Source of the DNA: Nymphaea colorata | Lineage: Eukaryota > Streptophyta > Magnoliopsida > Nymphaeales > Nymphaeaceae | Length of the DNA: 64,000 nt | Direction: 5' to 3' | NCBI RefSeq assembly: GCF_008831285.2 | Contig: NC_045142.1 | Coordinates: 24,177,300-24,241,299 of the forward strand | Part shown: in pieces, positions 1 through 64,000 of the stretch | Position numbering within the stretch: the stretch's first letter is position 1 | Layout of the letters: each line of letters begins with the position of its first letter | The notes under the pieces: model-generated | Told to the model about the DNA's origin: nothing | Seen by the model: only the letters and a program-made list of their open reading frames with translations | Database searches by the model: none | Made by a program: the position numbers and the translations under genes

Positions 1-39
1 ATTTGAAGTGTCTGTGTGACTTAGCTTACAACCTTTGTT

Positions 40-484
40 ATATGGGTACTACTGTAAAGGCAGTGTACCCGTACAGGTTAGGTACGACACCGGTGTTGGC
101 ACTGGTACTGTCCCGGGTACCTCTTGGGTATTGGTCAAACAGTACCAGATACGGTCAAGGTACCCAGGACTGTATCCGTCTGATTTAGGACTCGATCAAA
201 GTTGAACGAGTCCTTTCCTATCCAAATTTAGGATTTCTATTTTGTTATTTACACCATTTACACTCAAGAAACACATTCAAAGCTGTGTTTTCATATTTTG
301 TTCAATAGTTTCTTCTTTAGAAACTATAAATTTTGAATCATGAATGTGTTATTTTGTTTGAATTCTTATTTTATGTTTCATATATATAAAGATATACAGC
401 CGTACTCCCGTACCCAAGTTTTTTTATTATAGTCCAAACCAGTACCCGTACCAAATACCCGTGTTGGCACACATACCTGTACCT
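40..484. repeat. GTAC-rich repeat, possible MITE, in last visible intron
   Basis: Both ends (about 45-185 and 398-480) are dense in GTACC/GGTAC motifs. The block is flanked by similar 20 bp stretches (TGACTTAGCTTACAAC near 17-32 and TGACATAACTTACAAC near 486-501) that could be a remade or diverged target region. It lies in the intron downstream of the exon ending at 716. No transposase coding is seen. A non-autonomous DNA transposon is inferred; exact ends are not defined. Confidence 0.3.
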
Positions 485-715
485 ATGTGACATAACTTAC
501 AACATGAACAACATGACCTGGAACCTTCTCACAAGGCAGAGTTCCAAAAAAGCCAACTAGACAATATGCATCTACTCACCTAGTTTTGTTCACATGTGTG
601 TTCAACAAGATTCAACATCAAAAGGTTGAATAGGATGGAGAGTGACAAAAAACAGTTTATAGTGAAAATCGAACAAATTGGAAACATAACGTAAATAAAA
701 CATGCAATTGCTTAC

Positions 716-2954
716 CTCAAAGGTATTTTATCATTGTTGTGCTGGAGAACGATGACAACATCATTGCTTGTCCACACCAAGCTTTCCTCATCCATCAGGA
801 GGTTTGCATCAACATCAGCTAGGGACAGCACAAAGCTATCAAAACACAAAATAGTGAATGTACATTTAGTTTTAGATAAGAATAGGATATGCATTCATCC
901 GTAATTAAGCATGACAAAGCTACAGTGCAGATGAAAGGAGGAATTTATCCAAAAAAAGGTCAGCTAATGGATAAAATTGCATGAGACAGAAGGAAAAAAT
1001 TCTCAGAACCATCTATATATTTAAATTACATGACAGCCAATATAGCATATCCACAGCTGTAAACATGAGGTACACCTGGAAACAAGAATTAAAAGATGGA
1101 AGATTCTGAAATATGTGTGCATGATGACATCCATAACTGTAAATATAGCTGTACAATACATGTGTATTTGGCTACATGTAAACTAAAAGCATAAAGATGT
1201 AGATTGCGCTTTGGTTTAGTTATGGAGTATCAATTATGAATTAAAAAAATAAATAAAAGCATGTCATTTAATTAAGGGCAAATGGGCAATACTCCACGCA
1301 ATTACCACAAAATATACAGATAAGTCATACAATTAAGAGATACTAGGATAACTAAAATAGATGGTTTTAATATTCAGTATAATGGATAAAATGGCTGGGT
1401 TGCAGAATGAATAAACCAGCCTAAAATCGACATTCCACACTACAGGCATGAAGCTCATTTAGTCTTTTGGAGGCCTGCTAGCTCATTTAGTCTTTTGGAG
1501 GCCTGCTAGGACATTCTTCTGTTCCACAAGTTGTTTGCATAAGAATTCTCCTTGTCAAAAAACCAACAGGTAGCCCTTTTCAGAGGCTAATCTTCTTTTG
1601 CACTTTGATTACCACATATGTGCATGTAAATATGAGGCATTTGCTATATACAAACGTCAAGAAGCAAAATTATTTAATTACAGACAGAATTCAGTGAATT
1701 GAAACAACAGGTCAGAAGTAAAGACACTCTTCTAGACCCTTTTCTTTCTCCATTTACATTATCATGCAAATGGACTTCCCTCACTGGAAAAAAGGTCAGA
1801 TATCATCCTCATTCCCGGGAAAGAAGAAGCTGGAATAGAAATCACAAAGTAAAGCTTCCATAAATCAAGATAAGGAGGAACAAGAAGTGATAAGGAAATG
1901 TGCAAGAAGAAAGTTACTTAGATCCTCCAAGAAAGAAAAAGATGACACCATGGTCCACACTGGAAACAACAGTACTAACTAAATTTTATGCTTGAAAAAA
2001 TTTGACAGATGTTAAATTATTAATGTGTTTTGATAAAAATGATTTCCTATTTTCTTATGTATGGAAATGTAAAATTTAGATTACCATCATAAATTGTATG
2101 AGAACACATATATCTTAAGTCCAGGAAACGACAATAACATTGTCAAAAGTATGGTAAACAGGAATTACAGCAAAACAAAGTACTAGCAGAAGAGAAATAA
2201 GAGAACATTTTTCGCATAAAAGAAAGTGCTGAATCTTTTTCTTTTGCTCTACTGTACATCTATTGTTTAAGAGGTCATAATTTAATAAGAACATGTTAGG
2301 GAAAGAACCTGCCATGCATGTTCTTCTTTTATCCAATTAAATAGATTAATTAAAATATTCTCCCTTATAGAAGGTGTATCTCATTCGTTATGAATGCTTT
2401 GGTTCTTATTATGTCTGCATATGCCAAGACAAAAACTGACATATGCAGAGATGTGCACCCCATGAGATGAGAAACGAAGTTCGGAATTGTCTAACTTTTC
2501 CCTCAAAGATATGAACAAAAATGTCTAGATAGACCAAAAGATCTCGCTTATGAATTCTAACCGTCAGGACAATATGAAAATTTCCAAATAAAGGGTTACT
2601 TCTGAAAATGATGTGCATGATAAGGAATTTTAAGTCCTTAATTTCTCATAACAATTTGTTTTAACTCACACAGGAATAACTCTGGTCCCATAGGTTCTAT
2701 ACAGATTCCCATGCTTTTTCTTCTTGCTTGTTTTCTTCTCCTTGGCAGAGGTAGGGGTGTACGAAGCCCAAATAGGCCGATGCTTGATAACGGAATCACC
2801 TGATTCATCAGACTCGTCCATCCAGTGCTGAGTAAGACATGGAGTCAGTTAAAAAATCAAATCCAATGATATGAAATAACAGCATACACAGAATAGCATA
2901 AGTATGTTCTGTAATTCTGTATGCGTCTCTGTGTGTGCGCGCATGTGTGTGTGC

Positions 2955-2992
<38 letters not shown>

Positions 2993-5900
2993 ATTACCAA
3001 CCTGGCGAAGAAAATATTTATTTGAAAGGGTAGGATCAGAAACCTCAAGCAAACCAGCAGCGAGGACATCTGTTGACCGTTCCATTTCCTACAAATAAAT
3101 GGTCTTGCACAAACTATTAAAACAGAAGGAAGCAAAAATTACAATATAAGAGCTTGATAGAGAACTAAAAAAAAAAAAATGATTCTGACAATGGAAAATA
3201 TCATCATTCTGGCAATGGAAAAGCTTTTGCTAAAAATGAAATATAGGGTAAATTATGTTCATTATCTGACTCTATGCAAAAACTCGAGAAAGTTCGGCTT
3301 TAAGACTTCTGCTTTTTTTTTCTGCACTGATGAAAACAGAACATTATTTTTGACAACTGTCAAAAGCTTTTATCGAGACCGTATGTTGTTCCCAAGTAGC
3401 ACCTTTAGGTCAAGGAAACAAATAATGTGAATCATTTGAGCTGGAGGAAACAGACATTTTTGAAGATCAATTATTACTCCATATATTTGCACCTAGAAGT
3501 TCCACGGAAGAGCACTTACTTCTTTTAGAACTGCACCATCCAAGTAAGTTTTTGTGTGAACATGAAAGCGACCATCCGTCTTCGTCTCTTGGAGGGAATG
3601 GCCGCGTAATGCTTTTGAAACTGCAATTGCCAACTTCTCATGGCCATGTAAAGCATGAGCACCTCCAACAATGACGACTTCTTGCCCAGCATGAACCATT
3701 TTTCTCACCTGAAATAGAAGTTCCAGCATTGAATAAAAGCAATTTATTCAAAGCAATTTCAGCTTCAATGTAGTTGTATTTAACATGGCAAGATCCATTT
3801 TCATAGCTATAGTAGCAAATACCACCAATATTCAGGAATATTGAATATTCTTTGGATGCATATGAAAAAGACAAAAACAAAAAAAAAGTACATATTGAAT
3901 AAATGCTCCCATGATTTCCCATAAATGTACAAAAGGCAGACAGAACGCTTGCATTGTTGTGATAACAAAGAAAATACTAGATTAAGAATCATGAGGTTCA
4001 GTTAAACCAACAGGAAAAAAATAAATTTTATTAGCATCTGTCGAGAGAGGCGAAGACACAAAAACAAGATTCTGGCCAGAGGTTGTCCCAGAAGTTGAGA
4101 CATTAAAGATATCTTTGTACAATATTAAGCATGTAACCAGCTAAACATCAGGCAGCAGTCAGCCTCTCACATCAGCTCACAGGTAAAAGGAGATTTATAT
4201 GTCATGCATGCTCCCGATCCACCTCCACATAGTTCTATTTTCTCGAAAAAGGAAGGGCGACCTCCTATAACACCTCCTATAACGCACGCACACACACACA
4301 CACACACACGCACAGAGAGAGAGAGAGAGAGAGATGCAATGAAAACAACATTCATGTGAGGACGTGTCAATATAAGTGTCTTGACAAGGGAAGATACGTA
4401 TGACATGATATGAATACTCCAGCTTTCTGCACTTTACCTTCTATATTAGCAGCGTATACCACTAACAATGTGAGGGCGTGTCAAATAACCAGCAATATCT
4501 TTTCTTCGTGCATTGCAGTTGCACTCCAAATTAGTAAAACCAAACATATAAAAACTTGCCGAGTCAACCCGGTGACTCGGCTAGGCTCGCCCCCCTAAGG
4601 AGTCAACCCAATAGGGTGACTCATTTCACTTCATACTTCAATATTTTATTGCTGTTTATAGTTGATACATGTTAAGAACTTAAGATATAAGTTTTGTTTG
4701 TTACTTTCTTAAACATGTAAGTTCAGTTAGTTAAAGTCAAGCAATATTAAATTGATTGAGTTTATTAATGTCTTTCCATTCGGCATACTAAATTGCAACA
4801 GTTCAAGGAAGATGAACTTAGTTGTGACTTCACTTTATGTTAGTTTGACTTTTTTTTAATAATATAAGTGAAATCAAGTCATTTTACAAACTTTTTATGT
4901 TTAATAAACAAGTTATATATTGCTTTTTCTTAAAGAAAAGTAAACGTAACCCGGTCTAAGTCACTGAGTTGACCCGCCAAGTCACGAGTCGAGAACCAGC
5001 TCAAAGGCTTTCCCATCCCAGAACCTAGTCGAGCCGAGTCCAGAGTCACTGGGTTTTCAAACAAACGTTGTTATGACTTATGAACATGTTTACTACAGCA
5101 AATAATCCATAACATGGAATAATAATAAATGAAAACAAAATTATGTAAGGAAATAAAGATGTGAAGCGTGGAGAATGTATCAAGATGTGAAGAATGGAGA
5201 ATGTACTACAAAAGAATCTATGAAGTAATTGAGCACACCTCTCTGTCAATTGCGTGTATATCAATGCTGTAATTATGGCCAGCCTCAAATAAACTATACC
5301 GATTATGATTTTGCAGGACAATTATAGGCACAAGTAACCGAGTGTTTAGTTCAAGAGCTTCAAACCTGCAGGAAACAGAGATATTCAAATCAATGAAAAC
5401 CTTGTGAATACATATAGATATGAACTTCTAGATACACACAGGATGGCGTAGCCCAACTAGGTCCATAGGCCATACAGATGAGCCAGAGCAAGCCCATGGC
5501 CTGTGGCCTGTTGCCAAGCCCAACCAGGTTAACATCCCATTAATCAGGCAGTGGTTTCCCCTACCTTTGTGCAATTCTGGAAGTGTTGTGTGAGAGAGAG
5601 ACACAAAGAAGGGGGTGATGGGAGGTTGCAGAGTTGCAACCTTGAGCAAAAAAAGGTCACTGTGCCTGCATATGCAGTCATGCTTACAAGCAAAGAAGAA
5701 GATTACCGAACATCCGGTGCCATAACATGCTCAATTGTGGTTGAAATCAAAGCAGCCAGCTGTCCAACAAAGACATCCTCAGTAGAACTACTGCTCATTA
5801 GCTTGTCCCTTAAAAATATCACATTATGCAGCCTAGGGATCGTCTTATAACTGATGCTTCCTTCTTCAGCTTCTATCTTTCCATATGTGCAAGGGCCTGC

Positions 5901-8900
5901 TGAAAGGTCAATGACAGCATATCTGCATGGCACATAAATTTTCAATTTCCAGTCTTATGATAAAAGAAAAGTACGCAAAAAGTCACATTAATGAGGACAC
6001 AAAAGAGAGAGAGTTATGGTTCAAGCTAAAATATGGAGATACAATGAAAAGTCATCAGTCATGCACTTGCAGCCACAACAATTGGTGGAGAAACTGAGTG
6101 AAGGATTATCCATAAGTGTTCTGAACCACAAACTGTAACTTCACTCAGGAACACGATCATCTAGAAAATGACTGATGCCTTAGGAACTGCACTTTCCATA
6201 AAGTTAAACCAGCGCACTAGAAAATTTATATTATTACTGTGAAAGGGGTGAGTTTATAACAAAAAGTCAGTAATCTTAGTTTTCCATTATGCCAATAAAT
6301 GAAGGATGTGATGAGATCATGAAACCTTACCCTCCAAAGAAAGCCCACTAACCTCAGCTCAGGGGTCAATTGCATGTAACATTTCTCTGAAGCATCAATT
6401 AAAAAGCCAAAAGCAAAAAGCCCCCGCTCATTCCAACCAGGAAGCAAGTCTTAGCACAATGATAACTCCAGCTCCAACCAAAAAAATTCTTTAAGGGAAT
6501 GAAAGAAGCAACAGAAAAGCCTCCTCCATTAGACAGCTCCAGCACCAAACCAGAATTTTTATTGCAGACAAGATGAATTTGAAAGAAAGAGACTGTAAGA
6601 AGTTCACCAACAAATCCACCTCATCACAGAAGAGGATGTCCATGAAGATGAACTATAGATGAAGGGCACCAGGAGGTTCACTTCCAAGTTTATAGACGTA
6701 ATCCCAATTCAAATATCACATTATGTGGTTCGTTCTTAAAAACCATCCATCATGTGTATATCTATTAGGTGATAATGCATATGCAGGTCAGACATTTTTC
6801 CAAAAATTGAAGCTGTAGGATGAAGAGTACAGCATAAAGCTAAGAATGCATGATTCAAAACAATCTCTTTACTGACTGTACTTATATATTTTACTATGTG
6901 CAAGAAACATCCTGCACATGAAGTTTGCCCCAGTAAAAGAAAAATAATAAACAAATTGATTCTATGATTTTGTTTCCTCTTGTTACAAATAAGGGGAAAA
7001 GGCATTCAATGAGGATGAAAGCACAAGCTCTAGGTAAATATTAAGATGTCCAAGGAATGCAGATTATACAGGATGCTTTAAAAAAAATGCATGTGTCATA
7101 AAATTTATGAAATAACTTCTTTGCTAGTGCATATATTGTTCCAAAGTTCCAGCTAGTACTTTCCATGCATCAAGAGGAAACCAAACTATAATACTCATCA
7201 TTATCATGCCAAAATTGAAATTTCTTGACATTGTCAACTTATCCAAAAATAAGCTCAAGCCACAGGATATCACTAATAAGGACTTCATCAAATAAGTTTA
7301 ATTAGATGTAACTGCAAATCAAACATACCTGCCAGAACCTAACCAAACTTGAGAGGCACCACCTCTATTATAACGATAGCGATAAATGTAACCACCCTCT
7401 TGTTTCCTTAGCTCATCATTTGTGAGCTCATTCATTCTGTCATACATTAGCCTATCAAGATCAATTTCTTTGTTTCTAGGATCCATTCTGACCTGCAAAA
7501 GGAGGAGATATCAGCTCTAACTTAAAACAATAAACAAGAAGTTTCTTGATTATTCAAAGAACTTAGTCATCAGCTAGACAATAATGTCAACAGCATCACC
7601 CACATATGTTCTCATTGCATGCAAGCATCAAACAGAGGAAGAAGTGACATCTCATACTATTGATATATCCCGGTGTTAGTATTTACAACACGAATTAGAA
7701 GAAGCCCTTCACCTTGTCAAAATTCACAATGAAAATGACACTGGGTAGAGGTTGATCCTTCTCAGTCCTAGAAGAATCACCATCCATGTCAAATATGAAG
7801 GAGTATAGTTGCTTAAAGACAGGCTCCACTTCAGTTGCTTCCACCTCAAAAACAGGGACTGTCATGCCATATTCACTCTAGAGTGCAAAGGAATATATCA
7901 GCTTATGCACCAGCAATCCAATTTCACAAAATTATATTAAACTAATACCAACCTATTTAAAAGAAAAAATGTATGACATGGTGAAAGGCAACATTACCTC
8001 TCTTGCAGTTCCAGCAGGAACCATGGCTGCCTTCAATGATTTCTCAAGAGCTATAAGTTCTGGCTGTCCAACCTGCCAGAAATGTTCGCAATGCATATAC
8101 TTATTTTCAGACTAGCAACTTAATATCAGAAAAATCCAACAAAATACAGATGATACCATTCTTAGACACTTCAAAAGTCTAAACAATGGCAACAAAAATT
8201 CTATATATTACCAGTGCTTAAGGACAAAATTGACCCTAAATGGCTAAATCCTTAACAACAACATGACAAAAAACCAATAAAATCCTAATGGAGATTAAGG
8301 TTCCTTATTCATGCAATAAAGGAAATAAGTTTCAGGATATTACATCAACATCTAATTATCAAACTACATTGATTGCTTAATTATGTAGTGTAACAGAAGA
8401 TTGGATATGTTATAAATAACTAAGTAAGCAGTGCTCAAGCAGTTCCATTGCAACAGGACCATTATTATAGAAAAAAAGAGTCATAATCAACGATAAGTGA
8501 TGTATTATTCAGCAGTAAGACTTCCATAACATATTGCCAGAGGCTTAATGCACATGTCCAAAGTTCCAAAAATTTTTACAACTCTTAGCATGAAAGATAG
8601 GATAATGACAGTGAAAAACCTGTTCAGAAATGGCAAATTGAAACAATAAATCATTTCAAAGCCAAACAAACTAGCCAGCAAAGAACAAAATTACATAATT
8701 ACATTCAAGTGCTCCAAGTCAATAGCAAAAGGCTTGTGACAAGGTTTCTGTTCTTAGTTTGTTGAAAACACAACATATGAAATATCGATGGTACAGTGCG
8801 CTAAGTGTGGATGCCCCACATGTTTCATAATCAAGGCTTACGCACACAAACAAGAAACTTAGAAGCTGATTTTAATAATTTTATGTGGCATCCAATCTTG

Positions 8901-10488
8901 TCCTTGGAACAGCAAATCCCAAAGCAGTTATGCATTCATAATACATAACAGGCTAGCCAGCATTGAGGTTTTGTACTACAAAGAAAGATAAGATACTTTG
9001 TCTACTTCTATTCCAAGTATGGTACATCATATGAAAGCAATATACAAGACCAACAATCAATCATCAGAATAAAAGATGTTTAATTATGCAAGGCTTGTTC
9101 GCTTTGAACCCTGGAAAATTCAGACGTACAAGATTTGACATGTAGTCTATTATCAATTGTGTACATATCAATGTTCCGGACAACCTTCAAAGGCAAAAAA
9201 ACTTTGGAAACCACCTAGATTCAAAGCTTGGAGAAAGTTTTTGAACCACAAACTCGATAGATAACAATCTAAAGTTCACAATAAATTGCAGAAAATCAAA
9301 AGTTGTCACTAAACATGGGAGCAGCTGCAACACCATGCCACAACCTCAACTACTTTTCATCGACCCAAACGAGGAAATGAACAATAACTTGTTCCTTCTT
9401 TTGCTCCCTAGGGAACGCAAGAAGCAGTCAAAAACTTACAGAGATAACATTGTAGAACAGCCGGTGTATGGGGAACGCAAGAAACAGTCAAAAACTTACA
9501 GAGATAACATTGTAGAACAGCCGGTGTTCGATATCCAGGAGCTCGCCTGTCTCCAAACAAGCGGGTCGCCGCGTCGGATAGCTGATCTTCAGAAACTCCT
9601 CCAGTTTATGTGCATCAAGTGTATATCTGTACCCGCCGTCGGCGTTAAATCCGACCAGAACAACGTTAATCTCTAGCGGCACTTGAAACGGGACCTTTTG
9701 AAACAGAAACAAAAAAAATGCATCGATAATTAGAAACCCAGAAAACGAATCGCAAACATCCTTCAATCTCCATGTCAGCAGTAGACAGTAATAGGACGAA
9801 CTCAAGGCGAATTAGACAGGATATAATGGAAACCCTACAAGGATAACTTACCGTTCAGAAAAATTCACTCAGAAATAACTAACCTTCATCTCTAACTGGT
9901 AACTGCTCGCTAATTAGAACGTCAGAAAACGAATCACAAGCATCCGCCAATCTCCATTTCAGCAGTAGGAAGACGAACTCACGACGAATTGGATAATACA
10001 TAATAAAAACTCTACCCAGAGTAATTTATCATTCAAGAAAGCTAAAGCGAAAATAACTTTAAGCTCTAAATGGCACTGCACAGGAATCGGGAAACAGAGA
10101 AAGAGTGTGTGCACATCCTTCAACCTCCCATCAGCAGTAAGAGCAACCAAGTCGTCGCGAATTGCACCACATATAAGAAAATTACTCGCCCGATACCGAG
10201 TTGCATTTTAAAGACACCAGAAGAAAAAAGAGCCGAAAAGAAAATTTTCGGAATAATTCAGAGGAGAAAAAAGAATTAGGGTCTAATCACCTCCGCACGG
10301 GAATGAAGCATCCGATGGAGATCAAAACGGACATCGTCCCTGACGTCGTGGAACGCGCTATGGTGCCAATGAGGATGTCCGGGATCTCGCCTGAAAACCT
10401 GCCGGACGGCGACGCATTGCGAGAGGAGTAGGAAGAAGAACAAGTAGTAGAAGACAGGGGAACTAATCCCTGGAGAAACGGGTTCCAT
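716..10488 (-). CDS. At5g58100-like exine-formation membrane protein, 3'-partial
   Basis: Eleven exons read on the minus strand: 10488-10291, 9694-9500, 8072-7998, 7877-7713, 7492-7329, 5922-5707, 5365-5239, 3708-3520, 3088-3002, 2827-2670 and 835-716. All have GT-AG borders and matching phases, giving about 564 codons without a stop. ATG 10488 is preferred over 10512 because it is followed directly by a hydrophobic signal peptide (YYLFFFLLL). The protein contains RRDPGHPHWHHSAF, EINVVLVGFNADGGYRYT, YRYRYNRGGASQVWLGSGR, VIDLSAGPCTYGKIE, VVIVGGAHALHGHEKLAIAV, GRFHVHTKTYLDGA and SLADVDANLL. These match, from memory, the Arabidopsis At5g58100 family (called SPOT1; pollen nexine/sexine patterning), a secretory-pathway protein with a C-terminal membrane anchor. 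The remaining exons and the anchor lie left of the window. The gene is apparently functional. Introns carry repeats and a MITE. Confidence 0.9.
1452..1507. repeat. 28 bp perfect tandem duplication in intron
   Basis: Two identical 28 bp units (1452-1479 and 1480-1507), each containing CTCATTTAGTCTTTTGG, lie in the intron between the exons at 2670 and 835. This looks like a simple slippage or repair duplication. Confidence 0.85.
2945..2986. repeat. GT/GA microsatellite
   Basis: An imperfect GT run passes into an uninterrupted (GA)n run from 2959 to 2986, 14 bp from the 5' splice site of the exon ending at 3002. Confidence 0.9.
4287..4334. repeat. CA/GA compound microsatellite
   Basis: A (CA)n tract followed by (GA)n in the intron between the exons at 5239 and 3708. 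No coding meaning. Confidence 0.9.
4550..5066. mobile_element. MITE-like element with GACTCGG-rich inverted ends
   Basis: The left end carries GAGTCAACCCGGTGACTCGG and the right end, read in reverse complement, carries AACCCAGTGACTCTGGACTCGG. Both ends are rich in GAGTC motifs, and the interior is AT-rich and non-coding. Such ends are common in plant non-autonomous hAT-like elements. A clean target duplication was not found, so the limits are approximate. It sits in an intron of the At5g58100-like gene. Confidence 0.45.
9411..9527. repeat. 60 bp tandem duplication of an exon end and splice donor
   Basis: Two copies with an exact 60 bp period (9411-9470 and 9471-9527) differ at one base inside the shared core. 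On the minus strand each carries the end of exon 2 followed by TCT|GTAAGTTTTTGACTG, so the 5' splice site exists twice. Use of the first donor (exon end 9500) keeps the reading frame. Use of the second adds an in-frame TGA. Confidence 0.85.
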
Positions 10489-10596
10489 TTTCCTCCCCCC
10501 TCTGGAGATCATCGAGTGGACTTTTCACTACCTCATCGTTCCCTCTTCAATGGATTTTCTTTGCGCCAAGATCGGCCCCTTCCCTCACGGTCGCCG

Positions 10597-10603
10597 TTTT
10601 ATA
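10597..10603 (-). promoter_or_regulatory. TATA box of the At5g58100-like gene
   Basis: The minus strand reads CCTATAAAACGG here, about 110 bp upstream of ATG 10488, a normal plant distance for a TATA box plus a short leader. No other good TATA motif lies between it and the start codon. Confidence 0.6.
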
Positions 10604-11649
10604 GGCGGCTGCTTGAAAGGATCGGAAGTGACGATCGAGTAATCCATAGAATCGGCCATGGCCGATTCAGGGCTGCCAATGTTAATTGAAATATCTCCCA
10701 AAAAAAAAAAAAACTTTTATGTTTAAATTATTACTTTTTACATGTTCTGTTTATGACACTAGAAAATTAAAAATTACATCGACCCCGTATAAAAATTTAG
10801 GCATTTTTTATATTTGAATGAAATCCTTCCTCCTTCTCCTCTTAGTTTATAGGGTCTAGGGTTGCATTGAACTAAGAAGTGACCTTTTATCAATTATTTT
10901 GCCTCATAAACTATAATAAACTTTTTAATGTTATATTAATGAAATGTCTAGTCACACAACGTCTAAAGTCACCCTATTGACACTGGGTTTCCGAAATAAG
11001 AGAAAAATGAAACAATTCATGTTCAAGCTCAATTTGTTGACTTATCATCCTAGTAGCTCGAACTTGGTTCGTTTTAATTTGTCATGGCTAAGACTAACAT
11101 CTAAAGAATCGACTTATGAACCAAAATGTGACCAAAATGTGTCGGCGAATCAAATGATCTATTGTTTCTTCTAAATTGGTTGACAATAAGGAAAAGTGTT
11201 TATCTTTTTTTTTTAAAGGTGAATAGTTCATTCCATTGCCTCTAAGAGATGTCACTACCTCCCTTCATCCTATTGTGTAGCCTCTTTAAGTTCACAGGCT
11301 ATGTTTCGAGACCTTTTTCAGTCTAGAGGTACAGCATGCTAGGACATGACAAACATTCGAACATGAGTTTTTAGATGAGTCGGGGCAGCGGACCACCTTG
11401 CTGCCCAAATACGCTACCATTCCTCGGAGTAAAGTATTTAAAATTATAAATCTTCAAAACATTTAAAAATATTTATAACAAAAAATATGGCAGCCTTGAA
11501 TCGGCCACCGAATCAAATCGGTTTGCCACATATTCTACTTGAATCGGTCAATTATTGTAGATTTGAGCAAAAACTGGTTAAGACCAACTCATTTGATAAC
11601 GTACATAACTTGTTTGCTCCTCTTGTAGATTGTTCCGTAGGTTTGAACT

Positions 11650-11887
11650 CATTTATTTATTATTATTTATTTATTTTACTTATTTTATATTCTCATAGTT
11701 TGTATACCAAAACTCTCCCCACCATGGCTTATGGGGACATCGGACATGAAGTTCAAATTCGTCACTTGCTTTCTTTTCAATAAACTTCCCAATTTATGTT
11801 TGCCTTTTGGAAAGGAAACCCATCGCTTGCTTTATTGTAGTCTTTCTGAAAACATTGTTTTCTACTTAGGCTTCTTCTTTGCCATGT
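11650..11887 (+). repeat. dispersed repeat, inverted partner at 30784-31000
   Basis: This block, including ACCATGGCTTATGGGGACAT, recurs in reverse complement at 30784-31000 with a few substitutions and a small indel (GGAAAGGAAACCC against GGAAACCC). No coding or terminal structure is evident; probably two copies of one transposon-derived sequence. Confidence 0.8.
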
Positions 11888-12344
11888 TTTTTAAATACTA
11901 TATTTTGCTTAGCTAATGACTATTTGTGTCACATCCACACTTCATTTGCAAATATCAATTGCAAAAAATGGTAGCAGGATAAAAAGTTTCAAGCTATTTG
12001 AACAATTTGTTTCTGATTAGAAATATTTGAGAAGCATTAGGTTTACATACAAATAATATTTGAAAAGTATATGAGGAGAATTTCTCTCATCGCAATTGGA
12101 GTGCATACAAATGTAATGCTAAAATACATAGAGAATTTTCCTTTTTTTTTTCTCCTACCGAATTAAATTCATAATACCATTAGGTAACATTTGGTACGCT
12201 CAAATTTATTTCAAATTTTTAAAATTTTTCCAGTTTATCAAACATGAAAAAATTCTTTTGATCGTTGGAGCTGGAAACGGAAATATATGTTCGGAGAGCC
12301 GGAAAAAATTTTTCCTTTTTTATTTTGACCATTACCACCGCTGC

Positions 12345-12490
12345 CTCCCTCGCTCCCCTTCTTCCTCTCTCGCTCGCCTTCTTCCTGCGCCTCCCTCGCT
12401 CGCCTTTTCCTTACGCCTCCCTTCTTCCTCCGCCTCCCTTCTTCCTCCCTCGCCTCCCTTCTTCCTCCCTCCTTCACCTTCTTCACTTGA
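12345..12490. repeat. CT-rich minisatellite (CCTCCCTTCTTC-type units)
   Basis: Variant units of about 10-20 bp built from CTTCTTCCTCCCTCGCCTCC make one strand almost pure pyrimidine. Open frames in it (proline/serine-rich or Glu/Arg-rich) are by-products of the composition. Confidence 0.85.
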
Positions 12491-13934
12491 AAATATATTT
12501 CTGTTTCCTAACAACAAACTGTTATGAAATAGGAGTTGAAGAAAGCATCTGGTTGCAATCCCATTTGTCAAATGCACAAAAGTTGCAGTCAACACCAACC
12601 AAACTTTTTGCATATAAATACAATTATTTGGATTGGTACCTTGGTTGTGAATGAAAAAAAAAAAAAAAAAAAAGCCGACATCGAAACATTGATTGATGCC
12701 ATGTATCAAATATAACGTACCGACGCAAACAAGTCGATTAAATGTGACATAAAATACGGCCAAAAAACACCATAAATGGTTGCTAATGCTTTTTATTTCA
12801 TGGTGTTTTTAACGACAATTTTTCAAAATTTTTGCCTAACGTTGCCATGTCGGGCAGCTTATATATAACTAAAGTTCACAAAAGGCACTATACTTATAAA
12901 GATATATCAAACAAAGTTTTTTGACATTAGAGCCTGTTTATTTTTAACTAAATTTTTAAGGGTTTTTTTTTAATTTTAAATCATAAGGTGACTAAATTCT
13001 AATTCGATTCCGATAGATGTCATGGCTTTGCATATAGGAGAGCAAATGTGGATTTATTTTTAAACGGCAAGAGGTTAACCTCCGATTCACCTGGAAAGTT
13101 TAACCTTTTCATAAAATATTCAACGTTCTCTCATATTTCGTTGGCTTTTCCGACACTCCGTAGAGAAAGAAAACCTCTTTTTTCCTTCAAATATTATATA
13201 CTGAGAGAGAAAGATGCATTGTGTCGGCTCCCAATTGTAAATTCAGATTGGTATTGGTGAATATTTTGCATCAGATCCCGTTTTTAACGGTTGGGTTTGT
13301 GAATGTTGCGCGGATCCAAGTTTTCCCATCGGCAATTGGAAGCTATGCCCAGAAAAGGGCGTATAGTTTCAATGCTAGATCCAGATCTGGATGATGGTAC
13401 GAGGCAGACTTTGAGTCCTATATCCGAATCTATGTAAGGGTGGAATCTCATCAAAGGGTGAAAGAAATTAGTAATTTATGCAAACGAAATTCTTTAATTT
13501 ATCAGAGTATCCTTCTAGGTGTGTTGGATTTTTTTCCTGGTGTAATTTGCAATGTAATAATCACTATGTTCTTTGGCTGATTTAAAAAATCTTCTAATAA
13601 AATATGGTATTTTTGCAAGTAAAATTATATGGCGCCTACTATTTTCATTATTATATTTTTCATACTTATAGGATGGTGTCAGAAAGGGCTGATGGCATAT
13701 GGTATATACGGGTTTTACGTGCAAAACTTGTATAGTTAGAAACTGAAAGAAAGTATATGAAATACGTACGATTAATTGCAATTAAAAATACAAAGATAAA
13801 AGTAGACATTACGGGCTTCGGGCAAGTTTGGAATCTAAATGATCTTACATGAGAAGACACTTTTAGACTACCCAATTTGATTCCAACATAAAACTATAGT
13901 GTATCACGGGCATGTTCTTGGTTACATTTGGGTA

Positions 13935-13938
<4 letters not shown>

Positions 13939-14010
<72 letters not shown>
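13939..14010. repeat. (AG)n microsatellite, 72 bp
   Basis: An uninterrupted AG run just downstream of the terpene-synthase pseudogene. The inverted copy of this flank at 53190-53233 carries a shorter CT/CA tract at the same place. Confidence 0.95.
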
Positions 14011-14013
<3 letters not shown>

Positions 14014-14142
14014 TAAATTTAATGTATTATTGTGCCCAATTTATTACATGATGATACATAGCACTATAAGTTGGGTTCAGCAAATGGGCACCAACATGGT
14101 TGATAGAGTGGAAAACAATGACTGGTGGTTTGCTTAGGCAGT

Positions 14143-16631
14143 CTAGATGGGCTCGACAATGAGAGAGTAGACACAATCCATGGACTCATGCTCCAAGACA
14201 CCGATGCCATCTTCATAGTCGTACATACACTGGGAGACCCTCGCAATATTGAGAGCCACGTTTATGAAGGAACGAGAGAAGAGAAGACAGTTTGCTGCTG
14301 CTGCTGCTGAGTTGAGAGCAGCTCCCTGTTCAGCCTCCTCCATGCATCCCTTAGCAAGTTCCTTATATGCTGACGTGCTTGCTCCTCCACCACCCTTGCC
14401 TAGTTCATATAAATCTTGACCGACCTAGGTAGATTGCCTCTCCCGAATCCAACCTTAGATCAAGTGTTCAACATATAAAGAGAAGATCATCAACTAATCA
14501 AAACAGAAAAATAGAACAAGAATATTCTCAATTAAAGAAGCTAATACTAGTTAACCAGTAGAAAGTAAAGAAAACTAACCCTGTATCTCTGGAGGTCAAC
14601 CGAAAGACGAACTATCATTGATGACAAGTTGATGATGTTGGAGTCAGACTACAGCTGCTGGATTGCTTGTTCCTCAATATTTTAGGAGAGGAAGAAGTAG
14701 GCAGGGAGGAGAATAGGGCCGGTCATGGTTGCTCGAATGTTGTTCAGATATTCCTCTAGCCTTGGTGTCTGTCAGGCACGGTGCCACATTGCCTCAACCA
14801 AGTAAGCTCTGCACACACTCACCCACTACCCAAGACTAGAAGAGAGCAAGTCAATTAGAAAAGTGAAGCTAATATATTAATTTGATGATGTGAAGAGTAG
14901 AAGAGAGATTAGATAGAGAAAGTGTTGTACTACTCTCCTCATGTGTGAGGTAATATCATGGCCGTGCCTCCTAAGAACAGTGTAGCTAATTTGGTTAGTT
15001 GTATTGTACACAGCCGCACAGAAGACCCTCAATGACTGTGGCAGTTGCTCTGTTGCTTGAAGATCCCACCTGCATATATACAACATAGAACCGTCATTGG
15101 CTCCTAACTATGTTAAGCAGTAACTAGAGACAGAGTTGCTCCCTCTAATATACCAACCATAATCATCATTTACCTCTCAACAACTTGCACAAAGCGTTCG
15201 AGTTCCTCAACAGACTGATGCTCACCGAAGATGTCCTCAACAGTGGCCATCAAATAGGAGACCCTAGCGAGTTGCATCCTGTACTGTGAGAACTGTGACT
15301 CATGCATCTTTCCCACTGCCATAAAGTAGCTCTCCACCAGCCTATCTCTAGCAAAGCTAATGTGCTCGCCCAAGCCCAAGTCCCTCCACCACCTACAAAC
15401 ACCCAAAAGAAAGGACTCATGGTTGATTATTAGTAGACCTAATGATGCAAACCGGCAATAATGTAACATACAAGACATTCATTACTGATCTACATATATA
15501 CATAGAAGGGCATTAGTTGCTGCATTATTATCAACTACTAACCAAGTTATTTACGCAAAAGTGCAAAAATGAATTGTACCAGAATAACTCCTTGAGTTCT
15601 CTTTGGTGAATTGTTGCACCATATTGAAGTCCAGCCTAGCAAATTCATGCAGCACTTGGCTTCTGCGGTTCGTCCTCGCGAATGTCTCAATATACTCTCG
15701 CGCCTCGACCCTGCGAACCCTTCTATGGAGCAGAACCTGCAGAGCACGCTGTACCTGTCGAGACATCCTCTGGTCCATGCGGTTTATCTTTGCTCTAAGA
15801 TGCTCTGAAGAGAAGGCCGAAGCTTCTTCCAACACAGTTTCTCCTTCAGAGGCTAGTTGTGATGCTTTGTAGAGGCTCAACAACCCTCTCACATCCTTGC
15901 GAAGATTTTCAAAGAACCGGCCAGACTGGTCCCTAAACCTACTAAAGCACTCTACGAAATGCAAAAAGAAACTTTAATGGTTCGTATTAATTAACACATT
16001 TGTAATAGACAGTCTAAATTAAGAACTAATTATAGAGTCAATACTTTGGAATTAACACACAATATATATACCTGCAGAAACATTGTAGCCATATTGCCTC
16101 AGAGTTCTGAACCGAAGTGAAGATGAGTACATGTCCTCAAATCCTCTTGTGCTCGTGGATATGACATCTAGCGACCGCCTGATCTCACTCTCAAAGTGAT
16201 AGGCTACACCTAATCGTTCGAGTGAATCGATGAGCTCCAACTGAGCCACTTGCTCACCTGTCGATGTTATGATTTGTCGGACTTCTCTTCTCAATTCTTC
16301 AACTCTGGTCCTTTGTGTTTCGATCTGCCGTCGTTTCCATGTCTTTGAATCAGGATCACATCATAATACCAAATAAACAAAATAATAGTGTTAACTCAGA
16401 AGTATGGAAAATTACAGATGTTACATGGGTAATGGACTGGATGAAGTCATAGTTCCATGTTGACTGGTATCTTGAAGGCCTCCTTTGAGCAGTAGACCTA
16501 CCGGACCCCTCAGCCCTAGGCTCACATCTGACTAGGGTGGTTTTCCATGGCTTGAACCCAGCCTTAGTACTAGGAACAAGCTTCGGGGAGGCAACGAAAG
16601 GAGTGGAAAGGGAGGCAAGATGAGTAGCCAT
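14143..16631 (-). pseudogene. plastid-type terpene synthase pseudogene, seven exons
   Basis: Exons on the minus strand: 16631-16425, about 16342-16072, 15951-15580, 15392-15174, 15069 to about 14931, 14825-14580 and 14453-14143. Exon 1 gives a transit-peptide-like N-terminus and a RR-x7-W motif (RRPSRYQSTW; the usual spacing is RR-x8-W). Later exons match the class I terpene synthase fold (WWRDLGLGE, SFARDRLVES, CRAYLVEA, EEYLNN, VYSLIVEPI). Lesions: a one-base loss in exon 3 near 15617 (LDFNMVQ then a shift to IHQRELKEL), and in-frame stops at 14772-14774, 14682-14684 and 14649-14651 in exon 6. Exon 7 has another stop after KIYMN and a frame change near the CAG run. The DDxxD site reads EDIFG, and the second metal site (DDL) reads VDL. 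The seven-exon layout fits angiosperm mono-/sesquiterpene synthases, probably TPS-b or -g. Non-functional. Confidence 0.88.
14288..14310 (-). repeat. CAG trinucleotide run in terpene synthase exon 7
   Basis: A short CAG (glutamine) run in the last exon marks the point where the frame changes from the upstream reading to the INVALNIARVSQC reading. A matching run lies in the second copy at about 52909-52925, so it predates the duplication. Confidence 0.7.
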
Positions 16632-16723
16632 TAAAACCAATATGATATTGTCAGAAGCGTGTGTTTGCTATCAAATGCTTTCAATGTCTCTCGAATGACT
16701 TAACATAAGATTGGTTTGCTATC

Positions 16724-16731
16724 TTATATAG
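16724..16731 (-). promoter_or_regulatory. TATA box of the terpene synthase pseudogene
   Basis: The minus strand reads ACTATATAAGATAG about 95 bp upstream of ATG 16631. The satellite array begins only about 15 bp further upstream, so the proximal promoter of the ancestral gene borders the satellite. Confidence 0.5.
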
Positions 16732-16744
16732 TGTTGCATTTTGA

Positions 16745-16907
16745 GTGTACATTCTGTGTCGATCATGGTTAGACAATTTCAATAGGGTTCAAGCGCTTAA
16801 AATTTGATGTTTGCGTAAACTACGAATGTTTGATGTTTTTTCTTTGTATATAAATAGAATGCAATAAAATATATATGGTATTTGCATTAGTCATAATTAT
16901 TTGGTAC
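16745..16907. repeat. satellite fragment, left of the copia insertion
   Basis: Part of a satellite unit (GGTTAGACAATTTCAATAGG, then TTTGATGTTTGCGTAAACTA, then TTTGTATATAAATAGAATGC). It is cut off by the copia element at GGTAC and resumes at 22155. Confidence 0.9.
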
Positions 16908-17190
16908 TGTAGAAACATGCAACACACGAAAGAAGAAGAGAGGAACACACGATATACGTGGAAAAACCTCAGAAAGAGGAAAAAACCACGGGAAGCTCTG
17001 ACCTAGGTGCACATCGCAACCCTAGGAGAGAGAAAATTATATTCACTTAATCACACAATTACACTTAAGTGAAGATTATATAGGAGGGAGAGAAGAATGC
17101 CGCCTAGGGTACCGAGCCGGCCTCGGTACCCGTGCCCCATGGGACCGGGTCCAGAAATGGACCCGGTTCCCCATTACATCTATTTTAACA
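16908..17190 (-). repeat. copia 3' LTR (left in window)
   Basis: 283 bp, TGTAGA...TAACA as written on the plus strand. It holds short GC-rich inverted motifs (GGTACCGAGCCGGCCTCGGTACC-like, near 17108-17130). The polypurine tract abuts it at 17191. Confidence 0.95.
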
Positions 17191-18417
17191 CTCCCCCTCA
17201 AGCTTGGCATACATGTCAAACATGCCAAGCTTGCTAACATTTTTCTCAAATTGAGATGTACATAAAGACTTAGTTAAAACATCAGCAACTTGATCTTCAG
17301 ACTTCATGTAGGGCAGGATCAACTCCTTAGAATCTATGTGTTCCCGTATGAAATGGCGATCGATCTCCACATGTTTGGTTCTGTCGTGCAAGACTGGATT
17401 GTTTGCCAAGTTAATAGCCGACTTGTTGTCACAATACATCCTCATCTTCTCTTCCATTTTCACCCCAATATCTGCTAACAGAATTTTGAGCCATAACATT
17501 TCTGTAACCCCCATGGCAACCGCCCTGTATTCAGCTTCAGCACTGGACCTGGAACAAACTTCTTGTCTTTTACTTCTCCATACCACCAGGTTACCTCCAA
17601 GAAAGATGCAGTATCCTGTGGTAGACCTTCTAGTATCTGTGCAACCTGCCCAGTCGGCGTCAGAGTATCCTTCAATACTGAGTTGACTTTGTCGAGTATA
17701 GAGCAGTCCTTTCCCTGGGTCATTCTTTAAGTATCCCAATACTCTTTCAGCACTTTTCCAATGACAATCAGTAGGGGCATGCATAAACTGACTTAACACA
17801 CCCACAGCATACGTAATATCCGGGCGAGTAAGGGTGAGATAAATGAGTTTACCAACCAGCCGCTGATACCTCCCTTTTCCTTCATCATCCAAGATCGTCC
17901 CAGTTTTGATACTTATCCTTGTGCCAGACTCCATTGGAGTAAGAAAGGGCCTGCATCCCAATTTACCTGTCTCTTTTAGAAGGTCCAAAGTGTATTTCCT
18001 TTGGCTCATAACAAGACCAGTCTCAGATCTAGCAATCTCAATTCCCAAAAAATACCTCAGTTTACCCAAATCTTTGAGGTCAAATTCAGCAGCTAACGTT
18101 TCTTTCATCTTCCTTTTTTCTTCTTCGTCATCACCTGTGACAATCATATCATCAACATATACTAGTAGGAGGCTCACCAGACCATTTCTCTGCTTGATGA
18201 AGAGGGTGTGATCACCATTTCCCTGTTTATATCCATTAGTCTTCATCACAACCCTTAGTCTTTCAAACCACGCTCTAGGGGACTGCTTGAGGCCATACAA
18301 TGCTTTCTTGAGATAACAACACTTTCCTTTCTGCGCATATCCAGGCGGCATGCTCATATAGACTTCTTCCTCAAGGTGCCCATTCAAGAAGGCGTTCTTG
18401 ACATCAAGTTGGTCCAT
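17185..18417 (-). CDS. copia RT C-terminal part and RNase H
   Basis: 410 codons: reverse transcriptase from DVKNAFLNGHLEEEVYM through the YVDD active site (LLLVYVDDMIVTG), then RNase H (SDADWAGCTDTRRSTTGYC, RSSAEAEYRAVA, YCDNKSAINLANNP, RTKHVEIDRHFIRE). It is in the same frame as the 991-codon frame upstream, separated by 32 codons and one TAG. It is therefore the tail of a single polyprotein, not a separate gene. Its stop lies a few bases inside the 3' LTR. Confidence 0.93.
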   Translation of the reverse strand: MDQLDVKNAFLNGHLEEEVYMSMPPGYAQKGKCCYLKKALYGLKQSPRAWFERLRVVMKTNGYKQGNGDHTLFIKQRNGLVSLLLVYVDDMIVTGDDEEEKRKMKETLAAEFDLKDLGKLRYFLGIEIARSETGLVMSQRKYTLDLLKETGKLGCRPFLTPMESGTRISIKTGTILDDEGKGRYQRLVGKLIYLTLTRPDITYAVGVLSQFMHAPTDCHWKSAERVLGYLKNDPGKGLLYTRQSQLSIEGYSDADWAGCTDTRRSTTGYCIFLGGNLVVWRSKRQEVCSRSSAEAEYRAVAMGVTEMLWLKILLADIGVKMEEKMRMYCDNKSAINLANNPVLHDRTKHVEIDRHFIREHIDSKELILPYMKSEDQVADVLTKSLCTSQFEKNVSKLGMFDMYAKLEGEC

Positions 18418-18513
18418 GCTCCACTTCTTTTGTACTGCCAGAGCTAAGATGACCCTTACTGTCTTTAGTTTAGCAACGGGAGCGAACGTTTCAAGATAGT
18501 CAATCCCATATTT

Positions 18514-21489
18514 CTAGCTAAACCCCTTTGCAACAAGACGAGCTTTATAGTGTTCTACAGTGCCATCAGGTTTGTACTTCACAGTAAACACCCACTTGGA
18601 ACCAACTAAGTGAGTTCCATTAGGAATATCAACAACCTCCCACGTATTGTTCTTTGCCAGGGCGTCCATCTCCTCTGTCATGGCCTGTAGCCACTTGGGA
18701 TCCTCCCTGGCATCCTCCACTGACCTGGGAATAACAGCCCTAGATAAAGAGGTAATAAAGCACTTGTAGTCTTTACTGAGTTTAGCATACGAGACAAATC
18801 TCTGAATAGGGTGAGAAGTACATGACCTGGTGCCTTTGCGTAGGGCTATGGGAAGATCTTCATTCATTGGACTTGGATCATCCGGGGAGCTCACAAGATC
18901 GGGATTGGTAACATCAACAACCTCCATCACATCATTCTTCTTCCTGGTGTATACCTGACCAAACAAATGATCACGGGACTGTTCTTCCACAGGGCCCCCT
19001 TCCATCTGACTGTCTCTGTCCTCACTGACTGTGTCATCCACACTCACACTCGGAGAACTAGCCGTGTAATCCAAGAAATCTGTGAACTGAATCAACTGAT
19101 GCGAAGAATACTCGTCCACTCTCTCACCTAAACACTCCCCCTGAAGAGGATTCGCAGGAAAGTAGGCCTCGTGTTCATGAAAGGTAACATCCCTGGAGAC
19201 ATAGACTCTAGAAGTGCTAGGGTCAACACACTTGTATCCCTTCTGAGTGGAGGAATACCCCAAAAAGACAGCTTTGATGGACCGAGGATCAAGTTTCTTG
19301 AGAGTGGGACTATGATCATGGACAAAGCAAACACACCCAAACACCCGAGGGGTCAAAGGCCAGGGACTCTGATTAGGCCACAAAACAGAATAAGGGGAAT
19401 GACCATTCAACACACGAGTAGGCATACGATTAATGAGATGAGCACTAGTGAGAAGTGCATCACCCCAATACCGCTTAGGGACATGACGTTGAAACATAAG
19501 GGCTCGGGTGACATTTAACAAATGACGGTTCTTCCTTTCAGCCACGCCATTCTGAGGAGGTGTGTGGCTACAGGATGTTTCATGTATAATACCTTTGCTT
19601 CGCAAGAAGTCATCAAGGGATAAGGAGGCATACTCTCGAGCATTGTCAGTACGAAGGGTCTGAACAGGGGTTTGGAATTGAGTTTCAACAAATGCAACGA
19701 AGTTTTTGACAATGCCGGGAACCTCACTACGTTCTTTCAACAAGTACACGAACGTACAACGAGAGTAGTCATCGATAAGAGTCACGAAATAACGAAAACC
19801 ACGACCGGTGGGCACTCCCGAAGGACCCCAAACATCAGAGTGAACCAAAGCAAAAGGACGGCTGGTTTTATTGAACGAAATAGGGTACGAGGCCCTAACA
19901 TGCTTAGACAACTGACACACTTCACAGGCGAAGGTGTCCAAAGAAACAGACCGAAACATCTTAGGAAACAATTGTTTAATCAACTGAAAAGGAAGATGAC
20001 CAAGTCTCTCGTGCCAACGCATAATAGCGGATCTGTCCTCCACGTCAGATAACTGTCCACTGGTGGCTGAAATCAAAGCAGAGGCAACCTGTACTGGCAT
20101 TCTGTAGAGACCATCAATAGCCGAACCAATCCCAATCTTCTGCCCCGTCCCCAAGTCCTGCAGTAAACAACGATCAGCAGAGAATATTAGATTACAGTTT
20201 AGCTCTTTGGTAATACTGCTGACAGATAACAAATTCACGGGAATATTAGGAACATGCAGGGCATTATGAAGACAATATTTGTTCAGTAATGAGAAACTCC
20301 CTTTTCCAGCCACAGAAATAGAAGAACCATCAGCCATAGAAACACGCTGCTGCCCAGAAGTCAACTTGTATTCTTGAAACATCTTAGGGTCCCCGGTCAT
20401 ATGATGAGTAGCCCCACTGTCAACAATCCAATCACCAGGAGAGGAATTACCTTGATCACTTGTAGCAACAAGAGCCTGAGCTAATTTAGCTCCATCAGAC
20501 GTAGATGTGTCCTCTAACGTAGTAGAAAGGCGACTGATGTAAGCTTGTAGTTCCTTGATTTGATCAGGGGAAAGCCTCGATTTTTCACCACTTGAAGAAC
20601 CACTCTGAGTTGAGTCCTGCACAAGAGGACCTCGCCGACTAGACGGAGGGCGACCACGAACAAGTCTCTTCTCAGGGTGAAGATCCCAACAAAAGTCAAC
20701 AGAATGTCCTGATTTGTGACAATGTGTACATCGCCTAACAGGGCGTGGTCCAGACACAGAAGAACGGCTAACAAAGGCCGAGGGACCAGTCCCGTGACTG
20801 GGGTCAATTTGCATCACTTGACGCCTTTGTTCCTCTGATTCCACTCTGGCATAAACATCTTCTATTCCAGGAATCTCATCACAGTTGAGAATTTGACTCC
20901 GAATGGATTCAAACTCATCACGCAAGCCTCCAAGGAAGAGGAACGTCCGGTCCATCCATTCCTTTTCCCAGTACCGAGCATGATCAGAACCACAGTCCCA
21001 GTTATCATTCACATGATAATCAAGTTCCTCCCACTTAGTTTTCAGGGCTGCATAGAAGGAGGCAACAGACAGGTCACCCTGTTTCAGAGAATAAATACTG
21101 CGTTTAATCTGATACGTACGCAGAACCCTTTTCTTGCGACCATACATCCTTGCAAGCACAGTCCACATATCAAACGAAGTCGGCTTTCGCAGAATAAGAG
21201 GCTGAATATCAGCAGACACAGAGCTGATGATCCATACCTTAACCTGACTGTCTTCCAACACCCACGTCGCCCATTGAGGATCAGTTTTGCTGGGCGCCGG
21301 TTTGTCGCCTGTGATATTGGAAAGACGACCACGGCTCGTTATCCCAATCTCGAGAGTAGCAGACCAAGAAAGATAATTGTCTTTAGTCAGACGAATGGGT
21401 GTGACCTGAACCGGCAAGATCTCGCTCTTGGGAACGCTGCCCGCGTCAAAGGCCATATCACTTTTAGGTGCAAGCTCTTCTGCCATCAC
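18514..21489 (-). CDS. copia gag-protease-integrase-RT(N) polyprotein, ends at premature stop
   Basis: 991 codons from ATG 21489. Gag has the CCHC knuckle CTHCHKSGHSVDFC (residues about 255-270). Protease has DWIVDSGATHHMTG. Integrase has the HHCC zinc site (WHERLGH...CEVCQLSKH), the core (HSDVWGP, LIDDYSR, RTDNAREY) and PPQNGVAERKNR. RT begins at WLQAMTEEMDALAKNNTWE and stops after KARLVAKGFS at a TAG, where related elements have a glutamine codon (a C-to-T change on the coding strand is inferred). All other catalytic residues are present. Confidence 0.95.
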   Translation of the reverse strand: MMAEELAPKSDMAFDAGSVPKSEILPVQVTPIRLTKDNYLSWSATLEIGITSRGRLSNITGDKPAPSKTDPQWATWVLEDSQVKVWIISSVSADIQPLILRKPTSFDMWTVLARMYGRKKRVLRTYQIKRSIYSLKQGDLSVASFYAALKTKWEELDYHVNDNWDCGSDHARYWEKEWMDRTFLFLGGLRDEFESIRSQILNCDEIPGIEDVYARVESEEQRRQVMQIDPSHGTGPSAFVSRSSVSGPRPVRRCTHCHKSGHSVDFCWDLHPEKRLVRGRPPSSRRGPLVQDSTQSGSSSGEKSRLSPDQIKELQAYISRLSTTLEDTSTSDGAKLAQALVATSDQGNSSPGDWIVDSGATHHMTGDPKMFQEYKLTSGQQRVSMADGSSISVAGKGSFSLLNKYCLHNALHVPNIPVNLLSVSSITKELNCNLIFSADRCLLQDLGTGQKIGIGSAIDGLYRMPVQVASALISATSGQLSDVEDRSAIMRWHERLGHLPFQLIKQLFPKMFRSVSLDTFACEVCQLSKHVRASYPISFNKTSRPFALVHSDVWGPSGVPTGRGFRYFVTLIDDYSRCTFVYLLKERSEVPGIVKNFVAFVETQFQTPVQTLRTDNAREYASLSLDDFLRSKGIIHETSCSHTPPQNGVAERKNRHLLNVTRALMFQRHVPKRYWGDALLTSAHLINRMPTRVLNGHSPYSVLWPNQSPWPLTPRVFGCVCFVHDHSPTLKKLDPRSIKAVFLGYSSTQKGYKCVDPSTSRVYVSRDVTFHEHEAYFPANPLQGECLGERVDEYSSHQLIQFTDFLDYTASSPSVSVDDTVSEDRDSQMEGGPVEEQSRDHLFGQVYTRKKNDVMEVVDVTNPDLVSSPDDPSPMNEDLPIALRKGTRSCTSHPIQRFVSYAKLSKDYKCFITSLSRAVIPRSVEDAREDPKWLQAMTEEMDALAKNNTWEVVDIPNGTHLVGSKWVFTVKYKPDGTVEHYKARLVAKGFS

Positions 21490-21871
21490 AAGTAGTCAAG
21501 TCAGACACAACCCCAGGCAGCAACAAAACAGCACGGCGGCGGCTGAAACACCAGCACCACACGGAACCTTAGGTGTCGGCGACGGTGCTGGATCGCCCGA
21601 CGGCGGCGACGCAGAGGCGTGACGGCGCTGGACACCCACGGCAGCGGAAAGATGGGATGGCGCTGGATTGACCGACGGCGGAAAAGGAGACACCCACGGC
21701 AGCGGAAGTCACAAGCGGCAACAGGCGGCGGCGCTGGATCGTCTGACGGCGGCGGCGCAGAAGATCCCAATGGTGGCGGCGCGGGAAACCCTAACGGCAC
21801 AGGCGGCTGCGGTGCAAGGGCGACTACGAAAATACGAGACGAAGCCGAACGATCTCACGGCTCTGATACCA

Positions 21872-22154
21872 TGTAGAAACATGCAACACACGAAAGAAGA
21901 AGAGAGGAACACACGATATACGTGGAAAAACCTCAGAAAGAGGAAAAAACCACGGGAAGCTCTGACCTAGGTGCACACCGCAACCCTAGGAGAGAGAAAA
22001 TTATATTCACTTAATCACACAATTACACTTAAGTGAAGATTATATAGGAGGGAGAGAAGAATGCCGCCTAGGGTACCGAGCCGGCCTCGGTACCCGTGCC
22101 CCATGGGACCGGGTCCAGAAATGGACCCGGTTCCCCATTACATCTATTTTAACA
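21872..22154 (-). repeat. copia 5' LTR (right in window)
   Basis: 283 bp, one visible difference from its partner. The adjacent 21859-21871 is the primer-binding site (TGGTATCAGAGCC on the minus strand). Confidence 0.95.
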
Positions 22155-22159
22155 GGTAC

Positions 22160-25100
22160 TTTATTTTCTTTGTATATAAATAGAATGCATTCACTCTTTA
22201 CACTTTCGATATGCATTAGAAGCTGGCACGTGTACAATGCGCGTCTATAATGGTTAGACAATTTCAGTAAGGTTCAAACTCTTAAAATTTGAACTTTGCG
22301 TAAACTATAAATCTGTGTTTTTTTCTTAATATATAAATAGAATGAAATAAAATATGTATGGTATTTGCATTAGCCATAATTATTTAGTACTTTCTTTTCT
22401 TTGCATATAAATAAAATGCATTTACTCTTTACATTTTCAATATGCATTAAAAGCAGACACGCGTACAATGCATGTCCATAATGGTTAGACAATTTTAATA
22501 GGGTTCAAACTCTTAAAATTCGATGTTTGCATAAACTATGAAAGTTTGATGTTTTTTTCTTTGTATATAAATAGAATGCATAAAAATATGCATGATATTT
22601 GCATAAGCCATAATTATTTGGTACTTTCTTTTCTTTGCATATAAATAGAATGTATCCACTCTTTACACTTTCGATATGGATTAGAAGCCGACACGTATAC
22701 ATTGCGTGTCTATAATGATTCGATAATTTCAGTAGGGTTCAAACTATTAAAATTAGATGTTTGCATAAACTATGAATTTTTGATGTTTTTTTCTTTGTAT
22801 ATATATAGAATGCATTAAAATATGTATGGTATTTGCATTAGCCATAATTATTTGTTACTTTCTTTTCTTTGCATATAAATAGAATCCATTTACTCTTTAC
22901 GCGTTCGATATGCATTAGAAGCCGACACGTATACATTGCATGTGTATAATGGTTAAAAAATTTCAGTAGGGTTCAAACTCTTAAAATTTGTTGTTTGCGT
23001 AAACTATGAATGTTTGATGCTTTTTTCTTTGTATATAAATAGAATGCATTAAAATATATACGGTATTTACATAAGCCATAATTATTTGGTACTTTCTTTT
23101 ATTTGCATATAAATAGAATGCATTCACTCTTTACACTTTCGATATGCAGTAGAAGCCGACACATGTACATTGCGTGTTTATAATGGTTCGACAATTTTAG
23201 TATGGTTCAAACTCTTAAAATTTGATGTTTGCGTAAACTATGAATGTTTGATGCTTTTTTCTTTGTATATAAATATAATGCATTAAAATATGTATGGTAT
23301 TTGCATTAGCCATAATTATTTGTTACTTTCTTTCCTTTGCATATAAATAAAATCCATTTACTCTTTACACTTTCGATATGCATTAGAAGCTGACACGTGT
23401 ACATTGCGTCTGTATAATGGTTAGAAAATTTCAGTAGGGTTCAAACTTTTAAAATTTGATGTTTGCGTAAACTATGAATGTTTAATGTTTTTTTCTTTGT
23501 ATATAAATAGAATGCATCAAAATATGTATGGTATTTGCATTAGCCATAGATGTTTGGTACTCTCTTTTCCTTATTATAAATAGAATATATTCACTCTTTA
23601 CACTCACGATATGCATTAGAAGCCGACACGTGTACATTGCGTGTCTATGATGGTTAGACAATTTCAGTCGAGTTCAAGCTCTTAAAATTTGATTTTTGCG
23701 TAAACTATGAATGTTTGATGTTTTTTTTCTTTGTATATAAATAGAATGCATTAAAATATGTATGGTATTTACATTAGCCATAATTATTTGGTACTTTTTT
23801 TTCCTTGCATACAAATAGAATGCATTCACCCTTTACACTTTCGATATTCATTAGAAGCCGACACGTGTATTTTGTATGTCTATAATGGTTAGACAATTTC
23901 AATAGGGTTCAAACTCTTAAAATTTGATGTTTGCGTAAACTATGAATGTTTGATGTTTTTTTTCTTTGTATATAAATAGAATGCATAAAAATATGCATGA
24001 TATTTGCATAAGCCATAATTATTTGGTAGTTTCTTTTCTTTGCATACAAATATAATGCATTCACTCTTTACACTTTCGATATGCATTAGAAGCCAACACG
24101 TGTACATTGTATATATATATAATGGTTAGACAATTTCATTAGGGTTCAAAGTCTTAAAATTTGATGTTTGCGTAAACTATGAATGTTTGATGTTTTTTTC
24201 TTTGTATATAAATAGAATGCATTTAAATATGTACGGTATTTGCATTAGCTAGAATTATTTGGTACTTTTTTTTTTTGCATACAAATAAAATGTATTCACT
24301 TTTTACACTTTCGATATGTATTAGAAGCCGACATGTGTACATTGCATGTGTATAATGGTTAGACAATTTCAATAGAGTTCACACTCTTAAAATTTGATGT
24401 TTGCGTAAACTATGAATGTTTGATGCTTTTTTCTTTTCTATATAAATAGAATGCATTAAAATATGTATAGTATTTGCATAGCCATAATTATTTGTTACTT
24501 TCTTTTCTTTGCATATAAATAGAATGCATTCACTCTTTACACTTTCGATATGCATCAGAAGCTGGCCCGTGTAAATTGGGTGTCTTTAATGGTTAGACGA
24601 TTTCAGTAAGGTTCAAACTCTTAAAATTTGATGTTTGCGTAAACTATGAATAGTTGATGTTTTTTTCTTTGTGTATAAATAGAATGCATTAAAATATGTA
24701 TGGTATTTGCATTAACAATAATTATTTGGTACTTTCTTTTCCTTGCGAATAAATAGAATGCATTCACTCTTACACTTTCAATATGCATTAGAAGCCGACA
24801 CGTGTACATTGCATGTCTACAATGGTTAGACAATTTCGATAGGGTTCAAATTCTTAAAATTTGATGTTTGTGTAAACTATAAATGTTTGGTGTTTTTTTT
24901 TCTTTGTATGTAAATAGAATGCGTAAAAATATGCAAGATATTTGGATAAGCCGTAATTATTTAGTACTTTCTTTTCTTTGCATAGAAATATAATGCATTC
25001 ACTCATTACACTTTCGATATGCATTAGAGGCTGACACATGTACATTGTATGTCTATAATAGTTAGATAATTTTAACTGGGTTCAAATTCTTATTATTTGA

Positions 25101-25885
25101 TGTTTGCGTAAAGTATGAATGTTTGATGTTTTTTTCTTTGTATATTAATAAAATGCATTAAAATATGTATGGTGTTTGCATTAGCCATAATTATTTGGTA
25201 CTTTATTTTCTTTGCATATAAATAGAATGCATTCACTCTTTACACTTTCGATATGCATTAGAAGCTGACACGTGTACATTGCGTGGTTATAATGGTTAGA
25301 TAATTTCAGTAGGGTTCAAACTCTTAAAATTTAATGTTTGCGTAAACTATGAATGTTTGATGTTTTTTTCTTTGTATATAAATAGAATGCATAAAAATAT
25401 GAATGATATTTGTATAAGCCATAATTATTTGGTATTTTCTTCTCTTCGCATATAAATATAATGCATTCACTCCTTACACTTTCAATATGTATTAGAAGCC
25501 GAACACGTGTAAAATGCATGTCTATAATGGTTAGACAATTTCAATAGGGTTCAAACTGTTAAAATTTGATGTTTGCGTAAACTATGAATGTTTGATGTTT
25601 TTTTCTTTATATATAAATAAAATGCATTAAAATATGTATGGTATTTCCATTAGCCATAATTATTTATTACTTTCTTTTCTTTGCATATAAATAAAATGCA
25701 TTCAATCTTTGCACTTTCGATATGCATTAGAAGCCGACACGTGTACATTGCCTGGATATAATGGTTAAACAATTTCAAAATAGGGTTCAAGCTCTTAAAA
25801 TTTGATGTTTGTGTAAACTATAAATGTTTGGTGTTTTTTTCCTTTGTATATAAATAAAATGCATTAAAATATGTATAATATATAA
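22160..25885. repeat. satellite array, about 16 units of about 232 bp
   Basis: Head-to-tail units repeat every 230-235 bp (for example GGTTCAAACTCTTAAAAT near 22271, 22503, 22736 and 22970). Each unit has two half-similar modules, both ending in a TATA-like TATATAAATAGAATGCAT. Between units lies GAAGCCGACACGTGTACATT, whose ACGT core is a G-box in many copies. Divergence among units is visible but modest. The array starts next to the terpene-synthase promoter (16745) and ends near 25885. An inverted block of the same family is at 62084-62852. Confidence 0.93.
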
Positions 25886-27031
25886 TCAATAAGTATATAG
25901 AGAAAATGTTAACAACGATAATATTAACTGCAATGATGTTGGAGTAAATCCTCCACAATCCTGAGCAGTTCTTGTTTCCTCAACGAGAACAAGAAGTGAA
26001 ATTTTTCACCTTAAAAAGTTACTCTATTTTTTCTTTTCTCTTTCTAAGAGACTGTTTGATGGGGCAGGGTGTTGTCTTTTCACATATGCACATCAGGTGA
26101 GTTTGCCATTAATGAACTTCAATGCAGTTTGATGATCAGTTTTACACTTCATGCATATTGCTCAACTTGTGTTCCCCAAATGGGGCCATAAAAATAATAT
26201 ATATATATATATATATATATAACCAAATTGGAGAAATTGGCTGGTCGATTCTTCCAAGCAACCCACTTCAAACGTAGCATGTGTCACTTTTTAAATCTTT
26301 CTAGAATTTTTATAAGTTTCTTATGTTTTTAATAATTTTTTAAAGCTTTAGTTAAATTTTTTTAAAAACATTTTCATATTCTTTTCATAAAGATTCAGCC
26401 AAAATGTGAATCGGTCGATTTGCCGACTCAGCAGTGATTCTTGCAACGGTAGGGTGGTGCTGCCTATCGACCAAAAAAGGGAGCTCATGTTAAATTGTAT
26501 CATGTTACGGCTTCTTCTTTTCAGCCTTAGAGATTTTGAGTATTTGGGCAAACGCCAACAACAAACATACAACATTTGTTTACAAGGTGACAGCAAAAGT
26601 GACACCAATTGAAAAAAATTAACCATATGTGAAATTATTTAACTCATTGATAGGGACACAATAATAAACAACCATTAAAATAACAATAAAGTATTACTAT
26701 AGGATAGACCTGCTAACACTCCCATTGCTTAGAATTTTTAATAATAGTTTTAAACCAACTGATTGAGTTTTTCTCTCCCTCTCATATATGTCCCTCTCTT
26801 ATATGGAAAGGAGGTGAAATCTTTTGGTCATTAAGACCTTCATCTAATCATGACTGCTTGATGCACCTGTAAGAGGTCATATGATTTGTTAATTTAAATT
26901 CGGATGAAAAAATTCAGTGATTATATATATATATATATAAAGGCAAAAATGATTTTTTTTCAAAATATATTTCCACAAATTACCAAAATACCCCTTAAGT
27001 TTAATCTGAGCAGCATAACATAGAAATCGTT

Positions 27032-27065
<34 letters not shown>

Positions 27066-28857
27066 GCAAAAATGATTTTTTTCAAAATATATTTCCACAA
27101 ATTACCAAAATACACCTTAAGTTTAATCTGAGCAGCATAATATAGAAATCGTTTTCATTGTTGCACAAGTGTTCATAATCAAATCAGATGCAAACACGTC
27201 TGATCTACTTGGTATCATGTGAAAATAAATCTTCGCCTAATGCAGGAAAAAACACGAGATTTTTAGACGTTAAAGAAACAAATACTTGAGTTTCTTGGTT
27301 TTCTAAAACACCTACAATAGAGAGAGCATTGACGCATGATCATAGAGCAAGTTATGGTTTATATTTTTAGGAGGCAAACAGGCCTGTAATTACAAATGTG
27401 TTATTTATAAATGCCAAAATCGCTTCAAAAGTTCAGAAAGTATATGAGTTAGAAGCAATATATGATTTTTTTTTTCAAATATCAAAGAATGTTTCAAATT
27501 TTAAAAGCTTACTAAAGTTGTGAACCATGTAAATTAAAATAGTTTGAAAGTGCTAAAAAAAATTAACATTAAAATTTGTCACGTTAGTCCAAAAGTTTGC
27601 ATCTCCTATGAAAGTGTAAGAAGGGCAACAAGTTTATAACACAAGAAAAAAATTGAAATGATAATAGAATAAAAGTTTATATGTGAAAAATATAAGTTTA
27701 TAAACCTTGTGAAAGTTTTGAGTTTATTAAGATCAGAAGCAATCTAAAACTGTTTACAAAAGTTTACTAGAAATTTGATAAATTCTTCAAAAAGTTTGAA
27801 GTGTTTGTATAACATGTAAAAAAAACATCGTAAAACAAAAGTAATTGTTAGATTTAACAATTTTCCAAGTAGTGTGAAGAATTTTAACAAAGTCTTTGAT
27901 GAAATATTAGTTTAGAAAAGCTTAAACAATTACAAAAATCTCTCAAAACTGTAAAAATGTTATGGGTTCAAAACCATACTAATAAATTTTTTAAAAATGT
28001 TCATGATTTTACGAAACTTACAAAAGCTGTGTTTTTTGTAAATTAAAAATAGTTGGAAACGCAAGAGTTTCATAAAACTAGAGAAACTTTATCAAACTCA
28101 GATAAATTTCAATTTTCAAATAGTGAAATTCTTCAAAATTGAACAATGTTTTGAGCTTTTGAAAATTTTGAAAATTTCAAGTTAGAATGGTTTTGAGTTT
28201 GTAAGACTTGTTAAAGTTGTAATTTTCATAAAATTAGAAATGGTTTGAAAAATCTAAACAAAGTAACTCCTTGATGAAGTTTGAAAGAATCTATATAAAG
28301 TAACACTTGGATGATCTGGTTTAAAAAAGTCATTTTGCAAAGTCAAATTTTACCAAAATTTGTTTCTTAATCAGTTTCTAAAATTTTGAAGAACACACCC
28401 AAAATAATATTTTTTGTGAAAAAATGTAAGGGGACTAGAATATTCACTTACTTTTAAGAACGAAGGTTTGTGACCATCGTACAAACACAAGCTTTAATCA
28501 ACATTTGCAAAATTTAAAAAATTGAAAAATGTATTAACATTTTGAAAATTTTTAAAACTTTAACATGTTGCTGCAAAAGTTGAGAGGTTTGGGAAGCATG
28601 TGGACGTTGAATTTTGTAGAATGAAAAAAGTTAGTATGTACATATGTTTGAATAGAAATATGTCAAATTAGTTACAAATGAAGTTTGGATGTTTATTAAA
28701 CTTGTAAAAAAATGAGAGTTTTTAAAAGAAAAAAAAAACATTTATAAAGTTTTACAAAATTGTAAAAAGTACAAAACTTTTACAAAAATATAAAAGTGAT
28801 AACCTTTGAAAGCCAAAACAATTGTCAAAACATCTTCAAAGTTCAAAGTACAAACAT
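25886..28857. other. AT-rich intergenic DNA, no supported gene
   Basis: Contains an AT microsatellite (26197-26220), a 123 bp tandem duplication (26939-27160) and a long A/T-rich stretch (27400-28850) full of AAAAGTTTG-like words. No exon or RNA gene could be supported on either strand. Confidence 0.6.
26939..27160. repeat. 123 bp tandem duplication ending in AT runs
   Basis: AAGGCAAAAATGATTTTTTT through GCAGCATAACATAGAAATCG occurs twice with a period of 123 bp, each copy preceded by a TATATA run. Differences are few. Confidence 0.9.
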
Positions 28858-28860
28858 TAA

Positions 28861-29091
28861 GGGCGTGTTTCATGCACCCAGAAAATAAATCCATGCACTT
28901 TTTTACCATGGAAAAAAAATCCCGAAACAAGGATGGAGCAAAATTTTTTCCAACCCATTCAGGTTGTATTTGGTAACTCCAAAAAATATTTCTACAAAAC
29001 ATTTCAAGTGTTTGATAAACATGGAACATTTTAATTTTTATTAAAACTATAAAAAACATACCATTAACACCTAAAAACAACTCAAAACTAA
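28861..29091. mobile_element. Tourist-like element terminus
   Basis: GGGCGTGTTTCATGCACC follows a TAA and resembles the terminal repeat of the Harbinger-like element at 54402 (GGGTGCGTTTGATGC after TAA). The opposite end was not found, so the element is truncated or its far end is diverged. Confidence 0.35.
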
Positions 29092-29121
29092 CCATGGATT
29101 TTTTTTTACTTTCCCCACCCA

Positions 29122-29163
<42 letters not shown>

Positions 29164-30500
29164 AAGATGACAAAAGTTTTTCAAGAGTAATTAATTAATC
29201 CAACAACTAATCTATATCACCAAATTCAAAATTTTTGTACTATCACATGAACAGCCACCAAAGACTACAAATGAATAGAAGGCAGTGCTGAAATCGAACT
29301 TCCATTGAAGAGCAGATGTTTCTAACAAAAATTTCGTGGATATAGGATGTGCGAGACTATAATATAATAAGGAACCATCTTCACCAAGATTGGGGGTGGG
29401 AGCGGAGCCAAATGGTGGTCAGATCAGAGAGATGCCACCTAAGACGGGTATTAGACGGCGAGAAAAAAGACGGGTATAATACATCAAAGTTGTATATCTC
29501 GGAAATAAAACAAGAAAATTAAAACATTTAATAAGTCTTAAAAATTATAAAAAAATAACAATTAAAAAAATGAAAAAAGGAAAAAAAACATATAATACGG
29601 GTATTATATGGGCATTATACTTGTTTTTTGTTTTTTGAAAAACGTGTTTTTCATGTTTTATAAGGTTGACTTATTTTTCACATTTTATACGCATTTTTTT
29701 CAAATAAAACATGTTTTTTGTGACAAACTTTATCCCTTTGCCGTGAGACTATGACCGTAGCTAACTAGTGTTACGGCAGATTGAACTGCCCAAAATAGTT
29801 GAAAGTTATCGGTTACAGCTCTCCAACCCCTTTAGTTGTAGATTAAAGGATCGGACTCTAGGTTAATGAAGTTTCATCCTGTGGTTCATAAACAAACACT
29901 AGATTTTACCACTATATGGAAAAGAGGATTTAAGATCCTTAGTATATGGCTAAAATATCATCCATGAGGTTGGACTTTTTTGTGAGTGCAATCTTAAATC
30001 CATGGATATCATATTCTCAATGGTTTCAGATCACCTTGGATTTCAGATCCAACGCTATCAAACACCTTTTAAGGTTGTGTTTGTTTCACTGCGGCTCTCT
30101 AGGATCTCAATTCCATGGATTTGAAATTGGACCTCCCTCCCCCACCCTCCCCTTAGTGCGACCTTAAATCCATGGTTTTTAACATGTAGTATGGATTTTA
30201 AGTCCATGCTATTGAGATCCAAACTGAATGTTATGCAACCGTGGATCTTAAATCCAAGGTTTTCAAACTCAGCCATTGGCATTAATAGTAACCAATTACA
30301 ACTTTCATTAGATCCAAACAGCACTTGGATTCTTACTAATTACCCAATGTTCAAATTTTTTTATTCATTAATATTAGCAGTCATACGATTGAATTTGGAG
30401 TGATTATATAACAGGATTCTTTCATTGTAGTTCATTAATCAATAAGAATGAGAAATTTTACTATTTGATGAATGAATTTCTACTGTTTGACAAATGAATT
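29092..30500 (-). repeat. left arm of a dispersed inverted repeat (partner 57783-59283)
   Basis: Three blocks match the reverse complement of 57783-59283: the CT tract plus CACATGAACAGCCACCAAAG region, the GATTGGGGGTGGGAGCGGAG to GACGGGTATTAGACGGCGAG region, and the CACTGCGGCTCTCTAGGATC region to TTTGACAAATGAATTC. About 29740-29880 differs between arms. No transposase frame is present. Probably two copies of one non-autonomous element, 27 kb apart. Confidence 0.8.
29125..29154. repeat. (CT)n microsatellite
   Basis: A CT run that is also present, as GA, in the inverted partner near 59233-59250. Confidence 0.9.
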
Positions 30501-31561
30501 CCGGACATTCAAAAAGTTCAAAATATTTCTCGATGTGAAATGGGAAGCGAAAAATTTGATTGGGGGAAATTATCTCAAAATATAGTGTATGCCTTCAAAC
30601 TTCTTCTGATCATTAGAAATAGTGTCATGAGTCCACTGAGGAAAATAGGCTTCACTAGGAAGATCCATCAACTGGACCAATTTTTTCAATGAGGAAAATT
30701 CTTTTTGTCCAGCACACACAAGTGGCCCCCATGACAATTGACAAGTCCTAGCTACGTTACCAGCTGGGCCCCACGGATAATGACATGGAAAAGAAGAAGC
30801 CTAGTAGAAAACAATGTTTTCAGAAAGACTACAACAAAGCAAGCGATGGGTTTCCAAAAGGCAAACATAAATTGGGAAGTTTATTGAAAAGAAAGCAAGT
30901 GACGAATTTGAACTTCTTGTCTGATGTCCCCATAAGCCATGGTGGGTAGAGTTTTGGTATACAAACTATGAGAATATAAAATAAGTAAAATAAATAAATA
31001 ATATTTTCTTGTGATTGCCAACTGAGCAATCAATTTTGGTTGACTGGACCCTAGCTTCATATATATTTTTTTTAAATTTACATGTAAATTTAAAAAAAAT
31101 ACATGTAAATTAAAAAAAATTACTTACCTTATATAAAAATTTAAGAAATGATATGGTATTTTAGCAGGTACCCTTTCTACCTTTTCTACATCATCGTCGT
31201 GGTGTGAAGTATTCTTTCTACCTAGAGTCGATGGTGCCCTCCTCTTACCAATTGATCGTTGGCTACTAAGGATTCAGCATCAACTGCAGCATTGGCAACC
31301 CCATCCTCACCCTCTGGAGCGATGTCTACCTAGTGAAGCGATTTTTTTTATGCTATACAATTATTCGAGTATGTTGTACACATTAATAACTAAATTGCAA
31401 TAATAATATATATATGCTTATTCTGTTATATATATTAAATTAAAAATAATAATAATAAAATATTCTCACCGTACCACTGTACTTAAATTTTTGAGATGTA
31501 CTGCTTCGACACCCACACCTGCACCCGGCACTCAGGTGCTTGAGTAGCCAATATTACAGCT
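30501..31561. other. intergenic with inverted copy of the 11.7 kb repeat
   Basis: Apart from 30784-31000 (inverted copy of 11650-11887) nothing coding could be supported. The stretch is AT-rich at 31050-31140 and 31370-31470. Confidence 0.5.
30784..31000 (-). repeat. dispersed repeat, partner of 11650-11887
   Basis: Reverse-complement match to 11650-11887 from the CCTAGTAGAAAACAATG end to the AT-rich TATTTATTTT end, with few differences. Confidence 0.8.
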
Positions 31562-31796
31562 CCTACGTCCTTACTCCATATCAAGAGTCATTGAGCGCCC
31601 AGTGGTTGCCGGCTTGCAACAGGTCCGTGGTGGTTCCCTTCCACGGGCCATGTCAATATCCCCAACAACGGCAACTTCCCGATGGCCCTTAAGAGTGGAT
31701 TCATGCTGGACTGGAGCCAGCCGGCGCTCTGCAACAGCTGTGAAGCAACCCAAAGGTTGCTGTGGGCAAAAGACGACCATAAAGCACTTCGTTTGC
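31562..31796 (+). pseudogene. LRK10L/WAK-type receptor kinase ectodomain fragment
   Basis: The plus strand reads LKSGFMLDWSQPALCNSCEAT, then after a frame change KGCCGQKTTIKHFVCF. This matches the cysteine-rich C-terminal part of the extracellular domain in LRK10-like and wall-associated kinases (G-F-x-L-x-W ... C-x2-C-E ... G-x-C-G ... F-x-C-x-C). The frame breaks at least once and the fragment stops at the foldback element beginning at 31797. No kinase domain is attached. A kinase-domain fragment of the same class lies at 57150-57773; common origin is possible but not shown. Confidence 0.6.
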
Positions 31797-32437
31797 TTCT
31801 CACAAAAAACACGTCTTATTGGAAAATGATGCTTATAATACGCCAAAACATTATCAGTCATATAAAACCCATACAAAACACACTTTTTTTAAAAAACATG
31901 AAAAAAACCATTGTCAGAAAAAGATGAGTATAATACGGCAAAATTGTATATCACAGGAATAAAACGAAAAAATCTCAGCAAATTTTTAAAAAAATTAAAA
32001 CATTTAAATCCTAAAAATTATAAAAAAATAAAAAATCATAAAAAATATGAAAAAAATGCAAAAAAATGAGTACAACGTGTGTTTTTTCACGTTTTTTTAT
32101 TTTTTGACATTTTTTTAAAAGACGCGTTTTGTACGAATATTATATGGCTGACTATGTTTTGCCATATTACAACTTCATGGATGAGTATAATATGGCAAAA
32201 CATAGTCACTCGTATAATACTCGTACAAAACGCGTTTTTTTAAAAAAAAAACATCAAAAAAAATGTAAAAAGAACACGTATTATAACATTTTTTTTGCAT
32301 TTTTTAAATATTTTTATTATTTTTATAATTTTTAGGATTTATTAAATATTTTAAATTTTTTAAAAATTTGCCGAGATTTTTTCGTTTTATTTCCGTGATA
32401 TACAATTTTACCGTATTATACTCGTCTTTTTTCAATG
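31797..32437. mobile_element. AT-rich foldback MITE with TATAATACG ends
   Basis: Starts CACAAAAAACACGTCTTATT. From about 31922 to 32165 it is the reverse complement of about 32188 to 32433, with the centre near 32177. The arms hold GAGTATAATACGGCAAAATT, poly-A/T blocks and the CAAAACGCG/CGCGTTTTG motif. It is the same family as 57355-57682 and the AT-rich parts of the 29.1/57.8 kb inverted repeat. There is no coding capacity. Confidence 0.75.
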
Positions 32438-33389
32438 GTACTACTAGGGATACTGGCACAACTGATGATTGAGGTGATGGACAGAATTTGGTGAGAGTTA
32501 CATGAGAGTGAATTGCAGCAAGAAGCACCTGATTTGCCAACATCAATTGTTGCCATTTTAGTGGAAACAAAGGAAGTACAACAGAGAAAAAAAGACTGAA
32601 AGTATGGATTTGAAAGAAAGATGGACACTGCAATTCCAGTATAAAAGTCGAAGCAGAAGATTGGAGAAAGAAAGGAAAGTCTGAAAAATCAAAATCAAAG
32701 AGAAACCTATAGGCCGGAACTATAGCCGTAATTGGAAGAAAGAATTACCATACGAAAAAGATTTAAGAAGACATTCCACACGGCCAAATTGGTGGAACGA
32801 TAAGAAACCAATGAAGGTACAGGCCGGGAAGCATGCAGCTTTATAGCCGACGACATTGGAGCACTGTTGTCAATGTCGGTCCGCATGGGCTGCATTTCTT
32901 TATTTTCTCATTTTAAAATCAATTTTAAGTAAACAGACCATTGGCCAATACTTTGGCATGGCAAAGTGATACGTTTTACTTTTTGTCTGTTATTTTATTT
33001 TTAAATTAATTGCTCTTGAGTATATATATATATATATACAAATGGTAACTTTTGAATTTTAGTGGATTTATTTTTGAGATAAAATAGAAGGAATCATTTC
33101 ATCATTTCATTCAATACGTGAAAAACAGAGCAAGTTCGCTTTTTCGGTGTACATTCTAATTACTATCTTGAGTTGGGAATTGAAGTTTTTGGTGTAAATG
33201 ATCTTTCCCCGTCACCAGTTTCCATTATCTTGATGTCATTGGCAAATGCTGATACAGACAATATGCCCTGAAGGATAATAAGCCAGTCAGAGCAATTTAT
33301 TTCCATTCTCTAGAAAGATCCAAGTTTCCTGCCAGTTTCATGCTTTGAAACTCCCTTTTTCTTGCAACAAAATATGACATACATATGAT

Positions 33390-33390
<1 letters not shown>
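32438..33390. other. intergenic, no supported gene
   Basis: Several short open frames occur, none resembling a known protein. There is a short AT run at 33019-33038. Nothing else is supported. Confidence 0.5.
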
Positions 33391-33428
<38 letters not shown>

Positions 33429-33735
33429 ATTGTAGTATCCACTCTCTTCTCTGGAAAGACCGAGCATCTATAAAGACATAATATATATATCAAAGACACA
33501 TAACATGATATATATATCATGTCATATGTCCTTATAGATGCTGGGTCTTTCCACAGAAGAGAGCGGATACAAAAGAGGGAGAGAGAGAGAATCATATATA
33601 TGTCCTTATACATGCTTGGTGTTTCTAGAGAAGAGAGTGGATCAAATATATGTGGAGAGAGAGAGAGAGAGAGTCATATTTATGTCATCATATGTTCGTA
33701 TAGATGCTCGGTCTTTCTAGAGAAGAGAGTGGATG
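33391..33735. repeat. CT/GA microsatellite plus palindromic minisatellite
   Basis: A (CT)n run (33391-33426) is followed by TATCCACTCTCTTCTCTGGA (inverted) and three direct copies of a unit of about 75-90 bp starting at TGCTGGG (33539), TGCTTGG (33613) and TGCTCGG (33703). Each contains AGAAGAGAGTGGAT and a GA tract. The inverted copy at 33432-33480 pairs with 33527-33573 to form a hairpin. Confidence 0.8.
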
Positions 33736-33825
33736 CAATAATTTGAAATATGTTGTTCCGAGAGTCGGTGGTGACAGTGCTAGATGACTCAAAAGCATAA
33801 ATAGTCATAGCAATTCATTTCATTA

Positions 33826-34215
33826 GGGGGCGTTTGATGGCATTGAATTTTGATTATAGAATTAAAATTCTGGAAACAAAATTTCAGTTCAACTAGGATT
33901 AGAATGAAAATTCTAGCTATCATTTTCATTTGTGTTTGATAGTTTGGAATTTTGACTATAGAATTGAAGACGACTTATTTGACAAAACGTAAATTAAGTT
34001 TGTAAACTTGATGAACTAAAACCGTCATGACATGTGCTTAGATGAAAAAATTCTAAAATTCTTGAATCGTAATTTCACCCCTTAAGGTAGAATCATAATT
34101 CTAGAATTTTGATTCAAGAATGGGCCTATAATTCCAAAATTAAAATTCTTTGTTTGGCAACACAATTCCCATTTAATCAAAAATGAAAATTTTAATTCTA
34201 GAGTTCCACAATTCC
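33826..34215. mobile_element. Tourist-like element, one clear terminus
   Basis: GGGGGCGTTTGATGGCATTG follows TTA (33823-33825), the Harbinger/Tourist target motif. The interior is AT-rich, with repeated AATTCTAGAATTTTGATT words on both strands. The right terminus is not identifiable; 34215 is an estimate. Confidence 0.4.
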
Positions 34216-36880
34216 TACCTCATCATACACCTCCTTAATGGCTCCAATATCTTCTTGCAGGCCAGTAGGCCCCAACATTCCATTTGGCCAACAAAAGTGA
34301 ACCTGTCATGAAAGATTTTCTTAAATTCTTTTCTTGTCTCTTTTCCATTAAAGGCTCTGTACAAATTGACATTGCCCTAAACATAGTGATTCTAATACAG
34401 TTTCCTAAAGGAAGAGTGGTTCATTTTATTGCCCCTATGTCCTTCATCCTCAGAATTTACAGAGCTTGCTTCGTGACCTATTAACAATAAGTAGACCACA
34501 TTGCCACCCAGTGTGCTACAATTGCTTGATAGCATATTTTATAACATATTTGGTTTCCTGAAGAGAGACAAGATTATGACAGCAACTGTGCCTCTGGCAC
34601 TTATCTAATATCACCCTGAAAATCAATAGCACTCCCTCATTTTAATCTCAATAGAGCCTTTTTCAACTTAAATTAAAGTAGAAGAGTTCCATTTTTTTCA
34701 TAACCACTTCTGCTTTGCACTTCAAAACAATAAGCAAGGAAAAATAAATAAATAAAAAATCTGGGGCACTTATAGAAGGAAAAATTGAAGCCCCACAGGC
34801 GACCAATGATAAGAGTGACTAAGCCAAGGGTTATTTGTAGTGATATTTTGACTATGTTCAGACCTCCACCTCCGAGTACAAATTCATGATTTTTATAATG
34901 TAATATGGATTGCCTCAAGAACCATAGCATAGCTGGTCGGCCTTGCAAGCCAAAAGTCTGATCTCCAACTGGATGATTGCTAGTCTCCTGCATTGCTAAG
35001 GAATGTACTACTGTCTTCTACCCAAGTTACAAGGCAGCCCTAGATCATTGATATAGAAAATGAGTTGGGGGCACATATAAACCTTTTTCCTTGCATGAAC
35101 ATTTTCCATCAGAATGATCATATGCACAGGAAACTTCAAGCCTCCGCATTCAACTGTGTATATGTGCCTTATGTATAAATAAGTTTGCATCTAATGGATG
35201 CAATTCGACTTCAACTCAGGCATGAGGCAGGTGAGGTCTCACACGGAGCCCATTCTTTGAAACCTTAATTCGGCTTTGAACATCTGGTGAACTTAGGTCT
35301 AGTTGCATAGCTCCAGAGAGCCAGGTTACTGTCTCATAGTCAATTGAAAATTTTTTAATAATATTTTAGGGAATCCTGAGAAAAAATTTCTAGCTCCACC
35401 ACTGCTTTCAACTCTAACTCTAAGATGATTTTTGGTTTTCGAGAAGTTGGATATGGGCATCTTTCAAATTTGTGATCTTCTGTGAACTGGGTTTGATTTC
35501 ACATCCAACCACTGATATCTTTCAAAATCTAGTCTGCAAGCCCTGCCCTTCGGCTTTTGAAAGGTGGGAGGGTTCCTTCTCTCTTCTTCCCAATTTTGCG
35601 TGGATTTTGACCCTTTGTGCGCTATACACAGATGAATGTCAACTTTTTGGGACATAGGTGCAGCAGCCCTTAGCACTGCTAATATATGGTCAAAGCCATC
35701 TTTGATAGCGCCAATGCACCAAGTTATTTTCTTTTCTGATGTTAGCTTCATTCAAATTTATCCAGGATCAATCTCAACTTTTCGCATAACTTTTTTCTGA
35801 AACCTTTTAATATTATTTTGACTCATTCTATTATTATCTTCTTCAACTTTTCAATTACGACTTCTTTATTATGTGTTGTTAATAACTTCAAAATCTTATT
35901 TCACCCAAGGTCCTTGAAAATGTTCCTTACGTATATGCATCCACACCCATGTAAATAAACAAGTAATCAAAGTTTTATCCACTGTGTGAATGTTTGCAGC
36001 TATTATATTCCCATATTAGCCTCCGCACTTAATTTTTCAAAAGATTTTGACGGTCATCCATTTCAATCTTCATACTCATGCTGTCCCCCATGATTGCACA
36101 TGTATCTGCTCGACAAAGTTGAGAAAATGTGCCCAAACAGAAGGTCATCTTGGAATTACATGCCACACCCACTCTAGAACATAGCTAATATTTGATCTCA
36201 CAAATCCACGTCATGCAGATATAGCATGCATATAACTTGAAGCAAATATGAAACTGACAAAGATCCTACACAAGGCCTTCATGGAGAATATTAAACCCAT
36301 ATTAGACACTTGTCTGCCCTTTCATGATCATGCCATTTATTTTGAAGTCAATTAAAAATTAGTTGGTCTCAGAATTCTTAATATGTAAACTGTGATTATC
36401 TGTATTCAGTTGCAAAATAATAATTTGGAGCTCAAACACTATATTATATGCAGTATTCAAATGTGGTTCTTGTGTCTTACGTTTGACAAACATCCACTAA
36501 TGGTGTGGGTTATAGCTTGCACCAATTTCCTTACCCATGGATAATTTTTAACCTGCTAAATGCTAAAATACAATGTTGCCAAAAGCATTGTCAATATGAT
36601 ATGCATTATCTACTTATCTGTCTAAATTCAGGGTAAGAAAATGGATGAGTGACTTTTAGACTTATCCTTTTCTTTTTATGGATAAGACAATGATGTTATC
36701 ATAAGCACTCAAGAAATTTCAACGTGCAGTTACAAGAACTGAAACAGATATACAGTAGCTGCAAAGTGAAGAACATTCTAACAAAACTATTTATCTTTGT
36801 ATTAGAAATTTAGAACAGAAACTGCAATGCAAAAAGCGTTGCTCAATCAATAAACTTTACAGTTTAAGGAACATATCTAC
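34216..36880. other. intergenic or downstream intron of the nexin locus, no supported exon
   Basis: If the sorting-nexin gene were complete, exons for the nexin C-terminal domain should lie here or further left on the minus strand. I looked for the conserved domain words on the minus strand and did not find them. Open frames are short and unlike known proteins. Confidence 0.5.
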
Positions 36881-37490
36881 CTCAGGTGGGACTCTGGTAG
36901 GATCTTCCAAAAGATGGGAAGGTATAACTGTATCTGCTACACGATGTGTGTCAGACTGCTGATTTCTCAAAGAGCCCATGCTACTTGAACTATCATATCT
37001 TCTTGAACTATCATATCGTTTGACTACTCGTGGTGGAAACTGCCTAGAATCCAATTCATTGTCTGAGTGCCATCCATTAGGTCGGGAACTTGACCCCATT
37101 TCTTCAAGGGTAGCCCCACTTACATGGTCCTCATCTTCAGATGCACTACGAGATATTTCCCTCTGTTATAGCTTAAACTTTGCTGTTGTAGGTCTTCAGT
37201 CAGGGAGATTCCAGAACTTCTTGTTGTTAATGAAGAACTATCAGGTGAACCAACTACTTTGCGTATGAGTCCATTCACCCCCTTGAACTGACGAACAATG
37301 TCATCCATTGCATCATCTACATTAACTGCTCAATGCAAATTGCAAAGACTTGAGTTTGAAAATCTGAAAGGTGAAACTAATCAAACAAACGGATGCTAAT
37401 TAACAAGCAACATTTGTGAATTGCAGAATTTGAATGACAGATAGGATCCGAACATGAAAAATAGCTGCACCATAAGTCAGCATTCATGCT

Positions 37491-40400
37491 CAATGTTATC
37501 CGTATCAGCGTTTTCGATACGTTACACCTAATAAAGACGATACGCGTACGTATCGTACGCGTATCGCACGTATTGTGCGATACGGTGGGCGTATCGCACG
37601 ATACGTGCGATACACCCCCGTATCGCATGATACGGGAGTAAAATTAAAAAAGGGGCCGTCGGGCCCCTTTTTGCTTCTTATTTTGAAACTGACGCTCCTC
37701 TCTCTCTCTCTTCTTGTTTCTCAACGCTACCAGAGACATGGGAGGGAGAGATTTTCTCCATTGCATCAAGATTTGCCGGTGAAGAAGCTTCATTTCTCGT
37801 TGTGGGGAGTCTTGGGACGGTGGGAAGCTTGGAGAAAGAGGGTTTTTTGGTTTTTAACACCAAGAAGGTAAGAAATAACTCATTTTTGCCGTTGAATCGT
37901 TCATTTCTCTTATTTCCTACATTTATTTGTATGTTTTTACTTGTTTTGTGAAGATATAATGTCGGATCCTACATGGCAGTGGTGTACAAGGGTGAATCCC
38001 AAAGATAGATTAAAAGTTAAGTGCAATTATTGTAAACAAATCATATCAGGAGGGATTTCTCGCTTTAAACACCATATAGCTGGTACACATAGCGATGTGG
38101 TTGCTTGCAATGGCTCCCAAGAGATCCCATTGCCAACGTATGTAAAGCACCAGTGTCAGCAGCTTCTTGATGCAGTGAAAGCAAGTAGGATTGAAAAGGA
38201 CATGGAAGATGCGGAGGAAGGTTATGGGGACCCACATGAAGGGGAAGAAAGTGAAGGTGAAGATGTTCAACTTGAACAAGAAGATGTTGGTGTCAGTTTG
38301 GGAACAACTAAAGGGAAAGGCGTCATGCATGGAGGTGGTTCTTCTGCAACTGCAACCAGAAAAAGAAGAGGTGCAAGTATAAGTTCAGTTTCACGAGGAC
38401 GTGGCAGAAGTCAGGGTCGTATTGGTGGTGGTAGAGTACCTACTATGAAGTCGAGCAATATGTCTGGTTCGATCAAGAATTTTTTTCCCAATTATACTGC
38501 TGTTGGTGCTCAGTTTGAGATTTGTATAGCCATGCAATCAAAGGATATTATTGAAGCAGGAGATGAAACCATAGGAAGGTGGTTCTATGATGCATCAATT
38601 CCCTTCAATGCAGCAAACTCTTATCATTATCAGCCTATAGCAGATGCGATTGCTAGTGTAGGGCGAGGGTATAAAATGCCCTCTTTTCATAAATTGCGAG
38701 GTAAAATTCTCAACAATATAGTTAGATATGTGAACACATATTGTGATGAACTAAAATTGAGCTGGAAAGCTACATGATGCAGTGTAATGGCAGATGGGTG
38801 GACAGACATCAAGAACAGAACATTGGTAAACTTTCTTGTATATTGCCCTCTTGGTACTATGTTCTTAAAATCTGTTGATTTGTCTGATACTCCTAAGACT
38901 GCTGATATGTTGTTTGGGATTTTTGATAAAGTTATAGAAGATGTTGGGCCTGAAAATGTCGTATAATTTATCACTGATAATGCAGCAAATTATAAAGCTG
39001 TAGGTGAAATGTTAGCAGCACGATATGGGACATTTTATTGGAGTCCATGTGCTGCTCACTGTGTAAATCTTATGCTTCAGGATCTTGGTGAAAGAGATGA
39101 TATGAAGTTGACAGTTCATAGATGCCAAGAAATCACGAAGTTTATTTACAATCATGCTTATGTCTTGAATTTGATGAGAAAATTCACAAATGGGGCTGAA
39201 TTGATTCGACCTGCACAAACACGGTTTGCTACAAATGTTTTGACTGTGCAGGGTATAGTCAAGCAAAGATCTTCTCTCAGGCAGATGTTTTCAAGTGATG
39301 ATTGGCCTGCATATCCACATGCCTATAAAAGAAAGGCTACGACAGTTGTGGATACCATCTTCGATGCTGACTTTTGGGAATCATGTGTGCACTTATTGAA
39401 GATTTGTGTACCTCTAGTGAAAGTCCTCAGATTAGTTGATAGTGAAGATAGACCTTCTATTGGATATTTATACGAGTCTATGGATAGAGCCAAGGAGGCC
39501 ATTAGAGATAATATGAAGGGAAAAAAGAAGTTGTACATACCTATATGGAAGATCATAGATGAAAGGTGGTCTAGACAACTTCATCGCCCACTTCATGCAG
39601 TAGCCTACTACCTAAATCCTGCTATTAGATTTCTTCCCACTTTTAAGAAGGACAGAGAGGTCGAGTATGACATGTTGGATTGCATTGATGTATTAGTAAG
39701 TGATAGTAAAGAACAAGACGTTATCCATATGTCGATCAACAAATATGATACGGCTTTTGGTACCATGGCGAGAGACACAGTAGTTCGATGCAGGACAATT
39801 ATGCGTCCAAGTATTAGAAAAAGAGACTTTATACTTTTTGTTTTTTAGCTTTTATTATACCTTCTCATATATTTATTTCTGACAACATTTTTACTTTCCA
39901 TCTGTTATTAGATTTGTGGTGGGAAAGGTTTGGGCCTGATTGCCCAAAATTAAGGAAGCTTGTAATTAGAATCCTTAGTCAAATATGTAGTGCAACTTGA
40001 TGTGAAAGAAATTGGAGTGTATTTCAGCACATCCATAGTAAGAAGAGGAATAGGCTGGAACATAAAAGGTTGAATGACCTTGTTTACGTTTGCTATAATA
40101 TGAAGTTGAGACAAAGGTAAACATTTGTTTCGTTATACAAGAATATCAAATTCTAACATATATTTTAATCTCTTAACAATTTGTTAATTTTTTCTCTTGT
40201 TAGGCAACTAGAAACAACATCTACGAGGAAGCATCACAATCAATATGATCCTATCTTCATTGACCATTTTGATATATTAGATTCTTGGGTTGAAGAAGAA
40301 CCAGCTGCAATACTTGATGAGGACGATCTTGATTTTTTGAATGTTGAAGGAGCAGCAGAGATTGTTGAAGAAGGAGAGGCTGGGGGGAGCAATGGAATGT

Positions 40401-40883
40401 TGGTGACATTCCATTTGCAACAGAGGGGATAGAAGAAGAAGTTAATGAAGAAAATGAAGATGATGATGAAGAATGAAAATGATGATGCAGATGACGATAT
40501 GTTTTGAGTTTTGACTTCTGAAATTATGAATTGACGATAGGTTGCTTAATATGTAATTTTGATTTTTGAATGTTTGATACTTTGATTTCTTATTTTGGAA
40601 TGTCTTGTTCATATTTAGTAAGTGCATACTTCATAGTTCATATTTCATAGTTCATAACTTCATATACATGAATGATGAATGTTCCTTTAAATACATTTTT
40701 ATTGATTTTTTCTGATTTTTACTAGTTTTTTTGGATTTTTTTAGATTTTTTTCGGATTTTTTCCTATTTTTTATAATTTTTTAATATTTTTACAAATTAA
40801 AAAAATAATTTTACGATACGTTACGATACGGCGTATAGGTCGGCTCGACCGATACATGATACGATACGGCAGTGATAACATTG
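37491..40883 (+). mobile_element. hAT DNA transposon with 8 bp target duplication
   Basis: 3393 bp, flanked by TTCATGCT (37483-37490 and 40884-40891). Terminal inverted repeats begin CAATGTTATC on both sides. Subterminal regions are packed with CGATAC/GTATCG words, often in palindromes: nine in 37501-37640 and four in 40810-40870. It carries a hAT transposase gene read on the plus strand with three nonsense codons. It lies in the nexin intron between 37325 and 41459, opposite to the host gene. Confidence 0.95.
37959..40430 (+). pseudogene. hAT transposase (BED finger, DUF659, dimerisation domain), with stops
   Basis: ATG 37959. BED zinc finger (CNYCKQIISGGISRFKHH, then GTHSDV), basic Gly/Arg linker, DUF659-like region (MADGWTDIKNRTLVNFL, ITDNAANYKA), catalytic core (WSPCAAHCVNLML, RFATN, IIDERW), then a short intron (about 39809 to 39911) that joins MRP to NLWWERFGPDCP. 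The C-terminal hAT dimerisation region follows (CERNWSVFQHIHSKKRNRLEHKRLNDLVYV), and a second intron (about 40119-40203) before an acidic tail. In-frame stops: TGA 38775-38777 (after SWKAT), TAA near 38964 (before FITDN) and TGA near 39999 (before CERNWS). Each could arise by one base change. A shift near the tail may change the end. It cannot make full transposase. Confidence 0.88.
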
Positions 40884-43591
40884 TTCATGCTTGGTAAGTG
40901 CCACCACGCTTGGTAGCATAAGAGGATAAAAAGTCTACTCTAATATTTGAGTTCGAAAAGTCCAGATGCTGTATAAGTCTAATTTACATGTGAGCCTAGA
41001 GCATCACATGTGGAAGCAGTGAAGCAATTAATCACATGATTGAAAGGAACACAAGCCAATTGTTCAAGTGGACCAAAAGTTGATTTAGAATCTACACACC
41101 AAGGCATACTCCAATAGTGACAAATGTAATCGTACAAGGCATAATTCAACTTCGGAGCTTATTTTGCTCATAGATAAAGATATCTGCTTGAGGAATAGAA
41201 AGCAGATAGAATTATCTTGAACAAAGGTGGAATGCAGTATAAAGAAACAATTCTGTAACAATAATAACACTGGATATGGTATCCCTACTGTGGTGCAGAT
41301 ATAGCATTTAACTGTTATTGAGATAATCAGACCATTAACAGGAGGTATAATGCTTAATGACATGCAACTAGAAAAAAGGAAAGTGTGACATAAAGGAAAC
41401 AGAGTGGACCAGAAGCACACACAACTGAAAATAGTTCTAAGGAAAGAGAATCAAAAACCTGCCAACGTTTTCATGACTGATGTTGACTTTCCAAACGAGT
41501 AATTCTGTAGAAGGAGCAAAAAGAGAAATAATTGCAAGCGTCAGCTCAAAAGATAACCGTAGGTCCATAACCAACCTAATAGAAAGGAATTTGACTTGAA
41601 TTTCGGCAGATGAGGGGTGCACTGAGGAGAAAAGGAACCTTTGATGAAGCGCTTAAAAAGTCCCACACAATACCCAGGACAAATAAGAGCAACTGAAAGT
41701 AAAAAAAAAAAAAAAAATTCAACTTGATGAAAACACATTTTAGAGCAAACCTGCAAATATTTGTCTAGCAGAATACAACGTTGATGAACAAAATAGTCAT
41801 CAATACTTGATGAGAGAAACCGCTTAGGGGGCAGTTGTAAAGAATAGTTTGGCATATCCCTTAGGTGGCGATGCAATCTCTCAAAGTTTCTGTACCTGTA
41901 GGTTATGAAGCATCAAAGGATCAGCCAGATCTCCTAGAAAAACATAAGAAATCATTATTGCATAAATTACTTTGGAGTAAACTTCATTATCAAATATTAC
42001 ATATTTAGTCTTGATATAAAATGAAAAAAAATGACAACCAGGAAACATGGTTATGTGCAAAACTTAGCAAGCTAAATATTCCTTATTAACTCAAACATCA
42101 AATGCAGCAACTACCTTCTTTTGACAAACCATGTTTCATTGTCTACACTTGCCACGGCAGTTGAATAAACTGCAAAAGTTTCAGATCCACCTTTTTCGAA
42201 ATAAGTTCCAACAACCTGCCAAAATTGGATGTGAATGTTAAGAAATAATAAAGCAATAGAAAACAACGAAATCATTTTTCATCAAATTGCCAAAACCAGA
42301 GGATTTATTGAAAATAAAAAGAAAAAAAGAACAACGAAATCATTTTTCATCAAATACAAAAAAGTAGAGGATTTATTCAAAATAAAAGGCAGAGAGAAGG
42401 AATCATAAACATCACATGAATTGGGCTTCAACCACTAAATCCATACAAGTACATTTGGTCAAATAGAACAAATTATGATAGCTTACACTAGAACTTGAAA
42501 TGAAAATTTGGTGGAAAGGAAGGCTAACAGCAATCAGCAGATGACTGAATGGAATGACCATCTTTCTGTGGGACTGTCAGGAGCGGAAAGAAAATCTCGA
42601 GGACCAGAAGTATTCGAAACTTTCCGAGGAAGGATAAAGTTAATTACTGTTAAAGTGGCTTCTGAAATGAAGAAGATAGAATTCGTGAACCAAGACCAAA
42701 TTACTGATGAACAACCATACTAATGATACAGGGAAACCAGACGTTCCAACTCCAATCATGGCCACCTTTTCCTGTGAAGACCAAGGAAACTTTCCGACAA
42801 AATTGGTAATCTGAAGTCTACAAAGACAGCTGAAAATTTCAAAAACTTCTTGTGCACAAAATTTTTTCCCAGCTCATCAAGATATAAATAGCCATCATCT
42901 CTAAATTGAATCTCTATCCTTCGTCCTCATCATAGACTTTTTAAGTAATTGAAATCCATATGCTTTTTCTCGAATAGCTTCTAGTTCTTTGGAAATCTAT
43001 AACAAATGCCTCACAGAATCATGAAACCATTGCTTACTCCCTTCCTTCTACATTCCATTGTGTTGTCCCATACAGTAAGATACCTAGCAGACAGACAACC
43101 AATGTGGACATGCACTAAAATTTTCTATTATCATCAATATTCTAAAATTTTAGGATTAGAACTTTCAACATTTTCTAAAGATGTTCCTGAGAAAAAAGAA
43201 AATCCAAATGAACTTCTGAGGAAAATCTTTCCGAGAACAATATTTGCAACTGTGGTTCCAACTAAGTTCAGAAACTTTTTCAATTAGAAAAAGGAAAATC
43301 AATTTTCTGTTGGCTACAGGCTGGGTATGTTTTACATCATCGGACCCAGGCATGGTTTTCTTAGATGTGACTAATCCAAATGAATCTGGATCCAGCTGCA
43401 GCAACCATATCCCTTAGCTAGACATGAGTTTGAACTCTGAACCATATAGTTTCAGCAGGGATCTGACCTGACTCCTGAGACATCTCTACCCCTAAATGGG
43501 ATGTGGCAATGCCTATGCTCTTGGAATTTTAGCTTCTTAAATTGATGTTTCTTTTCAGATCCAGGGTAGTACCAGAAGTAGTGTTTTTTAC

Positions 43592-44299
43592 CAGTGTCAT
43601 CCGTATCGCACGATACTGGCCCATATCGTGTGATATGTATTTCCTATGATACACGATATGCTTGTGTGTCGTAGGCGTATCGCTCATATCGTACGATACG
43701 GCCGATACACCCATGTATCTTACGATACGGGGATAAAATGATTTTTATGTTTTTTTACAAAGAAACCTATCTCTCCCTCTTTCTAAACAGGTCTAAAAGT
43801 TGTGAAAGGGGAAAGTTTCACTAGTTTTTCTACAAAAATTGCCCATTTATGTGATAAATTGTCGATTTAGGGGAGAAGTTGTTTGTGGAGAAGAAGGTTT
43901 GCTCGTGGCCTTGTGGGGATTGAGACCTTGATTGATGATAATCATGATATATTATATGTTGTGAACTTGTAATGTAATCTAAATTACTCTAAGTTAAATT
44001 TTAAAGTTGTGATGGATGCTTATTATGCTATTATGAATTTCTTATTTCTCATTTCTAAATGTGTCGTTAATATATTATAGCTTATGAATGATATGATGAG
44101 TTTTTTTTATATAGAACACATTTTTTTTGAAATTTTCTTTATTTTTCCTGATTTTACCATTTTTAAATTTTTTCTATTTTTATTTTTATTAATTAAAAAA
44201 TTAATTTACAATGTGCTACGCTACGCTTACAATACGTTATGATATAGTGTATAGGTCGGCGCAACCGATACCCATTATGATATGCCTTTTACAACATTG
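43592..44299. mobile_element. 708 bp non-autonomous relative of the hAT element
   Basis: Flanked by the 8 bp duplication TTTTTTAC (43584-43591 and 44300-44307). Termini CAGTGTCATCC and (reverse complement) CAATGTTGTAA resemble those of the 37491 element. Subterminal GTATCG/CGATAC words and the GTATAGGTCGGC motif are shared with it. No transposase. It is in the nexin intron between 48140 and 42215. Confidence 0.92.
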
Positions 44300-44754
44300 T
44301 TTTTTACTACTTAGCCTGCATTAACAGACACACTCCCTCTCTCTCTCTCTCTGAGCTATGCATTCTACCTAAAAGTTCAACTTTCTCTACAGCATCTTTG
44401 GATATTAAACATGTTTGAGATACTTGGTCCGTTTACACATGGTAGTGGTGAAGAATGATATACACAAGTCTCCATTTGCATAGGGGCTAGGGCAAGGTCA
44501 CATTCTACATGGGTTGGACAATTGAAATTGCTGAGAAGAAGATAAATATCTTTTCTTTTGAGTTGGCTGAATCAACTTCTGAAACAATGGGTCTAAAACG
44601 GACACCATGGTTTACAATCAAAATTCGAAACCTATGAGTTAATAGATCTACATAATGCGATAAAGATATAAAAGGTAAGCTACACCATTTTCAATAGCTA
44701 CACATCCATATGCACGAAAATGAAAAACCAAGCATAGCACATTTACAATCATCT

Positions 44755-45035
44755 TGTTGAGAAAAAGCTATGTTTTGAGGTGTTCTGTATTTTGGACTTT
44801 ATTATTAGGTAGTTTTTTGAATTTTTCAATATTTTTTGGACTCTTTATGTAAAGAGTTAAACATAACCCTAATCAGTCTTTTTACTATATTGGAAGTGTG
44901 GGAGCCGTAACATCTTAACGAGCTCTCTTCTCTCTCTCGTCTTTTGGCTCTCGTTCTCTCTTCTCTCACGTTCTCTCTTCTCTATCAACCATTTCTCTCC
45001 TCTGGGTCTTCATTCTTAGACATTGAAGATCAACA
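44755..45035 (+). repeat. 5' LTR of deleted copia element
   Basis: 281 bp with a CT-rich end (CTCTCTTCTCTCTCTCG) before ATTGAAGATCAACA. Confidence 0.93.
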
Positions 45036-45649
45036 TGGTATCAGAGAGGACAGTCTTGGGGACCCTGCTAAAGCTGTTCTAAACCAGCAAGTTCCCTCGT
45101 TCTCCTATTCTTCAACGACGTCTGGGTGCTGTCTATCTCTCTTGACTGAAAAAAAAAGGTATTTCTCAGCCTGTCGAGGGTTAGGGTTTTGATCATAAAT
45201 ATGTAAATCTGTAGACGTGATCAGAAACCCTAACCCATGTCGATTGCGTTCGGTGGTAGAACCTCTAGCATGTGTAGACAGTTTTTTTTTTTGTTGCTTG
45301 AAGATAAACATATGAGTTAATTTCTACTGCAAATGTGTGCCTGTCGTCGAATTCCAAAGCTTGAGGTGATGTTGCAGAAATAATGTGTTGCAAGTCAGAA
45401 AATTAGTTCTTTGGTGTTTGGTTGCTGTCGCAGTGGGATTCTGTCTCTTTTCTTTTGTGTATAGTTGCTGTTGCAGTGGAATTCTGGTGTGGTGTTGCAG
45501 AAAAAAAAAGGGGGGACAAAATTAAGAATAAGATTCAATCGTGGAATACGAGTGGATATTCTTCTTTGGGGTAGATTATCTTCACATCGTATTAAGTAAG
45601 ATTCAATCCGCTGTGGTCTTCTATATTTGTTTATCTTCAAGGATCTATC

Positions 45650-47310
45650 ATGGCTGCCAATAAGTCTCTACAACATGAATCTGAAAATCAGCAAGCTGAG
45701 GAAAGAAATATGATAGTAGAGAAAAAAGATTTGATTATACTTTTGGATCTACTATCAAACTCGATGGATCTAATTATGATGTTTGGGCCAGAACTTTCAT
45801 GCTATCAGTCGTTGGGCATGGAAAGAAATATATATTAGAAGAAGATGAACCAATAGAAAAAGTTGGCAAGTATGCACAGTGGGAGGAAGAAAACAACATA
45901 ATTAGTGTTTGGCTTATGAATAGCACTCAGTCTCATATAGCTGTTGGGCTCTGCTATTATAATACAGCAAAAGATATGTGGAATTTTCTCCAGCAGACAT
46001 ACTCTCAAGACAAGAACATCAGCAAAATTCTACAAGTTCAACAAGAACTGTTACAAATGCAGCAAGGTGACATGGATTTAACCAAATACTTTACGAAATT
46101 AAAGTTTACTTATGAAAAGATGAACTCTTTAAAACCTCCTTGCAAGCATTGTCTTAAATCACACATGGGGCAAATGATAGTGGTTAAATTTCTAGCTGGA
46201 CTATCATCAGATTATTCTGCAACCAAAGCACAAATGCTTACAGGGTCAGATTTTCTTGATCTTGAGGAGGCCTTCAACAGGTTAAATAGATTGGCTGTTA
46301 CTCTTCTTCCATCTACAAATAATTCACAACCATCTGCACTTGCCTCATTTGGAGGAAGACGAAATGCACAATACTCTTCTTGTGGTAGAGGAAGAGGCCG
46401 TGGTCTAGGAGGATGAGGAAGACTTCAATGCACTTATTGTGGTCGTCTTGGTCACTTAGAGGACAGGTGCTGGAACAAAGTGGGTAAACCAAACACATCT
46501 ACGTCCACGACTATGACATCCTCATCCATTCCAGCTCCAAACTCACAGTCCACTAATATGGTTCCTAAGGTGAATCCCACTGCTGCTTCGGTAGATGCCA
46601 CTTCTCTCAAGTTAACTCCTGTTGAACTTGACTTAACTATGGAGCATCGATCAAATACTGCACCTTCCACCTCATCGACTTCTCCTGCTATCACAAATTC
46701 AACATTTTCTGCAAGTAGAACTCCTTCTAATGGTTGTTGGATAATTGATTCTGGAGCATCTAAACATTTTTGTGGAGATACTAGTATTTCAAATTTGCAA
46801 AAATTTTATCCCTCACAATATGTTTGATTAGCGGATGGAAGACTATCTCCGGTTGAAGGACATGGAGATGTTTGCCTATCTCTATATTTACATGTTCATG
46901 AAGTGCTATATACTCCTGAATTCGCCCTTACACGATCAACGAACTCATACTATTCCCAAAGAACTTGTTACATGTAAGCAAAATTACAAAAGAGATGAAT
47001 TGTAGAGTTATTTTTGACCCGAGTACTTGTGTATTTCAGGACCTATCGACTGGGATGAAGATTGGTGGAGGCCATGAGAGAGATGGAATCTACTTCCTGG
47101 ATACATCCGTTAAAGAGGCGTCTCTTTTACTTGATTCACCTTCAAGTGCATTCCAATGGCATTTCAGACTTAGTTATTCATCTTTTCCTAAGCTTCGGCA
47201 GTTTTGTCCTCAGATTTCTCCTTCAACCTCCATCGAGTGTCAAGCTTGTCAATTAGGCAAGCATAGTTGTACATCTTTTCCTTCGAGTCAAAGTCATTCT
47301 AACCTTCTGT
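45650..47310 (+). pseudogene. copia gag-protease remnant, broken frame
   Basis: Gag begins MAANKSLQHESENQ at 45650 and shifts frame near 45800-45835 into the main gag frame (MWNFLQQTYSQDKNISKI, LLQMQQGDMDLTKYF). A TGA at 46414-46416 precedes the knuckle CTYCGRLGHLEDRC. Protease (WIIDSGASKHFCGD) is followed by another stop near 46826. The pre-integrase zinc site is present (FQWHFRL ... CQACQLGKH; the first histidine region is partly altered). Homology ends near 47308, at the deletion junction. Confidence 0.85.
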
Positions 47311-47665
47311 TGTGGCTCGATCCAGTGCAGAGTCGGAATATCGAGCTATGGCTCAAACTGCCACTGAAATCACATGGGTGAGAAGCATGTTAGAAGGTCT
47401 TGGAAGTCAAGTAGAACTGCCTATCAAAATGTACTGTGACAATAAAGCGGCTACTTATATAGCCAATAATCCTGTCATTCATGAACGGACCAAACATATC
47501 GAGGTGGATTGCCACTATATTAGAGACTTAGTTCAAGCAGGGATTATCTCTACTGAATATGTTGCTTCTGAAGATCAAGCTGCAGATATATTTACTAAAG
47601 TTCTTCCTATATCTGACTTCATGAAGTGTTGTAACAAGCTGCATGATAGACATCTATGCTCCAGC
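47309..47665 (+). pseudogene. copia RNase H fragment after a large internal deletion
   Basis: VVARSSAESEYRAMAQ, IKMYCDNKAATYIANNP, ERTKHIEVDCHYIRD and AADIFTKVLP follow directly after the pre-integrase region. The deletion removed most of integrase, all of RT and the start of RNase H. The residual frame runs on to the polypurine tract. Confidence 0.9.
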
Positions 47666-47676
47666 TTGAGGGGGAG

Positions 47677-47970
47677 TGTTGAGAAAAAGTTATGTTTTGA
47701 GGTGTTCTGTATTTTGGATTTTATTATTAGGTATTTTTTTGAATTTTTCAATACTTGTTGAACTCTTTATGTAAAGGGTTAAACATAACCCTAATCAGTC
47801 TTTTTACTGCATTGGAAGTGTGGGAGCCGTAACATCTTAACGAGCTCTCTTCTCTCTCTCGTCTCCTCTCTCGTTCACTCTTCTCTCACGTTCTCTCTTC
47901 TCTATCTTCTCTCAACCATTTCTCTCCTCTCTGTCTTCATTCTTACTGATTGGACATTGAAGATCAACAC
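47677..47970 (+). repeat. 3' LTR of deleted copia element
   Basis: 294 bp. Relative to the 5' LTR it has extra CT-rich bases and ACTGATTGG before ACATTGAAGATCAACA. Confidence 0.93.
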
Positions 47971-48995
47971 ATCTTAAGAAGGATATTAATAATATTTGCA
48001 TGATACAAGAAGACAACCAAAGACAATAAATGATATCCACATTCACCAGGGGAAAAAAATGAAGGCTTATCATCTTTAAGAAAATTGTATTAGAAAAATT
48101 AAATATGTACTTTAAGAAAAAATCCAGACAAAGTCTCACCCGACACTTGAACTTTGGTAGATATGATGACTGTTCCTTATTAAACACTAGTTCAGAGGTG
48201 CTCTTTGGATTTGTTTCTTCATGAGGCTTGCTCAAATCCATGTAGTTAGACTCTTCATAAGTCACAGCATGACTGATTCAAGAGGTAGATGCTTCACAAA
48301 TCCCCACATCATTCTTAGTAATAAATGAACTACTTTTTGAACGCTTGAGTTGAGGTTTGCTGCTTTTCACATTCAGAGATCCTTCTTTCCCCTGTACAAT
48401 AGAAGGATTGATCATCATGTCATTCATTCGCTATTTATGCATATCGCTGATAAAGAATTATCAATTCATATTAAGTAAGGGTGCATTGCTCACCATTTCC
48501 CTCTCCAGGTTCCTTTCATGGCCTGTGACATTAGAACTTCCAGCAGCCTTAATTGGTGGTTTTGCTTCTCTAGGTCCTGGGTTATCATGAGCATCAATTT
48601 TGGCTTTATAATTTCTTCCCTTTGTCCAGAGGTTTTCAAGATTTTCAGGAGCAAGAACTTCAGTTCTTCTCTCCCTTGCAGCTTCAAATCCTCTGGCCCA
48701 CTCTGCAGTACGTGAAGGCAGATGATGCACTGATTCTGTTTGGGAGGAGATTAACTTGACATGACTCGCCATACTTGAGGAAGCTTCAGCACTGCCATCA
48801 ATTCTAACTAAATTTGCCAGATCCCCTTGGTTAGCAGAAGCTACTAGTTCCCCAGGATCTCGTTTATCTTTGCAATGTGCTGATGCCATAGCAGTTTGTT
48901 CATTTTGGCTGGCAACATGAGATGGCTTCCCAGCATCTAATTCTCTATCATCCTTTTTTGTGAGAAGAATATACTCAATTAACTCATTGATGTAC

Positions 48996-49491
48996 CTGAC
49001 AGAAAGAATACTAAATTTGAAAACTGCATTGCACTGAAAAACGTGAGAGAGAGAGAAAGTGAAGAGAAGACTACTAGGAAGAATATTAGCATCTTCTTTT
49101 ATGCATGAAGCATTGGTCTATTTTGAATTTATCATCTTTTTCCAGCAAATAGACTACTGCTGGAAAATAAGCAATGAATCCAACTCATAGCAATGCAGCA
49201 ACACAGAGCAGAGGCTGACCAAAATCCTTCCCCCAAGGATGAATAGGTGATAGTTCGATCAGCTTCTCACCTTGACAATACCCATACTGAATGAATGCTT
49301 TAGATGCTCATAAACATCACGAACTGGCTGTCTTCATTATGCATTCACACAAGAGTTATCATTTGAACTAATGTTCTTCTTTGTGAGATGTTATAAAGAG
49401 CATGCTTATGTCATGTTGAATATAACCCTTAATAATACTATTGAGAGAACAAGCAAGTACAATGTGGAAAACTAATCAACTGCGTAGGAGA
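48996..49491. other. sequence 5' of the last recognisable nexin exon
   Basis: The exon ending the PXA domain begins at 48995. The preceding PXA exons were not found here or further right on the minus strand. Confidence 0.5.
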
Positions 49492-49897
49492 GTCGTCCGT
49501 GTGAACCCATCTTGTCCATTCGTTGCAACATTTGGTGCGGGATTCGACGAGCGGAGAGAAGACTGTGGCGTGAGACGCGTCGGGATTCGGGTGTCCGGGC
49601 GTATCCTAACAATGACATGATACCGCGGACTCACCGGAGACCGACCATAATATAGTCCAAGCCATGTTTAGAATGTTTTCTTCAGTCACCGGCACCGGTG
49701 ACCGAAGAAAACAGTCTAAACATGGCTTGGACCATATTATGGTCGGTCTCTGCTGAATCCGCGGTATCGTGTCATTGCGAAAGCAGGATACGCCCGGAGA
49801 CCCGAATCCCGACGCGTCCCACACCACCGTCTTCTCTCCGCTTGTCGAATCCCGCACCGAATGTTGCAACGAATGGACAAGATGGGTTCACACCACC
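49492..49897. repeat. large foldback, two arms of about 200 bp
   Basis: 49492-49692 and 49695-49897 are reverse complements with scattered mismatches around the centre CACCGG-CA-CCGGTG (49687-49700). Matching pairs include CCAAGCCATGTTTAGA/CTAAACATGGCTTGG, CCGACCATAATATAGTCC/GGACCATATTATGGTCGG and TGTGAACCCATCTTGTCC/GGACAAGATGGGTTCACA. The arms are much more GC-rich than the surroundings. No coding function or clear target duplication was found. Confidence 0.9.
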
Positions 49898-50375
49898 GTC
49901 TTCTCTTCGCAGGGGGCTGTTGCAGAGAATAGCTCCTTCGTCCTGGCTGCGGATCGGACGTACAGGAAGCAACATGTGAACAAGATACACAATCTTGATG
50001 GGCATATGTCTGTATAGTTGCATGTCAAACAGTAGTCCATTACCTTATGACTAGCATGTTGACTGGATGCAGGCTAGGATAACTTAAGTACTTGAATATT
50101 AAGAAAATGTGCATGTCTTTCTAAACATGCTTCAAAATTTGCTGCCTTCAAATTTTGACCTGTTTCACCAGCTCATCATCCGGTTTATCAATTGTCTGGT
50201 CAGTGTCAATAGCCAGGTGACAAAATAGATCCATTGCATCTTTCTGTCCTAGCAGTTGTAAGGTGTAAACAGACTTGAGCGGCTTAAACTTGTGAAGCTG
50301 TAAAAAGAATTTTTATGTCTGCACTCTCGAACAGAAGCATCTTGAGTACCGTTTCGAACCAACATCATCCAGAAC

Positions 50376-50798
50376 TAGGGATGTCAACGGATCGGATTCG
50401 GATCGGATACATCTTTAATCATATCCGTTTTTTCGGACATTCATATATTCGGATTCAGATTCAGATTCGAATTCGAATAAATCAAACTCATATCCGAATC
50501 CGATCTGAATCCAATTTTTATATTTATATCCGAATCCGAATTTTGAACCGGATTTTGCCATTTTCTAAGTATTAGATAGAGGATATTTGCCTAAAAATGA
50601 ATCCGATCTGAATCCGTATCCGAATCCGATCCGATATTCATGTATATCTGAATCTGAATCTGATCAGATCGGATGTCATTTATTAAATCCGAATCCGATC
50701 CGATTTTTTAATTGGATATTAAATTTTTATCCATATCCGATTTTTTCGGATCGGATCGGTCGGATATCCGATTCAAATCGGATATATTGACATCCCTA
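50376..50798. mobile_element. hAT-type MITE rich in ATCCGA/TCGGAT
   Basis: 423 bp, TIR TAGGGATGTCAA ... TTGACATCCCTA, flanked by the 8 bp duplication TCCAGAAC (50368-50375 and 50799-50806). The interior is a dense array of TCCGAATCCGAT and reverse-complement words. This is a family widespread in plants (TAGGGATGTCAA hAT MITEs). No coding. Confidence 0.95.
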
Positions 50799-50806
50799 TC
50801 CAGAAC

Positions 50807-51998
50807 CACCAAGACAGAATGTTGCTTTTGTTTGTTTTAATTATACGTGAGCTGAGTATCTGCATCATCCTCATCTATGAACTTAGGAACAGAATTGTGA
50901 TTGACCAGCCTCGTCCACTGTCTCTGATAGATTATCATCAGATCCGGAGATTCTGAAACAGTTAGAAACACAATTTCTCCAAACTTTCACAAGGATGTAA
51001 ACAGTTGAGAGAGATCAAGAGTGAGTGACTCAGGGAGAGAAACGAGCGAAGGTGAGAGGGAGATGTCACTGTCACCAGCGCTGCAGGTGGCGTCGCTGGT
51101 TCGGGTTGCCAGTGGCTGTTGAGTGAACAGAGGGAGAGCAGGAGACAGGGCAATACTACCGGTCGAAGTAGCTCCACCCCTCGGATCTTGCTGACCTTAT
51201 AACCGATTTACACCGAGTCAGTGGAGATCATACGTATGGTTCATGTGTATCGGAAATGGAAACATCAACTTATATCATTCATATGCCTTTGGCTCGCACA
51301 AATTATAAGTGAGTTATTTTTCTTTTGTGCCTCTATATTAAAAGAAAAAAAAATACCTCCAGCCAGACATCCAATTGTTTTACATATTAACAAAGAAATA
51401 GTGTCAAAAACTATACAATGGAAATTAATTTTACAATATGACATTTTTCTTAAAAGTAAATGATTCTTTTGTTTTATATAAATAAGTTCTTTCTTCTTTA
51501 ATTTGTCACTTTATTTATAAAAAAAAATGAATTGTACTCTTTAAGTAGTGTTTGATAAAAAAACAACACTTTATTCTTGAAACACGTGTTTTAGTAATTA
51601 TCTTACTTGAAGAAATATAACTTTACTGGGTCCACCATTTGATTGTTAGACTTATAAATAATATTCATATTGCATATTTTTTTTAACAACAACATGAATT
51701 TTTAAAACATGTGTCTTAAAAACGTAAGTTTTTCTTATTAAATACCCCCTTAAGTACTCACATGCATTTGTATGTGATGTTTAAAATACATTTTTTTTAC
51801 AATGTGAAGCATAAATAGATTTAGGGAAATTGTTTAATATGAAACATTACACCTTTGAATAATATTCTAAGAAATACAATGGTAAATTTGTAACCCTCCA
51901 AGTTTCAATGGATTGTGAACTACTGATGTCTCAAATGGTGAGTTGTACATGTGGGTTTAATGTCTTTTCATTAAACATGCATGATTTTTCATCATGGA
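50807..51998. other. intergenic, no supported gene
   Basis: GA/CT-rich near 51000-51140, then AT-rich. No exon supported. Confidence 0.5.
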
Positions 51999-52801
51999 AG
52001 GCCACCATGAACCTTGGTTACAAAATGCATAGAACGATTTTAAATAGCTGAAGTTCCTATAATCTTGGCAACGATAAACATGGGAAGCTAAATATGATTT
52101 TTGTGGAAAGATTTTCTTTTTACTTTATCATTAATTTTGATTGATCTTACAAAGATTATTTCATTGAATCTCTCTAGAACAGTTGCCTTTCAACCTTATC
52201 GTTAACATCTTCCCTCAAACTAGACGATAGATCTAAAAGTTGAAGTTTGTTGCAAAACTTTGTAAAAGGTATCATGTCATCTCTTTGGCAGTGATTCAGC
52301 AAGCCCAAATTTACTTCATGAAGTTTTTTGCGAAGCTAGATCGTGCTTTGGTAGCGATTTAGAAAACCAAAGTTTGATTTCTCAAGATTTTTTTCACAAG
52401 ATCGAGTCTTTGCCTTGATGAAGAAGGCACCGATGTATTTTGTATGCTACCATGAGCCTTGGTTACACAATGCATAGAATAAGCTTAAATAGTTGAAGTT
52501 CTTATAATCTTGACAACGATAAACAAGGAAAACTAAATCCGATTTTTGTGAAAAGATCTTTTTTTCTTTTATCATTAATTTTGATTGAACTTGCTGAGAT
52601 TCTTTTCTTTAATTTCTCTAAAACGGTTGCCTTTCAACCTTATCGTTAATACTATAATCTTGACAGCGAAAAACATGAGAAACTAAATCTGATTTTTGTG
52701 GAAAGATTTTCTTTTTCTTTTATCATTAATTTTGAATTGATCCAGGGATTCTTTCCTTGAATATCTCTAACATGGTTGTCTTTCAACCTTATTGTTAACA
52801 G
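51999..52801 (-). mobile_element. decayed LTR-retrotransposon remnant, three LTR-like copies
   Basis: A block of about 150-200 bp (CTTGGTTACA, TAATCTTG.CA.CGA, TTATCATTAATTTTGA, TTGCCTTTCAACCTTATCGT) occurs near 52010-52208, 52449-52648 and 52652-52801. The first ends GTTAACA followed by TCTTCCCTCAAACT, which reads as an LTR end plus a copia-like polypurine tract on the minus strand. The interior (52209-52440) has no recognisable domain. It ends exactly where the terpene-synthase fragment begins. Confidence 0.5.
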
Positions 52802-53068
52802 AATACGGCAAGGGTAACAGATGAGCAAACACGATAGCACATAAAGAACTTGCTAAAGGATGCATGGAGGAGGCTGAATAGAGAGATGCTCTCGGCTCAG
52901 CAGCAGCAGCAACAGACTGCCTTCTCTCTTTCCTTCATGAACGTGGCTCTCAGTATTGCGAGGGTCTCCTAGTGCATGTACGACTATGAAAATGGGGTCA
53001 GTGTCTTGGAGCCTGAGTCTATGGACCGAGTCTACTCTCTCATTGTCGAGCCCATCTATACTGCCTAA
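52802..53068 (+). pseudogene. terpene synthase last-exon fragment (second copy, inverted)
   Basis: Reads HIKNLLKDAWRRLNREM, a Gln run, SFMNVALSIARVS, stop, CMYDYENGVSVLEPES and VYSLIVEPI, closely matching exon 7 of the 14143-16631 pseudogene but on the other strand. Two TAG codons interrupt it (before HIKN and before CMYDY). Unlike the first copy, the frame is continuous across the CAG run. The following about 150 bp, including the AATAATACATTAAATTTAG stretch, also match the first copy's 3' flank. Only the last exon is present; the LTR remnant replaces everything upstream. Confidence 0.85.
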
Positions 53069-53189
53069 GCAAACCACTAATCGTTGTTTTCCACTATCAA
53101 CCATGTTGGTGCTCATTAACCGAATCCTACTTATGATGCTATGTATCATCATATAATAAATTGCGCACAATAATACATTAAATTTAGCT

Positions 53190-53233
53190 CTTTGTCTCTC
53201 TTTCTCTCTCTCTCTCTTTCACACACACACACA
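53190..53233. repeat. CT/CA microsatellite
   Basis: At the same position relative to the terpene-synthase end exon as the (AG)n tract at 13939-14010, but shorter and compound. Confidence 0.85.
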
Positions 53234-53949
53234 TGTATGCACGCAGTCTATGTGTGTTTAATTACATTGGCTTGCTTCCAATCTTTGTTTTACTATAGCT
53301 AGAACTCTTATTTTGTTTAATGGCATCCACCAACTGTCCATAATATTTTTCTCTTGACCATGTGTTTGTTACATTACCAGTTCTACAACATGTCAGAAGC
53401 AACAAGCATACAGTACCTTGGAGCTGTTATTGGTTTCGGTGTTGCCTGAATTGAAAGACGCCATCCTAGATATACACAAGAAGGCCTTTCACTAACATGA
53501 CTTGCCTAATGAGTTGGATAGAGCTATGTTGATAAGAGAACTGGATCCTTCTCTTTCCATTTAGTTAGTACAGATGATAAAGGTGAAGTTTGATATCTTT
53601 GCTACGTGCGACAGAGCATCTGCCGTTTCCTATCAGTTGATTGGCTCTTCTTAAGATCCCATTTCCAAGCCATTGCAAAAATGTTGAAACAGAGAAGATT
53701 TGGTGGACTGATTTGCTGATGGAGAGTCATGTGGCTGTGCGAGGAATGTTGGAGTAGTTACTTGATGATTGTCGTTCTAATTTTGTATCTGTCATGCTTC
53801 ACATCTGTATACTAGCACAGAGATGTGGTGGCCAAACAAAACGGGGAACGTATTACTTTGTATAGGGTAAAAAGCTTCCTTGTATGTGTTTCGGTTAAAT
53901 TGCTTCATTTTTTTGCCTTGGGCTTGTATATTTATGTAACTTTATGTAC
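53234..53949. other. unrecognised decayed sequence
   Basis: Near 53415-53640 the plus strand reads short coding-like pieces (VLPELKDAILDIHKKAF, DLPNELDRAMLIRELDPSL) interrupted by stops. I do not recognise the protein. It may be an old gene or retrotransposon fragment. Confidence 0.3.
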
Positions 53950-54398
53950 ATGAATTGCTAAATGCAGCTTTTGGAGTATTGAAGGATGGAAATGTTCGCA
54001 TCCACCATAATAACACCCTTCTCTTGTCTGTTCCACTCTATGGAATTCTTAGCAGCTGCTCTTACGCAACCTAGATCGTGGAACTGAGATCTTCTTTGGC
54101 CTGCATGCCTAGATGGCTGCATTCGTCCCTGAACTTCTATTTGTACCACCAACTAGATTAAATAAAATCTCCAACAGTTGTGAAGATACGTTATCCAGCT
54201 TCGTTGTCATCCATCTCTTAGATCAGATACCTTTCCATTACCATTGTGTCACTTGATATATACCGTTGCCTATGAATATCCAGGTATGTTTAGAAACTTC
54301 ACATTTCAAGAACAGATGTCTCGCCTTCTCCGCTTTTTCTTCACATAGGCCACATCTCGATGCCATTCGATACCCAAGATTTTTTAACCGATGTTCAA
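53950..54398 (-). pseudogene. L1-type LINE 3' part with zf-RVT domain
   Basis: The minus strand reads LIEHRLKNLGYRMASRCGLC, EEKAEKARHLFLKC and SKHTWIF. This is the reverse-transcriptase zinc-binding domain that follows RT in plant L1 elements (C-x2-C ... H-x3-C). Further left (54152-53958) lies a degenerate frame that may be the LINE tail. The upstream part continues at 55668-56480 beyond the Harbinger-like insertion. Confidence 0.75.
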
Positions 54399-54863
54399 TA
54401 AGGGTGCGTTTGATGCACAAAGAAGAATTTAACGTGGTAAATTTATCACGGTAAATTTTTCTGAAAAAAAATTCAAGGTGAAATTTAACCTTCTTCCGAT
54501 TTGAGGTCATGTTTGATGCACAGGAAGAATTTAACCTGGTAAATTTAACTGTATTTGATGGATAAGGTAAAATGAATGAGAGACTTTTTAGGTGACGTTA
54601 ACTATGACAAAACCCAGAAATCATGGAATTCCAAGAGTGAATCCACTCAACCATATAGAACCTGGAAAATCAGATATAACACTACGAGGCCCTAAAAGAG
54701 ATCCATGACAGGAGAGCACACACAGAATGCATATTTGGATCTTAGCTTGGTTTATCAATTATAAACATATAACAGACCAGATTGAACTCAAATTGGAGAA
54801 CTATGGATCTTAGCTTAATTTATTAAATGTAAAGATAACGGAATCAATTCAAGCAAACCCTCC

Positions 54864-54873
54864 AGAAGATTCT
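54864..54873 (+). promoter_or_regulatory. heat-shock element, two units
   Basis: AGAAGATTCT is a perfect nGAAnnTTCn pair, about 130 bp upstream of the TATA box of the captured sHSP fragment. Confidence 0.65.
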
Positions 54874-54925
54874 TTTGCTGCGTCCAAACAATACGGAATG
54901 CTCTAAAAATCTCGAGAGGCAAGAA

Positions 54926-54940
54926 AGAAGCTTCGGGAAA
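54926..54940 (+). promoter_or_regulatory. heat-shock element, three units
   Basis: AGAAGCTTCGGGAAA fits nGAAnnTTCnnGAAn exactly, the minimal trimer bound by heat-shock factors, about 60 bp upstream of the TATA box at 54998. Confidence 0.75.
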
Positions 54941-54997
54941 TCACCGTCTCCCTCCATCGGGCACCTTCTAGTTCTCTCTCTAACCTCTCTGATTCCC

Positions 54998-55006
54998 TTA
55001 TAAATT
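54998..55006 (+). promoter_or_regulatory. TATA box of captured sHSP promoter
   Basis: TTATAAATT lies about 160 bp before ATG 55160 and downstream of both heat-shock elements. Spacing fits a sHSP promoter with a leader of roughly 130 bp. Confidence 0.6.
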
Positions 55007-55159
55007 GGGCCGATGCACTTGTGGTTCCCCCGTCAACAATCGCTCGATCAAACCCCAAGAGCAAGAAACAAACCGCGATCACGCTCTCGAATCTCCATTT
55101 GCAGACGCAGAAACCAGTTCCGCACCACCAAGAAGGGGAAAAGCAAAAGGTGTAGGAAA

Positions 55160-55408
55160 ATGGATGTGGTGATGGTGGAGCAGCCGCTGTTGTCGACGCT
55201 CAACCAGCTGATGAGTGTCCTGGAGGAGATGAAGAAGCTGCTGAATGCGCCCACTCGCAGCTACGTGCGTGACTCCAAGGCCATGGCCTCGACGCCTGCC
55301 GACGTCAAGGATTACCCTTCCTCCTACGTCTTCGTCCTCGACATGCCGGGGCTCAAATCCGGCGACATCAGGGTCCAGATCGAGGAGGACCGGCGATTGA
55401 AGCACTGA
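55160..55408 (+). pseudogene. class II cytosolic small heat-shock protein, N-terminal fragment
   Basis: 82 codons from ATG 55160. They include [50 protein letters not shown] and DIRVQIEED, the N-terminal arm and first strands of the alpha-crystallin domain typical of plant class II sHSPs (HSP17.6-CII type). After QIEED the reading enters unrelated sequence (RRLKH) and stops. About half the protein, including the rest of the crystallin domain, is missing. The open frame continues upstream in phase to 55013, but ATG 55160 matches the family start. It lies inside the Harbinger-like element, so it is a captured gene fragment, possibly still heat-inducible as RNA. Confidence 0.85.
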
Positions 55409-55667
55409 TGCCACGACGGACCGACGACGGTGAGTGCAGAGCGACGGCGGACCGGCGACAGTGAGAGCGGCCTCTGGTGCGACGGTGAGAAGGCGAGCTG
55501 CGGGGGGAGGGTGTCGAGCGGGTGAAATTCCACCCGCTCCTTTTTGCAGAAAACGGGGTGAATTTCACCCCGTTTGATGCATTTTTAGTCGGGCGGGTGA
55601 AATTTCACCTGCCCGTACCATTTTTTACATCTTTTCCACTTTCAACCGGGCAATCAAACGCCCCTAA

Positions 55668-56480
55668 GCGACTTTTGCAGCATAAAGAGAGAGACCATAA
55701 TGCTCTCAGGTATTGATGGCTGACCCATATAAGTGGCCGCCATTTTCCACCAGCTGCTTTATTTCTAATTGTCTCCCCAAAACTGCTTCTCTGGGTCTTC
55801 TTCCTTCCATGATTTGACTCAAAAAAAAGTTTGACATTTATGCCGGATATCAGGCTTGGGAAATCTTTCGCTGTATTCTTTCCTAGAAGCCCATAAATCC
55901 AATTTATGGATTAAAGGTTAATCATCTCCTTCATTGAGTACTTCATAGCGAGTTTACTCCCCTAGAAAAACCGTCTACGTGACGCGTATCTAACCATTTG
56001 TATGGCAGAAGCTGACTTTGCTGCGAACCCCAAACGAAACAATTATTTGTCATTTTCCAAGCTTGAGAAAAGCTATAGAAAAACTATACTTAGACCAGAG
56101 TTATAGGGTTTATGATATTTCTTCTTAATAACCGTTGTATCATCCTAAACCTGCCACCTCCTTCCTTCTTTGGCTTGCATTACTTGTCCCAGCTGATTAA
56201 ATGAAGTTGTTGACGTTCAGGAAATCAACGCAAAGTTTATCTGATCTTTCATAGTGTTGGCAGGTAGCTTCAAGACCATACACCAATATTCTTGGCAACT
56301 TAAGCAAAACACGCGCGATAAGACAAACCGTACCTGTATAAAACAGAACATTTATTTTCCAACTTGCTAGCCTTTTCTCTACCTTTTTCTGAATCAAAGT
56401 CAAACATTGATCATCCTTCAAACAATCAGATTTTAAGAGGAGCCAACAATATTTTTGTAGAAGCCTTGCAACTTCCAAAG
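55668..56480 (-). pseudogene. L1-type LINE reverse-transcriptase C-terminal remnant
   Basis: The minus strand at 56478-56197 reads LIQKKVEKRLASWKINVL, then TGTVCLIARVLLKLPRI, the region after the RT catalytic core in plant L1 elements. The link to the zf-RVT part (54398 and below) is interrupted by the element at 54402-55664. No catalytic YxDD region is present; the remainder is degenerate. Confidence 0.7.
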
Positions 56481-56493
56481 TCCTAAACTAGAC

Positions 56494-56720
<227 letters not shown>

Positions 56721-57149
56721 GCACATCATATCATATATAACATACATATGCTCACATATATTATATATATTGTACATACATATATGATATAACTTAGATA
56801 TGTGTGCATATATATTTTAATATGTATTGACGTGTAATATATATAATACTACACGCGGGGCGTGGTTGATTTTGTCTAATGTCATGAATGGGACATCTAA
56901 ATTTTAGCATTTAAAGCTTTTAAGACCACATTTGTATGCACTCCGATTGCAATGAGAGAAATTGAGACTTCTCGCTCCTCATATACTTCTCAAATGTTCT
57001 TTGTACGCAAACCTAATTCTTTTAAAATATTTCTAATGAGAAAGAAATTGTTCAAATAACTTGAAAACTTTTTTATCCTGCTAGGATTTTTTTCTAAAAT
57101 ATTTCTAATGAGAAAGAAATTGTTCAAATAACTTGAAACTTCCGTTGCG

Positions 57150-57773
57150 TGTTAAGGGAAAGGTTATATGGTATAGCATTAGGTATTGTAAGGGAAATTG
57201 AATACCTACATCAAGGCTGTGATCAAAGAATCATCCACTCCGACATAAAGCCTCGTAACATTCTTCTAGACCACCACGACTTTACACCAAAGATTTCTGA
57301 TTTTGGTCTAGCAAAATCATATTGCAAGGAGTGAAGCAGTGTAAGTTCCGCTGCCACAAAAAACGAGTCTTATTGGAAAAAGACACATATAATACGGTAA
57401 AACATAATCAGCCGTACAATATCCCTACGAAATGCATCTTTTAAAAAAATGTCAAAAATGAAAAAACGTGAAAAAAACACATATTATACTTTTTTTTTTG
57501 CGTTTTTTCCATATTTTTTATGATTTTTTATTTTTTTTTAAATATTTTTTATGATTTATTAAATGTTTTAAATTTTTTAAAATTTTTCCGAGATTTTTTC
57601 ATTTTATTCCCATGATATACAACTTTGCCGTATTATACCCGTCTTTTTTCTCTTCGTATAATACTCGTACATGTTTTTTGTGACAATGTGTAACTATTAT
57701 AAAAGGCAAAGACACAATTGGTTACATTGCTCCCGAGTTATTTTATGGCAATTCTTGGCATGTGTCGCATAAG
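57150..57773 (+). pseudogene. LRK10L-type receptor kinase domain fragment, split by a MITE
   Basis: 57150-57334 reads [34 protein letters not shown] and [13 protein letters not shown], then TGA. This is the kinase catalytic loop (HSD in place of HRD/HFD) and DFG motif of LRK10-like kinases. After the TGA, SSVSSAA continues to 57354, where the MITE at 57355-57682 enters. The kinase resumes at about 57703 with TIGYIAPELFYGNSWHVSHK (activation segment, APE motif) and ends at the inverted-repeat arm. No N-lobe or C-lobe remains. It belongs to the same kinase class as the ectodomain fragment at 31562-31796. Confidence 0.8.
57355..57682. mobile_element. CACAAAAAAC-ended AT-rich MITE inside the kinase fragment
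   Basis: Begins CACAAAAAACGAGTCTTATT and ends ATGTTTTTTGTG. The interior has TATAATACGG and its reverse complement CCGTATTATA, as in 31797-32437. It interrupts the kinase activation segment. No clear target duplication was found. Confidence 0.75.
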
Positions 57774-57782
57774 TAGTAAAAT

Positions 57783-59283
57783 TCATTTGTCAAACACTAG
57801 AAATTCATTAATCAAATAGTAAAATTTTCATTCTTATTGATTAATGAACTAAAATGAATGAATCTTGTTATATAATCACTCCAAATTCAATCGTATGACT
57901 ACTAATATTACTGAATACAAAAATTTAAACATTGGGTAGTTTGTAAGAGTCCACGTGCTATTTGGATCTAATGAAAGTTGTAATTGGTTGCTATTAATGT
58001 CAATTGCTGAGTTGAATGATCCTCCTTGCTAGAAATTAGTGTTCTAATCAAATTTTAAACTTTCTTTTATTTTTTAATGTTTACTTGGAGGAAATGGCCT
58101 TCAACATAAAACCCTTAGTCCCTTAGTTTGCATTTGATAACCTTGGATTTAAGATCCACGGTTGCACTAAAGGGAGGGTGGGGGAGGGAGGTCTTTTAAA
58201 TCCATGGAATTGAGATCATAAGGATCTCAGATCACCACGGATTTGAGAGCCGCGGTGAAACAAACATAACCTTAACAGGTGTTTGACAGTATTGGATCTG
58301 AAATCCAAGGTGATCTGAAATCATTTAGAATCTGATATCCATGTATTTAAGGTAGCACTCTCTATTCCTTTCCACAAAAAATCCAACCTCATGTATTATA
58401 TTTTAGCCATATACTAAGGATCTTAAATCCTCTTTTCCATATAGTGGAAAGATCTAGTGTCAGTTTACATTGTGGGATGCACATAAAGAGGATATTATGC
58501 CAGTATCAAATATAAGATCCGAGCTTATCAGACACAACATCAAGGTCATACACTTACAACTCTAAGGTTCTGAGTTTTTTTTTTTTGTCTTGCTTTGGAG
58601 TCTAGGTGAACCTTTGGTATATACTTCAACTCGAATGTCACATGTTCGCAGTCTTGAGGAATAATGCATTGGAACATGACAAGTGAGTGATTGTCACAAA
58701 AAATGCGTATAAAATGTGAAAAACAAGTCAGCCGTATAAAACACGTTTTTTTTAAATGCCAAAAAACAAAAAACAAGTATAATACCCATATTATACAGTT
58801 CCCCCCCCCCCCATTTTTTGCCGTTTTTTGTATTTTTTATAATTTTTAAGATTTATTAAATGTTATAAATTTTCTCATTTTATTCCCGAAATATACAACT
58901 TTGCTGTATTATATATGTCTTTTTCCTCGCCGTCTAATACCCATCTTAGGTGGCATCTCTCTGATCTGGCCACCATTTGGCTCCGCTCCCACCCCCAATC
59001 TTGGTGAAGATGGTTCCTTATTATATTATAGTCTTGCACATCCTACATCCACAGAATTTTTGTTAGAAACATCTGGTCTTCAATGGAAGTTCAATTTCAG
59101 CACTGCCTTTTGTTGATCTGTAGTCTTTGGTGGTTGTTCACGTGATACTTTACAAAATTTTTGAATTTGATTAGATAGATTAGTTGTCGGATTAATTAAT
59201 TACTCTTGAAAAACTTTTGTCATCTTCACATTGAGAGAGAGAGAGAGAGGAGGGGGTGGGGAAAGTAAAAAAAAAACCATGGG
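57783..59283 (+). repeat. right arm of a dispersed inverted repeat (partner 29092-30500)
   Basis: Matches the reverse complement of 29092-30500 from ATTCATTTGTCAAAC to the GA tract and CTTTCCCC-like end (59283). A central part (58440-58690) is specific to this arm. It includes an AT-rich TATAATAC segment and a C12 run at 58801-58812. Confidence 0.8.
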
Positions 59284-59294
59284 AAAAAAATCCA

Positions 59295-60905
59295 TGGTTA
59301 CTTCAAAGCACCGTGGCCAGGCTGATGCTTGACAAATAGTGCGACAATTTGTAGCAATATGACCATTATTTCCACAAGCAAAGCAAGATCCAACCTGATT
59401 TTTCGAAGAACAATCTTGAGTTTTATTGCGACCTCTTATATACTTAAAGCGATTGCCACCAAAATTTTGGTTTTTCATAGTAAAATTTGTTGATGGAGTT
59501 CCAATAGGGAGATTATCAACTTCATCCAATTGCGCCTCATGAATAAGCAACATAGCAAGCAAGTCTTTCATATTAATAGGATCAACTCTGGTGTTCAAAG
59601 CAGTTCTAAGATACCCATATTCTCCCGATGGTAAACCAGTCATGATGCATGTGATCAAATCATCATCATCTACTAGTTTGGATGTAAGAGCTAATTGGTG
59701 AGCAATACTTTTTGCTGCAGAAATATTTCGAAATAGTTTCGGTGCCTTTTCTTAAGTTTTGAAGTTGGTTTCTCAACTGTTTGATTCTAGCTCTTGAGTG
59801 GGCAACATACATACGTTTGAAGGTATTCCATAATTCATGAGAGGAAGAAATACCCACAACATGACTACAAACAAGATCAGTTAAAGATCAAAGAATCCAA
59901 CTTAATAAAAGCTGATCTAATCTGTATCATTCATCATACTTTGGATTACGACATTTTAAGTCATTGTTGTCATCAATCCATTCAGAGGGACATGGTTACT
60001 TCAAAGCACCGTGGCCAGGCTGATGCTTGACAAATAGTGCAACAATTTGCAGCAATATGACCATTATTTCCACAAGCAAAGCAAGATCCAACCTGATTTT
60101 TCGGAGAACAATCTTGAGTTTTTTTGCGACCTCTTATATGCTTAAAGCGATTGCCACCAAAATTTTGGTTTTTCATAGTAAAATTTGTTGATGGAGTTTC
60201 AATAGGGAGATTATCAACTTCATCCAATTGCGCCTCATGAATAAGCAACATAGCAAGCAAGTCTTCCATATTAATAGGATCAACTCTGGTGTTCAAAGCA
60301 GTTCTAAGATACCCATATTCTCCCGATGGTAAACCAGTCATGATGCATGTGATCAAATCATCATCATCTACTAGTTTGGATGTAAGAGCTAATTGGTGAG
60401 CAATACTTTTTGCTGCAGAAATATTTCGAAATAGTTTCAGTGCCTTTTCTTAAGTTCTGAAGTTGGTTTCTCAACTGTTTGATTCTAGCTCTTGAGTGGG
60501 CAGCATACATACGTTTGAAGGTATTCCATAATTCATGAGAGGAAGAAATTCCCACAACATGACTACGAACAAGATCAGTTAAAGATCAAAGAATCCAACT
60601 TAATAAAAGCTGATCTAATCTGTATCATTCATCATACTTTGGATTACGACATTTTAAGTCATTGTTGTCATCAATCCATTTAAAGGGACATGGTTGTTTA
60701 CCACCTATGAAACCCATGAGATTATAACTCTTAAAGAGAGGCGTAAACTGAGATTCCAAATCAAATAATTGTCCGATGCAAGCTTAATGGGAAGCAAATA
60801 TTGAAGATTTGTAGGCGCAGGAAGAACTGGAAAAATCTGACCTATAGTTGGAGATGTGTCTGGTGTAGCAGACTCTGATGCATGATTGGTATTGTTTTTA
60901 GCCAT
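59295..60905 (-). pseudogene. copia gag remnant with a 0.7 kb internal tandem duplication
   Basis: Minus strand. Gag starts MAKNNTNHASES at 60905 and continues (LLPIKLASDNYLIWNLSLR) with stops and frame changes. 60692-59994 and 59993-59295 are two direct copies with a 699 bp period, each with SSHELWNTFKRMY, ITCIMTGLPSGEYGYLRTAL and the CCHC knuckle CFACGNNGHIA(A/T)NC. After the second knuckle the sequence ends at the inverted-repeat arm. Protease, integrase and RT are absent. The gag type resembles Tto1/RE1-like copia elements. Confidence 0.85.
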
Positions 60906-61645
60906 TTTTGAAAACCTACACAGCTATTCAATTCTTGCAACTGCAAAGACTTGTGGCACTTCAAAAATCCACAGCGCCCGCCCTGGTCTCAACTCAGAAA
61001 AATCTGAGATTTAGAGGGTAGAAAGCCGAGAAGAAGACGATTCCAATGAATATAAGATCGTTCAAAATGAGTGTCGGAGGAATTAGCGCCGAAGATTTGA
61101 AATTGGCAAGTTTTGGCTCTTTCGCTGGTGAGAAGGTTGATTTCGGGCTGTGTCAACGCCTGGACACGTGCAAGAAAGGGCAAGGACACAATGACACGAT
61201 GTTGATCGTGTTGAAGAAGGCCGACACGTGCTGAGCGGGACTCGGTGTCGGTTGAAGACAATGTTTAACGCGACACGGAGGCGGTACTCGTCGAGTGGTG
61301 CTGGCGTGGCTGCGTGAAACTCGACGGGACTCACGAATCCCTGTCGTGTCCCGCTGATGATGACATGAAACCGAGGTTCTTCACCGGCGACTGAAGAACA
61401 TGGCAAAATATTTTGCCGGGATTCTTTGAAATCGCCAGAAAACGGACACCGCTCGAAAAAAGATCAGAATACTGCGACAAAACTTCAAAATCAGATTCCA
61501 AGCTCGATCTTGGGCCAAATCGAGTGTTCTTAGGCTCGTTTTGCTCTTTTGGACCCACTGTAGGCTGGATTCCTTACTGAAACACCAGGTGGTTGCAGAA
61601 AAGAAGGACGACCAAGTCTGCTATAGAGTTTCACTGCTGTAAGCG
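60906..61645 (-). other. untranslated leader of the copia remnant
   Basis: Lies between the primer-binding site (61660-61646) and the gag start (60905). It is more GC-rich than its surroundings, with no convincing protein. Confidence 0.5.
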
Positions 61646-61660
61646 CCGACTCTGATACCA

Positions 61661-61908
61661 TAAAAGAGATAGAGGCAAACACAAAGACACAGAGAGTTTT
61701 AACTTGGTTCGACTCAGGAACGAGTCTACATCCACGAACAGAAGTTTCTCTCTCACACTCCTCAATCATTTGTGTGAGAGGTTCCATTGACATTTAAAGG
61801 AATACAGGGGTCATCCATTTCCTGATTTTTAGGATCTTGATTGGCATCAATATCTTGACGATATTGTTGGTTACACCTCTGATTTTCTTTCATAATCTTT
61901 TGTTAACA
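61661..61908 (-). repeat. 5' LTR of the copia remnant
   Basis: On the minus strand it starts TGTTAACAAAAGATTATG and is followed by the primer-binding site TGGTATCAGAGTCGG (61660-61646). The inner end reads CTCTTTTA rather than the canonical CA, so the exact border may be off by a few bases. The matching 3' LTR was not found. Confidence 0.75.
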
Positions 61909-62083
61909 GGAGCGGCAACAGTTTCGCCAGCGACAGTGTTTCCTTGAGCGTTATCTTCAATAGGGAATAAGCCAAAGAGGTGGAATCGCCTCTCTCTTTC
62001 TCCTTACCACCAAAATCGAAATTCAGGTTCGTTTTGGGACCTAGGTAGAGAGAGTATACCCATCAATAAGAATGTCATATTTT
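61909..62083. other. short unassigned stretch
   Basis: On the minus strand, IEDNAQGNTVAGETVAAP is readable just outside the LTR, possibly part of a coding sequence into which the element inserted. Source not recognised. Confidence 0.3.
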
Positions 62084-62852
62084 AATGTAAAGAGTGAATG
62101 CATTCTATTTATATGCACAAAAAAGAAAGTTTCAAATAATTATGGCTTGTGCAAATACCATACATATTTTAATGTATTCTATTTATATAGAAAGAATAAA
62201 CATTAGACATTCATAGTTTACGCAAACGTCAAATTTTAAGAGTTTGAATCCTACTGAAATTTTCTAACCATTATACACATGCAATGTACACGTGTTGGCT
62301 TCTAATGCATATCGAAAGCGTAAAGAGTAAATGGATTCTATTTATAATGCAATGAAAAGAAAGTAACAAATAATTATGACTAATGCAGATACCTTACATA
62401 TTTTTTTATGCATTCTATTTATATACCAAGAAAAAAGTATCAAAAATTCATAGTTTATGCAAACATCAAATTTAGAGTTTGAACCCTACAGAAATTGTCT
62501 AACAATTATAGACACGCAATGTACATGTGTCGGCTTCTAATGCATGTCGAAAGTGTAAAGAGTGAATGCATTCTATTTATATGCAAAGAAAAGAAAATAC
62601 CAAATAATTATGGCTTATGCATATATCATGCATATTTTTATGTATTCTATTTATATATAAAGAAAAAAACATCAAACATTCATAGTTTACACAAACATAA
62701 AATTTTAAGAGTTTGAACTATATTAAAATTGTCTAACAATTATGGACATGCAATGTACACGTGTCTGCTTCTAATGCATATCGAAAATGTAAAGAGTAAA
62801 TGCATTTTATTTATATGCAAAGAAAAGAAAGTACTAAATAATTATAACTAAT
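62084..62852. repeat. inverted block of the 232 bp satellite, about three units
   Basis: Reverse complement of the array at 22160-25885: TCTATTTATATGCA and TCTATTTATATA motifs, TACACGTGT G-box cores and GTAAAGAGTGAATGCATTC recur every about 230 bp. The block lies about 36 kb from the main array, in opposite orientation. Confidence 0.92.
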
Positions 62853-62854
62853 GT

Positions 62855-62937
62855 ATTCTTTGTTGATAACCGTACTTTACACTAGCGCCCAAACATGCGA
62901 ATCCCGACCCCTACAGCTACTGTTATCAACAAAGAAT
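62855..62937. repeat. 16 bp perfect inverted repeat with 51 bp loop
   Basis: ATTCTTTGTTGATAAC (62855-62870) and GTTATCAACAAAGAAT (62922-62937) enclose a GC-richer segment. It begins within a few bases of the end of the satellite block and is followed by the TA microsatellite. Confidence 0.85.
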
Positions 62938-62958
62938 TACCACATATTTCTCTCTGCT

Positions 62959-62960
<2 letters not shown>

Positions 62961-63036
<76 letters not shown>
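62961..63036. repeat. (AT)n microsatellite, 76 bp
   Basis: Uninterrupted AT run. Confidence 0.97.
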
Positions 63037-63039
<3 letters not shown>

Positions 63040-63817
63040 TATTTTTGAACAAGTGCTCCTCCAGCTAATTTTTATGGCTCTGCTATTGTACATTGAAGTA
63101 AAATCCTTCCATTGTCCAGCCTTTCCTCTTATCATGACCACTCGATGGAATATACATGGTGAGAATGATTAAGCTTATTATTTGATAAGAGCGGAGCCAG
63201 AAAAATTATAGTTAAGGGGTATTAAGTAGGTTACTAGAGGCCACAACCCACATGTAACTCACACTTGCTTCGGTTTCTAGTGCCAAAGGGTGGCATGCTC
63301 TGATAGGCCGAATGATTTATCCATCCAAACTTGAAGAAAACAAAAACATCTAAGAATGCGAAATCTTGTGTCATAGATAAAAACCAGTCCCCTCAAAATT
63401 GATTGCTATGCATTTTTTTTCTACAATCCAGTCATACAAATGCGATCTTGAGAATGCTTGGATGGTAAATATATTCTAACTTTAAATCTTTTCATTTAAG
63501 GAATGGTGTTCCTATAGCAATAGAAAAACGAATGGCTCTTATAACGTCAATATTTCACTAGTGGAAGAATCTATTCTTTTATGAACTACTTCAACTAAGA
63601 CTCAATTTAGCATTTATAAACATTGTAGCTTGTTCATCTTTAGTTTGAAATATACCTTAACAATGATTTAAGATGTTTGGGGTTTATCCTTGACCCACCT
63701 GGTCCTCGAAATACCAATTTTCTTGTGTGTATGTGTATAAATATATCATATATGTATATGCAAGAAAAGACATTGTAATCATACATATAATTATAATCAT
63801 ACATATATGTTTCTAAC
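63037..63817. other. intergenic, no supported gene
   Basis: No exon, RNA gene or transposon end could be supported. Confidence 0.5.
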
Positions 63818-63820
63818 TTA

Positions 63821-64000
63821 GGCCACGTTTGATAGCCAAGAAAAATACTGTAGATTGGGTGGTTTTTTTCAATTTCGTACGGCTTCAACCGGTGTCATCA
63901 AACGCAGAAAAAAAATCCACTCAAAAAAGGCTCGATCGGGGTAAGTTTCCCCTGGAAAAAAGTCGGACCCCGAGGGGTCCGACTTTTTTCCAAGGATTTT
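63821..64000. mobile_element. Tourist-like element, cut by window edge, with perfect palindrome
   Basis: GGCCACGTTTGATAGCC follows TTA (63818-63820), the Harbinger target motif. At 63954-63971 and 63974-63991 two exact 18 bp reverse complements (GGAAAAAAGTCGGACCCC) are separated by GA. If this is the centre of a foldback MITE, the other end should lie near 64125 outside the window. Confidence 0.55.

Follow-up and report, generated by a model that had tools for sequence, protein, structure and literature searches.

A PIF/Harbinger element of Nymphaea colorata that carries the promoter and the start of a class II sHSP gene

Has a transposon in Nymphaea colorata taken up a heat-shock promoter together with the beginning of the gene that it served? 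The question is raised by a locus in the 64,000 nucleotides of contig NC_045142.1 analysed here (the window), for which the original prediction, made from the letters alone, was that a Harbinger-like element had captured the promoter and the first codons of a class II sHSP gene. We are highly confident that a PIF/Harbinger element did capture this promoter and gene start, a confidence which applies to the capture and not to heat induction. The coordinates of the features are collected in Table 1.

Table 1. Features of the element and of its insertion site, in positions of the window.
Feature	Position	Strand	Basis or remark
LINE relic, zf-RVT part, left of insertion, resuming past right TAA	54238..54401	-	
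Target site duplication, left	54399..54401	.	TAA; single TAA in paralogous empty site
Whole element, non-autonomous PIF/Harbinger (Pack-type), 1,263 bp	54402..55664	+	termini, empty site, complete C3 copy
Left arm: terminal inverted repeat and subterminal motifs, common to family	54402..54590	+	
Stretch between left arm and cargo	54614..54725	+	in 6/6 cargo-bearing copies
Captured cargo: sHSP promoter, leader, first 76 codons, 663 bp	54726..55388	+	homology to L036
Heat-shock element AGAAGATTCT (HSE1)	54864..54873	+	identical in donor
Three-unit heat-shock element AGAAGCTTCGGGAAA (HSE2)	54926..54940	+	identical in donor
TATA box	54998..55005 (TATAAA 54999)	+	identical in donor
Truncated class II sHSP frame, 82 codons and stop	55160..55408	+	76 codons gene-derived, last six from element arm
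Right arm: palindromic subterminal motifs and terminal inverted repeat	55389..55664	+	
Target site duplication, right	55665..55667	.	TAA; single TAA in paralogous empty site

The inverted termini flanked by TAA are where they had been predicted to be. On the left TAA is followed by GGGTGCGTTTGATG from 54402, and on the right the terminus reads, as the reverse complement, GGGGCGTTTGATTG, its last base being 55664 and followed by TAA. PIF/Harbinger elements have short terminal inverted repeats (TIRs) that start with runs of G, and the G-run termini are present here as GGGTGCGTTTGAT and GGGGCGTTTGAT. The TIRs are merely about 13 bp long with one gap. In a scan for terminal pairs starting with GGG, spaced 200-5,000 bp apart and with identical TAA or TTA outside, this pair scored 11 and the runners-up in the window 7 and 6. 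When the window was simulated 100 times with a first-order Markov model, no pair scored 11, and chance TIRs were rejected on this ground. The arms are unlike, the left being AT-rich and the right GC-rich. All three exact sites of GTTTGATGCA in the window lie inside the element, and so do all three sites that differ from GGTGAAATTTCACC by no more than one base (left arm one, right arm two). When up to three mismatches are allowed for this palindromic subterminal motif there are eight sites in the window, of which the element holds four; 6 of 100 shuffles reach eight, so the total is not beyond chance. The element terminus had no match in viral contigs.

The insertion itself can be read from the flanks, whose minus strand encodes the zinc-binding region of a LINE reverse transcriptase. 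The left flank alone gives 37.8 bits for Pfam zf-RVT and the right flank alone no match; joined, they give 42.9 bits with one TAA between them and 43.5 with two, so that the Pfam scores do not settle the duplication, whereas a paralogue does. A genome search with the left flank returned two scored candidates, both matching, namely the window and a paralogous LINE relic on C4. In the paralogue both flanks are joined at one TAA and the whole 1,263 bp is absent, with identities of 93.6% over 1,101 columns on the left and 89.4% over 556 columns on the right. Given that C4 has one TAA where the window has TAA, element, TAA, the element is a single insertion that made a 3 bp duplication; the TAA that had been sought at an empty site was thus found, at a paralogous one. 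A rival reading makes the sHSP fragment a resident pseudogene and puts the inverted ends down to chance or to two MITEs that inserted independently. The short TIRs and the unlike arms would accord with this, but it is refuted by the empty site and by a second complete copy, on C3, in which arms and cargo are arranged as in the window. In relatives these arms also enclose other interiors (matching duplications were counted in 11 of 20 fetched), and we give the rival next to no credence.

Two other classes of gene-carrying transposon were tried and rejected. Helitrons have neither TIRs nor a target duplication and show 5' TC and 3' CTRR, whereas this element has TIRs and a TAA duplication. Mutator-like elements (Pack-MULEs) make a target duplication of about 9 bp and the empty-site comparison gives 3 bp.

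The arms belong to a family. A genome search with the left 459 bases gave 548 candidate places, of which 40 were scored and all 40 match: six over the full length (the window included, and with one match beginning at base 2) and the other 34 no further than base 212. Most family matches to the left arm stop between 54573 and 54613. With the right end, 40 of 312 candidates were scored, all 40 match and two do so over all 255 bases. Twenty of the 34 partial left-arm relatives were fetched for inspection. In 11 of them we counted a right inverted repeat whose three outer bases repeat those outside the left end; these members are 900 to 4,406 bp long, the duplications being TAA in seven, TTA in three and TCA in one. 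The other nine were counted as being without a right end with matching bases. One relative (L020) was placed among these nine, its weak TTA candidate having been dropped because the right-arm match sits about 1 kb beyond it.

The relative of 4,406 bp (L030) identifies the superfamily. It has the same arms (88.7% identity over 159 columns and 83.6% over 152) and a TTA duplication, and it contains three transposase pieces, the first matching DDE_Tnp_4 with 30.5 bits and Plant_tran with 26.3, the second DDE_Tnp_4 with 19.1 and the third no profile; the cut-off for DDE_Tnp_4 is 24.8 bits and one piece of the three exceeds its Pfam cut-off. Its transposase frames are in pieces in which introns and decay are not told apart. 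An ORF for a Myb/SANT protein is also present (Myb_DNA-bind_3, 52.8 bits). DDE transposase pieces and a Myb/SANT frame between these arms tie the family to PIF/Harbinger, and the predicted membership is therefore borne out by transposase-coding kin. The 3 bp duplications, TAA for the window copy and TTA for the C3 copy, are also those of PIF/Harbinger.

The interiors differ among family members and some contain other gene pieces. One relative (L016) encloses a PPR fragment (PPR, 27.7 bits, cut-off 25). The same interior recurs in a further family member (L025, C7:15.805 Mb) and, in two pieces, at C1:4.773-4.775 Mb, which is possibly the parent gene. One further interior is common to L014, L023 and L028; part of it we take to be GDSL-lipase-like, and the piece searched against Pfam had no match. 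L021 has TCA on both sides and an open frame of 343 codons including a possible secreted plant protein, with no Pfam match for the 169 aa part searched. The sHSP cargo has no match in any of the 20 relatives, nor in a sibling with another interior (L049).

Elsewhere in the window a candidate second Harbinger/Tourist-like element of 409 bp, its kind judged by eye from the ends, lies at 33826-34234 with TTA on both sides and the termini GGGGGCGTTTGATG and (inverted) GGAGGTGTATGATG. At 17185-21495 on the minus strand, two long open frames next to each other are presumably a Copia-like retroelement, to judge from their motifs. Two long frames at 37896-39848 on the plus strand, with a related one in L013, resemble a BED-finger hAT transposase. 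Two gag-like frames on the minus strand, 59200-59751 and 59982-60449, are near each other and very similar.

The source of the cargo was examined with 54860-55400, the limits originally predicted. All 14 scored candidates match, six being places with the element and eight lying on C11, where 6.99-7.03 Mb holds a tandem class II sHSP-like cluster (L036, L038-L041, L043, L045 and L046). With a filter of 120 residues, six of these eight show a class II sHSP frame that extends as far as the conserved C-terminus, and L040 and L041 show none. The nearest gene, L036, is 91% identical to the cargo with its frame intact, which supplies the intact sHSP donor that had been expected elsewhere in the genome. 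Over element positions 449-987 the K2P distances are 0.060 for L036 and the window, 0.052 for L036 and the C3 copy and 0.036 for the window and the C3 copy. These comparisons make L036 the probable donor, while the true donor could be a near-identical L036 paralogue that has been lost or is missing from the assembly. About 110 bp found in L036 is absent from the copies, so the captured allele presumably differed there or was trimmed later.

The limits of the cargo follow from two comparisons. Homology to L036 covers element positions 325-987, so that the sHSP piece is present as predicted but begins earlier than the 54860 given for it. In the sibling with another interior the right-arm match starts at position 988 (55389), the base right after the cargo. 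With the L036 homology ending at 55388, the alignments fix the 3' junction from both sides and to the base. The 5' side is less sharp owing to the stretch of about 112 bases at 54614-54725, which matches neither the family arms nor the donor as far as tested; the window copy is without about 41 bp just 5' of it. The arms have no match in any of the eight C11 cluster loci (about 3.2-3.5 kb examined at each), and thus the contrary case envisaged in the original prediction, an intact sHSP gene whose own flanks carry the same termini, was not encountered. A non-autonomous element enclosing part of a host gene, with the parent gene at a separate place, corresponds to a Pack-TYPE element.

The cargo retains the beginning of the protein, and the 74-odd sHSP codons predicted to be in the right order proved to be 76. 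The best PDB match of the open frame is the class II sHSP 5ds1 (E 1.6e-12, residues 44-78). Its Pfam HSP20 score of 17.8 bits is below the curated cut-off of 20.8, as expected for a fragment, and the match covers positions 2-31 of the 102 in the profile, most of the alpha-crystallin domain being absent. To look for the 3' half of the gene, the window was searched with an Arabidopsis class II sHSP sequence, the C-terminal part of which had no match up to E 10; the full sequence matches the element at E 4e-22 and has three further short matches at E 2 to 10. Any sHSP made from the element would be truncated and probably non-functional. A retrocopy was rejected, the upstream promoter being present.

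Cargo-bearing places number six with the window included, the others being in L009-L012, and thus the copy number is low. Two copies are complete, with duplications of TAA and TTA. The several loci sharing termini and cargo that capture had led one to expect therefore exist, as does amplification after capture of the Pack-TYPE kind, and the worry that no other locus might have these termini is removed by the C3 copy, which is complete with the same arms (1,331 bp, TTA on both sides). The window flanks have no match in 9 kb around it. The other four of the six are truncated or broken. Two on C8 form a head-to-tail pair of one orientation, their starts 1,161 bp apart, the first having lost its right end and stopping at about 55520 and the second stopping at about 55039. 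Of two on C7, one stops at about 55013, right past the TATA box, and the other at about 55257. On C8 (L011, G000:C8:5199000-5208900, and L031) another family member lies about 15 kb from the head-to-tail pair on the same strand.

A tree of four of the six copies and five of the eight cluster places, in which four of six inner forks are open, unites the copies with L036 at a support of 100/99 and the copies alone at 86/85. This gives moderate support to one capture. Multiple captures, or gene conversion in which the donor refreshed the copies, would deprive the similarity of the cargos of its value as a sign of one capture. Between the window and C3 copies 177 of 197 bases of the left arm are equal and 166 of 170 of the cargo promoter, as refreshing would have it, but at the right end the two agree just as closely as in the cargo, in 142 of 145 bases. 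The dN/dS ratios between copies are below 1 (0.09, 0.29 and 0.41 for three 82-codon pairs; 0.27, 0.56 and 0.88 for three 32-codon pairs), numbers too small to build on. Against repeated capture or conversion, the 3' junction is identical in the window copy, the C3 copy and the first on C8, which are the ones that extend to it, the same 110 bp or so of the donor is missing from the copies alike and the tree groups its four copies together. We consider it very unlikely that the copies arose in either of these ways.

Left arms diverge more than cargo between copies, and the right end does not in the single pair that has it. The divergence of the left arms may come from exchange between family members or from weaker constraint.

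The most likely course of events is capture at the level of DNA followed by movement in trans. A PIF/Harbinger element without transposase would have taken up 663 bp of the C11 class II sHSP gene, promoter included, during transposition or repair; a route through mRNA is unlikely because the captured DNA extends 5' of the TATA box. The composite would then have been moved as one unit by the transposase of coding relatives and would have spread to at least six places. In the model of PMC8903248 two neighbouring insertions move as one and take the intervening DNA with them, and local insertions in the same orientation are reported there to be commoner than expected. The C8 pair and the unlike arms fit this two-insertion model, by which the capture might conceivably have occurred. 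Heat might induce transcription from near 55030, and such a transcript would specify the truncated sHSP and run out through the right arm.

Whether the promoter does anything in its new places is a separate matter. The two heat-shock elements (HSEs) and the TATA box are present as predicted. The three-unit HSE occurs once in the 64 kb; shuffled sequences contain 1.34 on average and at least one in 70 of 100. About one is thus expected per 64 kb by chance and the motif alone proves nothing, though its place does support it, about 60 bases upstream of the TATA box and also in the donor gene. Two-unit sites are common, with 30 in the window, and the HSE count alone is not above chance. HSE1, HSE2 and the TATA box are unchanged in all six copies and in L036, and their exact strings are absent from the other seven C11 cluster loci in the sequence examined there. 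Over columns 54726-55013 of the six copies 27 of 288 columns vary and none of the 38 motif columns does (P 0.018), with P 0.016 over 54600-55013 and P 0.003 over 54861-55013. The motif borders were picked after seeing the data, and columns 54863 and 54997, directly beside two of the motifs, vary. The invariance is therefore suggestive only.

It is somewhat more probable than not that the promoter is a passive load, silenced by methylation as most transposon sequence is, and that the element is idle under heat, which is compatible with capture. Most captured pieces are silent, and the promoter of the window copy points into the LINE relic downstream of it. The invariant HSEs and TATA box, chosen post hoc as they were, are the evidence on the other side. 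They fit, and do not prove, a captured promoter that is active and retained for some benefit to host or element, with heat opening and transcribing the copies; we regard this as unlikely. If the promoter acts at all, a heat-induced read-out transcript from it would be the most likely mode.

The rice Pack-MULEs are TIR transposons that capture and amplify gene pieces, as here, but they are of Mutator type with duplications of about 9 bp and long TIRs. The original prediction that a Harbinger-type element had captured gene pieces stands, whereas its view that this is less known for such elements does not, since Pack-PIF elements carrying pieces of host genes have been described in maize and rice (PMC8903248). 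Like the present element these are PIF/Harbinger elements with mostly TTA/TAA duplications, internal pieces of host genes and amplification. Coding pieces are described for them and the word promoter is absent from the main text (PMC8903248), whereas here a whole heat-shock promoter, the leader and about half of the coding region were taken. The matches listed from the open-licence literature included neither an sHSP promoter carried by a Harbinger element, which is no proof of absence, nor a Pack-PIF that holds a complete heat-shock promoter and has its probable donor in the same genome. A gene-capturing Harbinger element is thus of a known kind, and what is unusual here is the whole heat-shock promoter.

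Helitrons of Caenorhabditis are also DNA transposons that disperse HSF-binding sites (PMC6927752). They belong to another superfamily and another kingdom. The function of their HSEs is backed by occupancy of HSF-1 and polymerase and by the expression of nearby genes (PMC6927752), whereas the sites described here are known from sequence, with the source gene identified.

The locus provides a well-documented capture within one genome, with a probable donor, a paralogous empty site, transposase-coding kin, a 3' junction placed to the base and several copies. If the captured promoter were active, this Harbinger family would be heat-responsive and would place new loci under heat-shock control, a plant counterpart of the Caenorhabditis Helitrons. 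Given that a complete inducible promoter is carried, the family offers a natural test of whether plant transposons hand heat-shock control to new loci.
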